DNA of 62,184 nt from Sulfurimonas indica (lineage in GTDB: Bacteria; Campylobacterota; Campylobacteria; Campylobacterales; Sulfurimonadaceae): contig NZ_SDID01000013.1 in assembly GCF_009192995.1 (NCBI RefSeq), positions 1-62,184 of the forward strand. Direction: 5' to 3'. A program made the position numbers and the translations under genes. Positions 1-62,184 of this stretch are shown one piece after another; position 1 is the stretch's first letter, and each line of letters begins with the position of its first letter. The notes under the pieces are model-generated. The model saw only the letters and a list, made by a program, of their open reading frames with translations. It was not told the DNA's origin and did not search any database.

Positions 1-44
1 TTTTGAAGAGTTGGAATTATAATCATACTTAACTGAATAGTTCC

Positions 45-797
45 TTACAAAGTAGAAATTCCATGATAATTCATTTTTGCTTCCAATTCTTTTGCTATTT
101 CTTCTTTCATCTCTTTTTGTTCAACAAATTGAAGTAGTTTTTCTAAAGCATACATACGGTACTTGTCCAAATCTTTCGAAAAACCCAACTGTTTATCGTG
201 TCCTGCATGTTTTATGATGAGTTTTTCATTAATGAGTCCTACTTTGTGTTTTAGTAGTATTCGCAACCACAGATCATAATCTTCACACACCGGTAAGCTC
301 TCGTCAAAAAGTCCAACACTCTCAAAAAGTTTTTTGTGCATAACTACAGAAGATGGTGCGATGTTACAGTAAGAGAGGTTTTCCATAAAAATATCATCTC
401 CTACTTTTCTATATTTTTTAGGTATTTTGATGACCTGCTCATTTCGAACCCACTGCTCTGCTGTATAGCTCATCAAAATATCTGGATTACTCTCATGGAA
501 GCTTACTTGTTTCTCAAGTTTCTTTTCATCCCACTCATCATCAGAGTCCAAAAAAGCTATCCATTCATACTTTGCTGCTTTTATGCCAACATTTCTAGCG
601 CACGATACACCTCTGTTTTCTTGGTATATGTAAATGATGTCTGGGAAATCTTTTGTTATTTGTTTCGTATTATCAGTTGAGCCATCATCAATGATTATAA
701 GCTCTTTTGGTGGATGCGTTTGGGCATATACTGAAGTGATAGCCCTTTTTAACAGTTCATAGCGGTTGTATGTGGGGATAATGACTGTAATATCCAA
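45..797 (-). CDS. Family 2 glycosyltransferase
   Basis: A GT-A fold sugar transferase of 250 residues. The N-terminus carries the usual GT2 opening (TVIIPTYNRYELLKRAI), then DDGSTDNT near residue 38 and the metal-binding LDSDDEW near residue 83. A later ED(Y/L)DLWLR motif near 169 fits the catalytic base region. It has no membrane helix, so it probably works at the cytoplasmic face on a lipid-linked acceptor. The start is a TTG preceded by AGGAGA at good spacing. The acceptor and donor cannot be told from sequence. It lies at the window edge, so the rest of its operon on the left is unseen. Confidence 0.9.
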   Translation of the reverse strand: MDITVIIPTYNRYELLKRAITSVYAQTHPPKELIIIDDGSTDNTKQITKDFPDIIYIYQENRGVSCARNVGIKAAKYEWIAFLDSDDEWDEKKLEKQVSFHESNPDILMSYTAEQWVRNEQVIKIPKKYRKVGDDIFMENLSYCNIAPSSVVMHKKLFESVGLFDESLPVCEDYDLWLRILLKHKVGLINEKLIIKHAGHDKQLGFSKDLDKYRMYALEKLLQFVEQKEMKEEIAKELEAKMNYHGISTL

Positions 798-815
798 TCT
801 ATTCTCCTATTTTTG

Positions 816-880
816 CCTGGGATGAATCCCGGGATCCGACAAAACTGCCAACCTCTCCGGAAGCAGGGATTTATCCCTGC
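816..880. repeat. Two adjacent GGGAT-N2-ATCCC hairpins
   Basis: Two short perfect or near-perfect hairpins sit between a glycosyltransferase and mqnE. The first is 816-833 (8-base arms, loop GA, one G-T pair). The second is 863-880 (GCAGGGAT, loop TT, ATCCCTGC). A third copy of the same core occurs at 33843-33864. They may act as terminators or mRNA-stabilising hairpins; neither has a T run. Confidence 0.6.
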
Positions 881-892
881 CCCTCTAAACGC

Positions 893-1954
893 CTACCAAA
901 CCTTTATCTCATTATAGACACTGTCCCTCTCTACAGGAATAAATCCACTGTTTTTAATAAGTGCCGTAAATTCATTGACATCCACACCGTTTGCACTCTT
1001 TGCACCTGCTGCAGAGTTAATGGACTCTTTTTCAATTGTCCCATCTAAATCATTTGCTCCGAATTCCTGTGCAACAAGGGCCAAGTTTACAGTAGATGTC
1101 ACCCAGTAGGCTTTTAAGTTTGGTACATTATCAAGAACTAATCTTGCAATAGCATAGGTTTTTAAAATCTCATTAGCAGTGATTGGCTTGTCAATATTTA
1201 AGTAGTTATTTTCCGTTTGATAGACCAGAGGAATGAAGGCATTAAACCCACCTGTTTTATCTTGCAGCTCACGTATACGCATCATATGATCGATTCGGTT
1301 CTCACGTGACTCTACATGACCAAAGAGCATCGTAACATTTGACTTTTTTCCACGTTCATGCCATTTTCTGTGAATCTCAAACCATTGATCCGATGTCACT
1401 TTACCTTTACAGATATAATCCCTAACCTTTTCATCAAAAATCTCAGCACCACCACCCGGCATAGAGTCTACTCCGTTTTCAACCATCAAGTCAAGTACCT
1501 CATCATAACTAAGACCATGATGGCGTGAGAGAAAGTCAACCTCAGCAGCAGTAAGTGCTTTTACATGAAGCTCAGGGTACTTCTCTTTTATCTTTTTAAA
1601 AATATCCAAATACCAATCAAGTGTCACACTGGGATTGTGTGCAGAGACGATGTGAACCTCTTTGGCATCATTTGCCACGATATTGTCAACAATTTGCATA
1701 ATCTCTTCATGGCTCATTGTGTACTGGTTTGGATTTTTTCGTGTTGCAGAGTAAGCACAAAACTTACAGACATCTGCACAGACATTTGTCGGATTGATAT
1801 GACGGTTGATGTTAAAGTATGTCTTTTTTCCATGAAACTCTTGACGCTTTTTATCAGCAAGCTCTCCGAGTTCAAAAAGGTCCATCTCATAAAGCGCTAC
1901 ACCATCGCTCAAAGAGAGTCGTTCACCCACTGCAATTTTTTCACTTATGCTCAT
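893..1954 (-). CDS. mqnE: Aminofutalosine synthase (radical SAM)
   Basis: Radical SAM enzyme of the futalosine route to menaquinone. It joins a SAM-derived adenosyl group to the enolpyruvyl benzoate made by MqnA, giving aminofutalosine. Numbered from a TTG at 1969, the cluster motif is C64xxxC68xxC71 (CADVCKFC), followed by the PGGGAEIF motif of the MqnE/MqnC group. The start chosen is the ATG at 1954, five codons inside the TTG: it has GAGG eight bases upstream, and a TATAAT on the same strand (1981-1986) would leave almost no leader before the TTG. Menaquinone is the expected quinone for Campylobacterota and would serve the SQR encoded at 34-35.5 kb. MqnC is the closest alternative; overall length and the GGGAEIF region favour MqnE. 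Confidence 0.92.
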   Translation of the reverse strand: MSISEKIAVGERLSLSDGVALYEMDLFELGELADKKRQEFHGKKTYFNINRHINPTNVCADVCKFCAYSATRKNPNQYTMSHEEIMQIVDNIVANDAKEVHIVSAHNPSVTLDWYLDIFKKIKEKYPELHVKALTAAEVDFLSRHHGLSYDEVLDLMVENGVDSMPGGGAEIFDEKVRDYICKGKVTSDQWFEIHRKWHERGKKSNVTMLFGHVESRENRIDHMMRIRELQDKTGGFNAFIPLVYQTENNYLNIDKPITANEILKTYAIARLVLDNVPNLKAYWVTSTVNLALVAQEFGANDLDGTIEKESINSAAGAKSANGVDVNEFTALIKNSGFIPVERDSVYNEIKVW

Positions 1955-1980
1955 ACCCACCAGCCTCAATTTTTTCGCAA

Positions 1981-1986
1981 ATTATA
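1981..1986 (-). promoter_or_regulatory. Putative -10 of mqnE
   Basis: TATAAT on the minus strand about 27 bases before the ATG chosen for mqnE. It supports that start over the upstream TTG. No convincing -35 box is seen. Confidence 0.5.
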
Positions 1987-2010
1987 TCTAAAAGAGATTA
2001 ATCTTTGTTG

Positions 2011-2019
2011 TGTTATAAT
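2011..2019 (+). promoter_or_regulatory. Extended -10 promoter of the Uma2-type gene
   Basis: TGTTATAAT (TGn plus a perfect -10), 30 bases before the start at 2049, with AAGGGAG as ribosome binding site at 2034-2040. It is arranged back to back with the mqnE promoter. Confidence 0.6.
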
Positions 2020-2048
2020 AGTGCATATTAAAGTAAGGGAGTCGTTTT

Positions 2049-2585
2049 ATGTGTGCCATTGAATACTACACTTATGAAGACTATGTCAAATGGGAAGGAG
2101 ACTGGGAGCTTATCAACGGTGTACCGCTTGCTATGAGTCCAGCGCCCATGATTACCCATCAGGCATTAGCAACAAACATAGCATATGAACTAAAAAATTC
2201 ATCAGACAACTGCAAGGAGTGTTTAGTTTTACATGAAGTTGACTATAAAATCAATGATGACACCATCTTACGCCCTGATGTTGTACTGACATGCAATGAA
2301 ACAAATGACGCCTACCTGACAAAAGCACCACAAATCATCGTCGAGGTCATCAGCCACTCCACTGCAAAACGCGATGAGAAGTTTAAATTTGAGATTTATG
2401 AAAAAGAGAAGGTAAAGTACTACCTCTTGGTCTATCCTGATGATTTAAAAGCCAAAATCTATAAACTCGATGGCAAAGAGTATGACAAACAGGGAGACTT
2501 CACTACTGAGAGCTACACATTTGAAGAGAGCAGTTGCAAAGCTTCTATTGATTTTGAGAGAGTTTTTAAAAAATTTAGAAAATAA
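2049..2585 (+). CDS. Uma2-family (DUF820) nuclease-fold protein
   Basis: A 178-residue protein of the Uma2/DUF820 family, a restriction-endonuclease-like fold common in cyanobacteria and some Campylobacterota. The PD-(D/E)xK core is visible as RPDVV (D77), then IIVEVIS (E99) and a following KRDEKFKFEIYEK helix. The early E-LINGVPLAMSPAP segment is also family-typical. It has its own promoter and no partner gene. The biological role of this family is unproven; neither a toxin nor a transposition role is supported by the neighbours here. Confidence 0.85.
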   Translation: MCAIEYYTYEDYVKWEGDWELINGVPLAMSPAPMITHQALATNIAYELKNSSDNCKECLVLHEVDYKINDDTILRPDVVLTCNETNDAYLTKAPQIIVEVISHSTAKRDEKFKFEIYEKEKVKYYLLVYPDDLKAKIYKLDGKEYDKQGDFTTESYTFEESSCKASIDFERVFKKFRK

Positions 2586-2604
2586 AGTTTTTCTGCACTC
2601 TCTT

Positions 2605-2622
2605 CCCACCCTAAAGGATGGG
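2605..2622. terminator. Hairpin between convergent genes
   Basis: Seven-base arms around TAAA lie between the stop of the Uma2-type gene and the end of the lsrK-like gene. Read on the minus strand the stem pairs fully with one G-U. No T run follows, so this would be a weak or factor-assisted terminator. Confidence 0.4.
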
Positions 2623-2630
2623 TTCCGAAA

Positions 2631-4190
2631 CTACACTAATCCCGGTGCCATCCACATACTCTGTGTCACACCGCTATCAACCAAGCCAAGTTGCACTTCA
2701 TACGCTTTTTGCCACTTCTTTTTTAACTTGTCATAAACCTCTTTGTTTTTTCTATTTGGCATATATTTTTTGTCCAAAACGACAAGCTTCTCTGCCGCAT
2801 CTTCAAGCGTATCATAAACACCGACACCCACACCAGCAGCCATTGCCCCACCAAGTGCTGTTGCCTCTGTCACTTTTGGGATCGTCACTTCACATCCTGT
2901 TACATCCGCGAGTATCTGTGACCAAAGCTCTCCTTTACTTGCTCCACCTGCAAAGACGATTTTTTCTATCTTTATGCCAGAGAAAGCTTCTATCTTTTCA
3001 AGATTGATACTTGAGACGATTGCTGCATTCTCTTCTAAAGCTCGAAATATTGAGATAGTATTGTATTTTTCGCTATCAAGACCGAGATTTAAAAAAGATG
3101 GCGATGCATGATACCACTTGCCATACTTCATAGAGTCTGAAAATATTGGGAGGATTTCATATGAGCCAACAGGAACATTTTGTGCCTTGTTCTCCAAAAC
3201 CTCATATACATCACACCCCTGCTCTTTTGCCTCAAGCTTTTCTAACTGACAAAAAGCATCTCGAAACCATCTCATTACAAGTCCCGAGAAAAATGTAATC
3301 CCCTCTGCCTGAGAGAGGCCCTCTACTACATGGGGGTTAACACGTATGCCCATATCGTTAGGAGGTGTCACATCACTTTTAATATTTACTACCTGCTGCC
3401 AAAAACTCCCGCCAAGAACTGCTACATCACCCTCATTTACTACACCAAGTCCAACAGAGCCAAGTTGCACATCTCCACCACCCATCACTACCTGCGTGAG
3501 TTTATTGAGTCCTGTTTCGTGAGATGCCTCTTGTGTCACGTTTCCTAGAACTTCACCTGTCTCTAAAACCGCAGGAAAAATATCATCTTTAAGTCCAACT
3601 CTCTTTGCCATTTCTTTCTCCCACTTGCGTGAGACAAGAGAAAAAATGCCTGTTGTTCCTGCATTACTTGGATCCACTGCTATTTTTCCACTGAGTTTTG
3701 CTAATATCCAGTCCCCTATCATCGAGATAGAAGCTACTTTTTTATAGATGTCAGGGCGATTATTTTTCAGCCATAAAAGACGAGGCAAGGCTCCAAGAGC
3801 AAAAGTCTGTCCACTCTTTTTGTAAAACTCTTCTTCGATGCCGGGATAGTTCTCTTTTAAATACTTCACCTCATCAGCTGCTCGTGCATCGACATTTGCC
3901 ACACCCCAAAGCTCATTCCCATCTGCATCATAAAGTACTATCCCCTCACGCATACTTGTAGCCGAGAGTGCCAAAATATCATCAGCATTGACATCTTGAA
4001 TAGCCTCTTGAATACAGCTACAAACCAGAGACCAGTTCTGCTCAAAATCAAAGCTCATAGAGTTTGGAATACCATCCTCTTCTAAGTGTGTCCACTCTCT
4101 TTGACTCATTGCAAGTTGATTTCCTTTGGTATCAAAAAGCACCGCACGGATGCTTCCTGTTCCTGCATCTATGGCTAGTAGGTATTTCAT
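2631..4190 (-). CDS. lsrK: Autoinducer-2 kinase (LsrK-like, FGGY family)
   Basis: A 519-residue FGGY carbohydrate kinase that I recognise as close to E. coli LsrK, which phosphorylates the open form of autoinducer-2 (DPD) in the cytosol. Shared stretches include IDAGTGSIRAVLFD at the start, SMREGIVLYDADGNE and NVDARAA near 90-110, GGGDVQLGSVGLGV near 245, GSFWQQVVN near 267, MRWFRDAFC near 312 and a WMAPGL tail. Length is normal. Its start overlaps the stop of the aldolase upstream (ATGA), so the two are translationally coupled. No LsrACDB importer or LsrR repressor is nearby, so uptake and control must differ from the enteric system. A general pentulose kinase is less likely given the LsrK-specific motifs. 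Confidence 0.85.
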   Translation of the reverse strand: MKYLLAIDAGTGSIRAVLFDTKGNQLAMSQREWTHLEEDGIPNSMSFDFEQNWSLVCSCIQEAIQDVNADDILALSATSMREGIVLYDADGNELWGVANVDARAADEVKYLKENYPGIEEEFYKKSGQTFALGALPRLLWLKNNRPDIYKKVASISMIGDWILAKLSGKIAVDPSNAGTTGIFSLVSRKWEKEMAKRVGLKDDIFPAVLETGEVLGNVTQEASHETGLNKLTQVVMGGGDVQLGSVGLGVVNEGDVAVLGGSFWQQVVNIKSDVTPPNDMGIRVNPHVVEGLSQAEGITFFSGLVMRWFRDAFCQLEKLEAKEQGCDVYEVLENKAQNVPVGSYEILPIFSDSMKYGKWYHASPSFLNLGLDSEKYNTISIFRALEENAAIVSSINLEKIEAFSGIKIEKIVFAGGASKGELWSQILADVTGCEVTIPKVTEATALGGAMAAGVGVGVYDTLEDAAEKLVVLDKKYMPNRKNKEVYDKLKKKWQKAYEVQLGLVDSGVTQSMWMAPGLV

Positions 4191-5362
4191 TTTTTAAGTT
4201 TTGCCTGTTCTAATTCCCAGTACTCCATCGCAAAACTATCTTTCTCACTAATGCTTTGATACCCACCAAGTTTATCGGCGCGAAGTACTGCCAACATCGT
4301 ATGTTCTACAATGTCATAAATTATCTTTGCCTCTTCACGACTTTTACCAAAACAGACAACCGCCAAATTTTTGATAATCATATAATTTGGTGCAGGATTG
4401 AGCATTACCTCATCCGTAGCATACTTGTTAAAGTACTCTTTATAAGCTGCAATATATTGTTCTATCCCACCAATAAGGTCCGTATCTTCCATAATAAGCG
4501 GTACACGTTTTGTTCTAATAATATGCTCTGGTGTTAAAACCCCACGTGAAGCGAACTCACGCAGATTTGGTTGTGATGCATAAAAAGCGGCAAGTGGTGT
4601 TTGGTTGATAGCAATGTGAACTTCATGCCCTTTATACTCACTCATCGTTTTTATAACCCGTGCAATATCACAATCACTGTGTACATAATTATGTTCTATA
4701 TGAACAATGGCATTTTCATCCAAAAACTCCTCTGCACGGCTCACGGCATCTATCATTTTAGAGTACGAAGCTTTTGCATCATCATCAAAGGTAAAAATTC
4801 CATGATTATGTAAAATGATACCCTCTATCTCATCCCAGTTCATATTTTTTGTCAATTCATAAATCTTATGCGCCAACTCAAAGCCCGGCATCACATAATC
4901 AACTATCAAAAAGTTCCCAAAAAGCTTGACAATGTGCTCATCTCCATTGACTGAATTTGAGATAGTCACGATTGCATCTGCATGGGTATGGTCCACAAAT
5001 TTGTAGGGTATGAGTGCGTGCAGTATAGCTTCAACCGAAGGGTTTGGAGCATTTTCATCAAGCATCGCCTCACGCTGCAGTGCTACCATTTCCGAATCAC
5101 TCAAATGCTCTCTCTTTGCCATATCAAGCAGCGTGTCAAGATAGACCCCAGAAAAACCTTCCGGTTTAATCGTTGCCAGGTCCCAACCACTCCCTTTTAC
5201 ATAAAGAACATCTTCACCGTTTACTTTGCTCTTAACGGAAGTATTACCACCGCCATGTAGAACCAGTTCATCATTTTCACCAAGTAAATTTGATGTATAT
5301 ACCCGCAATTCCAAGTCATTTTTACAAGCCTCAGCCTGTTTATCTATCCATAAATTATCCAT
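4187..5362 (-). CDS. Class II aldolase/adducin-family protein
   Basis: A 391-residue zinc-dependent aldolase-fold protein. HGGGNTSVK (36-44) binds phosphate in this fold; the metal ligands are H125 and H127 (DHTHAD) and H187 (HNHG); E111 in PSVEAILHAL sits where the catalytic glutamate does. The N-terminal style matches the aldolase half of the rhamnulose-phosphate aldolase/dehydrogenase fusions, but the short-chain dehydrogenase half is absent. It is the middle gene of a three-gene operon, 4 bases from the downstream stop of the small monooxygenase gene and overlapping the kinase. In context it may cleave the phosphorylated autoinducer-2 product, a step done by the unrelated LsrF in enterics. 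The substrate is inference. Confidence 0.8.
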   Translation of the reverse strand: MDNLWIDKQAEACKNDLELRVYTSNLLGENDELVLHGGGNTSVKSKVNGEDVLYVKGSGWDLATIKPEGFSGVYLDTLLDMAKREHLSDSEMVALQREAMLDENAPNPSVEAILHALIPYKFVDHTHADAIVTISNSVNGDEHIVKLFGNFLIVDYVMPGFELAHKIYELTKNMNWDEIEGIILHNHGIFTFDDDAKASYSKMIDAVSRAEEFLDENAIVHIEHNYVHSDCDIARVIKTMSEYKGHEVHIAINQTPLAAFYASQPNLREFASRGVLTPEHIIRTKRVPLIMEDTDLIGGIEQYIAAYKEYFNKYATDEVMLNPAPNYMIIKNLAVVCFGKSREEAKIIYDIVEHTMLAVLRADKLGGYQSISEKDSFAMEYWELEQAKLKK

Positions 5363-5366
5363 AACA

Positions 5367-5654
5367 CTAGCCTAATACTTCCAGCTCATCTGTGTATTTC
5401 TTTTCACAGTATGGCTTATAACTTGATTTATAGACTGCATAGTGAGCAGAAGCTTTATGTCCATCAAGTGCGGCTTCATCTTCCCAAGTCTCTACTGCCA
5501 TAAATTTACGGCGATTGTTCTCATACTGAAATATCTCATAAAAGATACACCCTTTTTCAGCTTTGCTTGGCTTGACCATTGCCCCAAGCAACTCTTTCAT
5601 CTTATCTTCGCAACCCTCTTTCGCGATGAATGTCACCCTTTTTGTAATTGTCAT
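5367..5654 (-). CDS. Antibiotic-biosynthesis-monooxygenase-fold protein (LsrG-like)
   Basis: A 95-residue ferredoxin-like (ABM) domain protein, promoter-proximal gene of the lsrK-like operon. Family features are an N-terminal beta strand (ITKRVTFIAKEG), FYEIFQ in the middle and ETWEDEAALDGHKASAHY with the conserved W and H. The length equals that of LsrG, the ABM protein that isomerises phospho-AI-2 in E. coli; the sequences are only loosely alike. Place in the operon, rather than residues, is the main reason to suggest an LsrG role. It is otherwise a quinol or dimeric heme-degrading type ABM fold. Confidence 0.75.
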   Translation of the reverse strand: MTITKRVTFIAKEGCEDKMKELLGAMVKPSKAEKGCIFYEIFQYENNRRKFMAVETWEDEAALDGHKASAHYAVYKSSYKPYCEKKYTDELEVLG

Positions 5655-5723
5655 TTTATTTCTCTCTTCTTCTTTTTTTTAGTTTTAAAGAGAGATTATA
5701 GCAAAAATTCAATATAATCATAT

Positions 5724-8234
5724 ATGGACTTATTATTACATATTGAAGATATCATAGAAAATAACGGCTCAGACTTTGAACTCTCAAAACTTTTTAAGCA
5801 ATATATCAAAGAGTACAAAGAGTCACTTCCAGAACTTTTTAAAGAGAATCAGGGAAAAGACTTTCTTGTTAAACATACGAAGAAACTCGACTCTATCATT
5901 ACACTGATGTACAAAACTGTACTGCGCCGTCTTTTTGGAAACTATCTGCCTATGCGAAGTCAAATTCCGATAGCAATCGTAGCACTCGGCAGTTACGGAC
6001 GTGAACAGCTCTGTGTCCACAGTGACATTGACCTGCTTATCGTTTATGAAAGAGTTGAAGGGTATCAGACTGAACTCATCATAGAAAAACTTTTCTATCT
6101 TGCCCTTGATGCAGGAATGAAACTCGGGCATCGTGTCCATGAGACAAAAGATCTCTTTAAAGCCGCGAATGAGGAGATCACCATTCGTACATCACTAATG
6201 GAATCCCGTTTTATTACCGGTTCTCCTTTTACCTGGCATGCAACAGAGAGAGAACTGGGTAAAATCAGATCATATCAGCCAAAAAAGTTTATCTTGGCAA
6301 AAATTGAAGAGGCGCAAAAAAGACGGAAAAAGTACCCTATCTCAATGCAGCCTAACATCAAAGAGGGAGTTGGCGGACTGCGTGACTCGCAACTTATCTT
6401 CTGGGTGGCAAAGACCATTTACAATGTCAACAACATTAAAGAACTCAGTGGCAAAATATTTTCAGACGAAGAGTATAAAGAGTTTCGCATCGCATTAGAG
6501 CTTCTTTATCGTGTCCGTTCTGCTCTGCATCTCATCACAGGGAAACAAGAAGACAAACTTCTTTTAGAACACATCCCGCAAGTCAGCTCTATGCTTGGTT
6601 TTAAAAAGCAGGAGAAGTTTGCGTCAAAAGTCCTTCAAGCCGGATGGAGAATCAATAACTTCACGCAGATATTTATCAAAAAAATGGTACGTCCTTTCAT
6701 TGTCGATCCAGCATATATAACAAAGTTCCGTCATGCGAGACTTCGTAAAGGTGTCTATCTCTTAAACGACAGGCTCTTCGCATCTTACAATCTCAAGCCT
6801 CTGCCGATCAATACACTTTTAGAGTTGCTCATCTCTCTTGAAGATAATGATTACCGTTTTGATGCAGGTTTTTTAAACCAGTTTACCTATACAAAAATCT
6901 CACACCCTTTGAATAAAAAAACATACACGCTTATTAAAAAGCTCTTTTACAAAAAACATATAGCATCATTTTTAAAACTTTTCTATGATGCAGGTATTTT
7001 GGCTGAGCTCTTTGCTAACTTCAAAAAAGTGATGCACCTGCCACAATTTGACGGCTATCATCACTACCCTGTCGATATCCACTCCATTAAGTGTGTTCAG
7101 GCTTTGGAAAACATCAAAGAAGACTTCATACAAGAACTCTTTGATAAACTGAGTGAAGAAGAGAAACTGCTTCTAAAAACCGTTGTCTTTTTTCATGACA
7201 GCGGAAAAGGCAGAAAACAAGACCACAGTGAAGTGGGTGCAAAACTCATGCTGCAATTTGCAAAGCACATAGGGCTTGGCGAAGAGCTGAGCTCACGTGC
7301 AGTAACACTGGTCAAACACCATATATTAATGAGCAATGTTGCCTTTAAAGAGAACATTCATAATGAAAAAACTCTCTATAAGTTTATGTCAAGTGTCGGT
7401 GATACGAAAAACCTCAAGCTCCTTTATATCTTGACCTATGCAGACATTAACGGTGTCGGTGGCGATACATACAACTCCTTTAATGCAAAACTGCTTTATG
7501 ATCTTTATAACAGTGCCCTTGAAATCGCAGAAAACAGTGAGAGAATCACCGATGCGAAAAAACGCCTTATCATAGAAAGACGTGTCAAAAACCTTGAAGC
7601 CTTTAAAGCGCTGCCACGTCTTCTACAGAAAAAGATCCTCGCTGTCGAGTCCAATCTTTTCTTTTTTAAACACATACCGCAAGATATCATTGAGATTGCA
7701 AAAAAAGCAAATGCTACTAAAGAGTACAGTTTTACGACAAAAAACAAAGAGTCCCTTACGATTGAAATCTACAGACGTATTCCACTCAATGTCGGCTACC
7801 TGCTTGCAACACTCTCTCATTTAGATGTTGCCTCTATGGAGATTTTTACACTCTTTGACGATATCAAATACTTTAAAATCGAGTTTATTAAAAATGTACA
7901 AGGCAATGAGCTCATCGAAGTGCAAGATATCATTGATAATGCCTTTGATATGAGCAGAGAAGTCCCACTGAAAAAGGTCAATATCAAACGTGATGAGATA
8001 AAAATCGACTGTGAGCATTCAAAAACACATGCCGAACTGAGCATTCATACGCAAAATCAGATGGGACTGCTGGCTTATGTCATGCATAGATTTGAAGAGA
8101 TGCATATCAATATCATTACAGCAAAAATCCATTCAAGCAAATATAAAGTGCGAGACAGCTTCTTAATGGAAAAACAACATGACATATGCGATAATGTCGA
8201 TAAAATTTATGAAATGCTATCAAATGAACAGTAG
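5724..8234 (+). CDS. glnD: Protein-PII uridylyltransferase / uridylyl-removing enzyme
   Basis: Bifunctional nitrogen sensor that adds UMP to PII proteins when glutamine is low and removes it when glutamine is high. It has 836 residues, near the family norm. The nucleotidyltransferase site is GSYG (89-92) with SDIDL (100-104). The HD phosphohydrolase site is H491-D492 in FFHDSGKG. C-terminal ACT repeats cover about 675-830. There is no Shine-Dalgarno sequence before the ATG. A TATAAT at 5713-5718 lies only six bases upstream, so the message could be leaderless. It is followed 12 bases later by glmS. Glutamine use links the two, and gdhA lies further along the window. Confidence 0.93.
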   Translation: MDLLLHIEDIIENNGSDFELSKLFKQYIKEYKESLPELFKENQGKDFLVKHTKKLDSIITLMYKTVLRRLFGNYLPMRSQIPIAIVALGSYGREQLCVHSDIDLLIVYERVEGYQTELIIEKLFYLALDAGMKLGHRVHETKDLFKAANEEITIRTSLMESRFITGSPFTWHATERELGKIRSYQPKKFILAKIEEAQKRRKKYPISMQPNIKEGVGGLRDSQLIFWVAKTIYNVNNIKELSGKIFSDEEYKEFRIALELLYRVRSALHLITGKQEDKLLLEHIPQVSSMLGFKKQEKFASKVLQAGWRINNFTQIFIKKMVRPFIVDPAYITKFRHARLRKGVYLLNDRLFASYNLKPLPINTLLELLISLEDNDYRFDAGFLNQFTYTKISHPLNKKTYTLIKKLFYKKHIASFLKLFYDAGILAELFANFKKVMHLPQFDGYHHYPVDIHSIKCVQALENIKEDFIQELFDKLSEEEKLLLKTVVFFHDSGKGRKQDHSEVGAKLMLQFAKHIGLGEELSSRAVTLVKHHILMSNVAFKENIHNEKTLYKFMSSVGDTKNLKLLYILTYADINGVGGDTYNSFNAKLLYDLYNSALEIAENSERITDAKKRLIIERRVKNLEAFKALPRLLQKKILAVESNLFFFKHIPQDIIEIAKKANATKEYSFTTKNKESLTIEIYRRIPLNVGYLLATLSHLDVASMEIFTLFDDIKYFKIEFIKNVQGNELIEVQDIIDNAFDMSREVPLKKVNIKRDEIKIDCEHSKTHAELSIHTQNQMGLLAYVMHRFEEMHINIITAKIHSSKYKVRDSFLMEKQHDICDNVDKIYEMLSNEQ

Positions 8235-8246
8235 AGGACTTTTTTT

Positions 8247-10061
8247 ATGTGCGGAATAGTTGGTTATATCGGTCAAAAGAATACAAAAGAGATTTTACTC
8301 GAAGGGCTTAAAGAGTTAGAGTACCGTGGGTATGACTCAGCAGGTATTGCAGTACTGAGTGATGGGGTATTTTCAAGTTTTAAAGCAACAGGAAAACTTG
8401 TCAATCTTGAGGAAAAGACAAAAGATTTCACTACAGACAAATTTGCTGTAGGTATCGGCCATACACGCTGGGCGACACATGGAAAACCAACAGAACTCAA
8501 TGCACACCCTCACGTAGGAGAAAACTCTTATGTTGTTCATAACGGTATCATAGAGAATTATGCAGAATTAAAAAAAGCACTCATTGATGATGGTGTAACT
8601 TTTCTTTCACAGACCGATACCGAAGTCATTGTCCATCAGTTTGAGAAAAATCTTAAAGGCAGTGATGATGCATTTGATGCCTTTAAGAAGACAATAGCAG
8701 AACTTGAAGGTGCTTATGCCATCTTACTTGTGACAAAAGCAGAAAATGACAAAATCTTCTTTGCAAAACACGGTTCACCTATGCTTGTCGGTATCAATGC
8801 TGAAGATGAGAAATATTTTGCCTCTTCAGATACACCGCTTATCGGTCACTGCACAGATGTAAATTATTTTGAAGATGGAGATTATGGGTATGTCTCACGT
8901 GAGGATATTCTTATATTTGACAAAGACAACCAGCAAAAACAACCTCATTTTGTAAAACTCTCTACAAACAAACTCTCTGCTCAAAAGGATGGCTACCGCT
9001 TCTTTATGGAAAAAGAGATTTATGAGCAAAGCGATGTCATAGCCGATACACTGCTTGGACGTGTTACGGAAAAAGAGGTCATCTTTGAAGAGCTCGATTC
9101 TAAGCTGTTTGAAGGCATCAATGAGATAAAACTCTGTGCATGTGGGACATCCTACCATGCAGCACTTACAGCTTCTTATATGTTTGAGCGCTACTCAAAA
9201 ATAAAAACATCGGTAGAAATAGCATCAGAATTCCGCTATCGTGAGCCGATTATGACCAAAGATACTCTTTTCGTCGTTATCAGCCAGAGTGGTGAAACAG
9301 CAGATACACTTGAAACATTAAAAATGGCGAAAGAAGCAGCTCTTAAGACACTTGTTATATGTAATGTTGACAACTCTTCTATGGTGCGTCTTGCAGATGC
9401 AACAATCCTCACGCGAGCAGGAGTAGAAAAAGGTGTCGCATCAACAAAAGCATTTGCAACACAGGTCACTCTGTTTTGGATGCTCTCTCTCTATCTGGCA
9501 AAAATAAAAAGCTCTCTCACGCAAGAAGAAATTATGCATCAACTTGAGCTTTTGCGCACCATTCCAACATCTGTAAAAGTTGAGGACAGCATGCATGAAC
9601 GCATCAAACGACTCTCAAAACGCTATCTTCACGGACATGGATTCTTCTTTATCGGACGTGATATATTTTTCCCACTTGCATTAGAGGGTGCACTTAAACT
9701 CAAAGAGATAAGCTATCTTCACGCAGAGGGTTATCCAAGTGGTGAGATGAAACACGGACCTATCGCTTTGGCAGATCCTGAGCTTTTTACTATTGCCCTG
9801 CTTCCGGAACACCTTTTATATGAAAAGTCCAAATCAAATGTAGAAGAGCTTAGTGCAAGAGACTCAACAATTTGTGCCATTAGTCCGATAGCATTTGAGA
9901 AAGCAGATGACTTTATCCAAACAAAAAAACAAAAAGATTATATGTTGGAATTTTTTGAGATGATGGTTGTTGTTCAACTATTATCACTTGAAATTTCTGT
10001 ACGTCTTGGTAACGATGTAGATATGCCAAGAAATTTGGCAAAAAGTGTAACGGTGGAGTAA
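8247..10061 (+). CDS. glmS: Glucosamine-6-phosphate synthase (isomerising)
   Basis: Makes glucosamine-6-phosphate from fructose-6-phosphate and glutamine, the first step to UDP-GlcNAc for peptidoglycan and lipid A. It has 604 residues: an Ntn-type glutaminase domain with Cys2 exposed after Met removal (MCGIVGYIG), HTRWATHG near 72-79, then two SIS sugar-isomerase domains (CGTSYHA near 299, SQSGETADT near 348) and the expected PRNLAKSVTVE C-terminus. It is the second gene of the glnD-glmS-diguanylate cyclase operon, and GAGG-type signals precede the start. No ribozyme or riboswitch is visible in the 12-base gap. Confidence 0.97.
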   Translation: MCGIVGYIGQKNTKEILLEGLKELEYRGYDSAGIAVLSDGVFSSFKATGKLVNLEEKTKDFTTDKFAVGIGHTRWATHGKPTELNAHPHVGENSYVVHNGIIENYAELKKALIDDGVTFLSQTDTEVIVHQFEKNLKGSDDAFDAFKKTIAELEGAYAILLVTKAENDKIFFAKHGSPMLVGINAEDEKYFASSDTPLIGHCTDVNYFEDGDYGYVSREDILIFDKDNQQKQPHFVKLSTNKLSAQKDGYRFFMEKEIYEQSDVIADTLLGRVTEKEVIFEELDSKLFEGINEIKLCACGTSYHAALTASYMFERYSKIKTSVEIASEFRYREPIMTKDTLFVVISQSGETADTLETLKMAKEAALKTLVICNVDNSSMVRLADATILTRAGVEKGVASTKAFATQVTLFWMLSLYLAKIKSSLTQEEIMHQLELLRTIPTSVKVEDSMHERIKRLSKRYLHGHGFFFIGRDIFFPLALEGALKLKEISYLHAEGYPSGEMKHGPIALADPELFTIALLPEHLLYEKSKSNVEELSARDSTICAISPIAFEKADDFIQTKKQKDYMLEFFEMMVVVQLLSLEISVRLGNDVDMPRNLAKSVTVE

Positions 10062-10065
10062 TAAG

Positions 10066-11913
10066 ATGAAAAGTAAATTAAAACTATTAATTATTGTCAC
10101 CTTAATGCTTCTTGGTTTAGGAGTTGCGACCATTGTTAATATCTCTTTGAATTTTAGAGAATACAGCCTAAAAAGTGCCACAGAGAAAGCAACTACTACA
10201 GCAGCAATTGTAAAAGATGGTCTTACTGCCCATATGGTAAACGGCATTATGGATAAAAGACAATACTTTTTAGAACAGATATCTTCCAATAATACTGACA
10301 TCAAATCTCTTTGGTTGGTACGTTCACCTAATGTTATCAAACAGTTCGGACCTGGTTTTAACAGTGAAACCATCAGAGACTCTCTGGATAAAGAGGTTTT
10401 AAAAACAGGAAAAACTACGAAACAGATACATGAGACTACAGATGCTATTACCCTAAGAGTTTCCATTCCATATAAGGCAACAGCAATAGGTCGTCCAAAC
10501 TGTTTAAACTGTCATGATGTCCAACGAGGTGATACGCTTGGTGTTATCAGTATGGAGTTTGATATTACAAATATGCGAAATGCAGGACTGATTACTATTT
10601 TAAAGATTCTTGGTATGAACCTCGTATTTATAATCGTAGTATTATTGCTTATAAATCATTATATTACACCCTATATGCACCTATTCTCCAACATGCAAGA
10701 AGGCATACAAAAAGCCTATAGTGGTGATTTTACGCATAAGTTCACAACAACCGTTCAGGGTGATGCTAAAAAAATCGTAGAACAACTCAACACTCTTTTT
10801 CGAAAAATGCAAGATACCTTTGGCGATATCAAATATAATCTTGCAACCTTTATTCCCCAAGGTTCTGTATCTTCCACTGATCCACTCTATGAAGCAAAGA
10901 TGATCATAAAAGAGCTCTCAGATATCTATAAATTTAAAAAGACGATAGAACTCGACCTTTCAAAAAATGCAGTATATGACAGAATTATTGATGTATTAAG
11001 AACTAAATATAATTTTACTCATTTTGCTTTTTATGAAATAAATACCAATAATAACTCTCGAAAGCTCATCTATATATCCACGGGTGAAAGCATTTGTGAT
11101 TTGGAAGTAGAAGAAGATGCTATTCTCTGTCGTGCATATCGAACAAAATCGGATGTCATATCTACAGAGTTTGTCAATTTATGTCAATCATGTTCCTCTG
11201 ATGATCTTGATTATATTTGTATTCCGTTTGATATCAATGATGAATATTCACTCGTCATTTCAATCACAACAAAAGAGAGTTCAGAAATCAGTAAAATAAA
11301 TTCTTACATTCCAAGTATAAAAAACTATCTGGAAGCTGCAAAACCGGTAATTGAGAGTAGAATTCTCACAGATAAGTTACGAGAAAGCTCTTTAAAAGAT
11401 GGTATGACTGGACTTTATAACAGAAGATTTTTAGAAGAGTTTATCGACACTTTCATGAAACAGGCACAAAGAAGTAAAGAGAGCTATAGTCTTTTAATGC
11501 TCGATGTTGATTTCTTTAAACAGGTTAATGATACTTATGGCCATGATGTAGGTGACAAAGTTATTGTCGCTATTGGTGAAGTGTTAAAGGAAAATATCCG
11601 TGAATCAGACTTAGCTGTCCGATATGGTGGTGAAGAGTTTTTAGTACTGCTTCATAATGCCAGTGATGAAGGAGCACTCATGGTTGCCAAAAAGATTCAT
11701 GAAGCATTTGCCGCACTTATTTTTGATGTCGGTCATAGCGAAACTATACAAAAAACAATGAGCATCGGCATAGCAAAATTCCCTTATAATGGTGATACTA
11801 TCTGGAAATGTATAAAGCTCGCAGATACAGCTCTATATGTTGCAAAAACAACAGGTAGAAATAAAATCGTAGAATATACAAAAGAGATGAGTGAAAATAA
11901 AGATTTACGTTAG
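10066..11913 (+). CDS. Diguanylate cyclase with periplasmic haem-type (CxxCH) sensor
   Basis: A 615-residue membrane sensor that makes cyclic-di-GMP. One helix at about 7-27 and another at about 174-197 enclose a periplasmic Tll0287/DUF3365-like domain ending in C146LNC149H150, the covalent c-type haem motif. A HAMP-like linker and a GAF-like region (about 290-435, with clustered cysteines CQSCSSDD) lead to a C-terminal GGDEF domain with active GGEEF at 521-525. The haem suggests it reads redox state, oxygen, NO or sulfur species. It lies four bases after glmS and is closed by the hairpin at 11946-11968. Confidence 0.88.
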   Translation: MKSKLKLLIIVTLMLLGLGVATIVNISLNFREYSLKSATEKATTTAAIVKDGLTAHMVNGIMDKRQYFLEQISSNNTDIKSLWLVRSPNVIKQFGPGFNSETIRDSLDKEVLKTGKTTKQIHETTDAITLRVSIPYKATAIGRPNCLNCHDVQRGDTLGVISMEFDITNMRNAGLITILKILGMNLVFIIVVLLLINHYITPYMHLFSNMQEGIQKAYSGDFTHKFTTTVQGDAKKIVEQLNTLFRKMQDTFGDIKYNLATFIPQGSVSSTDPLYEAKMIIKELSDIYKFKKTIELDLSKNAVYDRIIDVLRTKYNFTHFAFYEINTNNNSRKLIYISTGESICDLEVEEDAILCRAYRTKSDVISTEFVNLCQSCSSDDLDYICIPFDINDEYSLVISITTKESSEISKINSYIPSIKNYLEAAKPVIESRILTDKLRESSLKDGMTGLYNRRFLEEFIDTFMKQAQRSKESYSLLMLDVDFFKQVNDTYGHDVGDKVIVAIGEVLKENIRESDLAVRYGGEEFLVLLHNASDEGALMVAKKIHEAFAALIFDVGHSETIQKTMSIGIAKFPYNGDTIWKCIKLADTALYVAKTTGRNKIVEYTKEMSENKDLR

Positions 11914-11945
11914 AGGAAACATACTTAATAGTATGTGACGAGCAA

Positions 11946-11979
11946 AGCAACGCAAAAGAAGCGTTGCTATTATACTTTT
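11946..11979 (+). terminator. Intrinsic terminator after the diguanylate cyclase
   Basis: Perfect 8-base stem (AGCAACGC / GCGTTGCT) with a 7-base loop, followed by ATTATAC and a T6 run that enters the last codons of the convergent mrp gene. Confidence 0.75.
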
Positions 11980-13137
11980 TTAGCTACAGCCGCATCCGCC
12001 GCCGCTACTCTGTGGTGCTGAAGACGCCCCACCAGTAGAACAAGCCGATACACCTGGAGGTGTTGTAGGCTGAACAGCTTCATTGTCCACTCCACCATTA
12101 GCATTGATTTCTTCGATAGTTGCCCAAATAGACTCTGCTGCTTTCATATAGCGTTTTGCAGACTCAGAATCTGGAGCTACGAAAGTGATAGGTTTTCCTT
12201 CATCACCACCCGTTCTGATTGCCGGCTCGATTGGAATCTCAGCGATAACTTTTGTATCGAACTCTTTTGCCATAGGCTCAGAAGTTCCTTTACCAAAGAT
12301 ATCATACTCTACACCGGTATCCGGTGCAATGAATCCACTCATATTCTCAACGATTCCAGCGATTGGGATGTTCAGTTTTTTGAACATATCAAGTGAACGA
12401 CGTGAGTCATCGAGAGATACCCCTTGTGGCGTTGTAACTGTAAGACCAGCTGTTACTGGAACAGATTGTGCAAGTGTAAGCTGTGCATCACCAGTTCCCG
12501 GTGGCATATCAATTACAAGTACATCTAGCTCTGACCATAAGATATCACGTAAGAACTGCTCGATTGCCTTCATGATCATAGCACCACGCCAGATTAAAGA
12601 TTGTCCCTCTTCCATGAGTGAACCCATAGACATTACTTCAATGCCATAAGCCTTGATAGGAAGCACTTTGTTTCCGTTTACTTCTGGTTTTACATCAGCA
12701 ACACCAAGCATACGAGGAACATTTGGACCATAGATATCTGCATCTAAAAGACCTACTTTTTTCCCTTGCTGTGCAAGAGCGATAGCAATGTTTACAGATG
12801 TTGTAGATTTACCAACGCCACCTTTTCCAGAACTTACCATCAAGAAGTTTTTAATTTGCGGTGCGATATTTTTACCTCTTGAAGAGCTCTCTCTTGGCAT
12901 TACTGGTGCTTTAATATTTAGAGTTACATTTATTGCACCTGCACGCTTTAGCTCCTGTGTTGCTTCATCTTTAATCTGCTGTGCAACTTCTGGTGCTGAT
13001 GAAGTGATATCTACTGTCAGACTCACATCATTACCATTGATTGCAATATCTTTTACAAAACCAAATGTTACGATGTCCTTGGTAAAACCAGGGTACATAA
13101 CTTTTGACAATGCTGATTTTACTATTTCTTCAGTCAT
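11980..13137 (-). CDS. mrp: Mrp/NBP35-type iron-sulfur cluster carrier ATPase
   Basis: A 385-residue P-loop ATPase that carries and delivers Fe-S clusters. An N-terminal MIP18/DUF59 domain (about 1-75) precedes the ATPase with GKGGVGKST (104-112), DADIYGPNVPR and DMPPGTGDAQLT. The tail is unusual: after about residue 355 it turns into a Gly/Ser-rich segment with CST and a terminal GGCGCS, giving three cysteines that could bind a bridging cluster. It lies 105 bases after thiC on the same strand; ThiC is itself an Fe-S enzyme, so joint expression would make sense. Confidence 0.92.
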   Translation of the reverse strand: MTEEIVKSALSKVMYPGFTKDIVTFGFVKDIAINGNDVSLTVDITSSAPEVAQQIKDEATQELKRAGAINVTLNIKAPVMPRESSSRGKNIAPQIKNFLMVSSGKGGVGKSTTSVNIAIALAQQGKKVGLLDADIYGPNVPRMLGVADVKPEVNGNKVLPIKAYGIEVMSMGSLMEEGQSLIWRGAMIMKAIEQFLRDILWSELDVLVIDMPPGTGDAQLTLAQSVPVTAGLTVTTPQGVSLDDSRRSLDMFKKLNIPIAGIVENMSGFIAPDTGVEYDIFGKGTSEPMAKEFDTKVIAEIPIEPAIRTGGDEGKPITFVAPDSESAKRYMKAAESIWATIEEINANGGVDNEAVQPTTPPGVSACSTGGASSAPQSSGGGCGCS

Positions 13138-13242
13138 TTGTATTTTCCTTTAATTTATTTTATAAATGTTATTTTCGAAGCTTATCATATCTAAATAAGA
13201 CAAATATTGTCTTATTTAAGATCAATTTTTTCAAAAAAACGT

Positions 13243-14682
<1,440 letters not shown>

Positions 14683-14786
14683 TCAAATAAAGTTAATCTA
14701 ATATAAAGTGGATAGATTTATTGGTGAGCTAAAGGAACTCTCAGTAGGAAAGCTGCTCTTTTAAGATTTAAAAAGCTTTTGATGTG

Positions 14787-14792
14787 TATAAT
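14787..14792 (+). promoter_or_regulatory. Putative -10 of the ispDF operon
   Basis: TATAAT 32 bases before the TTG start of ispDF, which has a strong GAGGAG ribosome site. There is no clear -35. Confidence 0.5.
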
Positions 14793-14823
14793 TTCGTAAC
14801 ACTTTTAATCACGAGGAGACTTT

Positions 14824-15948
14824 TTGTCCAACTTGACACTTATTTTACTTGCAGCTGGAACTTCTAGACGCTTTGCCCAAGATGTCAAAAAACAGTGGCT
14901 TCGCATCGAGCATAAGCCTTTGTGGCAATTTGTAGCAGATAATTTGAAAAAAAGTGAGTTTTTTTCTCAAATTATTATCGTAGGTTCTGCTGATGAAATA
15001 GAGTTTATGAAACTATACTCCTCATACCAGTTTGTAGCAGGTGGAGCGACAAGACAAGAGTCTCTTAAAAATGCACTTGAAATTGTTACAAATGAATATG
15101 TTCTTGTAAATGACATAGCACGTGCCTGTATCTCGACAAATTTACTAGAACGCATTATCTCACGCAAGGGTTCGGCTGATGTTATCGTACCCTTTTTAAA
15201 TGTAACCGATACTATTGTATATGAGAACGAAACCATTGACAGAGATAAAGTAAAAAGAATCCAAACCCCACAACTCTCCACAACAAAAGCACTCAAAGCT
15301 GCACTTGATACAAATCAAACATTTACAGATGAGAGTAGTGCTATAGTTGCAAATGGGGGCTCACGTGAGTTTGTTACAGGTGAAGATGAAGCCCACAAGA
15401 TTACATACCCACAAGATTTAAACAAAGTCCCATGTCTGAGTGCACCAAGCAGTGACATGCTCAGTGGGAACGGTTTTGATGTCCATGCCTTTGATGACAA
15501 AGGTACAATGTGGCTAGGTGGTGTAAAAATAGAATCTGACTTTGGATTTAAAGCGCACAGTGATGGTGATGTAGCCATTCATGCGCTCATAGATGCCCTC
15601 TTGGGAGCTGCAGGAATGGGTGATATAGGAATGCTTTTTCCTGATAGTGATGATGCGTATAAAGGGATCGATTCAAAAGAGTTACTCAAAAATGTTGTAG
15701 CAAAAATTTATAGCTTTGGTTTTGTCATCATCAATGCAGACATAACCATAGCAGCACAAACGCCTCGTATAGGAAAGTATAAACTGCAAATGCGTAGAGT
15801 TTTAGCTGAAATCTTAGGTATTGATGCATCGCGTATGAATATCAAAGCAACTACAACAGAAAAACTAGGCTTCATTGGAAGAAGCGAAGGTGTTGGCGTC
15901 ATTGCCAATGCAAACTTAAAATATTTAGATTGGAAGATGATAGGATAG
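14824..15948 (+). CDS. ispDF: Bifunctional IspD/IspF isoprenoid enzyme
   Basis: Catalyses the third and fifth steps of the MEP pathway: cytidylyl transfer to methylerythritol phosphate and formation of the cyclodiphosphate. The IspD half (about 1-210) opens with LILLAAGTSRRF; the IspF half (about 215-374) shows NGFDVHAF, SDGDVAIHALIDALLG and DIGMLFPD. The fusion is normal in Campylobacterota. The start is a TTG with GAGGAG upstream. First gene of a four-gene block (ispDF, atypical regulator, ATP-sulfurylase-like, pgpA) whose order I know from C. jejuni cj1607-cj1610. Confidence 0.96.
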   Translation: MSNLTLILLAAGTSRRFAQDVKKQWLRIEHKPLWQFVADNLKKSEFFSQIIIVGSADEIEFMKLYSSYQFVAGGATRQESLKNALEIVTNEYVLVNDIARACISTNLLERIISRKGSADVIVPFLNVTDTIVYENETIDRDKVKRIQTPQLSTTKALKAALDTNQTFTDESSAIVANGGSREFVTGEDEAHKITYPQDLNKVPCLSAPSSDMLSGNGFDVHAFDDKGTMWLGGVKIESDFGFKAHSDGDVAIHALIDALLGAAGMGDIGMLFPDSDDAYKGIDSKELLKNVVAKIYSFGFVIINADITIAAQTPRIGKYKLQMRRVLAEILGIDASRMNIKATTTEKLGFIGRSEGVGVIANANLKYLDWKMIG

Positions 15949-15949
15949 T

Positions 15950-16837
15950 ATGAAGATATTAATTATAGAAAATGAAGTATATTTGGCACAGAGTATTGCA
16001 ACAAAATTAGGTGAATTAGGGCATATATGTGAAATGTGTACCTCAACAAAAGATGCCATTCGTGGCGTTAGTTATGATGTGGTACTCCTCTCTACAAATA
16101 TAAATGGGCAAGATTTTAATCCGGTTATAGAAACATTTAAAAACTCCATCGTTATTTTGATGGTCTCATACATTTCAAATGACACAGTATCAAAACCACT
16201 ATCAGCAGGGGCAAAAGACTACATTTTAAAACCATTTATGATAGAAGAGCTTGTCCGTAAGATTGACCACTATCAAGATTATGAAAAGCTCAAAAAAAGA
16301 AATGAGGCGTATGAGAAATATCTTGCACACACATTTGCAAATGCAAAACATGGTCAGGATTTAGAAAATATCGAACTGCCTCTCTTTGTCTCATCAAACT
16401 TTCAAAAATATGCGGATGCTTTTGCCTTTGAATATGCACAAAAAAAGAATCTTCCACTTCATTTTATCTCACTCAGTGATACAAAAGCACTCAGTGAAAT
16501 AGAATCACTGCCGCAAAATTCCATAATTTACATTATCGACTATCAAACACTCAAAAAATCAGACAAAAAAATCTTTTGTGAGCTAATAACAGATAAAAAG
16601 GCTATCATTGTCAGCAGTGATAAGATTGAAGATGTAGAGCATCCTGTTATTGAGATTAAAAGTGAGAGCAATGTCTTTGACAAAGGGGAAATCCTTCCAA
16701 TTGAAGATTATGTAAAATTTATTGTACTCAATTACCAAGACAAATATCCAGATACAGAACTCTCCAAAAAACTAGGTATCAGCCGTAAAAGCCTTTGGGA
16801 AAAAAGAAAGAAATATGACATCGTCAAGAAAAAATAA
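15950..16837 (+). CDS. Atypical orphan response regulator (HP1021/Cj1608 type)
   Basis: A 295-residue protein with an N-terminal receiver-like domain and a C-terminal Fis-like helix-turn-helix (SKKLGISRKSLWEKRKK, about 271-287). The receiver lacks the phosphorylated aspartate: the VVLL(D) position is Ser48. This matches H. pylori HP1021 and C. jejuni Cj1608, essential or near-essential regulators known to bind oriC and to respond to redox. C27 and C30 in the receiver could take part in redox sensing here. Gene position right after ispDF agrees. It overlaps the next gene by 23 bases. Confidence 0.85.
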   Translation: MKILIIENEVYLAQSIATKLGELGHICEMCTSTKDAIRGVSYDVVLLSTNINGQDFNPVIETFKNSIVILMVSYISNDTVSKPLSAGAKDYILKPFMIEELVRKIDHYQDYEKLKKRNEAYEKYLAHTFANAKHGQDLENIELPLFVSSNFQKYADAFAFEYAQKKNLPLHFISLSDTKALSEIESLPQNSIIYIIDYQTLKKSDKKIFCELITDKKAIIVSSDKIEDVEHPVIEIKSESNVFDKGEILPIEDYVKFIVLNYQDKYPDTELSKKLGISRKSLWEKRKKYDIVKKK

Positions 16838-18005
16838 AACGCTCTATATCGATAAAGAGGCAGCTTCAGCATTAGAACTTGTAGATGACGGATTACTGCA
16901 TCCGGTAACAAAACTAATGAATGAAGCAGAGTCTGCAGAAGTTTTAAAAACTGGACTCATCGATGGAAAATCTTTTCCTTTCCCTTTTATACTAGCACCC
17001 TCTGGAAAGAAAAATGAAGAAATAATCTCTTCCCTTGAAGTAGGTGAAGAGATCACAATCATCTGTGATAAAGAGGAGTTCGCAACACTTATTGTTGAAG
17101 AGATTTTTAGAATAGACCCAAATGAGCGTGTAAAACACATTTATGGCACAGATGACCTCTCTCACCCTGGTGTTATGGCAACCATCAAGCGTATCGGTAG
17201 ATGGGCAGTAAGTGGTAACTATACTATACTGAACAAAAAAGAGAATATCAACAAGAAAAATATTGCCAAAGCAAAAGAGCTCATAGGTGCCAACCATACA
17301 AGTTCTCTTGTGATGGGTGTTAATCCTCTGCATCGTGCACATGAGCGTCTTATCCGTCAAACTTTAGAGACTACAGACCTGCTCATCATTTTTCTCTTAA
17401 AGCCTTATGACAGTGCAAATATTGCTTTTGATGTGAGATATGAGGCTTTATCATATTTTATAAATAACTTTTTACCTAAAAACCGTGTGGTTATCGTACC
17501 ACTTGAGAACAGTTACATCTTTGCAGGCTATAATGAGATCATCATTGATGCTATTGTTGCAAAGAACTATGGTTGTGACAGACTCACAATCGGACGAAAC
17601 CATGCAGGTCTTGGTATGTTTTACGATTGTAACTCAAACAAGTCTATTATTGACAAAGTAACCGGTATCGATATTGAGATAACAGTGGCAAGTGAGTATG
17701 TTTATTGTGATGAGTGTAAAACACTGGTAAGTAAAAATACCTGTCCTCACGGGCAACATCATCAAATCTCTTACCATGCAGACTCAATACTCGAGTTGCT
17801 TGAAGCCGGCCTTTTACCACCAGCTGTACTTATTCGTAAAGAGATAAGCTCCTTTTTACTCTCAAAACTCTTTCCAAACAGATTTAAAAATCTGGAAAAA
17901 CTATACTATGACACTTTCCCTGTCAAAGGTCTTTTAGAAGAACATACGGAAAAAGATTTCTACCTTGAGCTGATGAAGCTCTACCAAACAACTTCACTTA
18001 CATAA
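16815..18005 (+). CDS. ATP-sulfurylase-like protein (altered active site)
   Basis: A 396-residue protein of the Sat family, which normally makes adenosine phosphosulfate or, in reverse, ATP. The second signature GRNHAG (about 259-264) is nearly intact, but the first (QxRNPxHxxH) reads MGVNPLHRAHE, so the Q and R that bind sulfate and ATP are gone. A CxxC and CPHGQHH zinc site follows near 297-312. The homologue in C. jejuni (Cj1609) sits in the same gene order. The lost residues make a standard Sat reaction doubtful. It may have another nucleotidyl-transfer substrate. Confidence 0.75.
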   Translation: MTSSRKNKTLYIDKEAASALELVDDGLLHPVTKLMNEAESAEVLKTGLIDGKSFPFPFILAPSGKKNEEIISSLEVGEEITIICDKEEFATLIVEEIFRIDPNERVKHIYGTDDLSHPGVMATIKRIGRWAVSGNYTILNKKENINKKNIAKAKELIGANHTSSLVMGVNPLHRAHERLIRQTLETTDLLIIFLLKPYDSANIAFDVRYEALSYFINNFLPKNRVVIVPLENSYIFAGYNEIIIDAIVAKNYGCDRLTIGRNHAGLGMFYDCNSNKSIIDKVTGIDIEITVASEYVYCDECKTLVSKNTCPHGQHHQISYHADSILELLEAGLLPPAVLIRKEISSFLLSKLFPNRFKNLEKLYYDTFPVKGLLEEHTEKDFYLELMKLYQTTSLT

Positions 18006-18013
18006 GGGTATAC

Positions 18014-18520
18014 ATGAACTGGTTTTTTCTTACTGTAGGCTACAGCGGCCTCTCACCAAAAGCACCCGGGACTATGGGGACACTTGTTTCTCTACCACTT
18101 GGTATGGCGATACTTATCTATTTTGATGCGACAACACTTTTCTTGGCGGCTTCACTCGTCTCTATTCTTGCTATCAAGATCATTAATCAGTATGAAGAAG
18201 AATCAGGCACACATGACAATCAAAAAATCGTTATTGATGAACTGGCAGGAATGTGGTTTGCACTCTCAGTTGCGCCGGCAACAACTATTGCTATGCATCA
18301 GGTTCTTGATCTGCAAAACGGATTTTTGATTCAGTCACTGCTCTCTTTTGTTCTCTTTCGAGTGTATGATATTACAAAGCCGTCTATCATAGGAAGAATC
18401 GACAGTGAAGCAAAAGGCGGTGTTGGTGTTATGGGTGATGATATTATCGCCGGATTTGCAGCAGGAATCTCTTCGGCTGCACTTTGGCAAGGATGGCTCT
18501 ATCTAAAAGATCTTATTTAG
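18014..18520 (+). CDS. pgpA: Phosphatidylglycerophosphatase A
   Basis: Inner-membrane enzyme that removes phosphate from phosphatidylglycerophosphate to give phosphatidylglycerol. It has 168 residues with the family start YSGLSPKAPGTMGTLVSLP, the IVIDELAGMW core (about 75-84) and the C-terminal GVGVMGDDIIAG. Hydrophobic segments are at about 28-58, 85-105 and 140-160. Last gene of the ispDF block. Its end overlaps the convergent AroE-like gene by eight bases. Confidence 0.93.
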   Translation: MNWFFLTVGYSGLSPKAPGTMGTLVSLPLGMAILIYFDATTLFLAASLVSILAIKIINQYEEESGTHDNQKIVIDELAGMWFALSVAPATTIAMHQVLDLQNGFLIQSLLSFVLFRVYDITKPSIIGRIDSEAKGGVGVMGDDIIAGFAAGISSAALWQGWLYLKDLI

Positions 18521-19277
18521 AACGCTTTATCTCTTCGTAAGCCTTCTGCGTGAGTTTATCTAGCATATCATCATATGATGTGTAAGCAGACTCCAGTTCG
18601 CTTGCACGCTGTCTGAGTGCTGAGAACTGTTTTGTGTTTTTCATATCAAAAGAGTTTTTCGGCAGTTTTTCTATCATAGAGAGCGTCTCAAAATCTGAAA
18701 AATCAAGAACAGCATCAAAACCTGATAAGTCAACTGGCATATCAACTGCTATTCTATTTATATCTGCGTGAGATATCTCTACTTCTTGAGTAAATGCCAT
18801 TAACGCTTCAAGATTGTCATGAAAATAGCTCACTTCAAAACCACATGCTAAAAATGAAAAGGCTTTTGCATAAGGGTTTATTCCAATAATGGCGATTTTA
18901 GATGCATACAGGTCCTTGAGATACTCTGTTAACACCCGAACAGTAAAAATATCACCACGCAGGCTTTCATTTTCTTTATAGACAATATCACACATTCCGC
19001 TTCGAGCAGCAATAGAACTCATCTCATCCATCATATCAGGCATCTGTGCTACATATTCACTTGAAATCACTGCACCGTTTACATGAGACTTCTTCATATT
19101 TGTCACGGTAAAATAGAGATCATCTTCGCGAATGTTCATCGGGATTATCATCACATCATCACCGTTTTGTTTAAAAAGTTTGTTGAGTTTTGCAGAAAAA
19201 CTGCTCGCTCCTGCATGCTCACCAATATAACCAAAAAGACGTGTCTCTTTGGAAATCTTATTCTCATTGTTCATCAT
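18513..19277 (-). CDS. Degenerate shikimate-dehydrogenase-like protein
   Basis: A 254-residue soluble protein whose first 120 residues follow the AroE substrate-binding domain (FGYIGEHAGASSFSAKLNKLFK, then strands ending NGAVISSE). The AroE catalytic lysine (NVTIPHK) and aspartate (NTDG) are not present at the matching places (AVISSEY, RGDIF), so it is unlikely to be a shikimate dehydrogenase. The C-terminus is a charged helix. The ATG ATG start uses an AAGGA ribosome site that lies inside the terminal arm of the palindromic element at 19282-19550. It follows a polyferredoxin gene with which it was probably once directly coupled. Confidence 0.55.
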   Translation of the reverse strand: MMNNENKISKETRLFGYIGEHAGASSFSAKLNKLFKQNGDDVMIIPMNIREDDLYFTVTNMKKSHVNGAVISSEYVAQMPDMMDEMSSIAARSGMCDIVYKENESLRGDIFTVRVLTEYLKDLYASKIAIIGINPYAKAFSFLACGFEVSYFHDNLEALMAFTQEVEISHADINRIAVDMPVDLSGFDAVLDFSDFETLSMIEKLPKNSFDMKNTKQFSALRQRASELESAYTSYDDMLDKLTQKAYEEIKRSK

Positions 19278-19281
19278 AATA

Positions 19282-19550
19282 AAGTCCTTAATTAAGAGGA
19301 ATCCCCAACTTCAGCGACAAATAAAGAGTTCTAGTTCTAGGCAAATTTTCGCAGGACTAGTTTTAACTAATTCAAGAAAATTTAACGACGAATTAGGACT
19401 CTTTATTTGTCGCCCAAAGGGAATTTCAAAAAGAGGGCTACTTCTTCGTTGAAAACATTTGAAGCTACTAGTAGCTCCTTCATATCTTCGCCTTGAATTA
19501 GCCCTCTTTTTGAAGTTCTGAAGATGGGGATTCCTCTTAATTAAGGACTT
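19282..19550. mobile_element. Three-armed palindromic element (MITE-like)
   Basis: A 269-base element built as A-B-B'-C-C'-A'. Arms A (19282-19313) and A' (19519-19550) pair over 32 bases with one mismatch. B (19314-19337) pairs with B' (19390-19413) over 24 bases with two G-T pairs, and continues inward with AAATTTTC / GAAAATTT. C (19421-19440) pairs with C' (19499-19518) over 20 bases with one G-T pair, and is capped by GCTACTAGTAGC. The three helices meet with almost no unpaired bases (7 between B' and C). TA dinucleotides flank it at 19280-19281 and 19550-19551, as for IS630/Tc1-type insertion. It encodes no protein. Confidence 0.7.
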
Positions 19551-20638
19551 ATCCCCCATAAAGCTCTTGCTTCATCTTCTTCTATTTGACAACGTCTGCA
19601 CAAGGTATCGTCTGGATTGTTTGAACTAAAGACCATATTACACTCATCGCAGCGTTTTACACTAAAAGCTACCAGATTTACTACTTCTGGTTCAAAGAAC
19701 TCTTTAATATTGTACGCATTGGAAAGTGTAATGGCATCTGGTTCACATACATCATGACAGATATGGCATTTGATACACAAAAACGGATCAAAATCGATCT
19801 TTGAGTTTTTTAAATCACTTGTGAGTGCTCCGGTTGGACAGACTCTGTAACACATCTGACATGCCGTACAAGCCTCTTCATCCATCATCTTCTGCGAAGT
19901 AAAGCTCACTTCATCAGCATCAACTGTATGAAATACAGAAGGCTTCTCTACACGCTTAATAGCTGTAAAGAATATCTTGCGCTTGTTTGGTATGCTCTTT
20001 TTCTTTAGTAGCGCAATATCTCTCTTTTGCAGCGTATGTTCTACCAATTCATCACTTGCTTTTTGTACCTCATCTTCAAAACTCTTTTTGACCTTTGCAA
20101 CGGTTTTAAGGTTCAATGCACTTAAAAAATCACGTCTGTCACTTGGTTTTTCAGAGTCATTTTCATATTTTACATCTTCAAGTTTTATGAGAGCATCATT
20201 TTCCATCGCTTCAAGCAGATAGGTTGCCTCTTCATAGTTTGCTTCTATCTGTAGTTTACAGGTTGCAGCTATTTCACAGCTGTTACAGTAACCCATATCA
20301 AAAACAAGTTCACCTTTAAGCACTGCCATCGATATAATATGTTCAACACTCAATGCGGCAATACATGGAACATTTTTTCGACAGGAAAGAAGATTATCCT
20401 CATCTTCTATAAAGTCAAAAAAGAAGTTTGTTGCTGAGAACTCTTCAAGCTCTAATGCTTCACTTGGACAAACTCCCGCACAGGCACCACATGTCACACA
20501 TTCATGAAAGTTAATAGCGGGCAGAGGATTTGCATCTATAAATGAGATAGCATTTGTTGGGCAGACCACTTCACACTTATTACATTGACTCTCCACACTT
20601 AGTGATCGAACACACAGTCCTGCATTTAGTTTTATCAT
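19541..20638 (-). CDS. Polyferredoxin with two paired 4Fe-4S modules and a zinc-ribbon-like tail
   Basis: A 365-residue cytoplasmic protein. The N-terminal module has CNKCEVVCP and CVTCGACAGVCP; the C-terminal module has CTACQMCYRVCP and CIKCHICHDVC, so about four 4Fe-4S clusters. Between them are further cysteines (CRKNVPC, CNSCEIAATC) and a charged helical linker. The end carries CDEC-x13-CRRC, a rubredoxin/zinc-ribbon-like pair. Probably an electron-transfer subunit, partner unknown. Its last two residues and stop codon are written by the palindromic element at 19282-19550, so the original C-terminus was slightly different. Confidence 0.8.
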   Translation of the reverse strand: MIKLNAGLCVRSLSVESQCNKCEVVCPTNAISFIDANPLPAINFHECVTCGACAGVCPSEALELEEFSATNFFFDFIEDEDNLLSCRKNVPCIAALSVEHIISMAVLKGELVFDMGYCNSCEIAATCKLQIEANYEEATYLLEAMENDALIKLEDVKYENDSEKPSDRRDFLSALNLKTVAKVKKSFEDEVQKASDELVEHTLQKRDIALLKKKSIPNKRKIFFTAIKRVEKPSVFHTVDADEVSFTSQKMMDEEACTACQMCYRVCPTGALTSDLKNSKIDFDPFLCIKCHICHDVCEPDAITLSNAYNIKEFFEPEVVNLVAFSVKRCDECNMVFSSNNPDDTLCRRCQIEEDEARALWGISP

Positions 20639-20699
20639 TATCTATCTTTCTATATCTAAAAATTTTTGATGATTTTATCACAAAAGACTGAAAATAGAT

Positions 20700-22541
20700 T
20701 TAGCTATTTTCAGCTCTTTTGGTCTCATCATAAATAGAGAGTGAAGGAAATGCAAATTCTAAGTTGTTTTGCTCAAAAATCTCCATGATTTTATCCATAA
20801 CATCCTGTTTCGTTCTAAGCCAATCTTCCCACATTACAGATTTGGAAAAACAGTACACTAGGATATTGATACTTGAATCTGAAAATTCGTCCAAATAAAC
20901 CAAAAGGATGCGCTTAATACCTTCAAGATCATCTTTTGAGACCAGCTTTGCGACATGCCCACGCCTCCCAGCAACATGTTCATACTTTGTCTCTTTGGTT
21001 GCGATATCAGGGTGATTTTTCAGCATCTCTCTTATCTCTTCTATGGCCTTTTTAATATCTTCTCGCTTAGAATCATACTTCACACCGAGTTTCATCTTGA
21101 TACGACGACCAAGTTTACGCTTGTTCCAGTTTTTGATATCTTTAGAAGCAAAAGTACCATTTGGAATGGCAATGAGTGCATTATCAAATGTTCGAATCGT
21201 GGTCACACGCAGACCAATCTCTACAACCGTTCCCTCACGCCCGTCTATCTCAATCCAATCCCCTTGAGAAAAGACATCAGAGAAGAGAATAGAGAGTGTT
21301 CCAAAGAAATTAGATATTGTATCTTTTGCAGCAAATGCAACAGCAAATCCCCCGATTCCAAGACCAGAAAGAACTGCTGTAAGATTAACTCCTGCAAAGT
21401 AGAGAATAAATAAAAAACCTATCATAAAGATGAAAAAGTTGATAATTTTAATACCAACATTGATAAGCTCACCTTTGACAGTTGTCTTGTCTTTTTCAAA
21501 CTTTTTAAGATTGAGTGCTGCAACGGTGTTGATAACGATGTAGACAATATAGGTCACAATCATCGTATAGATAATATTAAAAAATCTCGATATAAATTCT
21601 ACAGTGCTAAAGTCATTATAGACATATGCCACCATATTGATATTGATGACAATAATTAAAAACTCTATGCTTTTACGAGTTCTCAGTAGTATGTCTTCTG
21701 CATACTCATTTAAAAAATCACTTTTGAGAAGGTATTTTTCAAGTACTATGTAAAAGAGCTTTCTAAAGAGATAGATAAGAAAGATAAGCGTAAAGATAAT
21801 TATCAGTTTGATAACACTAAGACCAAAGGAATCCAACACTCTGTCAAATACCTGTACAATATCGAGTGAATTGATGTAGACGGCAGGTTTGATGAGATGA
21901 TATTTTGAAAACATATTGAGTCTGTACATCTTGTTCTCAAACTTATAAAGGTATGCAATCATATCATTGTTGATATCTTGCAGTGCATAAAACTCTTTGA
22001 TGTTGTTTTGCGCTGCTCGTAATACTTTTGAACTCCCTTGCAATGCCAAAATATTTGCATATTTACTACTGTTTTTCACTATTACACTGAGCTGTTTTTG
22101 ATTTTGTGCTGTCAACTGGTTGAGCTTACTCTCAAAAGTCTCTATATCATTACTGTCAAGCGCAATTAAAACATTTTTAATCATATTGTTAATATTACGC
22201 ACGATCAGATAGGACTTTATCTGTGCTTCATCACGAATGACAGCATATGAGTTTCCTGCTCTTTTATTAATAGATATAATCTTTTTGAGCGAAAAAACCT
22301 TAGAACTGAAATCTTTCAGATTATTAACATAGTATGATTTATCTGCCATAAGTTTATAAAATGCATCCTCATACATATCTTCTTGTTCTTTGACAAGTTT
22401 TGAAGCCTCTTCTTGTGAAATATTGGCATCATTCATCTTATAGACCAGTTGGATCTGGCTGTCAATAAACTCCGAATATTTCACACCCGCATGAGCTGTT
22501 AGCGTGAGAACAACAAGAAAGAGAAAAAATATCTTTTTCAT
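20700..22541 (-). CDS. MscS-family mechanosensitive channel, large periplasmic domain
   Basis: A 613-residue protein. A signal peptide (MKKIFFLFLVVLTLTAHA) leads to a helical periplasmic region (about 20-220), then several membrane helices from about 240 on and the MscS pore segment GLGIGGFAVAFAAKDTISNFFG near 395-416, followed by the DWIEIDGREGTV beta domain and a C-terminal alpha/beta cage. It releases solutes during osmotic downshock. It begins three bases after gdhA on the same strand; glutamate is a compatible solute, so joint expression is sensible. Confidence 0.9.
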   Translation of the reverse strand: MKKIFFLFLVVLTLTAHAGVKYSEFIDSQIQLVYKMNDANISQEEASKLVKEQEDMYEDAFYKLMADKSYYVNNLKDFSSKVFSLKKIISINKRAGNSYAVIRDEAQIKSYLIVRNINNMIKNVLIALDSNDIETFESKLNQLTAQNQKQLSVIVKNSSKYANILALQGSSKVLRAAQNNIKEFYALQDINNDMIAYLYKFENKMYRLNMFSKYHLIKPAVYINSLDIVQVFDRVLDSFGLSVIKLIIIFTLIFLIYLFRKLFYIVLEKYLLKSDFLNEYAEDILLRTRKSIEFLIIVININMVAYVYNDFSTVEFISRFFNIIYTMIVTYIVYIVINTVAALNLKKFEKDKTTVKGELINVGIKIINFFIFMIGFLFILYFAGVNLTAVLSGLGIGGFAVAFAAKDTISNFFGTLSILFSDVFSQGDWIEIDGREGTVVEIGLRVTTIRTFDNALIAIPNGTFASKDIKNWNKRKLGRRIKMKLGVKYDSKREDIKKAIEEIREMLKNHPDIATKETKYEHVAGRRGHVAKLVSKDDLEGIKRILLVYLDEFSDSSINILVYCFSKSVMWEDWLRTKQDVMDKIMEIFEQNNLEFAFPSLSIYDETKRAENS

Positions 22542-22544
22542 ACT

Positions 22545-23900
22545 TTAAATACCTTCCGCTATCATTGCATCTGCAACTTTCTTAAAGCTGGCAATATTTG
22601 CACCATCAACATAGTTGCCCTCAACCCCATAGTCTTTTGCAGTAAGCGCTACCCTTTTACAGATTTTCTGCATCGTATCTTTAAGCTTTTCATCTACTTT
22701 TTCATAGCTCCATCTACTCATAGAAGCATTCTGACTCATTTCAAATTCACTTACAACAACACCACCGGCATTTGCTGCCTTTGCCGGTGCAAAACAGATC
22801 TTATGAGACTGTAAGAGAGTAATAGCCTGCGGAGTTGATGGCATATTTGCACCCTCTGTGACACTTACACAACCATTCTCTATAAGGTTCTGCGCATCAA
22901 GTTCTGTCAATTCGTTTTGTGTTGCACATGGAAAAGCCGCATAACATGGGATCTCCCATACAGCATGTCCACCTTCTGGGTAATCCGAAACTGGAATATA
23001 TTTCGATTCGGGATGGACCTCTGCATATTTTTCCAATGATTGGCGTTTATTTAACTTGATATCTTTTAAAAGTTCCACATCAATGCCTCGAGAGTCATAG
23101 ATGGTCCCTCTTGAGTCCGAGCATGTTACTACAATGGCTCCAACTTGTGTCAATTTTTCTATGGCATGCACTGCGACATTCCCTGCACCACTGACAACGC
23201 ACACTTTACCCATCAATGGCTCTTTATTTTCGATCTCCAACATACTTTGAGTAAAGTAGACAGCCCCGTAGCCTGTCGCCTCAGGACGCATAAGTGAACC
23301 ACCGAAGAAAAACGGTTTTCCGGTAAGCACACCTTCATACTTTGATGTTACTTTTTTATATGTTCCAAAGAGATAGGCTATCTCACGAGATCCGACACCG
23401 ATATCACCTGCTGGAACATCCATACGAGGACCTATATATTTATGCAGTTCTGTCATAAAAGCATTACAAAACTTCATCACTTCAAAATCACTTTTACCTT
23501 TTGGATCAAAGTCACTTCCACCTTTTGCTCCGCCAATAGGTAGACCCGTCAGTGAGTTCTTCAGAATCTGTTCAAAACCCAAAAACTTCAAAACGCCTTC
23601 ATTTACTGTCGGATGAAAACGAAGTCCACCTTTATAGGGTCCCAGAGCATTGTTAAACTGTACACGATACCCTGTATTTACCTGAATATTATTATTATCA
23701 TCAAGCCACGTTACTTTGAACTTCAGGGTTCTGTCAGGAACCACCAGCCGCTCCAATATTGCATATTTACTGTATCTGTCATCTGATTCAAGAAGTGGTG
23801 CGATAGAGTAGATAACTTCTTCCATTGCCTGATAAAAAACTGCGTTTTCAGCACAGTTAGTATTTTCAAATTTTTTTATCTCTTTTTCCGCTATCGTCAT
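22545..23900 (-). CDS. gdhA: NADP-type glutamate dehydrogenase
   Basis: Aminates 2-oxoglutarate to glutamate in the cytosol. It has 451 residues, the length of the hexameric small bacterial form. Visible features are KGGLRFHP, the catalytic lysine region PIGGAKGGSDFDP (about 120-132), PAGDIGVGSREI, and the Rossmann glycines VVSGAGNVAVHA. The acidic/serine pattern after the second strand (TCSDSRG) suits NADPH. First gene of the run to mscS and the polyferredoxin. Glutamate is also the product side of the glnD signalling seen at 5.7 kb. Confidence 0.95.
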   Translation of the reverse strand: MTIAEKEIKKFENTNCAENAVFYQAMEEVIYSIAPLLESDDRYSKYAILERLVVPDRTLKFKVTWLDDNNNIQVNTGYRVQFNNALGPYKGGLRFHPTVNEGVLKFLGFEQILKNSLTGLPIGGAKGGSDFDPKGKSDFEVMKFCNAFMTELHKYIGPRMDVPAGDIGVGSREIAYLFGTYKKVTSKYEGVLTGKPFFFGGSLMRPEATGYGAVYFTQSMLEIENKEPLMGKVCVVSGAGNVAVHAIEKLTQVGAIVVTCSDSRGTIYDSRGIDVELLKDIKLNKRQSLEKYAEVHPESKYIPVSDYPEGGHAVWEIPCYAAFPCATQNELTELDAQNLIENGCVSVTEGANMPSTPQAITLLQSHKICFAPAKAANAGGVVVSEFEMSQNASMSRWSYEKVDEKLKDTMQKICKRVALTAKDYGVEGNYVDGANIASFKKVADAMIAEGI

Positions 23901-24041
23901 ATATGACCTCTATCTATGTTAATTATCATTTTTTAAAATTGTACCACAACTATACGAAAACAACTACATTGCAAAAAAGTTACATTTTTTTACTTTATCC
24001 AAAGAATATTCATTTTTTTTATATTTATGCTCCCTATCTTA

Positions 24042-24050
24042 TGCTAGAAT
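24042..24050 (+). promoter_or_regulatory. Extended -10 promoter of the chemoreceptor
   Basis: TGCTAGAAT 30 bases before the start, followed by AAAGG as ribosome site. The rest of the 180-base gap (23901-24080) is AT-rich with nothing else recognised. Confidence 0.5.
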
Positions 24051-24080
24051 ATCACAATTTAATCAAAAAAGGTTTCACCA

Positions 24081-26006
24081 ATGTTTCAAAGTTTAAGTAT
24101 TAAAAAGAAGATGAACTACCTTGTAGCCATAGCTACGATCTCCATTCTCTTTGCTGCAATATTTGTTTTTGGCGCCATGAGTGACCTGGAAAATGATTAT
24201 GACAATCTTTATGAAAACTCTATGAAAGCAGGCCTGAGCACACTTGTCATTGAAAAGCATATGAACCATGTAAGCAGAAACGACAGAGATATCATGCTTG
24301 GAGGTCCGAAAGAAAAAGACCTGCAGCAGATAAAAAGTGATATTGCTACTATTGAACAAAACTTTGAAATATTAGAAAATCTCAAAAACAGTACAGAAAC
24401 ACAGGAGTTAGTTACAAAAGCAAAAAGCTCCACTATGCGCTTTTTAAACAAAGCTTTTTCCATGATGGAGTCTCTGACATCAGAAGATATTCGCAATCAC
24501 GAAGCGACATTTCAAAAATATCGTAAAACTCTGACACCCTTGGCAGAAGAGTCAAGAAAATACTTCAAAAAACTTGTAGTACTAAAACAAAAAGAACTAG
24601 CTGAGAACTCAAAGTTTTTACAAACAAAAATATCATTTTACAAATATTTAGTACTGATTGCCGGTCTTTTTGTTGCAACTGTTGTCTTTATCTTGGCAAT
24701 AATTATTAGAAAATCTATCACTTCTGGCATTGAGAAGTTTACAGAGCTTATAACATACTCTGCAAAAGGTGATTTCTCTAAAAAATGTACTAAAAACAGC
24801 GAAGAGACAGAACTGGGTATAATGGGGAAACATCTGGCAGATCTTCTTGGTCATGTCCAATCTTTAATCAATGAAATCAACACAACCATTACAAATGCAT
24901 CAAAAGGTGACTTCTCGAAAAAGATCTCTGCTGAAGGTATGGAAGGTGAATTTGTCATTGCAATTAACAATGTTGCAAAAAGTATTGACTTTATGCAACA
25001 ACAGCATAAAAAATCTCTTCGTGATTCATTTAACTCAAAACTAAGTGTAAAAAGTGTGAATGTTTCTGAATCGCTTACAGTCATTCAAAAAGATCTAAAA
25101 ACGAATATCTCTGCAATTAAAGAGATTACAGAAGCAACACGTTTTGCATCCAATCTTGCAAATGAATCAAGAGAGAACATCAACAATGTTGTCAATGAAC
25201 TTCACAACCTCAACGAACAAGCAAGTATGAACAATACTAACATTGAAGAGTTAGCATCACAAACCAACAATATTACTTCTGTCATTGAACTTATCACGGA
25301 CATTGCAGACCAGACAAATCTACTCGCACTTAATGCCGCAATCGAAGCTGCACGTGCGGGTGAGCATGGTCGTGGGTTTGCCGTTGTTGCAGATGAAGTA
25401 AGAAAACTTGCAGAGCGTACACATAAAGCGACAAGTGAGATCGCAATATCAATCAAGTCATTACAGCAGGGTATGAGTGAGATTCAAGAGAGCTCAGAAA
25501 ATATGAAAGTCACTGTAGATACTTCAACGCAAAAGATAGAAAAATTCGAAGATACACTTATTGAGCTTAGCAACGGTTCAAATAGAATTGTTGATCAATC
25601 CTACTTTATGGAAAATTCAATCTTCGTTGTTCTTGCAAAAATAGACCATATTCTTTACAAATCTCGAGCCTATAACTCGCTCGTATCACTTAACAAAATT
25701 CTTAAAGCTGTTGATTCTCACTCTTGTAATCTTGGAAAATGGTATGATGGAGAAGGGAAAGAGAGATTTGCATCTACTACTGCTTATCCACAGATGGCTC
25801 TCCCACATAATATTGTCCATACTAATGCAAACAAAAACCTTACATATATTGATGCAAAAGACCCTGAAGCCGAAGTTATCACACATGCTGATGATATCAT
25901 TGAAAGTTTTGATAAAATGGAAGCTGCATCAGAAGAGCTCTTTAGACTTCTTGATCAAATGCTGCGTGAAGTGGAGCTTGATAACTCAAACAATAAAGAA
26001 GCATAA
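24081..26006 (+). CDS. Methyl-accepting chemotaxis protein with C-terminal zinc-binding (CZB) domain
   Basis: A 641-residue membrane chemoreceptor. Helix 1 (about 10-32) and helix 2 (about 188-210) bracket a four-helix-bundle periplasmic sensor; HAMP-like repeats with GDFSKK occur twice (about 230 and 275). The signalling hairpin tip ([33 protein letters not shown]) is near 407-440. The C-terminus is a CZB domain with H in KIDHIL (about 521), CNLGKWY (about 546) and HNIVH (about 576), which binds zinc and can sense hypochlorous acid or zinc. The ligand of the periplasmic part is unknown. A terminator hairpin overlaps the stop codon. Confidence 0.93.
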
Positions 26007-26027
26007 AATTTTGCTTCTTGACTTTTT
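25996..26027 (+). terminator. Intrinsic terminator overlapping the chemoreceptor stop
   Basis: Stem AAGAAGCA / TGCTTCTT with an 8-base loop containing the stop codon's final bases, then a T6 run at 26022-26027. Confidence 0.7.
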
Positions 26028-26398
26028 TACTCCCACTCTTCGTACTTCGCTTTAGAGTGTTTATCTTTTTTATACCTTCTGGCATTTTTACTTTTATCTA
26101 ACTGATTTGAACTATAGAGTAAATCTTCTTTAATATTTTCTATTGTCTCGTCACTCTCTTTATAGGCAATCATCTTTTTTACAAGTTTTTGTAAATCTTG
26201 TAGTTCTCCTTTATAAAGAGCAATTTCGTCAACACGATTATATACCTTAAGAGCATTATCAATCTTTTTATTGTAACGTTCTTTCGTCAGTTCAGGAGTG
26301 TTACTGAGATAAGAAGTTATACTTTTGTGAAAGCGCTCTAGTGCACGCACATAGCGAAGTCTATTTGAATTTTCTATAGCTTTTTTTGATGCTGCCAT
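26027..26398 (-). CDS. Conserved small charged helical protein
   Basis: A 123-residue, lysine- and glutamate-rich protein that I do not recognise. It is predicted to be mostly helical with a possible coiled coil at about 55-95 and a very basic end (ARRYKKDKHSKAKYEEWE). No signal peptide, membrane helix or cysteine is present. It begins with a plain ATG after AGGTAG and is divergent from the rhodanese gene. Its codon use resembles its neighbours, so it is likely real. Confidence 0.6.
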   Translation of the reverse strand: MAASKKAIENSNRLRYVRALERFHKSITSYLSNTPELTKERYNKKIDNALKVYNRVDEIALYKGELQDLQKLVKKMIAYKESDETIENIKEDLLYSSNQLDKSKNARRYKKDKHSKAKYEEWE

Positions 26399-26420
26399 TT
26401 TCTACCTATTATTTATCTGT

Positions 26421-26429
26421 TGTTATAAT
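26421..26429 (+). promoter_or_regulatory. Extended -10 promoter of the rhodanese gene
   Basis: TGTTATAAT, about 26 bases upstream of the TTG start, with CGGAGA as ribosome site. Confidence 0.6.
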
Positions 26430-26455
26430 TATACACTTAATTCACGGAGATAATT

Positions 26456-26854
26456 TTGAAAAAAATATTTTTAACTTTACTGATTTTAACCGTTTCACTT
26501 TTTGCAGAGTATAAAAGCCAATACCTCACGCAGAATATTTTAAAGTCCGGTATTCCTATTGTAGATATCAGGACACCTGGAGAGTGGCGTGAAACAGGAA
26601 TACTAAGAGGGGCCATTCCTATCATGTTTTTTGATGAGAGAGGTAATTACAATGTCAATGCATTCCTGCGTGAGCTTAATGCAAAAGTCGATACGAAAAA
26701 ACCTTTTGCCATAATTTGCCGAACAGGAAGCAGAACTTCGATGGTTGGACCATGGCTTGCAAAAGAGTTAGGTTACAATGTAACAAACCTCAAAGGTGGC
26801 ATGATGTATGCCACGCAGGCTCTTGGAATCAGACCAGTACCATATAACAAATAA
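26456..26854 (+). CDS. Secreted rhodanese-like protein
   Basis: A 132-residue single-domain rhodanese with an N-terminal signal peptide (KKIFLTLLILTVSLFA), so probably periplasmic. The active-site loop is C-R-T-G-S-R (in AIICRTGSRTSM), and PIVDIRTPGEWRETG is the first family motif. It may move sulfane sulfur released by sulfide oxidation outside the cytoplasm, which suits an organism with SQR. The start is TTG; GGAGA lies at good spacing and the signal peptide begins right there. The stop overlaps the next small gene (TAATG). Confidence 0.85.
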   Translation: MKKIFLTLLILTVSLFAEYKSQYLTQNILKSGIPIVDIRTPGEWRETGILRGAIPIMFFDERGNYNVNAFLRELNAKVDTKKPFAIICRTGSRTSMVGPWLAKELGYNVTNLKGGMMYATQALGIRPVPYNK

Positions 26855-26970
26855 TGCCTCACTGGTTACGATTTCTCTTTTTTCTTACACTGCGAATCGC
26901 TATAACTTTTGCAGTGCTGGGATTTTTCATCTTTTTACTCTGGTGGATGCTTTACTCTATCTTTTATTAA
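26854..26970 (+). CDS. Tiny single-helix membrane protein
   Basis: A 38-residue reading frame that starts in the stop codon of the rhodanese gene (TAATG). After MPHWLRF it is almost wholly hydrophobic (about 7-37) with aromatic ends (LLWWMLYSIFY). The coupling to the rhodanese and the clear membrane segment suggest a real gene, perhaps an anchor or partner of the secreted rhodanese. No family is recognised. It overlaps the end of the convergent gene by four bases. Confidence 0.5.
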   Translation: MPHWLRFLFFLTLRIAITFAVLGFFIFLLWWMLYSIFY

Positions 26971-27440
26971 AGCAGTGATTTTATAACGTTCGTTACACCT
27001 TGATGCAGATTATAGTTCGCTATTGGAAAGTCCAACTCTTCACGTTCAAGATTTACTGTATAGCGTGAAAGATACTCCCCTAAGAGTTTCAGATCAATCG
27101 GCTTATATCGTTTACATGCTTCTCTATCGACTGAGGTACGTAGAAGTTCTCCTGTGTCATTTGATTTTGCCAAAGTAAATGCTAAAGTCTTGAGACTTAA
27201 AAAATCACTCCAATCCAAAAAAAGTTCTGGTGTCAATTTTGCAACATGCTTCCCTTCCGGGGTAAAAAGCAGGTCCATCTCACGCAGTGGCACAAGCACC
27301 GAAAGAATAGCACGAGAAAAAGGAACAACCTTATCAGACCAAAAAGGAGACTCATTTCTTGTTTGTAACTCTTTATCTATGACATTTACAATTGTCTCAC
27401 CATCTGCATTTTCAAATAGCTCATAACTCTCTTGTTTCAT
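26967..27440 (-). CDS. Conserved protein of unknown function
   Basis: A 157-residue soluble protein that I cannot place with confidence. The ATG at 27440 is chosen because GGGA lies eight bases upstream; an in-frame ATG at 27494 would add 18 residues but has no ribosome site. Motifs such as DGETIVNVIDKE followed by PFWSDKVVPFSRAILSVL faintly recall coupling-protein ATPases of secretion systems, but no P-loop is present. Divergent from the DUF445 gene. Confidence 0.6.
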   Translation of the reverse strand: MKQESYELFENADGETIVNVIDKELQTRNESPFWSDKVVPFSRAILSVLVPLREMDLLFTPEGKHVAKLTPELFLDWSDFLSLKTLAFTLAKSNDTGELLRTSVDREACKRYKPIDLKLLGEYLSRYTVNLEREELDFPIANYNLHQGVTNVIKSLL

Positions 27441-27514
27441 TATAATTTCCCATATATTTGTATAATTTTCCAGATTCATAGTATATAATTTCATTTTTAA
27501 AAAGGAGATATATT

Positions 27515-28222
27515 TTGAAACTAAATAAAAGCTTTATAACTAACCTTATTGCTCTACTTCTTGTCGGGCTCTCTTTTATATTTTCAGCTTACAAAGATGC
27601 ACTTTTATATACAGGACTTTTTGCTCTCTCCGGAGCTCTCACAAATCAGTTAGCTATCCATATGCTCTTTGAAAAGGTACCCTTTCTCTATGGTTCAGGC
27701 GTTATACCTCAGAGATTTGAAGCCTTTAAAAAAGCCATTAAAGATCTCATGATGGAGCAGTTCTTTACTCATGAACAGCTGGAAAACTTTTTTGCCAAAG
27801 AGGAGAAAAAACTCAACCTTACTCCCATCATAGAAGAGACTGACTTCTCACCTGCATTTGATGCTCTTTCCAAAACAGTTATGGAGTCCTCTTTTGGCGG
27901 TATGCTTGGGATGTTTGGTGGAGAAGCAGCGTTAGAGGGTCTGCGTGAGCCTTTCTCGAAGAAAATGAAGTCAGCTGTCATAAAAATAGTAAATTCAAAA
28001 GCTTTTGATGCAACACTGCAACAGCATCTGCACAACTCATCCTTAAGCGATGACCTACTTGAATCAATCGAGAAAGTAATTGAAGCAAGACTCAATGAAT
28101 TAACACCGCAAATGGTCAAAGAGATTGTAGAAAAACTCATCAAAGAGCATCTAGACTGGCTTGTAGTATGGGGTGGTGTTTTTGGTGGACTTATAGGACT
28201 TTTAAGCTCTTTTGTCCTCTAA
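27515..28222 (+). CDS. DUF445 family membrane protein
   Basis: A 235-residue protein with membrane helices at both ends (about 8-28 and 213-233) and the family motif GALTNQLAIHMLFEKVPFLYG after the first. The middle is a soluble helical part. DUF445 proteins are widespread inner-membrane proteins of unknown function. The start is TTG with AAGGAG seven bases upstream. The IPQRFEAFKKAI segment is also typical of the family. Confidence 0.8.
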   Translation: MKLNKSFITNLIALLLVGLSFIFSAYKDALLYTGLFALSGALTNQLAIHMLFEKVPFLYGSGVIPQRFEAFKKAIKDLMMEQFFTHEQLENFFAKEEKKLNLTPIIEETDFSPAFDALSKTVMESSFGGMLGMFGGEAALEGLREPFSKKMKSAVIKIVNSKAFDATLQQHLHNSSLSDDLLESIEKVIEARLNELTPQMVKEIVEKLIKEHLDWLVVWGGVFGGLIGLLSSFVL

Positions 28223-28226
28223 AGTC

Positions 28227-28436
28227 TTACTCCACTTCGATAGTTACGTCATCACCGACGACTAAAACATCGCCTTTTATTATTTTGGCACGTTTTCGTG
28301 TCTCTGTTTCACCATTACGCAAAACATACCCCTCTGCAACGATCATTTTTGCCTGTCCGCCGCTGTCAACCAAATCTAAAACCTTTAAAAGTTTATAGAG
28401 TTCTATATATTCATCTTCTAGTTTATATTTTATCAT
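28227..28436 (-). CDS. S4-domain RNA-binding protein (YbcJ-like)
   Basis: A 69-residue protein that is nearly all S4 domain: YIELYKLLKVLDLVDSGGQAKMIVAEGYVLRNGETETRKRAKIIKGD, with the expected GG-A-K turn and NGE-R pattern. Small stand-alone S4 proteins of this kind bind structured RNA, often ribosomal. It ends five bases from the convergent DUF445 gene. No partner gene gives a more precise role. Confidence 0.82.
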   Translation of the reverse strand: MIKYKLEDEYIELYKLLKVLDLVDSGGQAKMIVAEGYVLRNGETETRKRAKIIKGDVLVVGDDVTIEVE

Positions 28437-28513
28437 ATTGTAATCATACCCAAAGAGTGTTATAATTTAGATTATGCAAGTAGCTTTCAATCAATCTAGT
28501 CTAGTATCTCAGC

Positions 28514-28960
28514 TTAAAACCGTTTAACATAAGCATGACAATATGGTTTTTTCCTTTTTCTTTCATAATAGTTTTGATGATACGCTTCTGCTTTATAAAA
28601 AACTTTTTTCTCTTTGACTTCTGTAGCAATATCATAAGATTTCGATTCCAAAAGCCTTATGAGTTTTTGAACTGTTTTTCTCTCTTTCTCATTTGATACA
28701 AAAATGGCAGACTTGTATTGTGAACCAATATCAGGACCTTGTCCCTCTTTTTGTGTTGGATCATGAATCTCAAAGAAGAGTTTTACCAAAGACTCATAGC
28801 TTACTTGTTGTGGATCATAGGTCACCTCTACAACTTCCAAATAACCACTGTTCCCACGTGAGACATCTCTGTATGTCGGATTTTTCATCTTACCACCCAT
28901 ATACCCAGAGACTACGTTTTTCACACCTTTTTGTTTTTCTAGATAATACTCAACACCCCC
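28514..28960 (-). pseudogene. msrA: MsrA half of a frameshifted MsrB-MsrA fusion
   Basis: Encodes the methionine-S-sulfoxide reductase domain from GVEYYLEKQKG through to the C-terminus (SGYMGG, GPDIGSQYKSAIF, AYHQNY). Its catalytic Cys motif GCFWG is on the other side of a frameshift: the preceding MsrB frame reads AYFAGGCFWG and then stops. Removing one base from the C5 run at 28956-28960 (G5 in the message) restores one continuous MsrB-MsrA protein. A separate start for this half exists at 29008, but it would lack the active cysteine. It could be a real mutation, slippage or a sequencing error. Confidence 0.85.
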
Positions 28961-29441
28961 AAAAGCATCCTCCTGCAAAGTATGCTTGTTTAAGTCTCTC
29001 TTTTGCATCTGCTTTTTGAAAATTCAAAGAGAGTGAATTGACACAGTATCTAGTATCTTTTTGTGTAAATCCTTCACCTAAAAAAACATGCCCTAAATGT
29101 GCTCCACATTGTGCACAAAGGATTTCTGTACGATATCCGTCAGCATCTCTGACTCGTTTAACGGCTCCCGGTATGGCATCATCAAAGCTCGGCCATCCAC
29201 AATATGCATCAAACTTATCACTTGATTTATAGAGTGGTGCATTGCACTGCTTACAAAGATATACTCCTTCTTCATTAAATTTATAATATTTTCCGCTAAA
29301 GGGTCTCTCTGTTGCTTTAAAAAGAATAACCTGCTGCTCTTCTTCTGTAAGCTTGTTAAGTTTGAGTTGTTGTAACTTATTTCCATCTGCATGTAGTAAA
29401 GAAATAACAAATAACAACAATATTAATATGCTCTTTTTCAT
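28950..29441 (-). CDS. msrB: Secreted peptide-methionine (R)-S-oxide reductase, front half of a broken fusion
   Basis: Repairs R-sulfoxides of methionine in periplasmic proteins. The ATG at 29441 is preferred over one nine codons upstream because GAGAGAAG precedes it and a signal peptide (MKKSILILLLFVISLLHADG) begins there. The zinc site is CKQC with CAQC; FDAYCGWPSF and the catalytic cysteine in RYCVNSLSL are present, so this domain is complete. It then runs into AYFAGGCFWGC and stops, because of the one-base shift that cuts off the MsrA half. The intact protein would be about 309 residues. Confidence 0.85.
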   Translation of the reverse strand: MKKSILILLLFVISLLHADGNKLQQLKLNKLTEEEQQVILFKATERPFSGKYYKFNEEGVYLCKQCNAPLYKSSDKFDAYCGWPSFDDAIPGAVKRVRDADGYRTEILCAQCGAHLGHVFLGEGFTQKDTRYCVNSLSLNFQKADAKERLKQAYFAGGCFWGC

Positions 29442-29483
29442 AATTCTTCTCTCTTTTTTTATTTTCATTCAATTATATCTCGT

Positions 29484-29738
29484 CTATGTGCACTCTTTGT
29501 GCAATAATTTTAGCTTCTCTTTTCGTGAGAGTTTTTTAATTACATACTCTCGTTTTGTCGCACTGCTTCTATCTTCATATTTTTCAAAATAGAGAAGCTC
29601 TACAGGACGTCTTGCTTTTGTATATTTTGCTCCTTTATCTGAACTGTTATGCTCATCTATACGCCTTGTTAAATCTGTTGTGATTCCTGTATAGAGACTA
29701 CTGTCACTACACGATAATATATAAACAAAATAGTCCAT
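29484..29738 (-). CDS. GIY-YIG domain protein (UPF0213)
   Basis: An 84-residue single GIY-YIG domain of the YhbQ/UrxA kind: YFVYILSC then SLYTGITTDLTRRIDEHN, and a conserved glutamate in ATKREYVIKKL. Members are nuclease-fold proteins tied to DNA repair or unspecified nucleic-acid processing. It is monocistronic, 15 bases from the reading frame that extends upstream of msrB. Confidence 0.85.
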   Translation of the reverse strand: MDYFVYILSCSDSSLYTGITTDLTRRIDEHNSSDKGAKYTKARRPVELLYFEKYEDRSSATKREYVIKKLSRKEKLKLLHKECT

Positions 29739-29863
29739 ATCACTCCCTTAGTATCTTTCTAATTTTACACTAAAATTTTAATTTTTTTCGTCACATTCGT
29801 ATCATTTTGTAACAATGTTTTTATATCTTCTCTCCAACTATTGTAAATAATATAAAGTTATAT

Positions 29864-29869
29864 TATAAT
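29864..29869 (+). promoter_or_regulatory. Putative -10 of the response regulator
   Basis: TATAAT in a very AT-rich gap (29739-29922), about 54 bases before the chosen ATG. No other signal is recognised in this gap. Confidence 0.45.
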
Positions 29870-29922
29870 CATAAACATATTTATCACAAAATAGTCATAT
29901 TTTTTTGATACAGGACATAACT

Positions 29923-30672
29923 ATGGAAAAACATAAAGTAATAATAGTAGAAGATGATGAAATAACCTCACTCAATTTAAATATGTCCTTACAAAAACAC
30001 GGTTACAGTGTTGTTGCAATGTGTGACAATGCTACGCAAGCCAAAAGTAAAATTGCCACACACAAGCCTGATGTTATCATTATTGATATCTCTCTGCAAG
30101 AGAGCAATGACGGTATTGAACTTGCAAAAACCATCAAACAAAAATATGATATACCTTTTATCTACCTGACATCCTACAGTGATGATGACATCATCTCTCA
30201 GGCAAAACTGACAGAACCATATGGATACATAGTAAAACCCTTTGATCCGGGTTCACTGCATGCAACCATTCAGATGGCACTTTTTAAGTACCAGATGGAA
30301 AATGAAAGAAAAGAGGATATCAACTCTTTAAAAGTTGATAAGCTTAACCTTGAAAAACTGCTTTACTCTAAAAGAGTCTCAGACAAGCCGATTGTTCCAT
30401 TTGGAAAAGATTACCATCTAGATATCAGTATCTGTGAAACTTTTTACAAAGGTAAAAAGATAAAACTGACAAAAAAAGAGAATGCTTTTTTACGTCTTTT
30501 AGTGGCACAACTGGGTATTGTTGTAAGTTTTGAACAGGCTATGAACTATGTTTGGGATGAACACGGAGCAACAGAAAATAGTGTAAGAACACTTGTTTGG
30601 AGACTGAGAAACAAACTTGAGACTGATATCATTAAAAATGCTTCTGGTATTGGTTACTATATCGAAGAGTAA
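29923..30672 (+). CDS. OmpR-type response regulator
   Basis: A DNA-binding regulator of 249 residues. The receiver starts VIIVEDDE, has the phosphorylated aspartate in VIIIDISLQ (about residue 56) and the lysine in YIVKPFD (about 106). A charged linker leads to a winged helix (about 165-249: KLTKKENAFLRLL, SVRTLVWRLRNKLE, GIGYYIEE). The ATG at 29923 is taken because AGGA lies seven bases upstream; a TTG six codons earlier has no such site. The gene converges with a hybrid histidine kinase, six bases apart, but the pairing is only suggested by place. Confidence 0.9.
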   Translation: MEKHKVIIVEDDEITSLNLNMSLQKHGYSVVAMCDNATQAKSKIATHKPDVIIIDISLQESNDGIELAKTIKQKYDIPFIYLTSYSDDDIISQAKLTEPYGYIVKPFDPGSLHATIQMALFKYQMENERKEDINSLKVDKLNLEKLLYSKRVSDKPIVPFGKDYHLDISICETFYKGKKIKLTKKENAFLRLLVAQLGIVVSFEQAMNYVWDEHGATENSVRTLVWRLRNKLETDIIKNASGIGYYIEE

Positions 30673-30677
30673 GATAC

Positions 30678-32969
30678 TCAGCTAATCTTTATCGACTCTA
30701 TCTTCTTTTTTATCCTTTGATATGCCTCCTCGTAGTCATACTCATGCATCTCATGTTTTGCCATCTGCTCCATCTCTGTAGAGTCCTTGAGCAACTCCTC
30801 TATACGGAAGTTTCCACTTGAGCCTTTGATACTGTGTGCTTTTAGAGCTATCTGTTTATGGTCTCTTTTATCGATAGCTTCCTGCAACTCTGGCAGTGTC
30901 GTATGCATTTTTTTGATAAAAAGCCGTAAAAGTAAAACCAGTTCATCCTGCGTGAGCATTAACTCTTTTGAGAGTTTATCTGCGTCAAGTCCCTCAATCA
31001 CTTCTTTACCCACATCATTTTTTATTTTCTTCTCTTCTATTTTAACAAAGGTATCTACTTGCAAGTAAGAGAGAAAAATACGTTCTAACTCTTTTAAAAC
31101 TACCGGTTTTCCTAAAAATGCATCAAAACCGATAAGCAGTCCTCGCTCTTTTGCTCCTTTGATAACATTTGCGGTAAGTGCTGAGATAGGTGTATGACGT
31201 AACCCCTGACTCTCCTCATACTCTATGATTTTTTTCACAGACTCAATGCCATCCATCACAGGCATCTGTTCATCCATTAAGATCAGATCATAAGAGTTCT
31301 TTTTATAGAGTTCATAGGCTTCAAGGCCATTCCTTGCCAAATCAAAGGTCAAACCATATTTACTCAAAATGATCTTAATGAGTTCCTGATTTGCTTCATT
31401 ATCCTCCGCTATTAAAATATGCCCTTTAAATTTTTGTGAAATCTGTTTGTCATACTCTGCAAACTCTTCAGGGTTCATCAGCTCATTGAACGACATATGA
31501 ATTTTCGAACAATAAAGTGGAAAACACATTGCATTGATATGTCTATATTTATCATAATTGTCATATTCACGGCTCATCAGAGCAATAAATTTTTTCTCTG
31601 ATGTCAGGACCTCACGTTTAAACTCCAGATCAACATCTTCATGAACAAATATACATACATCAAAATCATCTGGAAGCTTCTCAACAACAGTGATGTTCAT
31701 ATCAAATATTTTTGCATACTTTAAAAATGACTTATGTTTAAAGTCAAGTTGCTTATTATTCGCATATAAAACCATTCTAAGCTTTTGAAAATCTTGAATG
31801 TTATCAATGATTTTGCACTCTTTTGTAGCTACTTCTATGGGAATTTCCATCCAAAAAGTACTTCCTTTTCCAAGGACTGAAGCTACTTCTACTTTACCAT
31901 GCATCAACTCCGCAAGTTGATACGATATTGAGAGTCCAAGACCTGTACCTTCTATGTTTTTGTTGTCACTGTACTGTGCCTGAGCGAATGCCGTAAAAAC
32001 TTTTTTCAAGTCAGCCACATCAATACCGATACCATTGTCACTGACAGATATCTTGAGTATGCCATTTTCATAACTTCCCTCTATCTCAATCACACCACCT
32101 TCAGGTGTAAACTTAATAGCGTTACTGATAAAGTTTGATATTATCTGCTTGATACGCAGGGCATCTCCATAGAGCTCACGTGGGATCTTTGGATTGATAA
32201 AAGAGGTCATTGTGATATCTTTAGCATTGGCACTTGCAACAAAAAGCTCCATCGTATGACTGAGTTCATCATGTAGAGAAAAGACCTTTGGCTCGATTGT
32301 AAACTCACCACTTCTGAGTTTTGAAAAATCTAAAATATCATTAATGATACTCAGCAGATTCTCTCCGCTGTTTAAAATAATCTCAAGATAATTACGATGC
32401 TTTTTCGGTAGATTCTCATCAATTAAAAGATTTACAAAACCTAAAATAGCATTGAGCGGTGTACGGATTTCATGGCTCATATTTGAGAGAAAGTACTCTT
32501 TTGCCTGTCCTGCACGAATCGCTTCCTGTCTTGCATCAACAAGTTTTTGAAAGATGGTATCTGTGTAAAATTTCAATATTCCGCGGAAATTTTTGTCAAA
32601 TATATATGATATCTCATCAAAGAGCTCTTTTGAGTTCATCCCTGCATCATAAGAAACATCAACCATAGAGCGGCGAAAATGACTGCATATCTCAAAAAGC
32701 TCATCTGCACCAATTTCACGAAACTTCAAATATGCCAAGAGTTCCTGCATAACAGGACAGTTTCCTATCTCCACCTCTCCGGCGATAACACCCATAAAGT
32801 AATCAAACACACCACTTGCATACTTCTCTATAAAGTAGTTTTCATCAATGTCATGAAGCGCTAAAATCTCTTTTGGTGAGTCATAAGAGACCCACTGTCT
32901 TAAGATAATATCTTTTGATTCTACAAAAAGTGCCTGATGTTTAATGAGTGTCGGGATATTTTCTAACAT
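30678..32969 (-). CDS. Soluble hybrid histidine kinase with receiver and HPt domains
   Basis: A 763-residue multi-step phosphorelay kinase with no membrane helix. An unrecognised helical N-terminal input domain (about 1-145) is followed by HisKA with H166 (SNMSHEIRTPLNA), HATPase motifs (SNFISNAIKFTPEGG, DNGIGI, EGTGLGLSI), a degenerate receiver-like stretch, a true receiver (LILMDEQMPVMDG) and a C-terminal HPt (AHSIKGSSGNF). It starts 11 bases after the deformylase-like membrane protein on the same strand, which could serve as its membrane partner. Confidence 0.92.
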   Translation of the reverse strand: MLENIPTLIKHQALFVESKDIILRQWVSYDSPKEILALHDIDENYFIEKYASGVFDYFMGVIAGEVEIGNCPVMQELLAYLKFREIGADELFEICSHFRRSMVDVSYDAGMNSKELFDEISYIFDKNFRGILKFYTDTIFQKLVDARQEAIRAGQAKEYFLSNMSHEIRTPLNAILGFVNLLIDENLPKKHRNYLEIILNSGENLLSIINDILDFSKLRSGEFTIEPKVFSLHDELSHTMELFVASANAKDITMTSFINPKIPRELYGDALRIKQIISNFISNAIKFTPEGGVIEIEGSYENGILKISVSDNGIGIDVADLKKVFTAFAQAQYSDNKNIEGTGLGLSISYQLAELMHGKVEVASVLGKGSTFWMEIPIEVATKECKIIDNIQDFQKLRMVLYANNKQLDFKHKSFLKYAKIFDMNITVVEKLPDDFDVCIFVHEDVDLEFKREVLTSEKKFIALMSREYDNYDKYRHINAMCFPLYCSKIHMSFNELMNPEEFAEYDKQISQKFKGHILIAEDNEANQELIKIILSKYGLTFDLARNGLEAYELYKKNSYDLILMDEQMPVMDGIESVKKIIEYEESQGLRHTPISALTANVIKGAKERGLLIGFDAFLGKPVVLKELERIFLSYLQVDTFVKIEEKKIKNDVGKEVIEGLDADKLSKELMLTQDELVLLLRLFIKKMHTTLPELQEAIDKRDHKQIALKAHSIKGSSGNFRIEELLKDSTEMEQMAKHEMHEYDYEEAYQRIKKKIESIKIS

Positions 32970-32980
32970 ACTATCTACTT

Positions 32981-33796
32981 CTATTGATATACAAAGAAAT
33001 AAGAAAGCAGCATAATAATACTCAATTTAAAAAGTACTATCAGTGCCGTTCCAATAATGTTCCCTATCTGACAACTGCTACATCCACTTTGTTGTTTTCC
33101 CTCATACTGTGCATAAAAGAAATAGACTACATCAAGAAGAACAACCCCGATAGAACCATACAGAAGATACTTCCAAATATTTTGCAGCAGTAAGCTATCC
33201 TCAATAAAAAGAGATGCAACAAAACCAAGTGCCATAAATACCATAATCACATTCATTATCAGTACAATTTTATCTCTTTTAAAACTTGTTTGACAGTAGT
33301 CTGCACTTCCTACTTCACCACCATACTCAAGTCTGTTTTCAAAAGCCTCTTTTGCCTCTTTGGACATCTTATGAATGAATGTCGCACCAAAGGTATAATC
33401 AATTTTTCTCTGGATTACAATAGCCATAGACCCACTTGCTTTGAGAGAACAATCTTTTGCATCTCGGTCTTGATAAACCACACTGATATTTTCATAACGT
33501 GTTATCTCTGCTGTTTGGTTTGGATAGTATGCAGTTGATTCTTCGGTAGTGACTCGGCCGCTGTGTGCGATAAGACGAGGGTTGATTATCTCTATAAGTT
33601 CACCATCCTCATTTTTCACAACAATCACATTATAATAGCTCCCAATCTGAAAAGCGGCAAGACCATCCAAATTATTTTCATTGATAGTATCTTTGAGATC
33701 TTCTATCAAGGCAAATAACTCGTCATTAAAAACTCTTACATCAGTTGCATATTCGACACTAAGTGGAGTTGGGTATGTGATAATCTCTTTAACCAT
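32981..33796 (-). CDS. Membrane protein with a catalytically dead peptide-deformylase-like domain
   Basis: A 271-residue protein. Residues 1-150 follow peptide deformylase: IITYPTPL, then GLAAFQ (45-50, motif GxGLAAxQ), EIINPRL, and positions equal to EGCLS (EESTA, 85-89) and HExDH (QRKID, 129-133). The metal-binding cysteine and both histidines are therefore gone, so deformylase activity is not expected. Three membrane helices follow (about 177-197, 207-229, 245-268) with a CSSC motif at 239-242. It is co-transcribed with the downstream soluble hybrid kinase, suggesting a ligand-binding sensor role (inference). Confidence 0.75.
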   Translation of the reverse strand: MVKEIITYPTPLSVEYATDVRVFNDELFALIEDLKDTINENNLDGLAAFQIGSYYNVIVVKNEDGELIEIINPRLIAHSGRVTTEESTAYYPNQTAEITRYENISVVYQDRDAKDCSLKASGSMAIVIQRKIDYTFGATFIHKMSKEAKEAFENRLEYGGEVGSADYCQTSFKRDKIVLIMNVIMVFMALGFVASLFIEDSLLLQNIWKYLLYGSIGVVLLDVVYFFYAQYEGKQQSGCSSCQIGNIIGTALIVLFKLSIIMLLSYFFVYQ

Positions 33797-33842
33797 AAAA
33801 GCGCCTTTTATATCGTTTTTGGGAAATATTTAAAGGGGAATC

Positions 33843-33864
33843 ACTTTGGGATAAATCCCAAAGT
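33843..33864. terminator. Perfect hairpin downstream of the sqr operon
   Basis: ACTTTGGGAT, loop AA, ATCCCAAAGT: a perfect 10-base stem just past the stop of the small sqr-linked gene on the minus strand. There is no T run, but it shares the GGGAT-N2-ATCCC core with the hairpins at 816-880. Confidence 0.55.
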
Positions 33865-33871
33865 TATAAAA

Positions 33872-34048
33872 TTAGTGGCTTTTTCCTACCACGATAATCA
33901 TTTTAATATTGATCACTACAAATCTGATAAATTGCCAGATAAGACATGTTCTCATTTTTCTAGCGAATGCACCTGGAATCATTGTAAGATTAAATGCATC
34001 ACTTTTTTGAAAGTTTACTTCTTCTTCTACTAGTTTTTTCTCGCTCAT
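33872..34048 (-). CDS. Small protein co-encoded with SQR
   Basis: A 58-residue reading frame directly downstream of sqr, 16 bases apart, with a near-perfect ribosome site (AAGGAGA six bases before ATG). The N-terminal third is acidic and basic (MSEKKLVEEEVNF); the rest is amphipathic or hydrophobic (CLIWQFIRFVVINIKMIIVV, about 35-54) with several arginines and lysines before it. This fits a small membrane-surface anchor or assembly factor for SQR, a monotopic enzyme. No family is recognised; the ribosome site and coupling make it a real gene. Confidence 0.7.
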   Translation of the reverse strand: MSEKKLVEEEVNFQKSDAFNLTMIPGAFARKMRTCLIWQFIRFVVINIKMIIVVGKSH

Positions 34049-34064
34049 GTTGTCTCCTTATATT

Positions 34065-35534
34065 TTATTCTGGAATTAAAGTCCAGCCTGGATTTAGTTT
34101 TGCTTTATAGATAAACAGGTGATGTAAAATATGTTTAATCCAGTGTCCAGCAAGACCGATTTCACCAAATGTATAGTCTGTATCACGACCTGTTCCAGGA
34201 TATTTTTCAAAGTCAGGAACAACAGGGTAAACTGTCATCGCAGCCGCAGTTCCGTCAAATATACCTTTACCTGCAGAAGCAACACAAGCAGCACCCATTT
34301 CAGCCATAGAAGCTTCATGTAAATGAGCATTTTCACCTTTTGTCATTAAGTCACAAACAGAGTGTGCAACAGCTTTACCGATAATACCAGAAGGCATACC
34401 AGTTCTTGGTGGTGTTGGGTTAATCGGAGTTCCATTTGGAGAACTCATAGGTTTAGAGATGATATGTGGTGGTGCGAAAGCGATACCAGCAGCAAACATA
34501 TTTTTATATGTAGGGTTTTGGTATGTTCTTGGCCAGTCAGATGCTTTCCAGTTCTCATAAGCACCAGCATTATAGTTTGCATCAACTTTCATAAATCCGT
34601 TTGGAGCAAACACAGTATCAGTGATATCTTCACCTGCTTTGTTGTAAGCTTTAAGACCTACACCTGCAAATGGTGGAATAAGCATTGAGAAATCGAACTC
34701 CTCTTCACCCGTTGAACCATCAAGAAGCTCATAATGAACTTTCCCTTCTTCAACTTTCGAAACATGCGCACCTATAATCCATTCAACATCACGCTCAGCA
34801 AAAAGTGATTCAGCAAAAAGCTTAGAAGATACAACATATCCACCAACTTTCATATGAAGTCCACCCATACCAAAGTCACCAAGGAATGACTCATTTGAGA
34901 TCCATTTCATATCTGCCATATCACGTACACCGGCTTTTCTTAACTCATGTTCGATATTGAAGATATACTCAAATGCAGCACCTTGACATGTACACATACC
35001 GTGACCTGTACCAATAAGGAATTTTTGACGTGTTCCAGCTTTCATCTTTTCAATAGCTTCAGCTAATTTTTCAGAAGCGTGAACAGCGTGGTCTGCAGTA
35101 CATACTGAAACCGTATGCTCACCTAATTGACTTCCTTCACCTAAACCTGGTGTTGCACCGAAATTAAGTTTTGGACCAGTTGCATTTACTAAATAATCAT
35201 ATTCAATAGTTTCACTTTGACCTGCTTTATCTGCACTTGTATATTCAATAGTTACAAAAGGCTTATCGCTTGACTCATTACCTTCTGGATTGATTGATAC
35301 TGCTTTAGCCTGATGATATGTAATTCCAGCTTTTGCATATACAGGGGCCAAATCAAAAGTAACATCCTCTTTTGTCATTTGTCCAACGCCAACCCAGATG
35401 TTTGATGGAATCCAGTTCCATTTTGCATTTGGAGTGACAACTACTACTTCGTGCCCAGATCCTAACCATTTTGCAGCGAATGTTGCTGTTGTATGTCCAG
35501 CAACACCACCACCTAATACTACTAATCTTGCCAT
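34065..35534 (-). CDS. sqr: Sulfide:quinone oxidoreductase
   Basis: Flavoprotein that oxidises sulfide to sulfane sulfur or polysulfide and passes electrons to the membrane quinone, probably menaquinone here. It has 489 residues, longer than the classic 430-residue forms. The FAD site is VVLGGGVAGHTTA at the start; redox cysteines are in SVCTADHAV (about 144), GHGMCTCQG (about 182-184) and AACVAS (about 420). The C-terminal helices carry the membrane contact. It has its own 161-base upstream region containing an AAGTAATT-AC-AATTACTT palindrome, and a small gene follows. The precise SQR type was not assigned. Confidence 0.93.
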   Translation of the reverse strand: MARLVVLGGGVAGHTTATFAAKWLGSGHEVVVVTPNAKWNWIPSNIWVGVGQMTKEDVTFDLAPVYAKAGITYHQAKAVSINPEGNESSDKPFVTIEYTSADKAGQSETIEYDYLVNATGPKLNFGATPGLGEGSQLGEHTVSVCTADHAVHASEKLAEAIEKMKAGTRQKFLIGTGHGMCTCQGAAFEYIFNIEHELRKAGVRDMADMKWISNESFLGDFGMGGLHMKVGGYVVSSKLFAESLFAERDVEWIIGAHVSKVEEGKVHYELLDGSTGEEEFDFSMLIPPFAGVGLKAYNKAGEDITDTVFAPNGFMKVDANYNAGAYENWKASDWPRTYQNPTYKNMFAAGIAFAPPHIISKPMSSPNGTPINPTPPRTGMPSGIIGKAVAHSVCDLMTKGENAHLHEASMAEMGAACVASAGKGIFDGTAAAMTVYPVVPDFEKYPGTGRDTDYTFGEIGLAGHWIKHILHHLFIYKAKLNPGWTLIPE

Positions 35535-35598
35535 ATATTCATCCTATTTTCAAGTTCTAGAAAATCTTATCAAAAAATAATCACATTTGTATCACAAA

Positions 35599-35616
35599 AA
35601 GTAATTACAATTACTT
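35599..35616. promoter_or_regulatory. Palindrome upstream of sqr (possible operator)
   Basis: AAGTAATT-AC-AATTACTT, perfect 8-base arms, 65-82 bases before the sqr start and lying between pepN and sqr. It could bind a dimeric regulator. AT-rich context makes chance occurrence possible. Confidence 0.35.
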
Positions 35617-35695
35617 ATAATTTTGATAAATTTAAGAAATACATGCTATTTTTGCCCTATTTTAGGAGAGATAAAAAGTTCATTAAACAAAAAAA

Positions 35696-38257
35696 CTAAT
35701 TTGATTTTAAAATTTTCTCTATAATCTCAAAAGAATTTTTTGAAAGTGACTGTGTAGAAACTACACGCATCAATTCTCGCTTCATTAATTTTTGGTTTTC
35801 TTTGTTCATTTTATCATATATTTTAAATGTTGAGCAGAGCCCAGAGGCCATTTGTGGGTTGATTTTATCAATCTCAATGATCTTATCTGCAACAAATTTA
35901 TATCCCTCTCCATCTTTTGCATGAAAATGTTTATGATTTCGAGCAAAGGTTCCTACTAAAGAACGTACAAGGTTTGGCACTTTATCATCATATACCTCAT
36001 CATTCTGCAGTGCTTTTACACGATGCAAAATATCATCACGCAATGAAGATGAAAGCAGAGCAAAGTATTTGTTCATCACAAGTGTGTTCTCTTTATACTT
36101 ATTGTAAAAATCTTTAAAAGATTCTTCAGCTAACGGTTCGTCAGTATGCTCTAACACATCAAGGGCCACCACTCTGTCTGTCATCGTAAGAGATTTATCA
36201 TACTGGGCTTTTGCAATGAGCGCTATCTCTTTACTCTCTAAAGCAGAAAGCAGTTTTAAGACTCTGTTTTTGATAGCACGCTTAGAAATACTTTTTGCGT
36301 CCAAAGAAGCACTTGTAGAGTGATTTTCGCGGTAGAGTTCTAAAAGCTTCTCTTTAAAAGTAAGTGCAAGCTCTTTTAATAGGTCCTCTTGTGCAGCATA
36401 AATTTTTTGACAATCAACAATCTCCTGTCGCTGCATTAATGTAGAGACTGATGGCAGTTCTAAAAGAAGTGCCTTATATGAAAGATCGATATCCAGATCA
36501 AGCAGATACCCAAAAGCTTCGATGTAAGCCTTATTGATATCATGACCTTCCATCATTGCTTCCAATGTTGCAACAGCAAAGTTTTGTGCTGCTTCATACT
36601 GCGTAAAACTGTTGGTATCATACTTCATTAAAAAAGCATAATCTATCTGTTCCTGTTCTACTATAATAGGTGCAGAAAAATCTCTATTAATGGAGAGTAC
36701 CGGTTTTGCATCAAAACCTTCAAAGGTAAATGTCTCTTGCTCTTTTGAGATGATAAGCATCTCCTCAAATGCCTCTGCGCCATCTTGATGAATCAATGCC
36801 ATCTTTAAAGGATAGTACATCGGTTCCTGCTTTGAGCCATCAACGTCATCAGGAATCTTCTGCGTGAGCTTTAAAGTATATCTACCATTTTCAAAATGCT
36901 CTTGAACGACAAGACGAGGTGTACCACTTTGGTGATACCAGAGTTTAAACTGCTCTAAATCAATCTCACCTGCTTTGCTCATTGCCCAGACAAAGTCACC
37001 TGTCGTTACTGCTTCACCTTCAAAACTTTTAAAGTACAGATCCATAGCCCCGCGGTACTTCTCTTCTCCTAGCAGTGTATACATCATACGAATGACCTCA
37101 GCACCTTTTTCATAGACGGTCGAAGTATAGAAGTTATTCATTGAGATGTATGATTTTGGCTGGATAGGATGACGTGTAGGCGATGCATCTTCAACAAACT
37201 GACGCTCACGCAATCCTTTTACATCTTCTATGCGTTGTACCTCACTTGAGTTCATATCTGCTGAGAAGCACTGGTCACGAAAGACGGTCAACCCCTCTTT
37301 AAGGGTGAGCTGAAACCAGTCACGACAGGTTATACGATTTCCTGTCCAGTTATGAAAATACTCATGGGCAATAACAGATTCAATACCCATAAAATTTGCA
37401 TCTGTTGCCGTATCGCTGTCTGCTAGAACATAGGCAGAGTTAAAGATATTGAGCCCTTTGTTCTCCATGGCCCCCATATTAAAACTGTCAACTGCTACTA
37501 TATTATAGATATCAAGATCATACTCTCTTCCATACTGTTCTTCATCCCAGAGCATAGCTTCTTTGAGTGAGCTCATTGCGTGAGAGCATTTGGACTCATT
37601 TCCTCTGTCTACATAAATGTTAAGAGCAACTTCTTTGCCGCTCATTGTTATAAAACTGTCACTTACCTCCCCCAAATCTCCGGCAACCAAAGCAAAAAGA
37701 TAGGAAGGCTTTGGATGTGGATCATGCCAGGTCACTCCATGACGACTGTCAAAGCTGTCATGGCACTGCAATCTGTTTCCATTACTCAGTAGTACTGGAT
37801 ACTTCTCTTTGTCAGCTATAACCGTTGTAGTAAAGAGACTCATAACATCAGGACGGTCAAGATAAGGCGTGATTCTTCGAAAACCTTCTGGTTCACACTG
37901 AGTACAAAAGATATCTCCTGATCTGTATAGACCTTCAAGCTCGGTATTTTTATGCGGATAGATTTTATTGATGATTTTGAGTTTAAAAGCTTCTGGTACA
38001 TTACTAATCGTTAATGATTCTGCATCAATGTTATAATGCTCACCTGAGAGTACCATACCATCGAGTTCAATCTCCAAAAGTTCCAACTCTTCAGTGTGAA
38101 GTCGTAAGTCAGTCACATTTTCAAGTTTTAAAAACTCCATAACATTGGTAACAATGGTCTCTTCTTCATAAAGCTCAAATGTTAGATTGACACTTTTAAT
38201 GGCAAAAGAGGGTTTTTTGTAATCTTTTAGATATATCGCTTTTGGTTGTTCACTCAT
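35696..38257 (-). CDS. pepN: Aminopeptidase N (M1 family)
   Basis: Zinc aminopeptidase of 853 residues that removes N-terminal residues from peptides in the cytosol. The GAMENKG exopeptidase motif is near 262; HEYFHNWTGN with the downstream E in KEGLTVFRD gives the HExxH-x18-E zinc site near 294-318. The C-terminal superhelix (about 560-853) completes the bacterial PepN form. Single gene, not coupled to sqr downstream. Confidence 0.96.
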   Translation of the reverse strand: MSEQPKAIYLKDYKKPSFAIKSVNLTFELYEEETIVTNVMEFLKLENVTDLRLHTEELELLEIELDGMVLSGEHYNIDAESLTISNVPEAFKLKIINKIYPHKNTELEGLYRSGDIFCTQCEPEGFRRITPYLDRPDVMSLFTTTVIADKEKYPVLLSNGNRLQCHDSFDSRHGVTWHDPHPKPSYLFALVAGDLGEVSDSFITMSGKEVALNIYVDRGNESKCSHAMSSLKEAMLWDEEQYGREYDLDIYNIVAVDSFNMGAMENKGLNIFNSAYVLADSDTATDANFMGIESVIAHEYFHNWTGNRITCRDWFQLTLKEGLTVFRDQCFSADMNSSEVQRIEDVKGLRERQFVEDASPTRHPIQPKSYISMNNFYTSTVYEKGAEVIRMMYTLLGEEKYRGAMDLYFKSFEGEAVTTGDFVWAMSKAGEIDLEQFKLWYHQSGTPRLVVQEHFENGRYTLKLTQKIPDDVDGSKQEPMYYPLKMALIHQDGAEAFEEMLIISKEQETFTFEGFDAKPVLSINRDFSAPIIVEQEQIDYAFLMKYDTNSFTQYEAAQNFAVATLEAMMEGHDINKAYIEAFGYLLDLDIDLSYKALLLELPSVSTLMQRQEIVDCQKIYAAQEDLLKELALTFKEKLLELYRENHSTSASLDAKSISKRAIKNRVLKLLSALESKEIALIAKAQYDKSLTMTDRVVALDVLEHTDEPLAEESFKDFYNKYKENTLVMNKYFALLSSSLRDDILHRVKALQNDEVYDDKVPNLVRSLVGTFARNHKHFHAKDGEGYKFVADKIIEIDKINPQMASGLCSTFKIYDKMNKENQKLMKRELMRVVSTQSLSKNSFEIIEKILKSN

Positions 38258-38276
38258 CTCTATTCTCTTTTTATTT

Positions 38277-39026
38277 TTAATTATAAAATTCTATCTTATC
38301 TTGCCATCCAAACTCATTAAAGAGTTTTTGAAACGTTGCATCTAATTTTGCTTTAAATATCAGATTTGCACCACTATAGGGATGTTGCAATTCAAGACTC
38401 ACGCAGTGAAGCAAAAGTCTATGTACTCCATATTCTGCACGTATAAATTTATTATGCTCCCCTCTTCCATACTTTGTATCACCAAGAATATGATGCGAAA
38501 TATGTTTCATATGACGGCGAAGCTGATGCTTTCTGCCCGTCTGTGGCAAAAGTTCTACTAAGGAATAACGTGTTTTTTCATAACGTCCTACCGGTCTGTC
38601 AATCTCGACAGTTTCCACTCTCTTATACTCTGTTATAGCATCTTGGGCACCTTTGTCTTTTTGTGCATCCTTATCGCTGATTTTATCAAGCTTCTCTTTA
38701 AGGGCATGCTCTATCAGACCTGACTCATCTGTATAGCCTCGAACGACTGCAATGTATTTTTTTCGTGTTGCATGCGCTTTAAACTGTTCATTGAGCAGTT
38801 TTGACGTATGAGAATCCAGTGCAAAAAGAAGAACCCCTGAAGTCGGTTTGTCTAATCTATGAACAGGATATACCCATGCACCTATCTGATCACGCAGCAT
38901 CTTCATCGCATAATAGATCTCATGCCTATCTATCATAGACTTGTGTACCAAAAGTCCACTTGGTTTATTGATAGCCACCAAATAGTCATCTTTATAAAGA
39001 ATCTCTAACTCATAATTTTCAAACAT
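38277..39026 (-). CDS. RluA-family pseudouridine synthase (TruC-like)
   Basis: A 249-residue pseudouridine synthase. The catalytic aspartate is D59 in HRLDKPTSG; VAINKPSGLLVHKS and the later TGRKHQLRRHMKHI and LLHC motifs are standard. No S4 domain precedes it, and the compact size and AWVYPVHRLDKPTSG resemble TruC, which modifies tRNA U65; an rRNA target cannot be excluded. Divergent from the cupin gene, only 27 bases apart, so the two promoters must overlap. Confidence 0.85.
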   Translation of the reverse strand: MFENYELEILYKDDYLVAINKPSGLLVHKSMIDRHEIYYAMKMLRDQIGAWVYPVHRLDKPTSGVLLFALDSHTSKLLNEQFKAHATRKKYIAVVRGYTDESGLIEHALKEKLDKISDKDAQKDKGAQDAITEYKRVETVEIDRPVGRYEKTRYSLVELLPQTGRKHQLRRHMKHISHHILGDTKYGRGEHNKFIRAEYGVHRLLLHCVSLELQHPYSGANLIFKAKLDATFQKLFNEFGWQDKIEFYN

Positions 39027-39053
39027 AGTGCAATAATATCATATAATACTGCT

Positions 39054-39371
39054 ATGCAAACATCAAATGTCTTTACAAATATTCCATCAGATTTATCACA
39101 AGAGGTTTTTGAGACACTGCTTGAAGCAGATGATATCCGTATAGAGCGTATCATCTCCTATGGTCATACATCACCAAAAGAGGGATGGTATGACCAGGAA
39201 GAGAATGAATGGGTCATCGTTTTAGAGGGGAGTGCTACTTTAGAGTTTATCGATAAAAAAGTAAACCTGAAAAAAGGCGATTTTATCAATATAAAAGCAC
39301 ATGAAAAGCATAAGGTAATCTGGACTGTAGAAAATAAAAAAACAGTTTGGCTTGCAATCTTTTATAAGTAA
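39054..39371 (+). CDS. Small cupin-domain protein
   Basis: A 105-residue single cupin. The two cupin motifs are visible around EWVIVLEGSATLEFIDK and GDFINIKAHEKHKVIW. The metal ligands are incomplete (H128-type pairs replaced: EENEW in place of HxHxxxxE), so binding and function are uncertain. Similar small cupins are common next to tRNA or sugar genes. Separated by 36 bases from the membrane protein downstream. Confidence 0.8.
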   Translation: MQTSNVFTNIPSDLSQEVFETLLEADDIRIERIISYGHTSPKEGWYDQEENEWVIVLEGSATLEFIDKKVNLKKGDFINIKAHEKHKVIWTVENKKTVWLAIFYK

Positions 39372-39407
39372 AAGTATAATAACTCAAAATTATTCAAGGT
39401 TACGCTA

Positions 39408-40124
39408 ATGCAAGACTATACTTTCTCTATATTTGGTGTCATTAAAGAGGCTTTTAGGCGAACAGATGGTGTTAAATGGACATTTATCGCTTCACTGCTT
39501 CTTTTTTTACTTATTCAGTTGACTATTGCTTTTACACTCCTGCTGATTATGCCTGAAGTTGAACAGTATCTGGACCTTCTTTTAAATGTACTTACACTGC
39601 CTATTGCTGTTGGAATTATCATTCTTGGTATCTCACGTGCACGACAAAAAGAGCTGGCTGTTAAACAGATATTTGACTATTTTGGACGCTATCCATATCT
39701 CTTGCTCGGTTATATTTTAGTAACGCTTTTTACAATTCTTGGATTTATCGCTCTTGTCATACCTGGTATCTACCTTGCAGTAGCATATACTTATACACTT
39801 CCCCTTATAGCAGATAAAAATATGAGTGTCTGGAATGCAATGGAGCTCTCACGTAAGACTGTTACAAAACAGTGGTTTCGCTTTTTTGGCCTTGGAATTG
39901 CCATATTTATCATCGTACTGCTTGGTGCAATTCCTATGGGTATCGGACTGATATGGAGTGTTCCAACGGCATATATCACTTACGGACTTCTTTACCATAG
40001 ACTTTTTGATGATGAAGAGATAGAGTATGATAACAATGATATAGAAGAAGAGACTATAGAAGAAGAAAAAACAGTAAGCACTTCACCTAAAGAACCTATG
40101 AAGATCTATCCACCAGAGAGTTGA
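39408..40124 (+). CDS. Integral membrane protein (DUF975/UPF0259-like)
   Basis: A 238-residue protein with about five or six membrane helices (25-48, 55-75, 95-125, 155-175, 180-200) and the family-like IPGIYLAVAYTYTLPLIADKNMSVWNAMELSRKTV segment in the middle. The last 35 residues are strongly acidic and threonine-rich. Function unknown. The stop abuts the convergent helicase gene with no gap. Confidence 0.65.
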   Translation: MQDYTFSIFGVIKEAFRRTDGVKWTFIASLLLFLLIQLTIAFTLLLIMPEVEQYLDLLLNVLTLPIAVGIIILGISRARQKELAVKQIFDYFGRYPYLLLGYILVTLFTILGFIALVIPGIYLAVAYTYTLPLIADKNMSVWNAMELSRKTVTKQWFRFFGLGIAIFIIVLLGAIPMGIGLIWSVPTAYITYGLLYHRLFDDEEIEYDNNDIEEETIEEEKTVSTSPKEPMKIYPPES

Positions 40125-41408
40125 TTATCCATCTCTCTTGGTTGTTTTTCTCTTTTTCTTGGCACTTTTTAAGAGTTTCGCCGTTACACGTTTAGGCTCT
40201 TTTTTATGTTTGACAAACTTCTTTGCCTCACGTTTATGCTCTGCTTTTAATTTGACTTCATCAACATCTTTACGACGAATATTCGGGTCTGGCTCGAAAC
40301 CTTCTACAACATCTTTCGGAATCTTTTGACCGATGAGCTTTTCAATCTCTTTGATATCATACTTCTCATAGATATCAATCAAACTAATAGCCTCACCTTC
40401 ACGCCCTGCACGCCCGGTACGCCCAACACGATGCACATAATCTTCAGAAATGGAAGGAAGTTCATAGTTAATGACATATGGTAACTCCTCAATATCAAGT
40501 CCACGTGAGGCAATATCTGTTGCAACGAGTACTCGAAATTTACCCTCTTTAAACTGTGTAAGCGTTTTTAAACGTTTTGCTTTTGTCTTATCTCCATGAA
40601 TCACACCGACTTTAAGCCCATCTTTTTTGAGTTCTTCTGCAAGCTCATCTGCACTTGCCTTTGTGCGTGTAAAGACAAGGACCTGAGGAAAGTTGCGTGA
40701 GCCTATAAGATATGCCAAAAGTTCTGCTTTTCTTGCAGTATCAACCTGATAGGCTATCTGATTGATTGTATCAACCGTCGTATTTTTCTTTGCAGTTTCA
40801 ATAAATGCAGGTTTTGTCAATATAAGTTTTGAAAGCTTTCTCACCTTATCTGAAAATGTTGCAGAAAAAAGGAGTGTCTGATGACGTTTTGGTAACAATG
40901 GATGAATCTTTCTAATATCTTTCGTAAAACCCATATCAAGCATTCTATCTGCTTCATCAAGTACAAAAATCTCTACATCACTTAAATTGAGTCCATTCTC
41001 AATATGTTCTAGCAGTCGTCCAGGCGTTGCTATAACTATTTCAGTACCATGTTTGAGACGTTTACGCTGTTTTTCCAAATCTTTTCCACCAACCAAAATA
41101 TCTGTTTTTATATCCATATATTTTGCATAAGCATTGATATCTTCATATATCTGAATAGAAAGCTCGCGTGTCGGAGAAAGAATGATTGCACGAATCCCTT
41201 TACTCTCTTGATGTTTACGAAGACGCTGTAAAATAGGAAGTGCAAAAGCAGCTGTTTTTCCCGTCCCAGTTTGTGCTGTAGCAAAAATATCTTTTTTCTG
41301 TAAAACTAAAGGAATTGCTCTTTGTTGAATCGTTGTCGGCCTTGTGTAAGCCAAATCTTCTATGGCATCAAGCAGAGGTTTAAAGACTCCTAGTTTTTCA
41401 AATGACAT
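40125..41408 (-). CDS. DEAD-box ATP-dependent RNA helicase (RhlE-like)
   Basis: A 427-residue RNA helicase, beginning MSFEKLGVF. The ATG at 41408 has AAGGG upstream; an in-frame start 14 codons earlier does not. Motifs in order: ATAQTGTGKTAAF (I), PTRELSIQ (Ia), VLDEADRMLD (II), FSATFS (III), DIASRGLDI (V) and HRVGRTGRAGREGEA (VI). The C-terminal tail is very basic (KRVTAKLLKSAKKKRKTTKRDG), typical of RhlE and useful for ribosome or mRNA remodelling. Confidence 0.93.
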   Translation of the reverse strand: MSFEKLGVFKPLLDAIEDLAYTRPTTIQQRAIPLVLQKKDIFATAQTGTGKTAAFALPILQRLRKHQESKGIRAIILSPTRELSIQIYEDINAYAKYMDIKTDILVGGKDLEKQRKRLKHGTEIVIATPGRLLEHIENGLNLSDVEIFVLDEADRMLDMGFTKDIRKIHPLLPKRHQTLLFSATFSDKVRKLSKLILTKPAFIETAKKNTTVDTINQIAYQVDTARKAELLAYLIGSRNFPQVLVFTRTKASADELAEELKKDGLKVGVIHGDKTKAKRLKTLTQFKEGKFRVLVATDIASRGLDIEELPYVINYELPSISEDYVHRVGRTGRAGREGEAISLIDIYEKYDIKEIEKLIGQKIPKDVVEGFEPDPNIRRKDVDEVKLKAEHKREAKKFVKHKKEPKRVTAKLLKSAKKKRKTTKRDG

Positions 41409-41515
41409 TTTTACCCTTATAAATATATTTATATAGCGGTATTTTAGCATATTAACTCAAAGATTACAGTTATAAATGTGATAATAAAATTTAATATAAG
41501 GATGTGATACTTTTG

Positions 41516-41524
41516 TGATATAAT
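41516..41524 (+). promoter_or_regulatory. Extended -10 promoter of the GGDEF-EAL gene
   Basis: TGATATAAT (TGn plus perfect -10), 34 bases before the ATG at 41559. Confidence 0.6.
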
Positions 41525-41558
41525 TCTCACAAAAATATAAGAAAATGACACGTAGACA

Positions 41559-43412
41559 ATGATGGCAACATATAAAAATTATTTAAATGACATTATACAA
41601 CTAGATAAGCTTCATCTCAACCCATATAAGCTTAAAGAGATCTCTGTTATTATAGTACCGATACTTATAGGTCCTATCAGTTTTTTATGGGCACTTATTT
41701 ATCTTATCTATGGTCAGTATACTGCTGCAACTATTCCTATGTTTTACAGTTTTATCTCTCTATTTAATCTGTGGCACTACAAAAAAACCAATAATCTTCT
41801 CGCTATTCAAAAAACACAGATGCTTCTTGTTCTTATCTTGCCTTTTTTATTGATGTGGGTTTTAGGCGGTTTTGCAAATAGCAGCTATATCATGGTCTGG
41901 GCATTTTTTGCTCCGATTGCCGCTATCATTCATGAAAAACGAGGAGAAGCAAAGTATTGGCTCTTTTCATTTTTAGCCTTGATGGGCTTTTCCGTTTTAA
42001 TCGATCCATGGCTTATCGCACATCATAAAGAGACTATGCCAAAGAGTGCGAAAGAGATCTTTTTCTTTTTAAATATCTCTGCATCACTGACGGGTATCTA
42101 CTATCTTCTCAAATTCTTTGTTTACAATAAGAACAGAAATATCACAACAAAGCTCAAAGAAAAGAACCAACAACTCCTAGAGTACACAAAAGAGCTGCGA
42201 ACCATGCTCTACACAGACTCTCTGACAGGACTTAAAAACAGAACGGCACTCTTAGAAGATAAGAACAAAAGAGACTCAATGGTACTTATCCTGCTCAATA
42301 TAGACAGATTTTCTCAAATCAATGACCTTTTTGGGGAAAAATTTGGAAATAGAGTACTCATCGCTTTTAGTCAACTGCTCAAGAACAATCTCAAAATACA
42401 TAAAAACTGTGAGGTATATCGCCTTAGCGGTGATGAGTTTGTCATTCTCTCTGGAGAGAGAGATGCAAAGATATTGACAAATAATATCGCTCAACTTGTC
42501 AATTATATCAATGAAAATCCTTTAGAGATTGAGGATCAAGAGATCGCACTCCATATTACAGTCGGAATCTCTACAGAAAGTACCGAACAACTGCTTCCTA
42601 CTGCGAATATGGCTCTCAAAGCTGCAAGACGCTCTAAAAAAAGTATTATCTTCTATACAGAGGAGATCTCCTTAAATGAAGAGTACGAAAACAACATTCG
42701 CTGGATAAAAGAGATAAAAGAGGCGATCAAAGAAGATAGAATTGTTCTGTTTTATCAGCCGATTATGGACAATGAGAGTAATGAAATATGTAAGTATGAA
42801 ACGCTGATACGGCTCATTGACCAAGAGGGGAACATCATTGCTCCAAATAAGTTTTTGGAGATTGCCAAAAAATCAAAGCTCTATAAACAACTGACAAGAA
42901 TTGTCATCCAAAAAAGTTTTGAAGCCTTTAAAGAGAATGACTTTGACTTCTCAATCAACCTTACAATTGATGACATTCTTGATAAGAAAATCACAACTAT
43001 GATAGAGAGAACTTTGCAAAACTATAATATCTCACACAGAGTTATCTTTGAGATCGTAGAGAGTGAGAGTATTGAGAATTTTGAGAAGGTAGAAGATTTT
43101 ATCAATATGGTCAAATCATACGGTTGTAAAATCGCTATCGATGATTTTGGTACAGGATATTCCAACTTTGAACATCTTATGAAACTTCAGGCTGACTTTA
43201 TCAAAATAGATGGCAGCATCATTAAAGAGATAGTCCATAACAAACGCTCAGAAATTATTACTTCTGTTATTGTTGCTTTTGCAAAAGAGATGCAGATAAA
43301 GACTATTGCAGAGTATGTAGAAAATGAAGATATTCACAATAAACTCATCAAACTTGGTGTTAATAAGTCTCAAGGCTATTTTTTCGACAAACCTCAGCCA
43401 AATTTACCATAA
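41559..43412 (+). CDS. GGDEF-EAL cyclic-di-GMP protein with membrane domain
   Basis: A 617-residue protein. About five or six membrane helices occupy residues 25-190, followed by a short coiled coil, GGDEF (about 215-370) and EAL (about 385-615). The GGDEF site reads SGDEF (about 291-295); the first glycine is lost, so it may be weak or regulatory. The EAL site is ETLIRL (about 413-418), with IDDFGTGYSNF and IKIDGSII intact, so phosphodiesterase activity is plausible. The sensor part has no recognised ligand. Confidence 0.9.
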   Translation: MMATYKNYLNDIIQLDKLHLNPYKLKEISVIIVPILIGPISFLWALIYLIYGQYTAATIPMFYSFISLFNLWHYKKTNNLLAIQKTQMLLVLILPFLLMWVLGGFANSSYIMVWAFFAPIAAIIHEKRGEAKYWLFSFLALMGFSVLIDPWLIAHHKETMPKSAKEIFFFLNISASLTGIYYLLKFFVYNKNRNITTKLKEKNQQLLEYTKELRTMLYTDSLTGLKNRTALLEDKNKRDSMVLILLNIDRFSQINDLFGEKFGNRVLIAFSQLLKNNLKIHKNCEVYRLSGDEFVILSGERDAKILTNNIAQLVNYINENPLEIEDQEIALHITVGISTESTEQLLPTANMALKAARRSKKSIIFYTEEISLNEEYENNIRWIKEIKEAIKEDRIVLFYQPIMDNESNEICKYETLIRLIDQEGNIIAPNKFLEIAKKSKLYKQLTRIVIQKSFEAFKENDFDFSINLTIDDILDKKITTMIERTLQNYNISHRVIFEIVESESIENFEKVEDFINMVKSYGCKIAIDDFGTGYSNFEHLMKLQADFIKIDGSIIKEIVHNKRSEIITSVIVAFAKEMQIKTIAEYVENEDIHNKLIKLGVNKSQGYFFDKPQPNLP

Positions 43413-43456
43413 AAGCGATATACTTTCGAAAATTAATTTGAAAAACAAGCTTTGGT

Positions 43457-43945
43457 ATGATACGAAAAACACTTAAAAAGACTTCCTCACATAAAAAACT
43501 CAGAGACTTTATCAAAAAATACAAAATTCCACCCGAATATCTCTCTACAAACAGAAAAATGATTACTCGAGGTGTCCTTATCGGTCTTTTTATAGCCTTT
43601 ATCCCTATGCCGATGCAGATGGCTGCCGTACTACTGTTTGTTCCGTTTGTAAAATTTAATGTTCCCATAGGGCTTGCTATGTGCTGGCTGAGTAATCCCA
43701 TCACAATGCCACCAATGTACTATATGGAATATCTTACAGGGTCTTTCTTCCTAGGCATACAACCAGAACCAGTCGAGATGACACTAAAGTGGTTTAAAGA
43801 CAATCTTGATGATATTTTTATTCCTCTTTATTTTGGAACTGCCATCTACTCTGTATTTGGTTCTATCAGTGCATACCTTGCTGTTAATTTTTTATGGAAA
43901 AAATCTGTTGAACGAGATAGAAAACGTCATAGAAAAGAGAGATAA
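43457..43945 (+). CDS. DUF2062 membrane protein
   Basis: A 162-residue protein with about three membrane helices and the family core STNRKMITRGVLIGLFIAFIPMPMQM, then SNPITMPPMYYMEYLTG. DUF2062 members are often fused or next to glycosyltransferases and may act in envelope assembly. It ends immediately before the convergent DUF1294 gene. Confidence 0.82.
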   Translation: MIRKTLKKTSSHKKLRDFIKKYKIPPEYLSTNRKMITRGVLIGLFIAFIPMPMQMAAVLLFVPFVKFNVPIGLAMCWLSNPITMPPMYYMEYLTGSFFLGIQPEPVEMTLKWFKDNLDDIFIPLYFGTAIYSVFGSISAYLAVNFLWKKSVERDRKRHRKER

Positions 43946-44242
43946 CTAACGCAAAAAGTTAATCACATCTATCTGCGTGAAGTAGTATGCAATAGCTACT
44001 ATCCATAAAAGTAAAATCACGATATGCTTAATAAGAAAACTGCTTTTTGCAATTTTATGATGAAAGAGTGCCATAGCAAGTGATGCACCCAAAAATCCGC
44101 CTATAATGGAAAAGGTATGTAACTCTTTTTCAGAAACTCTGCGTTTTTTCCCATAACGGGAGATAAATTTATCATAACTATAGATCAAAAATGTAAGCAG
44201 ATTGATAAAAAGAAAGTAAAAGAGAATAACACGCTGCATCAA
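43946..44242 (-). CDS. DUF1294 membrane protein
   Basis: A 98-residue protein with three membrane helices (about 5-21, 45-60, 70-90) and the DUF1294 core YDKFISRYGKKRRVSEKELHTFSIIGGFLGAS. Function unknown. Its start overlaps the stop of lgt by four bases, so it is translated with lgt. Confidence 0.82.
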   Translation of the reverse strand: MMQRVILFYFLFINLLTFLIYSYDKFISRYGKKRRVSEKELHTFSIIGGFLGASLAMALFHHKIAKSSFLIKHIVILLLWIVAIAYYFTQIDVINFLR

Positions 44243-45018
44243 ATGCGTTTTCTCAAAGAGTAAAAGATAAGAAAAACACCTGCAAGTAAAAAAGGAATAC
44301 TCAGCAGCTGCCCCGTTGTCAAATCAATCCCAAGCGTATAATCAGCCTGTCTTACTTTGACAAACTCCACAAGAAAGCGTACTGTAAATATAAGCACTAA
44401 AAAGAGTCCAAAGATAAAGCCGGGACGCAGAGTTTTATACGATTTTTTATAGACAAAGAGTAAAATAAAAAAGATTGCAAGATAGGAAAATGCCTCATAG
44501 AGCTGTGCAGGATGGCGCGGCAACATATCTACGCGCTCAAAAATTACGGCCCACGGCACATCTGTCGGTTTTCCCAAAATCTCAGAGTTCATAAAATTAC
44601 CCATACGAACAAAAAAACCAAAAAGTGCTGTTGGAATTACAAGCCGGTCAATCAGCCACATAAAATCTATCTTATACTTCTTAGCGCCAAGATAGAGGGT
44701 CAAAAGCACTCCCGCCCCTCCTCCGTGAGAAGCCAAACCGCCTTCCCAGACAGCAAAAATCTTAAGCGGATGCGCAAGATAATAATCAGGGTCATAAAAC
44801 AAGCAATGCCCAAGCCTCGCCCCGACAACGATTCCGATAATGGCATAGACAAAAAGCGGCTCTATGGTATTTTCATCTTTACCCTCAAGGCGATATACCC
44901 GTTTCATAAACTCCAAACCGCTTAAAATCGCAGCAGCAAATAAAATTCCATACCAAAAGACATGAACAGAGCCAAAAGAGAGCGCTACCGGATTGGCATT
45001 CCATACAAAATAGTGCAT
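44239..45018 (-). CDS. lgt: Prolipoprotein diacylglyceryl transferase
   Basis: Inner-membrane enzyme that transfers diacylglycerol from phosphatidylglycerol to the lipobox cysteine of prolipoproteins. It has 259 residues, with GARLGHCLFYDPDYY and EGGLASHGG (about 92-103) and the GNFMNSEILGKPTDVPWA loop (about 143-158) holding the essential residues. Seven membrane helices are expected. It starts one base before the end of the Fe-S oxidoreductase gene upstream, the two forming one transcript with DUF1294. Confidence 0.96.
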   Translation of the reverse strand: MHYFVWNANPVALSFGSVHVFWYGILFAAAILSGLEFMKRVYRLEGKDENTIEPLFVYAIIGIVVGARLGHCLFYDPDYYLAHPLKIFAVWEGGLASHGGGAGVLLTLYLGAKKYKIDFMWLIDRLVIPTALFGFFVRMGNFMNSEILGKPTDVPWAVIFERVDMLPRHPAQLYEAFSYLAIFFILLFVYKKSYKTLRPGFIFGLFLVLIFTVRFLVEFVKVRQADYTLGIDLTTGQLLSIPFLLAGVFLIFYSLRKRI

Positions 45019-46302
45019 CTACGCTCGCAATGCATCAGCAATGAGCTCTATTGGGTTTTTAAAGACAGTTTCAACCCCCGCATAGTTCATCGAAGCATTT
45101 ATCTGCATACGACAAGCTGAGCACTCCGCACTGACAATTTCAGCTTTTGTCTCTTGAATCATCGCTGCTTTTGGAGCACCAGCAGCTTTTGCAAAATGGT
45201 ACTTCTCAGACTGCATCGTTACCCCGCCAAAGCCACAACACTGATTTGGGTCGCTCATCTCTACTATTTTGTAGTTTTGGCGGATGAGACTTCGCGGCTC
45301 TTCATGGATACCCTGCATCTTTTTTGCATGACACGGATCATGGTACGTTACAATCTTCCTGTTTTGTTTTTTCTTTGCAAGAATAGACTCAAGCTCGGTA
45401 TGATACTGTAGCCACTCTGTTGCCATAAAAACTTTTTTCATCACAGCTCTTGCACGCTCTTTCCACTCCGGTTGGTCATGGAAGTAATGCTCATAGTCAA
45501 TTTTAAGCATCGCGCTACATGTGGCTTCTGGAACCAAAATAGCCTCAACATCATCAGCGAACTTCTCAAAGTATTCAATGTTAAATTTCGCATTATGATC
45601 AACTGTATCAAAATCACCTGTAAAGTATGCAGGTGCAGAACAGCATTTCTGGCTTTTTGCCAAAAAGGCATCAATCTCTAGATGCTCTAAAATCTCCAAA
45701 AGAGAATCACCGATATTTCTATAGTTGTAATTCCCCAGACAACCGATAAAAATCGCCACTTTTCGCTTGCCGCCATTGTTGATATTTTCGGGATGCGCAT
45801 TTAAAAAAGAGGTTTTTCTCAAACTTGGCAGCAGTCTGTCTGCCTTTAGCATCGGAATATTAAAACGTGAATGCATAGAGTCAATATCCGCTTTAATCTT
45901 AAACCCACAGGTCTGAAATACCCAACCGAGTTTAAAGGCCAAGTCATTAAGCCATCTATGGCGCAGCAGTAAAAAGAAAGCTTTTTTGTACCATGCAATA
46001 CCAAACTTTTGAGCAATATCTGCACGGGCCTGCTCTATTATCATATCAGTCGGGAGTGATTTAGGACAGACATCAACACAATTTGTACATAAAAAACAGC
46101 TCTCAAAAATATCTTTAGCCGTCTTGTCTAGCTCTAGGTTTCCACGCTTGTATGCACCCAGAAGATCAATGAATCCGCGCGGGCTTGTTACCTCATCGGC
46201 ATTGACATTATGAATAGTACATACAGGAATACATTTCCCGCATTTAACACAATCATCAGCAATCTTATCGAAGCTAAAAATATCTTCCAGTTTTTTATCC
46301 AT
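45019..46302 (-). CDS. GlcF/HdrD-like iron-sulfur oxidoreductase subunit
   Basis: A 427-residue protein. Two 4Fe-4S motifs (CVKCGKCIPVC, about 18-28; CFLCTNCVDVCP, about 69-80) are followed by two CCG domains (GCLGNYNYRN / CCSAP and DPCHAKK / CCGFGG / SAECSACRMQ) that usually bind a substrate-oxidising cluster. This is the glycolate-oxidase GlcF or heterodisulfide-reductase HdrD layout. The flavin partner is not nearby, so the substrate (glycolate, lactate or other) is unknown. It lies two bases after hemN. Confidence 0.85.
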   Translation of the reverse strand: MDKKLEDIFSFDKIADDCVKCGKCIPVCTIHNVNADEVTSPRGFIDLLGAYKRGNLELDKTAKDIFESCFLCTNCVDVCPKSLPTDMIIEQARADIAQKFGIAWYKKAFFLLLRHRWLNDLAFKLGWVFQTCGFKIKADIDSMHSRFNIPMLKADRLLPSLRKTSFLNAHPENINNGGKRKVAIFIGCLGNYNYRNIGDSLLEILEHLEIDAFLAKSQKCCSAPAYFTGDFDTVDHNAKFNIEYFEKFADDVEAILVPEATCSAMLKIDYEHYFHDQPEWKERARAVMKKVFMATEWLQYHTELESILAKKKQNRKIVTYHDPCHAKKMQGIHEEPRSLIRQNYKIVEMSDPNQCCGFGGVTMQSEKYHFAKAAGAPKAAMIQETKAEIVSAECSACRMQINASMNYAGVETVFKNPIELIADALRA

Positions 46303-46304
46303 CT

Positions 46305-47675
46305 CTACACCGTTTTTGAAAATGTTTTATCACTTTGTGCATACTTTTTCATATATGCATCAAAAGGCTGGGCAATATTACGGATAAGCAGTGTTCCCGT
46401 CGCTGAGCACTCAAGTTTATCATCACACACTACAAGAAGTTCTTCTTCTACAAAAGGCTCCAAAGCCTGAAGTGCATCTGCAAAATATTCAGCAAAAACA
46501 ACATCAAAGAGTGATTCAAATCTTTTGATATCAAGTTTGAAGTTACTCATTAGCTCCATAATGACATATTGACGGATCATATCATCTTCACTGAGTACTA
46601 CACCACGTTCAAACGGCAGTTTTCCTGCATCAATGGCAGCTTCATAGCTCGGCATATCTTTAAAGTTTTGTGCATAATAGTCCACACCTTCACCGATGGA
46701 CGTAAGTCCCACTCCGATTAAGTCCGCTCCGCCTTTAGTTGTATAGCCTTGGAAATTTCTATGGAGTTCACCTTTTTCTATCGCCTGAAAAAGTTCGTCT
46801 TCAGGTTTTGCGAAGTGATCCATCCCAATCATTTTATAGCCATTTTCTGTTAAGAAATCAATTGTGTACTGCATAATTTGGAGTTTTTCATCAGGACGCG
46901 GCAAGGTTGTTTCATCTATTTTTCGCATCGTCTTTTTCAGCCAAGGAACATGCGCATAGTTAAAGACTGCAAATCTGTCAGGATTAAGTGTAAGTGCCAA
47001 AGAAAGTGTCTCTTTAAAAGTCTCTAAAGTCTGATATGGCAGACCATAAATCAAATCCACATTAACTGATTGCATATTGTACTTGCGCGCCAGATCCATT
47101 GCATCTTTTGTAATGTTATATGGTTGTACACGGTGGACTGCGACTTGTACTTTTTCATTAAAGTCTTGAATACCAAAGCTCACGCGGTTAAATCCATGCT
47201 CACTCATAACACGCATCTGATCTTCATTGATATGACGTGGATCAATCTCACAAGATATCTCCGCACCCTCTACAAAATTTGGAAAGTAAGATTTAATCTC
47301 TTTAATAATCTCATCTAGCTGTGCAGCCGAGAAAAAAGTAGGTGTTCCCCCACCAAAGTGCATTTGAATCACTTCTCGTGAGCAATCAAGGTGCTGTGAA
47401 AGTATTTTAAGCTCACGCTTCAAATACTCCATATAGCGTAGCATCTTATCCTCTTTGGAAGTAAAGACGACATTACAGCCACAAAAATAACAGGCATTTT
47501 TACAAAACGGCAGATGAAAATAGAGACTCAAAGGACGCGAAGAGTCCTGTGTTTCAAGTTTTTTAATATAGTCATCATACTGAAAATCATCACTAAACTC
47601 CAAGGCCGTCGGATATGAAGTATAGCGAGGTCCCGGTTTTGAGTATTTTGTAAATTTTGCGAAATCTAATTCCAT
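46305..47675 (-). CDS. hemN: Oxygen-independent coproporphyrinogen III oxidase
   Basis: Radical SAM enzyme that decarboxylates coproporphyrinogen III in haem synthesis without oxygen. It has 456 residues, with the cluster motif CKNACYFCGC (about 56-65), GGGTPTF (about 109-115) and SCEIDPRH. Length and the extended cysteine motif match true HemN rather than the HemW chaperone. First gene of a run with the GlcF-like oxidoreductase, lgt and DUF1294. Confidence 0.95.
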   Translation of the reverse strand: MELDFAKFTKYSKPGPRYTSYPTALEFSDDFQYDDYIKKLETQDSSRPLSLYFHLPFCKNACYFCGCNVVFTSKEDKMLRYMEYLKRELKILSQHLDCSREVIQMHFGGGTPTFFSAAQLDEIIKEIKSYFPNFVEGAEISCEIDPRHINEDQMRVMSEHGFNRVSFGIQDFNEKVQVAVHRVQPYNITKDAMDLARKYNMQSVNVDLIYGLPYQTLETFKETLSLALTLNPDRFAVFNYAHVPWLKKTMRKIDETTLPRPDEKLQIMQYTIDFLTENGYKMIGMDHFAKPEDELFQAIEKGELHRNFQGYTTKGGADLIGVGLTSIGEGVDYYAQNFKDMPSYEAAIDAGKLPFERGVVLSEDDMIRQYVIMELMSNFKLDIKRFESLFDVVFAEYFADALQALEPFVEEELLVVCDDKLECSATGTLLIRNIAQPFDAYMKKYAQSDKTFSKTV

Positions 47676-47731
47676 CTGCTTTATGTCCTAAAATAGTATA
47701 TGTGCGATTATCTCTAAAAAGTGTTTATAGT

Positions 47732-47760
47732 TTGATAAAGTTTTTGTTTTATGTTATAAT
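47732..47760 (+). promoter_or_regulatory. Consensus sigma-70 promoter of the candidate small RNA
   Basis: TTGATA, 17-base spacer, TATAAT. This is the best -35/-10 pair in the window and faces a gap with no plus-strand gene. Confidence 0.65.
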
Positions 47761-47766
47761 TTTGGC

Positions 47767-47842
47767 TGTGAGTATCGCTTTAGTTGGTTTTATGGAGCGG
47801 CAATTTGGGTTGGGGAAGTCATGAGCCTCAACCCTTTTTTTT
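47767..47842 (+). ncRNA. Candidate structured small RNA
   Basis: A strong promoter (47732-47760) is followed by a non-coding stretch ending in a textbook terminator: GGGTTGGGG (47807-47815) pairs with CCTCAACCC (47826-47834), then T8. The wider region folds further: 47781-47797 pairs with 47846-47861 (one bulge), and 47770-47780 pairs with 47880-47891. The bulge on the right side carries a perfect AGGAGGA (47861-47867) and an ATG opening a 9-codon frame (47874-47903, MDKLILLLF). It is either an independent RNA of about 76 bases, or a leader with an attenuator before a short peptide. It does not match SRP RNA, 6S RNA or tmRNA. Confidence 0.5.
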
Positions 47843-47891
47843 GCCCTCCAAAAACCAATTAGGAGGACATTTAATGGATAAGCTGATACTC

Positions 47892-49604
47892 CTACTTTTT
47901 TAGCTCTCCAGCCAACCTTTGATAGACCCCTGAACTTTTCAATAGCTCTTTGTGTGTACCACTCGCAACAATACGTCCTTTTTGCAATACTAAAATCTTA
48001 TCTGCATCTTCAATCGTTGAAAGACGGTGCGCGATGGTAATGGTAATCTTATCTTTTGTATATTCATCAAGTGCAGCTTGAATACGTTTTTCACTCTCAT
48101 TATCAAGGGCTGATGTTGCTTCATCAAAAAGTAGCAGCGAAGCATGTTTATAGATAGCACGCGCGATGGCAATTCTCTGACGCTGTCCACCGGAGAGGTT
48201 GGCACCTGCCTCATGCATCATCGTATAGATGCCATCTTCGAGTTGCATAACAAAGTCATACGCATCTGCAAGTTTGAGGGCTTCTATGATTTTTTCTTCA
48301 TCTATCTCCTCCTGCCCATAAGCAACATTGGCTGCCAAAGTATCTTGGAAAATATAGATACGCTGTGTAACAAGAGCGATGTGATGCTTGAGTGACTTCT
48401 GCGTAAACTCTTTAATGTTTGTGCCGTTGATACAAACCTCACCCTCATCAGGGTCATAAAAACGAAGCAGCATATTCATAAATGTCGACTTTCCGCCACC
48501 GCTGTCACCGACAAGTGCGATATGTTCACCCTGTTTGATACTCAGACTCACTCCATCTAAAATATTGTAGTTCTCATATCGAAGTACAACATTTTTATAC
48601 TCTACCTCTTTGATATCCTCACGCAGCTCTTTTTTGCCATCAAGCACTACATTTTCTTTATCGACAATCTCAAAGACACGCTCACTTGCAGCAAGAGCAT
48701 CTTGAATCTTAGAGTATGTTCCGCCAAGTTTACGAATTGGCTCAAAAACAAGCCCAACAGCCGTAATGAAAGCCGTAAACTCACCGACTGTCATCTTGCC
48801 ATCAAACACCTCTTTACCACCGACATAGACAACCATCGCAAGCCCTGATACTGCAATAATCTCCATAATAGGTGAAACCAATGCCCCTACATAGATTGCT
48901 TTCATATTTATCTTAAAAAAGTTCCAGTTCTCAATACTAAAACGTTTCATCTCAAACTTCTCAGTTGCATTGGCTTTTATAATCTCAGAGTTATTAAAAA
49001 CCTCTGTCAAACGTGAGACTAAATCAGCATTTTTTGACTGCGAACGGTGTGAGTATTTTTTGAGTTTTTTAGCAATCATCATTAAAGGGTAAATAATAAG
49101 CGGTACAACAACAAGTGTATAGAATGAAAGCAAAGGATTTAAATAAACAATATAGCCAACAAGTGCAATGACAGTTAAAAAATCCCGAAACATATCCGGC
49201 AGCATATTTGAGACAAAAAACTGAATACGGGCAATATCATTAGTCACACGTGAGATAAGCTCCCCACTTCTGTTTTGATACAAAAACCCCATATCAAGAT
49301 GGATCATCTTATCTAAAAGTATCTCACGAAAACGCGTCACAATACTCTGTCCGATATACTCCATAAATACTGTTTGGATGTATTTCCCAACTGCTTTTGT
49401 AACATAGATAGCAATCAGACCAAAAGGAATGATATAAAGCATGGTTTTATCTTTTTTGATGAACATATCATCCATCATCGGTTTCATAATCTGCGCAGTT
49501 CCAACTGTTGAGATAAGAATCAACAAGCCACCAAAAATGACTAACAAATAGTAAAGTTTATACTCTTTTATATAAGGCCAAAATCTTTTTACAATCTCTT
49601 TCAA
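47892..49604 (-). CDS. MsbA-like lipid/polysaccharide ABC exporter
   Basis: A half-transporter with six membrane helices (about 1-320) and an ATPase domain: Walker A GDSGGGKST, signature LSGGQRQRIAIARA, Walker B LLFDEATSALD and IAHRLSTI. By sequence it is close to MsbA and so probably flips lipid A-core or a lipid-linked glycan. A TTG at 49604 with GGAG upstream is used as start; a TTG at 49640 would add 12 residues but has no ribosome site. It diverges from the heptosyltransferase gene, and a 22-base palindrome lies between them. Confidence 0.88.
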   Translation of the reverse strand: MKEIVKRFWPYIKEYKLYYLLVIFGGLLILISTVGTAQIMKPMMDDMFIKKDKTMLYIIPFGLIAIYVTKAVGKYIQTVFMEYIGQSIVTRFREILLDKMIHLDMGFLYQNRSGELISRVTNDIARIQFFVSNMLPDMFRDFLTVIALVGYIVYLNPLLSFYTLVVVPLIIYPLMMIAKKLKKYSHRSQSKNADLVSRLTEVFNNSEIIKANATEKFEMKRFSIENWNFFKINMKAIYVGALVSPIMEIIAVSGLAMVVYVGGKEVFDGKMTVGEFTAFITAVGLVFEPIRKLGGTYSKIQDALAASERVFEIVDKENVVLDGKKELREDIKEVEYKNVVLRYENYNILDGVSLSIKQGEHIALVGDSGGGKSTFMNMLLRFYDPDEGEVCINGTNIKEFTQKSLKHHIALVTQRIYIFQDTLAANVAYGQEEIDEEKIIEALKLADAYDFVMQLEDGIYTMMHEAGANLSGGQRQRIAIARAIYKHASLLLFDEATSALDNESEKRIQAALDEYTKDKITITIAHRLSTIEDADKILVLQKGRIVASGTHKELLKSSGVYQRLAGELKK

Positions 49605-49654
49605 AGTTTCTCCAGTAAATAACTGTGCAATTTTACCCAATTAGAGGTTAATTG

Positions 49655-49709
49655 TTAAGTACCTATCCAAAAGGAAAACTAAAACTCTTCCTTTTGGATA
49701 GGTACTTAA
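49655..49709. repeat. 22-base perfect inverted repeat between divergent envelope genes
   Basis: Arms 49655-49676 and 49688-49709 are perfect complements around an 11-base loop. The right arm ends two bases before the extended -10 (TGCTATAAT, 49712-49720) of the heptosyltransferase, so it covers the -35 region. There is no T run on either side. Possible roles are operator, transcript hairpin or remnant of a mobile element. Confidence 0.6.
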
Positions 49710-49711
49710 TT

Positions 49712-49720
49712 TGCTATAAT
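49712..49720 (+). promoter_or_regulatory. Extended -10 promoter of the GT9 gene
   Basis: TGCTATAAT, 23 bases before the ATG at 49743, directly next to the 22-base inverted repeat. Confidence 0.6.
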
Positions 49721-49742
49721 TACATAAAAAATAAAGAGTCTT

Positions 49743-50813
49743 ATGAAATATCCTCTTCACGTAATTATTAGAAAAAAAGTATCCAGCCTGTTTAATGGTT
49801 TGTTATCATTCTTCTCTTTAAAAAAAGCCCATAAAACAACCATCCATAAAGATGAAATAAAACATATTGTTATTATCCGTCCAAACTACCGTATCGGTAA
49901 CTTGATTTTTCTGACACCACTTATCAATGAACTCAAAAAGCATCTTCCCGATGCAAAAATTGACATAATTGTCGGAATGAAGCTTGCCGGAAAGATTTTA
50001 GAACCAATGCCAAATGTAGAAAGAGTCATCGATATTCCACGAAAACTTCTGCTACATCCGCTTGATATGTTTGAGTATATCAAGCAGACTCGAAGAAAAA
50101 AATATGATGTAGCCCTCAATATCTCGGGAGGCTCAACAAGTGCACAAATAGTTTCACTCCTTGTTAAAGCTAAGTATAAAGCATCATTTTACAGTGACAA
50201 ACTCTGGGCAGATTTTACCCATGTGCAAGAGCGAGGTAGACCGACACATCCTCATATGGGACTTGAAGTTCTAGAGTTTCTACGATTTTTTGACATTAAA
50301 GTACCTCAAAAAGCACCTTCGCTTGATATAAAGCTCACACAAGAAGAGATTAACACTGCAAAAACTGACCTGAACAAAATTTTAGAAGAAAATGATATTG
50401 ATAAAGAAAAAAAAGTTATCACTATCTTTCGAAATGCCCGTTTTGATAAAAAAATAGCTGATGCATGGTGGAGCGAGTGGGTGGATTTACTCTTACAAAA
50501 AGATAAAGATATTGTCATTATTGACATATTATCTCCTGATATTCCAGAAAAACTTAATGATAAAGTTTTATCTTATTCCAACAAAAACCTGCGTGTTCTG
50601 GGAGCATTTTTTAGAGCCTGTGATCTTTATGTCAGTGCAGATACAGGGCCTATGCATTTAGCTGTAGCTTCGGGTGCCAAGGTATTGGCACTCTTTAACA
50701 AAACAAATATTGCAGTCTATGGTGCCTTAGGTGCACAGAACAAAACCATAGATATAGAAAAACTCTCTTGTGAAGAGGTAGCTAACATTACTTTGAAACA
50801 GTTACACTCTTAG
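49743..50813 (+). CDS. Heptosyltransferase-like glycosyltransferase (GT9)
   Basis: A 356-residue GT-B enzyme of family 9, adding heptose or a similar sugar to the lipopolysaccharide core. Motifs are VIIRPNYRIGNLIFLTPLINELKK at the N-terminal domain (about 43-66) and SADTGPMHLAVASG (about 301-314), the donor-binding signature. A short basic N-terminal extension may touch the membrane. It overlaps the convergent membrane protein gene by 26 bases at the 3' end. Confidence 0.9.
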   Translation: MKYPLHVIIRKKVSSLFNGLLSFFSLKKAHKTTIHKDEIKHIVIIRPNYRIGNLIFLTPLINELKKHLPDAKIDIIVGMKLAGKILEPMPNVERVIDIPRKLLLHPLDMFEYIKQTRRKKYDVALNISGGSTSAQIVSLLVKAKYKASFYSDKLWADFTHVQERGRPTHPHMGLEVLEFLRFFDIKVPQKAPSLDIKLTQEEINTAKTDLNKILEENDIDKEKKVITIFRNARFDKKIADAWWSEWVDLLLQKDKDIVIIDILSPDIPEKLNDKVLSYSNKNLRVLGAFFRACDLYVSADTGPMHLAVASGAKVLALFNKTNIAVYGALGAQNKTIDIEKLSCEEVANITLKQLHS

Positions 50814-52080
50814 CCACGTAGGCATTAACATCATTTACATAATTGACTTTGATATCATACTTTCTACTGTCAATTGCACCCATAATATTTATAAGTAAAA
50901 AATAGCTTACAGTAAAAAGTACAAACTTTTTGAGATAGTTCTTGCTATAAGGCTTAAAATAGATCAAAAACGGCATTATTGCAAACGGAAATACAATTAT
51001 AAGATGCCAGTAACTAAAGATTATCGGGGAGAGAATCGAGCTGATAAAAACCCCTAAAAGTGCTCCAAAAACATAGAGTAAAAGCCACTCCCCTTTGGAA
51101 CTGCTTGCCTCACGCACAAAGAGTCTCCCTTTAAGACGATCATATAAAAGACGGTTTGCTTTATAAGAGAAGTAAAGTGTTGCAACACCAACAGCAATTA
51201 CAAGAGCTTTATAGAGATACGTCAAAATAAGCTGCACCATATGCACACTACTAATCCAATCAAAATGTGCACTCATAATAAGCTTGTTTGGAAAGAAAAA
51301 TGAACCATAACGTAGCCAGTAGATAAAAGACTTTAAAACCGGATATACATGTACTCCACCCCAGCCAATATAACGTCCAGTATCATCAGCATGTTTTGTG
51401 ATACTGCTGTTTTGCATTACAGCCTGTAGGTATGGAATCAAAGAGATGCCAATAACAATAACACCAAAAACCACTCCAAACCAGTTTACTTTTACTATTT
51501 TTCTATAAACCAGATAGAGGGAGATGATAGAGAGAATAATCCATGAATAGTGAAACTGCATAGCGAGACCAATTGAGAGCATATGTAAAAAGGAGTACCA
51601 AAAAGAGCTCTTCTCCCGCTGCTTGTAGGCTGAGTAAAAATGCAGAGCTGAAAAGAAAAAGAGATAAGATGGATTGTAGAGTATATTTTCAAATAAAAAC
51701 CAAGGATTGAGCCAGTAGATGATTAAAAATACTAGACGAATATCTGCTTTAAAGATATCTTTTATAACAGTGTCAAGTAAAAAATACGATACCAAATGCA
51801 AAAAGATCAACAAGAGCATCGGTGACCATGGAGAGTCAAAAAGCATCACTGGCAGTGCTACAACATAGGTCAGCATACTACCGGGAACATTACCTACTGC
51901 ACTGGCAGCGTTACCGTAGTTTATCCAAACATCTTTATAAGCTGCCATATAACCTTTGAAGAGCATCTGGGTCTGATCACCTGTAAGTATCTGGTGTGAC
52001 GCATAAAAGAGCGAGAGTCCAAGCCCAAGCATAAGCAGTAAAATCTGTAAAGTTGTAAAGTTTTTTTCTAAGTGCATCAT
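50788..52080 (-). CDS. GT-C type membrane glycosyltransferase (Gtr-module third gene)
   Basis: A 430-residue protein with about ten membrane helices. GDQ near residue 34 in the first periplasmic loop (ILTGDQTQM) would fit the acidic site of GT-C enzymes, and NPWFLFENILYNPSYLFFF is typical of ArnT-like or GtrII-like proteins. It follows gtrB and gtrA in the same operon with a four-base overlap, the normal order of O-antigen glucosylation modules, where this position encodes the serotype-specific transferase. Acceptor unknown. Confidence 0.8.
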   Translation of the reverse strand: MMHLEKNFTTLQILLLMLGLGLSLFYASHQILTGDQTQMLFKGYMAAYKDVWINYGNAASAVGNVPGSMLTYVVALPVMLFDSPWSPMLLLIFLHLVSYFLLDTVIKDIFKADIRLVFLIIYWLNPWFLFENILYNPSYLFFFSALHFYSAYKQREKSSFWYSFLHMLSIGLAMQFHYSWIILSIISLYLVYRKIVKVNWFGVVFGVIVIGISLIPYLQAVMQNSSITKHADDTGRYIGWGGVHVYPVLKSFIYWLRYGSFFFPNKLIMSAHFDWISSVHMVQLILTYLYKALVIAVGVATLYFSYKANRLLYDRLKGRLFVREASSSKGEWLLLYVFGALLGVFISSILSPIIFSYWHLIIVFPFAIMPFLIYFKPYSKNYLKKFVLFTVSYFLLINIMGAIDSRKYDIKVNYVNDVNAYVAKSVTVSK

Positions 52081-52454
52081 ATCTCTTTAAAAGTCCAAAA
52101 TTTGTGAATCAAAAATGTTACAAGCGGCATTATAGCAACAATGACAAGGGTGTGTAAATAGCTGTTTGCGATAGGGAAAATATCTGAAAGAGTGTAAGAA
52201 AAAAGAAAAGTACCAAACTGTACTGCAAAAAATTTTGCTAATTTTATAAAATGAAAACTGCTTTGAAACACATAAAGTGTTTGAAACACATAAGAAAAGA
52301 CAAAAGCTGTCAAAAAAGCAAATAGGTTTGATACAAAGACGCTACTGTTGAACAGATAGATAACTGTCCATGCAACAAAAAGGTGTACCAGTGTAGCGAC
52401 TACTCCAAAAAAGCCATATTTAGCCAACTGGAGAATATGACCTTTAATACTCAT
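52077..52454 (-). CDS. gtrA: GtrA-like flippase
   Basis: A 125-residue protein with four membrane helices and the GtrA family core QLAKYGFFGVVATLVHLFVAW and SNLFAFLTAFVFSYVFQTLYVF. It is thought to move polyprenyl-phosphate-sugar across the inner membrane. It overlaps gtrB by 11 bases and the GT-C gene by four, so all three are co-translated. Confidence 0.88.
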   Translation of the reverse strand: MSIKGHILQLAKYGFFGVVATLVHLFVAWTVIYLFNSSVFVSNLFAFLTAFVFSYVFQTLYVFQSSFHFIKLAKFFAVQFGTFLFSYTLSDIFPIANSYLHTLVIVAIMPLVTFLIHKFWTFKEI

Positions 52455-53376
52455 TTTCGATGATATAGACCGGTCTGTTTTTTGACTCTAAATATATCCG
52501 TCCAATATACTCACCTAAAATTCCAATACCCATCAGCTGTATACCTCCCAAAAAGAGAACAACTGTTATCATGGAAGCATACCCTGGTGTATCTGCCCCA
52601 AATATAAGTGTTTTAAGAATAATCCATGAACCGTATAAAAAAGCAATAAATGCCAATACCATTCCAACATAGAGCCAGATACGAAGCGGTGCTGTTGAAA
52701 AACTCGTAATACCGTCAAGTGCAAAGTTCCAAAGTTTCCAGCCATTGAAACTTGTATCACCTGCAGCTCTCTCTTCTCGCTTGTACTCAACAACAGCTGT
52801 TTTAAAACCAAGCCAGGCGAAGATTCCTTTCATAAAACGCTGTGTTTCAGGAAGTTTTTTCAGCTCATCCACAACTCTGCGTGACATCAGACGATAATCT
52901 CCGACATTGTGTGGAATCTCAATATCTGAGATTTTATTGTGCATTTTATAAAAAAGCTCAGCACTAATGCGTTTTGCATGAGAGTCAGTTGTACGGTCAG
53001 CTCTTTTACCCACAACTACATCATATCCTTCTTCATACTTTTTAACAAACTCCAAGATAAGCTCAGGGGGATCTTGCAAGTCAACATCAATAGGAACAAC
53101 AACCTCTCCACGTGAAGCATCAATTCCGGCAGTAAGTGCCGCCTCTTTGCCAAAGTTGCGTGAGAGGTTGATAACTCGTACACCGGCATACTCTTTTGAC
53201 TTTGTCTTGAGAACTTCCAAAGTATTATCACGACTCCCGTCATTGACAAAAACTATCTCAAAACTGCGACCAAGTCGCTCTAGTACTTCAAAAATTTTCT
53301 CTAAAAAAATATCTATAACAGCCTCTTCGTTATAACACGGGGCTACTATGGATATGTAAACATCATTTTTTTCCAT
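52444..53376 (-). CDS. gtrB: GtrB-like polyprenyl-phosphate glycosyltransferase
   Basis: A 310-residue GT2 enzyme that charges undecaprenyl phosphate with a sugar. It opens VSIVAPCYNEEAVID, has NDGSRDNT near 47, DVDLQDPPE near 97 and two C-terminal membrane helices (about 230-255 and 265-290). This is the DPM1/GtrB layout. First gene of the gtrBA/GT-C module. Confidence 0.93.
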   Translation of the reverse strand: MEKNDVYISIVAPCYNEEAVIDIFLEKIFEVLERLGRSFEIVFVNDGSRDNTLEVLKTKSKEYAGVRVINLSRNFGKEAALTAGIDASRGEVVVPIDVDLQDPPELILEFVKKYEEGYDVVVGKRADRTTDSHAKRISAELFYKMHNKISDIEIPHNVGDYRLMSRRVVDELKKLPETQRFMKGIFAWLGFKTAVVEYKREERAAGDTSFNGWKLWNFALDGITSFSTAPLRIWLYVGMVLAFIAFLYGSWIILKTLIFGADTPGYASMITVVLFLGGIQLMGIGILGEYIGRIYLESKNRPVYIIENEY

Positions 53377-53473
53377 CTAATACTCATATTTATTAATTTT
53401 TATCCATAATTATATCTATTTTAAACATAATTAAGTACACTTACATAATTATATTTAACTAAAGGTTAAGAAT

Positions 53474-54529
53474 TTGACAATTCAGAAAAAGCCTGTGGCT
53501 ATTATTTGTTTGTCCCCAAATAGCGGGGGAATGGAACTAGATGCTATATCTTTTGCAAAAAAATTAGATCCTCATGTAAAAACTATACTAATAGCAAAAG
53601 AAAATAGTTTTATACATAAACAATTAGGCCATGAATCTCTTATATTTGAAACTATTAATTTTTCTAAAATGTTTAGTTTTTCTATAATCTTCAATATGCG
53701 AAAAATTCTACATAAATATGACATTGAAAATATTGTTTTTTTTGGGGCTAGTGAGTTGAGATCATTATATTTCTCTTTCTTAGGATTAGATATAAATTTA
53801 ATAATTAGACACAGTACTACAAAATCATCACCAAAGAAAGATTGGTTCCATAAATTAATCTACAGTAATGTAAACTATCATGTTTCTACATCCAAACATT
53901 TAGAAAAAAATGTACAATACATCATCCCTTTCGGAAAAAACTCAAAATCTAAAATGATATATTCTTCTTTGAATTTTTCAAAACCAACTCATACCCAACA
54001 AACTACACTCACTTTAGTCCACACTGGTAGAATCACTGACGGAAAAGGCCAAATAGATGCTATTTATGCTTGTAAAAGTCTTGTTGAAAACAACATTGAT
54101 TTTAAATTCTATATAATTGGGGGATTTGAAGAAGATTATAAAGATAAATTTTTAGATCTATATAATAGTATAACTTATAAAGACAAAATAATTTTAGTTG
54201 GTTTTACAAATGATGTCGATTCATATTTAAATGCAGGTGATATTTTTATTTTTCCGAGCTACGGAGAAGGACTCAGTTTATCTTTTAGAGAAGCACTAGC
54301 AAAAAATATGATTTGTATAGCTTATAACAATACTTCCTTTCCTGAACTAAAAGAATTAGGACTGGATTTTACATTAGTTGAAGATAGGAATATAAATAAA
54401 TTAGCTGAAAGTTTACTTGAAATATCAAAAAATATAAATAACTATCAAAATTTAAATAATTATGAGATAATGAGAGATGAATTTTCTGAAACAAAAGAGT
54501 TAAATGCATATTTTGAAATATTTCATTAA
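53474..54529 (+). CDS. Family 4 glycosyltransferase
   Basis: A 351-residue GT-B fold enzyme. The N-terminal domain has SPNSGGMELDA (about 14-24). The C-terminal donor domain shows HTGRITDGKGQIDA (about 183-196), VGFTNDVDSYLNAGDIFIFPSYGEGLSLSFREAL (about 238-271), with the usual glutamates. It starts from TTG with AAGG eight bases before. It is the first gene of an AT-rich run that differs in base composition from the core genes, which suggests acquisition. Confidence 0.9.
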   Translation: MTIQKKPVAIICLSPNSGGMELDAISFAKKLDPHVKTILIAKENSFIHKQLGHESLIFETINFSKMFSFSIIFNMRKILHKYDIENIVFFGASELRSLYFSFLGLDINLIIRHSTTKSSPKKDWFHKLIYSNVNYHVSTSKHLEKNVQYIIPFGKNSKSKMIYSSLNFSKPTHTQQTTLTLVHTGRITDGKGQIDAIYACKSLVENNIDFKFYIIGGFEEDYKDKFLDLYNSITYKDKIILVGFTNDVDSYLNAGDIFIFPSYGEGLSLSFREALAKNMICIAYNNTSFPELKELGLDFTLVEDRNINKLAESLLEISKNINNYQNLNNYEIMRDEFSETKELNAYFEIFH

Positions 54530-54539
54530 GAGTAGATAA

Positions 54540-55376
54540 ATGAGAAATACACTTACTTTAATTATTGGAAAAAACAGTAACTTATCAATAAACCTAAATA
54601 AAAATCTTCATGATTCAATATTAATTTCTACTCTAAATATTACAGATTCATTAAATTCAATTGAGTTAAAAAAACATCCAAATATTAATATAATTTTCAA
54701 TCAATTTCAAAAGTCTACAAAACTGTATACATTAGATGATCCTATAGACTATATCCAAAGAAGTATTGTAAGTACTTCGAAAGTTCTCTCCTATATCATA
54801 GAGAATAACCTTAAAATCAATAAAATAATATACACAAGTAGTAGTTCAGTATATGGTAATAACACAAACTGTCATGAATATGATAATCTTAGTCCTCAAA
54901 GTCTGCATGCGTCATTAAAACTAGCCAATGAAAAATTAATTGAAAAGTTTTCACAAGAAAATAATATCAACTATACTATAACACGCGTATTTAATATGTA
55001 TGGGGACAATGATTCTTTTTCTATAGTAAACAAAATTATAAAATCTTATAATAATCACTCTCTAACCCTCATAAATAATGGTGAAGCAATTAGAGATTTT
55101 ATTCATATTAATGATGTAGTTATAATCTATAAAAAATTATTAGAAAAAAACAATATTCCAATTATAAATATTGGAACAGGCATAGGAAAATCAGTTTTAT
55201 TTATTCTAGACTTTTTAAGAAAACACAATATTAATATAAAAACTTCCTCCATAACCAAAGATGAATTAAAGGTATCTATATCAAATAATCAGTTACTTTT
55301 AGATCATATAAATGATTATAAGTTTATTGAAGTTGAAAAATATATTTTAAAAAAACTAAAGGATAAAACAGTTTGA
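54540..55376 (+). CDS. Divergent NAD-dependent epimerase/dehydratase-like protein
   Basis: A 278-residue extended-SDR protein. The YTSSSSVYGN strand (about 98-107) and later IRDFIHINDV (about 186-195) are family-typical. The N-terminal glycine-rich loop is degenerate (IIGKNSNLSIN), and the YxxxK pair reads HASLK, so the catalytic tyrosine is replaced by histidine. It may be inactive, or bind but not oxidise. It overlaps the next gene by four bases. Confidence 0.75.
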   Translation: MRNTLTLIIGKNSNLSINLNKNLHDSILISTLNITDSLNSIELKKHPNINIIFNQFQKSTKLYTLDDPIDYIQRSIVSTSKVLSYIIENNLKINKIIYTSSSSVYGNNTNCHEYDNLSPQSLHASLKLANEKLIEKFSQENNINYTITRVFNMYGDNDSFSIVNKIIKSYNNHSLTLINNGEAIRDFIHINDVVIIYKKLLEKNNIPIINIGTGIGKSVLFILDFLRKHNINIKTSSITKDELKVSISNNQLLLDHINDYKFIEVEKYILKKLKDKTV

Positions 55377-56260
55377 AAGAACAACCACTTGTAACAGTAC
55401 TAATGCCTGCTTATAATCATGCAAGTTTTATCAAAGAAGCTATTGAAAGTCTTATTGAACAAGACTACACAAATATAGAATTTATTATCACCAATGATGG
55501 GTCGACTGACAATACACATGATGTAATAATGGAACTAGATAATATCTGTAAAACAAGATTTTCAAAGTTTCAGTATATTAATAGAAGAAATAAGGGATTA
55601 ATAAAAACACTCAAAGAGATGGAAACACTTATTAATGGTAAATATTTATCCATACTCTATTCAGATGATATATTCACCAAAAATAAAATTACCAAACAAG
55701 TTAATGCCTTAGAAAACAATCAAGATTATGCTTTATGCTTTGGAAATATGATAGGAATTGATGATAATTCAAATATTGTAAAAAAATATAAAACAAAATA
55801 TGCAAAATCGGGAAATGTCTTTAATGATCTACTTATCAGAAACTTTATACCAGCACCAACTGTAATGATGAGAACAAAAGCTTTCAAAAGTGTGGGAGGA
55901 TACGATCTTAACTTTGAATATGATGATTATCCATTATGGTTAAAAATTGCTCATAAATATAAAGTTTTATATTTAAATGAAGATTTAGTATTCTATAGAA
56001 GCCATGATAACAATGTCAGTTCTAATATGCTTAGAACATTAAAGTTAACTGAGAATGTTTTATTATCATGGAGGGACGAACCAATATTTTTAAAAGCTAT
56101 AAAACGATTTTATTTAAGGGCATTTTATAATTTAGCAAAATATGAACCTCAGCATAAACAAGCAACTAAAGAATATATGAACAAAGCATTAGCATCATCT
56201 TGGTATGATCCTCGATTCATCAAGGCAGTATTAAGATATTATCTATTAAAGGAAGAATAA
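55373..56260 (+). CDS. Family 2 glycosyltransferase
   Basis: A 295-residue GT-A transferase: [34 protein letters not shown] (about 39-46), [14 protein letters not shown] (about 93-106) and [11 protein letters not shown] (about 181-191). The start is a TTG that overlaps the stop of the gene before (TTGA), and its own stop overlaps the start of rmlA by one base. Confidence 0.88.
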
Positions 56261-57162
56261 TGAAAGGTATAATTTTAGCAGGAGGGAGTGGTACACGTTT
56301 ATATCCTATTACAAAAGGTATCTCAAAACAACTTACACCAATATATGACAAACCTATGATATATTATCCATTGTCCGTTCTTATGTTAGCCAATATTCAA
56401 GAAGTTCTTATTATTTCTACCCACCAAGACTTACCGCGATTTCAAGAACTACTTGGAGATGGCTCTGATATTGGAATGAAGTTTACATATATTGTTCAAC
56501 CTTCTCCAGATGGTTTAGCACAAGCTTTTATCTTAGGAGAAAAGTTTATAGGAAACGATGATGTTTGTCTTATATTAGGAGATAATATATTTTATGGACA
56601 TGGTTTAACCAATATACTGCTAAAGTCTGCCAAACGTACCCATAATGAGAATAAAGCAACTATTTTTGGCTACTACGTGAAAAATCCTGAGCAATATGGT
56701 GTAGCAGAATTTGATACAAATAACCAGGTAATATCTATTGAAGAAAAACCTAAAAAGCCAAAATCAAATTATGCAGTTGTAGGACTTTACTTTTTTCCTA
56801 ATGATGTAGTTCAAAAAGCTAAAACTATCAAACCAAGTAAAAGAGGAGAGCTAGAAATAACATCTGTCAATCAGTTATATCTAAGTGAAAACAGACTTAA
56901 TGTTGAATTAATGGGTAGAGGTTATGCATGGCTTGATACAGGTACACATGAATCCCTCTTAGAAGCAGGGCAATTTATTCAAACTATAGAAAAACGGCAA
57001 GCCTTAAAAGTTGCTTGCATTGAAGAAATTGCTTTTGAAATGGGCTATATTGATAAAGAGAAACTACTTAAATTAGCAGAACCGCTTAAGAAAAACCAGT
57101 ATGGAAAATATTTAATAAAAAGAGCTCATCAAGGTGTTTTGGGACATAGTAATGACTATTAA
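56260..57162 (+). CDS. rmlA: Glucose-1-phosphate thymidylyltransferase
   Basis: Makes dTDP-glucose from dTTP and glucose-1-phosphate. It has 300 residues with [23 protein letters not shown] at the start, the substrate region [15 protein letters not shown] and [17 protein letters not shown] and the final [14 protein letters not shown]. These are standard for RmlA/RfbA. It feeds rmlB, which lies five genes on in the same operon. Confidence 0.97.
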
Positions 57163-57700
57163 AAATCACGAAATATTTCAAGATATTTTAATTATACAGC
57201 CTGAAGTTTATACCGATGACCGAGGTTATTTTTTTGAAAGTTTTCAATACAAAAAAATAGAAAAATATATAAATTATAATCAATTTGTACTAGAATTCGA
57301 ATCACAATCTAAAAAAAATGTTTTAAGAGGATTGCATTATCAAAGTAATCCAAAAGCACAAACTAAATTAATCAGTGTAAGTTATGGAAAAGTTTTAGAT
57401 ATTATAGTTGATTTACGAAAAGAGTCAAAAAACTTTGGATCCTATATAACACTTGAATTAGATGCAAAAAACCACACTCAAGTATTAATTCCAAAAGGTT
57501 ATGCTCATGGCTTTCTATCACTAAGTGATATTGTTATTATGCATTATAAACTTGATGATTATTATTCAGAAGAACATTATACAGGTGTAAATATTTTTGA
57601 TAAACAATTAAATATAAACTTACCTATTGAGAAAAATAATATTATTCTATCTGATAAAGATAATAAGTTACCAAACTTAAAAAATGCTATTTTATTTTAG
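57152..57700 (+). CDS. rmlC: dTDP-sugar 3,5-epimerase (RmlC family)
   Basis: A 182-residue double-stranded beta-helix epimerase. [18 protein letters not shown] with the catalytic histidine, [27 protein letters not shown] and [12 protein letters not shown] are family motifs. ATG 57152 is preferred to a GTG at 57134 because RmlC proteins begin near [10 protein letters not shown]; it overlaps rmlA by 11 bases. A 3- or 5-specific variant cannot be excluded, particularly as no rmlD is in the window. Confidence 0.88.
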
Positions 57701-57714
57701 TGAAAGGTTAGAAC

Positions 57715-58644
57715 ATGTCAACATTACTTATCACAGGAGGTAATGGTTTTATTGGTAGTTATTTATTAAAAGAACTCAATTTATGTGATTACAATATAAT
57801 TCTATTAAAACGGTCTTCTTCAGATACATATCGAATTAATAGTCTTATCAATGAAATTCATGTATATGATATAGATAAAATTGCTTTAGAAGATATATTT
57901 AAAAATCATAAAATCAATGGGGTTATCCACTTATCTACATTTTATGTAAAAACACATGTTTCCCATGATATAGACAAGATGATTGAAACAAATATAACAT
58001 TTCCTACAAAAATTTTAGATTTGAGTATTAAACATAATGTTAATTTTTTTATTAATACCGGTACATTTTTCGAATATAGTTTATTTGCAAATCCTATTAA
58101 TGAAAGCAGTAAAAAACATCCTTATAATCTCTATGCAGCAACTAAGCTTTCATTTGAGCATATGCTAGAACTATATTCACGGCAATCTAATATACATATT
58201 CTTTCTCTTAAATTATCGGCTCCTTTTGGATATAATGATAACTATAAATTAATTCCATATCTTATTACATCAATACTGACTAATCAAGAAGTAATATTAG
58301 AGAAAGGTGAACAGGAGTGGGACTTTATTTATGTCAAAGATGTTATTTCTGCTTTTTTACAAGCTATTAAGTTATGTCTAAACTCAAAGAGAACTCTTTT
58401 TGAAGAAATTTTAATTGGAAGTGGTAAAAAAACTAAAATAAGCAAAATTACAAATATTCTTAATAAGATTCATAAAAAAAATCTAATTCATTTAAAAAAT
58501 GATTATAAAGAAAATCAAATTTTTGAAGCTTATCTTGATATTTCAAAAGCAAAAAATATGCTTCAATGGGTACCTCAATATTCTATTGAAGAAGGATTAG
58601 AAGAAACATATAATCTATACAAGGAAAATCAAAATGAAAAATAA
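57715..58644 (+). CDS. NAD-dependent sugar epimerase/reductase
   Basis: A 309-residue extended-SDR enzyme with TGGNGFIGSYL at the start, FINTGTFFEYS in place of the usual STSSVYG, and YNLYAATKLSFE with the intact Y-x-x-x-K pair. WDFIYVKDV is near 202. The closest roles I know are CDP-abequose/paratose synthases (RfbJ type) or other 4-ketoreductases of dideoxy sugars, which fits rfbH right after it (11-base overlap). The exact reaction is inference. Confidence 0.75.
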   Translation: MSTLLITGGNGFIGSYLLKELNLCDYNIILLKRSSSDTYRINSLINEIHVYDIDKIALEDIFKNHKINGVIHLSTFYVKTHVSHDIDKMIETNITFPTKILDLSIKHNVNFFINTGTFFEYSLFANPINESSKKHPYNLYAATKLSFEHMLELYSRQSNIHILSLKLSAPFGYNDNYKLIPYLITSILTNQEVILEKGEQEWDFIYVKDVISAFLQAIKLCLNSKRTLFEEILIGSGKKTKISKITNILNKIHKKNLIHLKNDYKENQIFEAYLDISKAKNMLQWVPQYSIEEGLEETYNLYKENQNEK

Positions 58645-59941
58645 AATATTAAAAATGGTTGAAGAGTTTATTGACAACCAAGAAAAAAAGTTTATTCCAG
58701 GAGAGTCTATTGTTCAATATACAGGCCCAACACTTGATAAAGAAGAATATACTGCTATTATCAGTACTGTTCTTGATGGATGGTTTGGTTTAGGTCAACA
58801 AGCTTCAAATTTTGAGCAACAAACTGCAAAAAGGTTATCCAAAGAATATGCAGTTTATGTAAATTCTGGTTCATCTGCTAATTTAATAGCATTAGAAACT
58901 ATGAAAGAACTTTATTGTAAAGAAGATAAACAGTATAAAATCATAACACCGGCAGCCTCTTTTCCAACAACAGTTAATCCAATTATCCAACTTGGTTTTG
59001 AACCTGTATTTATTGATGTTGAATTAGGTACATACAATCTTATAGAAAATCAACTTATTGATGCACTGAATGATGAAGATGTCATTGGTATCATCTATGC
59101 ACATCCACTTGGTATACCTATCGCAAATACTAAAAAATATTATAATTTAATTAAAGATAAAGGTGGTTTTCTAATAGAAGATTGCTGTGACGCTCTAGAC
59201 TCTACATATAATAATGGCGAATTAACTGGAAAATACTCAGATGCGGCAACTTTATCATTTTATGCAGCCCATCACATTACAACAGGGGAAGGAGGTATGA
59301 TTGCTTTTTCAAATAAAAATGCCGCTAATATTGCAAGATCCTTTCGAGATTGGGGTAGAGCCTGTTTCTGTAGTGGCAAAGATGTTCTTTCATCAAAAGG
59401 AGCATGTAATAAGAGATTTGCTGATTGGCTTGATACAGGAGTAATTACTGATCATCGCTATGTATATGATAGAATCGGCTATAATCTGAAACCTTTAGAA
59501 CTACAGGCTTCAATGGGTTTGGCTCAATTGAAAAAACTTGACTCACTAACAAAAAAAAGAAAAGAAAATTATATAATTCTACATTCTTATATGCAAAAAT
59601 ATAAAGATTTTTTTATATTACCATATACCCCAGAAGGAACAAGTGCATCATGGTTTTCTTATCCAATCACAATAAAAAATGATGCTCCCTTTCAAAGAGC
59701 TGAGATTGTTAGTTATCTAGAAGAGCATAAAATACAAACACGAAACTTTTTTGCAGGAAATCTGTTGGACCATCCCGCATATAAAAAGCTTCACTACCAA
59801 CCTAAATATTCTCTTCAGAATGCTTCTTATATTACCAATAATACATTCATGATAGGAGTATGGCCAGGATTAAACAAAGAAATATACCAATATGTATTTA
59901 AAATTTTCGATAACTTTTTCAAACTGAAAGGTTATCATTGA
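58634..59941 (+). CDS. rfbH: PLP- and [2Fe-2S]-dependent sugar C3-dehydrase (RfbH type)
   Basis: A 435-residue aminotransferase-fold enzyme that removes the 3-hydroxyl of a 4-keto-6-deoxy sugar nucleotide. Instead of the PLP-binding lysine it has FYAAHHITTGEGG with histidines 213-214, the hallmark of E1/DdhC. Likely cluster ligands are C184/C185 (EDCCDA), C244 and C246 (RACFC) and C258 (GACNKRF). The classic enzyme uses CDP-glucose products, but here only dTDP genes are seen around it. The usual reductase E3 is not in the window. Confidence 0.9.
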   Translation: MKNKILKMVEEFIDNQEKKFIPGESIVQYTGPTLDKEEYTAIISTVLDGWFGLGQQASNFEQQTAKRLSKEYAVYVNSGSSANLIALETMKELYCKEDKQYKIITPAASFPTTVNPIIQLGFEPVFIDVELGTYNLIENQLIDALNDEDVIGIIYAHPLGIPIANTKKYYNLIKDKGGFLIEDCCDALDSTYNNGELTGKYSDAATLSFYAAHHITTGEGGMIAFSNKNAANIARSFRDWGRACFCSGKDVLSSKGACNKRFADWLDTGVITDHRYVYDRIGYNLKPLELQASMGLAQLKKLDSLTKKRKENYIILHSYMQKYKDFFILPYTPEGTSASWFSYPITIKNDAPFQRAEIVSYLEEHKIQTRNFFAGNLLDHPAYKKLHYQPKYSLQNASYITNNTFMIGVWPGLNKEIYQYVFKIFDNFFKLKGYH

Positions 59942-60960
59942 AAACAATATTAGTTACCGGCTGTGCAGGATTTATCGGAAGTAACTTTGTGCCATATTTT
60001 CTAGATAAATATGAAGATTACAATATTGTAAACCTTGACCTGCTCACCTATGCAGGAAATTTGGAAAACCTTAGTGAAGTAGAAAATCATCCAAGATACA
60101 AATTCATCAAAGGCAATATCTGTAACCGTGAGCTTGTAGAGTTTATCTTCAAGGAGTATGACATAAGAGGTGTTATTCACTTTGCAGCAGAGAGCCATGT
60201 TGATAACTCTATTAAAAACCCTGGTGTATTTGTTGAAACTAATGTCAATGGTACTTTTACATTGCTTGATGTTGCAAAAAACAAATGGATGGAGAAACCT
60301 TTTACTTATAAAGAAGATTACAAAGGGTGTAGATTTCATCATATCTCAACGGATGAAGTCTATGGAACATTAAATGAGACTGACCTCTTTACAGAAAAGA
60401 CACCATATGCTCCAAACTCTCCATACTCAGCAAGTAAAGCTTCTAGTGATATGATAGTAAGAAGTTATCAAGAGACCTATGGCTTAAATACAGTCATCAC
60501 AAACTGTTCAAACAACTATGGACCAAAACAACATGATGAAAAGCTTATTCCTACTATCATCAGAAAAGCACTTGCGGGTGAAGCTATACCAATTTACGGA
60601 GATGGTAAAAACATTCGTGACTGGCTTTATGTACTTGACCACTGTAAGGGGATAGATTTGGTCTATCACACAGGTAAAGAGGCAAATGTCTATAACATAG
60701 GTGGAAGAAACGAGCGAACAAATCTTCAAATCGTAGATGCAATTACATCTATTTTAGATGAGAAGGTTCTACCAAAAGAGCGTATAGGAAAAAAAAGCTA
60801 TAAAGAGCTTATCACCTTCGTAGAAGATAGAGCAGGACATGACAGACGATATGCAATCGATGCTACAAAGATTGAGACTCAGCTTGGCTGGAAGGCTGTT
60901 GAGAACTTTGATACAGGAATTGTTAAAACTGTGGATTGGTATTTGAAAGAATATTTATGA
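59938..60960 (+). CDS. rmlB: dTDP-glucose 4,6-dehydratase
   Basis: Converts dTDP-glucose to the 4-keto-6-deoxy sugar. It has 340 residues: VTGCAGFIGSNFVPYFL, LDLLTYAGNLENL, HFAAESHVDNSI, STDEVYG with the catalytic D-E, YSASKASSD (Y-x-x-x-K), NCSNNYGPKQ and RDWLYVLDHCKGI. The start is a TTG overlapping the rfbH stop (TTGA). The 3' end overlaps the next gene by four bases. Its codon choice is closer to the core genes than its AT-rich neighbours. Confidence 0.97.
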   Translation: MKTILVTGCAGFIGSNFVPYFLDKYEDYNIVNLDLLTYAGNLENLSEVENHPRYKFIKGNICNRELVEFIFKEYDIRGVIHFAAESHVDNSIKNPGVFVETNVNGTFTLLDVAKNKWMEKPFTYKEDYKGCRFHHISTDEVYGTLNETDLFTEKTPYAPNSPYSASKASSDMIVRSYQETYGLNTVITNCSNNYGPKQHDEKLIPTIIRKALAGEAIPIYGDGKNIRDWLYVLDHCKGIDLVYHTGKEANVYNIGGRNERTNLQIVDAITSILDEKVLPKERIGKKSYKELITFVEDRAGHDRRYAIDATKIETQLGWKAVENFDTGIVKTVDWYLKEYL

Positions 60961-62144
60961 AAACTTTAGATTTAAATAAAGCCTCTCTAACACTCTATAT
61001 AAATTATGCTTTGATTGCTTATGCATTTAGTTTTCCTATTTCAAAAGCTGCAACTAACTTGTTTGAAATTATAGCAATACTATTATGGATTTTAGAAGGT
61101 GACTGGAAAACTAAATTAAAACTTTATAAAAATAATCTATTAAGTATTAGTATTGGTTTACTTATTGGTTTTAGTCTTTTATCTATTCTTTGGCATGGGA
61201 ATCCAGAACTTACGTTCAAATATGTATCAAAATATCGTCATTTACTTATTATATTTGTATTTTATTCTTCTTTTAATAAAAAATATACTTCTCATATACT
61301 TTCAGCTTTTCTTCTAGCAATGTTTATTAGTGAAATCATGTCTTATGCAATCTTTTTTGAGTTAATAAAGTATAAAAACATTTCACCTGAAGACCCTACT
61401 CCGTTTATGAGTCATATGACTTATAGTACAATTTTAGCATTTGCTATCAATATTCTTTTAGTACGCTTTTTTTATGAAAAAAACCTCAAATATCGACTCT
61501 TTTATATTTTCTTTTTTATAACAGCTACAACAAATTTATTTATAAATGGTGGGAGAACAGGACAAATTATTTTCATAATTTTAATTTTAATTACTATATT
61601 TATGTCATTTAAACATAAATTAAAAGCATTTTTCTTATCTTCAAGTATTCTATTAATCACCTTCTTTTTAGCTTATAATTTAAGTCCCAATTTTCAAGAT
61701 AGATCAAATCAACTTTATACTGATATTTATCATATCCTTTATGAAGAAAATTATGATGGTAGTGCAGGAACAAGATTAGCTTTAACATTAGCAGGTATCA
61801 GTACATTTATTGACTATCCAGTTCAAGGGACAGGAGTCAGTTATCATATGCACGATTTGAACAAATATTTTAAAGAAAACAATATTAACAAAATAAATCA
61901 TACCAACTCTGGTGATTATCACAACGCATTTTTAACTATTTCTGTACAATTAGGTATTGTAGGAGTTTTTATATCTTTATTAATTATCATTTCATTATTA
62001 AATTTTAAATTTCAATCTAAAGAATACAATATTATAAGTAAATTATTTGCCATAACATTTATAATTTTTTCTTTTACACACAATACATTCCACACTATGA
62101 ATCCGATGGTTTTCTTTGCTTTATTCGCAGGTATATTTAATGCC
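60957..62144 (+). CDS. O-antigen ligase/polymerase-like membrane protein (cut at 3' end)
   Basis: Begins in the stop codon of rmlB (ATGA) and stays open to the window end. The first 396 codons give a polytopic protein with about ten hydrophobic segments. The large loop near residues 270-330 contains GTRLALTLAGISTFIDYPVQGTG and later HNAFLTISVQLGIVG, the Wzy_C/WaaL pattern with the conserved H. Translation past 62144 goes into a GC-rich stretch that looks foreign, so the natural C-terminus appears to be interrupted. It would join or polymerise O-antigen units on the periplasmic side. Confidence 0.8.
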
Positions 62145-62184
62145 TGTAGGCACGCATCCCATTTGGCCACCCCGCGCATTTTGA
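62145..62184 (+). mobile_element. Putative left tip of an insertion sequence
   Basis: The last 40 bases start with TGTAGGCACGC and hold 23 G or C, after a gene that is strongly AT-rich. Parts such as CCATTTGGCCACCCC and CATTTTGA recall the multiple terminal repeats of IS21-like elements. The transposase lies outside the window, so the family call is tentative. Confidence 0.4.

Follow-up and report, generated by a model that had tools for sequence, protein, structure and literature searches.

The window (the whole stretch of DNA that was analysed, 62,184 nucleotides of contig NZ_SDID01000013.1 from the marine bacterium Sulfurimonas indica) contains a tightly packed trio of minus-strand genes whose ORFs fill positions 2631-5654. 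The first gene (5367-5654) encodes a 95-residue ABM-fold protein, the second (4187-5362) a 391-residue class II aldolase without an SDR half, and the third (2631-4190) a 519-residue autoinducer-2 (AI-2) kinase, LsrK. Four nucleotides lie between the ABM stop and the aldolase start, and the aldolase and kinase ORFs overlap by 4 nt. By the ORF coordinates, a 69-bp gap (5655-5723) separates the operon from a divergent 836-residue ORF that starts at 5724, and upstream signals are expected in this gap. Two promoter-like minus-strand matches are located just past it, at 5751-5787, and mean little because the scan of the upstream region gave fewer matches (6) than shuffled sequences did (8.1, sd 3.2). 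Among the best 80 of 408 aldolase relatives on genome contigs, the ABM gene is directly upstream in 77, lsrK is at most 600 bp downstream in 66, and all three genes are contiguous in 63, which excludes a chance grouping.

By its sequence, the kinase is an LsrK-type autoinducer-2 kinase, as an earlier note on this DNA had held. It scores 866 bits against the NCBIfam model for this family (NF008187, cut-off 528), whereas the next family, XylB, gives 207 bits, below its cut-off of 380. The match to the E. coli LsrK structure 5ya0 is full-length, at 625 bits against 120 for the next best, and identity is 54.7% to E. coli LsrK compared with 20-25% to XylB, RhaB, FucK and GlpK. For E. coli LsrK, the available text of PMC8016206 places T21, S91, M92, R93, D253, V254, F276, Q278, E308 and I310 in the putative DPD site; in alignment all ten are kept in the kinase, versus two in XylB, one each in RhaB and FucK, and four in GlpK. 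Nine of these positions are invariant in 117 of 117 compared kinases and V254 is present in 116. These 117 kinases, like the 117 aldolases compared below, were picked for their length out of clusters that cover 125 and 123 loci, respectively; some genomes are represented more than once, and the members of either set are not independent. Eight of ten ATP-site residues are kept, with alanine for G429 and glutamate for T342. Family scores and substrate-site residues thus place the kinase among LsrK proteins and apart from pentulose kinases, and a pentulose or other sugar kinase was rejected on the same grounds. E. coli K-12 LsrK scores 1001 bits on NF008187, although an E. coli control genome had no match over the cut-off; that strain may lack lsrK.

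That a class II aldolase and an ABM-fold protein fill the rest of the operon is borne out by matches to PF00596 and Pfam ABM (55.5 bits). The ABM protein had been called LsrG-sized, which fits its length, but it does not belong to the LsrG family by NF007791, against which it scores 25 bits (cut-off 135). On this model E. coli LsrG scores 192 bits, and the lsr-locus ABM proteins of a Roseateles record and of Thalassospira fall short of the cut-off too, at 107 and 121. The Sulfurimonas protein shares 23% identity with E. coli LsrG. A fold search with its predicted model (pLDDT 97) ranked E. coli LsrG (3qmq) eighth (TM 0.92, 19% identity), after differently annotated ABM proteins, and many other ABM proteins match too. 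Both by sequence and by fold its nearest PDB match is PA3566, not LsrG. The low LsrG score and identity and the closer match to PA3566 count against the LsrG-like role proposed below. In alignments the histidines that it has in common with LsrG are also present in other ABM proteins.

The aldolase is homologous to the aldolase half of bifunctional rhamnulose-1-phosphate aldolase/SDR proteins (TIGR02632, PRK08324), but it matches only that half of such models, below their cut-offs (443 bits, cut-off 627), and it stops where the aldolase half stops, without a C-terminal SDR domain. None of the residues E111, H115, H125, H127 and H187 varies among the 37 relatives of one comparison or the 117 of another. 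A glutamate and three histidines presumably form the metal site, which was assigned through a motif and the numbering of FucA and RhaD; alignment with FucA and RhaD pairs two histidines of the four ligands only. A regular expression for the site matches 86 of 122 aldolases, and the six misses listed keep its E/H/HxH part, not the last-His part. The family is diverse: relatives of similar identity lie beside sugar ABC importers, and two rhamnose-linked copies that were examined (26-30% identical by tblastn) stand beside rhamnose genes and form a separate branch of the tree. This diversity counts against the pathway proposed below.

A survey of 249 Campylobacterota genomes found LsrK (over cut-off) and the aldolase (E<=1e-100) in exactly the same 26 genomes, and the ABM protein (E<1e-20) in 25 of these, all except G245, and in none of the others. 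Weak aldolase matches in G147 (E 6e-6) and G152 (E 1e-15) and weak FGGY matches in ten genomes were excluded from the sets. luxS is present in all 26 LsrK genomes and in 208 of the 249 overall. The lsrK and aldolase genes are on different contigs in nine of the 26, which is not proof of distance since G058 and G292 have one gene near a contig end, and are 1.2 Mb apart on one contig in another. In three genomes of one genus (G178, G221 and G261), lsrK, the ABM gene and the aldolase gene are situated between a POR-beta-like gene and luxS; the genome of the window has POR-alpha, POR-beta and luxS together, without the three genes between them.

The genome of the window possesses luxS and a SAH/MTA nucleosidase. 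With E. coli queries, no LsrF was found in it, and nothing credible for LsrF or LsrB in the 26 LsrK-positive genomes: in five of them the LsrF hits were confined to partial alignments with roughly 30% identity (best E 1e-7), and LsrB had no match in 25 and, in the remaining genome, one with 19% identity at E 4e-4. PF13407 likewise had no match in the window's genome, and LsrB-type import was rejected on these grounds. For LsrR, neither the window nor 111 loci, many with short flanks, gave a match that exceeded 45 bits. The earlier statements that LsrF and the Lsr importer are absent, and that the operon has no Lsr repressor, therefore agree with the searches of the genome and of the vicinity of the cassette, respectively.

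Homologues of the aldolase occupy the position of lsrF in certain lsr loci that have an importer. In nine plasmid loci from eight genera (Sinorhizobium, Shinella, Rhizobium, Ensifer, Thalassospira, Alloyangia, Tritonibacter and a record labelled Roseateles), a homologue 36.7-38.4% identical to the window aldolase (tblastn) follows lsrB, where E. coli has lsrF. All nine carry LsrB, LsrR, LsrK and an LsrG-like ABM protein, and LsrF has no match in them at E<=1e-3; in the lsr loci of Enterobacter, Lacticaseibacillus and E. coli K-12, LsrF is present and an aldolase of this type is missing. These plasmid loci resemble the Sulfurimonas operon in combining LsrK with a stand-alone class II aldolase, but they keep the importer and regulator, and their ABM proteins are closer to LsrG (41-54% identical to that of E. 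coli). A tree that carries a long-branch warning and samples 28 of the 117 aldolases from Campylobacterota cassettes places the plasmid-locus and Campylobacterota lsr-linked aldolases in separate groups. Only two distinctive residue positions are common to both groups, and their comparison yielded no sequence signature of the substrate. Unlike the mtn-linked relatives, the aldolases of both groups have no SDR half, which would be expected if there is no aldehyde to reduce.

The co-occurrence in 26 of 26 genomes, the luxS neighbourhood in three and the aldolase at the lsrF position strongly support the earlier suggestion of a different end to AI-2 degradation. The operon probably encodes a module, lacking an importer, that degrades AI-2 made by the cell itself and in which the aldolase replaces LsrF. 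LuxS and SAH nucleosidase would make DPD inside the cell, and LsrK would phosphorylate its primary hydroxyl. We infer that the ABM protein would then shift the carbonyl as LsrG does, giving 3-hydroxy-2,4-pentanedione 5-phosphate (P-HPD), and that the class II aldolase, a metal-dependent enzyme, would cleave P-HPD where E. coli employs the LsrF thiolase, which depends on CoA. Class II aldolases split 5-deoxyribulose 1-phosphate into DHAP and acetaldehyde; P-HPD is the 4-keto analogue of this substrate, with a ketone in place of its hydroxyl. If the hydrated ketone underwent the same enediolate chemistry, the products would probably be DHAP and acetate (hydrolytic retro-Claisen cleavage). The products of E. 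coli LsrF are DHAP and acetyl-CoA according to the available text of PMC8016206 and PMC7828210. As a tentative proposal, in both Campylobacterota and the separate group in Alphaproteobacteria the aldolase may be a hydrolytic phospho-AI-2 lyase (P-HPD plus water to DHAP plus acetate) that replaces LsrF, and in Campylobacterota it may clear the by-product of the cell's own LuxS, with no import, sensing or repression involved. The module would share with the E. coli lsr operon (lsrACDBFG, lsrRK) its LsrK, an ABM-fold protein in the proposed role of LsrG, and DPD as the presumed substrate, whereas the Sulfurimonas genome has no LsrB or LsrF that could be found, no LsrR near the cassette, and a class II aldolase in place of the LsrF thiolase.

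A different, unlikely route to DHAP would have an unlinked dehydrogenase reduce P-HPD to 5-deoxypentulose 1-phosphate, from which the aldolase would produce DHAP and acetaldehyde by retro-aldol cleavage. Excerpts of PMC6079011 and PMC10986504 describe DrdA and Ald2 as splitting 5-deoxyribulose 1-phosphate in this way. Known relatives of the Sulfurimonas aldolase are fused to an SDR, and a long SDR-type form is the only aldolase found in five of the 26 LsrK genomes, with mtnA adjacent in three and 1.6 kb away in one, which also counts against the main pathway proposed above. Among the long forms, a scan of L120 showed the SDR; L118, L122 and L126 are taken to be fusions on the basis of length and clustering, and L124, at 534 residues, is shorter. 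However, the SDR half is missing from the stand-alone aldolases of both lsr-linked groups, and no reductase is recurrent beside the cassette among the annotated neighbour clusters, a minority of several hundred.

It is improbable that the operon serves to salvage a 5-deoxypentulose (5-deoxyribulose, for example), with the kinase making the 1-phosphate, the aldolase splitting it, the ABM protein in some other role and AI-2 uninvolved. FGGY kinases are often promiscuous, and SDR-fused relatives of the aldolase in Campylobacterota are found within mtnK-mtnA or mtnA operons, but the kinase retains every putative DPD-site residue, and the luxS adjacency and the lsrF position in LsrB-bearing loci point to AI-2. 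Furthermore, MtnA (TIGR00512) has no match in the window's genome (G000); it is over cut-off in eight of the 26 LsrK genomes and was not found in the other 18. MtnA-dependent salvage of 5-deoxyribose or methylthioribose was rejected for the window's genome on this basis; 5-deoxyribose salvage via MtnA is unlikely there, and the salvage of a 5-deoxy sugar that the earlier note had offered as an alternative is disfavoured despite the mtnA-linked relatives. The DHAP shunt for 5-deoxyribose (MtnK, MtnA, and Ald2 or DrdA) is similar in that a class II aldolase, of which SDR-fused homologues occur in Campylobacterota mtnA operons, forms DHAP from a 5-deoxy ketose 1-phosphate; it differs in its MtnA, not found in the Sulfurimonas genome, and in having MtnK where Sulfurimonas has an FGGY-type LsrK.

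Least probable of all, the aldolase might cut the hydrated isomer 3,4,4-trihydroxy-2-pentanone-5-phosphate at C3-C4 into phosphoglycolate and hydroxyacetone: the hydrate is a beta-hydroxy ketone, formally a retro-aldol substrate, and 2-phosphoglycolic acid was once reported from phospho-AI-2 with LsrG (PMC2728841, in part), but the enediol that class II aldolases coordinate on the metal (PMC6079011, in the text available) would be the DHAP half for ketose 1-phosphates, favouring a C2-C3 cut in DPD numbering.

Under the hydrolytic cleavage of P-HPD proposed here, the aldolase becomes a specific candidate enzyme for AI-2 disposal without LsrF, present in importer-bearing and importer-less lsr loci alike; the accessible text of PMC7828210 calls the fate of AI-2 in bacteria without LsrF undetermined. 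The proposal also suggests that in many luxS-bearing environmental bacteria DPD may be recycled as a by-product of metabolism and not be used as a signal. This agrees with the existing view, expressed in the part of PMC2561040 consulted, that the role of luxS is chiefly metabolic where no receptor is known for the species.

The gene for SAM synthetase (MetK) was set aside as a partner of the module, the copy adjoining lsrK being the lower-scoring of two in G171, G231 and G245 and the gene being elsewhere in other genomes. It adjoins lsrK in eight listed loci, and in L109 it lies inside the cassette.

Three reverse-strand genes encode, in order, an ABM-fold protein of 95 residues (5367-5654), a class II aldolase of 391 residues (4187-5362) and a kinase of 519 residues (2631-4190). 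With a 4-nt gap between the ABM and aldolase genes and a 4-nt overlap between the aldolase and kinase genes, they are read as one operon. An 836-residue open reading frame starting at 5724 is divergent from this cassette. The earlier note took the kinase to be LsrK-like, and sequence comparison points the same way: it scores 866 bits against the curated autoinducer-2 kinase model (cut-off 528) and far under the cut-offs of other FGGY kinase models, is matched by the E. coli LsrK structure along its entire length, and shows 54.7% identity to E. coli LsrK, compared with 20-25% to XylB, RhaB, FucK and GlpK. All ten putative binding residues for the AI-2 precursor DPD, as listed in the available text of PMC8016206, are retained, as are eight of ten ATP-site residues. 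Between lsrK and mqnE lies a gene for a Uma2-family putative nuclease (PF05685; 2049-2585), whose cluster comprises five loci only, including this one.

The ABM protein has the LsrG fold yet falls under the LsrG model cut-off. The aldolase corresponds to the N-terminal half of a bifunctional aldolase/short-chain dehydrogenase (SDR) family, the SDR half being absent, and its closest relatives, at up to 88% identity, are in Sulfurimonas metagenome-assembled genomes. Its C-terminal region of about 170 residues (4187-4700) is well conserved; the best structural match, 3m4r, covers the N-terminal part only, and the remainder is apparently uncovered among the matches listed. The genome encodes both LuxS and SAH/MTA nucleosidase, and models for MtnA and PF13407 have zero matches in it. 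The search for luxS and lsrB proposed in the earlier note thus recovered luxS and not LsrB, and its claim that LsrF and the Lsr importer are missing stands, E. coli LsrF and LsrB queries and the PF13407 model being unmatched in this genome.

Among 249 Campylobacterota genomes at least 90% complete, LsrK (over the model cut-off) and the aldolase (E<=1e-100) are each present in 26, and the two sets are identical; two genomes outside the 26 have weak aldolase matches (E 1e-15 and 6e-6). The ABM protein (E<1e-20) is present in 25 genomes, all inside the 26, its best match in any other genome having E 5e-10. LuxS is encoded by 208 of the 249 genomes and by all 26 with LsrK (chance probability 0.007, uncorrected for kinship). 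This co-occurrence is more than gene linkage, because LsrK and the aldolase are on separate contigs in nine of the 26 (G171, G231, G245, G040, G058, G210, G222, G241 and G292, with a contig end close by in G058 and G292, where the separation may be small or large) and are 1.2 Mb apart in G208. The 26 genomes represent 14 genera and seven families and are not independent events; genera g1, g4, g6 and g59 contain both positive and negative genomes, the genes being either all present or all missing. Of 60 near relatives in another set, searched for LsrK alone, 38 possess it.

Gene order is also largely kept. In the top 80 of 408 relatives of the aldolase, some of them from the same isolate, the ABM gene is directly upstream of the aldolase in 77, lsrK is at most 600 bp downstream in 66, and all three genes are together in 63. 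Another five of the 80 carry lsrK within the locus but are outside the adjacency count; one of these, L106, has a split kinase whose first piece adjoins the aldolase. Of the remaining loci, five are near a contig edge and four are without lsrK. In genus g26 (G178, G221 and G261), lsrK, the ABM gene and the aldolase gene lie between a POR-beta-like gene and luxS; in the Sulfurimonas indica genome, POR-alpha, POR-beta and luxS are found with no cassette genes there. According to the available part of a 2008 survey, none of its positive genomes had luxS near the lsr operon (PMC2561040).

A related aldolase accompanies lsr genes on plasmids. LsrK was matched at E<=1e-60 in 79 plasmid records, 53 of them from Sinorhizobium, and LsrF at E<=1e-40 in 19, none from Sinorhizobium. 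In all nine lsr loci compared (two of S. meliloti, and those of Shinella, Rhizobium, Ensifer, Thalassospira, Alloyangia, Tritonibacter and an unverified "Roseateles" record), the gene that follows lsrB encodes a class II aldolase with 36.7-38.4% identity to that of the window (tblastn), and LsrB itself is 73-80% identical to E. coli LsrB. All nine loci also have lsrR, lsrK and an ABM protein that shares 41-54% identity with E. coli LsrG, and LsrF is unmatched in them at E<=1e-3. Six have lsrA and two genes at the lsrCD position ahead of lsrB, these six being annotated and the other three being without a gene table. In contrast, the lsr loci of Enterobacter, Lacticaseibacillus and E. coli K-12 encode LsrF and lack an aldolase of this kind, so that the mutual exclusion covers 12 loci, against 79 LsrK records in total. 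The Shinella zoogloeoides plasmid carries a separate LsrF at a distance of some 410 kb from the lsr genes.

On pSymB of S. meliloti 1021 (NC_003078.1 645139-646458; L154 11140-12480) the LsrK match is about 75 residues short, possibly through a frameshift or record error, whereas LsrK of strain 2011 is matched at full length. Two Sagittula plasmids (NZ_CP021914.1 4867-5724 and NZ_CP126148.1 202628-203485) encode an LsrF 72% identical to that of E. coli, with an FGGY-family kinase annotated along with LsrF under the match; neither is among the LsrK matches listed. Two rhizobial loci (L165 and L166) have aldolase-SDR fusions after an LsrR-like regulator (26% identical to E. coli LsrR), facing a sugar ABC importer, a setting that points to a sugar pathway, and LsrK is absent from the stretches examined.

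The aldolase tree has 48 members. Its eight plasmid lsr enzymes, with S. meliloti represented once, group together (99/95). The 28 Campylobacterota cassette enzymes included form another group (82/77), with the Campylobacterota long forms adjacent, and the two rhamnose-linked enzymes are distant. The association with LsrK is therefore seen in two separate groups, both of which are missing the SDR half and may possibly have been recruited independently.

In E. coli, phospho-DPD is isomerised by LsrG, and LsrF passes its acetyl group on to CoA so that DHAP is left (available text of PMC8016206 and PMC7828210). Class II aldolases of the DrdA/Ald2 type cleave 5-deoxyribulose 1-phosphate to DHAP and acetaldehyde (available text of PMC6079011 and PMC10986504). 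Read backwards, the LsrG product is 5-deoxyribulose 1-phosphate carrying a C4 ketone, and by analogy we infer that the aldolase may cleave the hydrated ketone to DHAP and acetate; rhamnulose-1-phosphate aldolases reportedly accept ketones (by a title cited in PMC6302742). Such a route would yield no aldehyde for disposal, in keeping with the absence of the SDR half. As rival courses, a reductive route would end in acetaldehyde, or the cut would fall between C3 and C4. The available text of PMC7828210 (2021), which cites earlier work on LsrB-bearing bacteria without LsrF, calls it undetermined what becomes of AI-2 where LsrF is missing. In mostly open-access literature we found neither this operon nor an aldolase replacing LsrF described; a mention in subscription papers is possible.

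The long SDR-type aldolases have other neighbours. They adjoin mtnA and mtnK in G171, G231 and G208; in G245 a 534-residue form lies 1.6 kb from mtnA, and the long form of G040 has no mtn neighbours. In all five genomes lsrK is elsewhere. G208 is without the cassette aldolase that its relative G162 has between the same flanking genes, but has kept the ABM gene at that site. Among the loci, the long forms beside or near mtnA are those of L118, L120, L122 and L124, with mtnK too in the first three, and these Campylobacterota loci are likely to be salvage operons for SAM by-products. In Ruegeria (L167), mtnA adjoins a bifunctional aldolase/SDR gene. Several loci from the genus of the window have a gene for SAM synthetase (MetK) beside lsrK (L121 6490-7719, L119 6577-7839, L125 3458-4657 and L109 822-2021), within the cassette itself in L109, and in G171, G231 and G245 the MetK adjoining lsrK is the lower-scoring of two copies.
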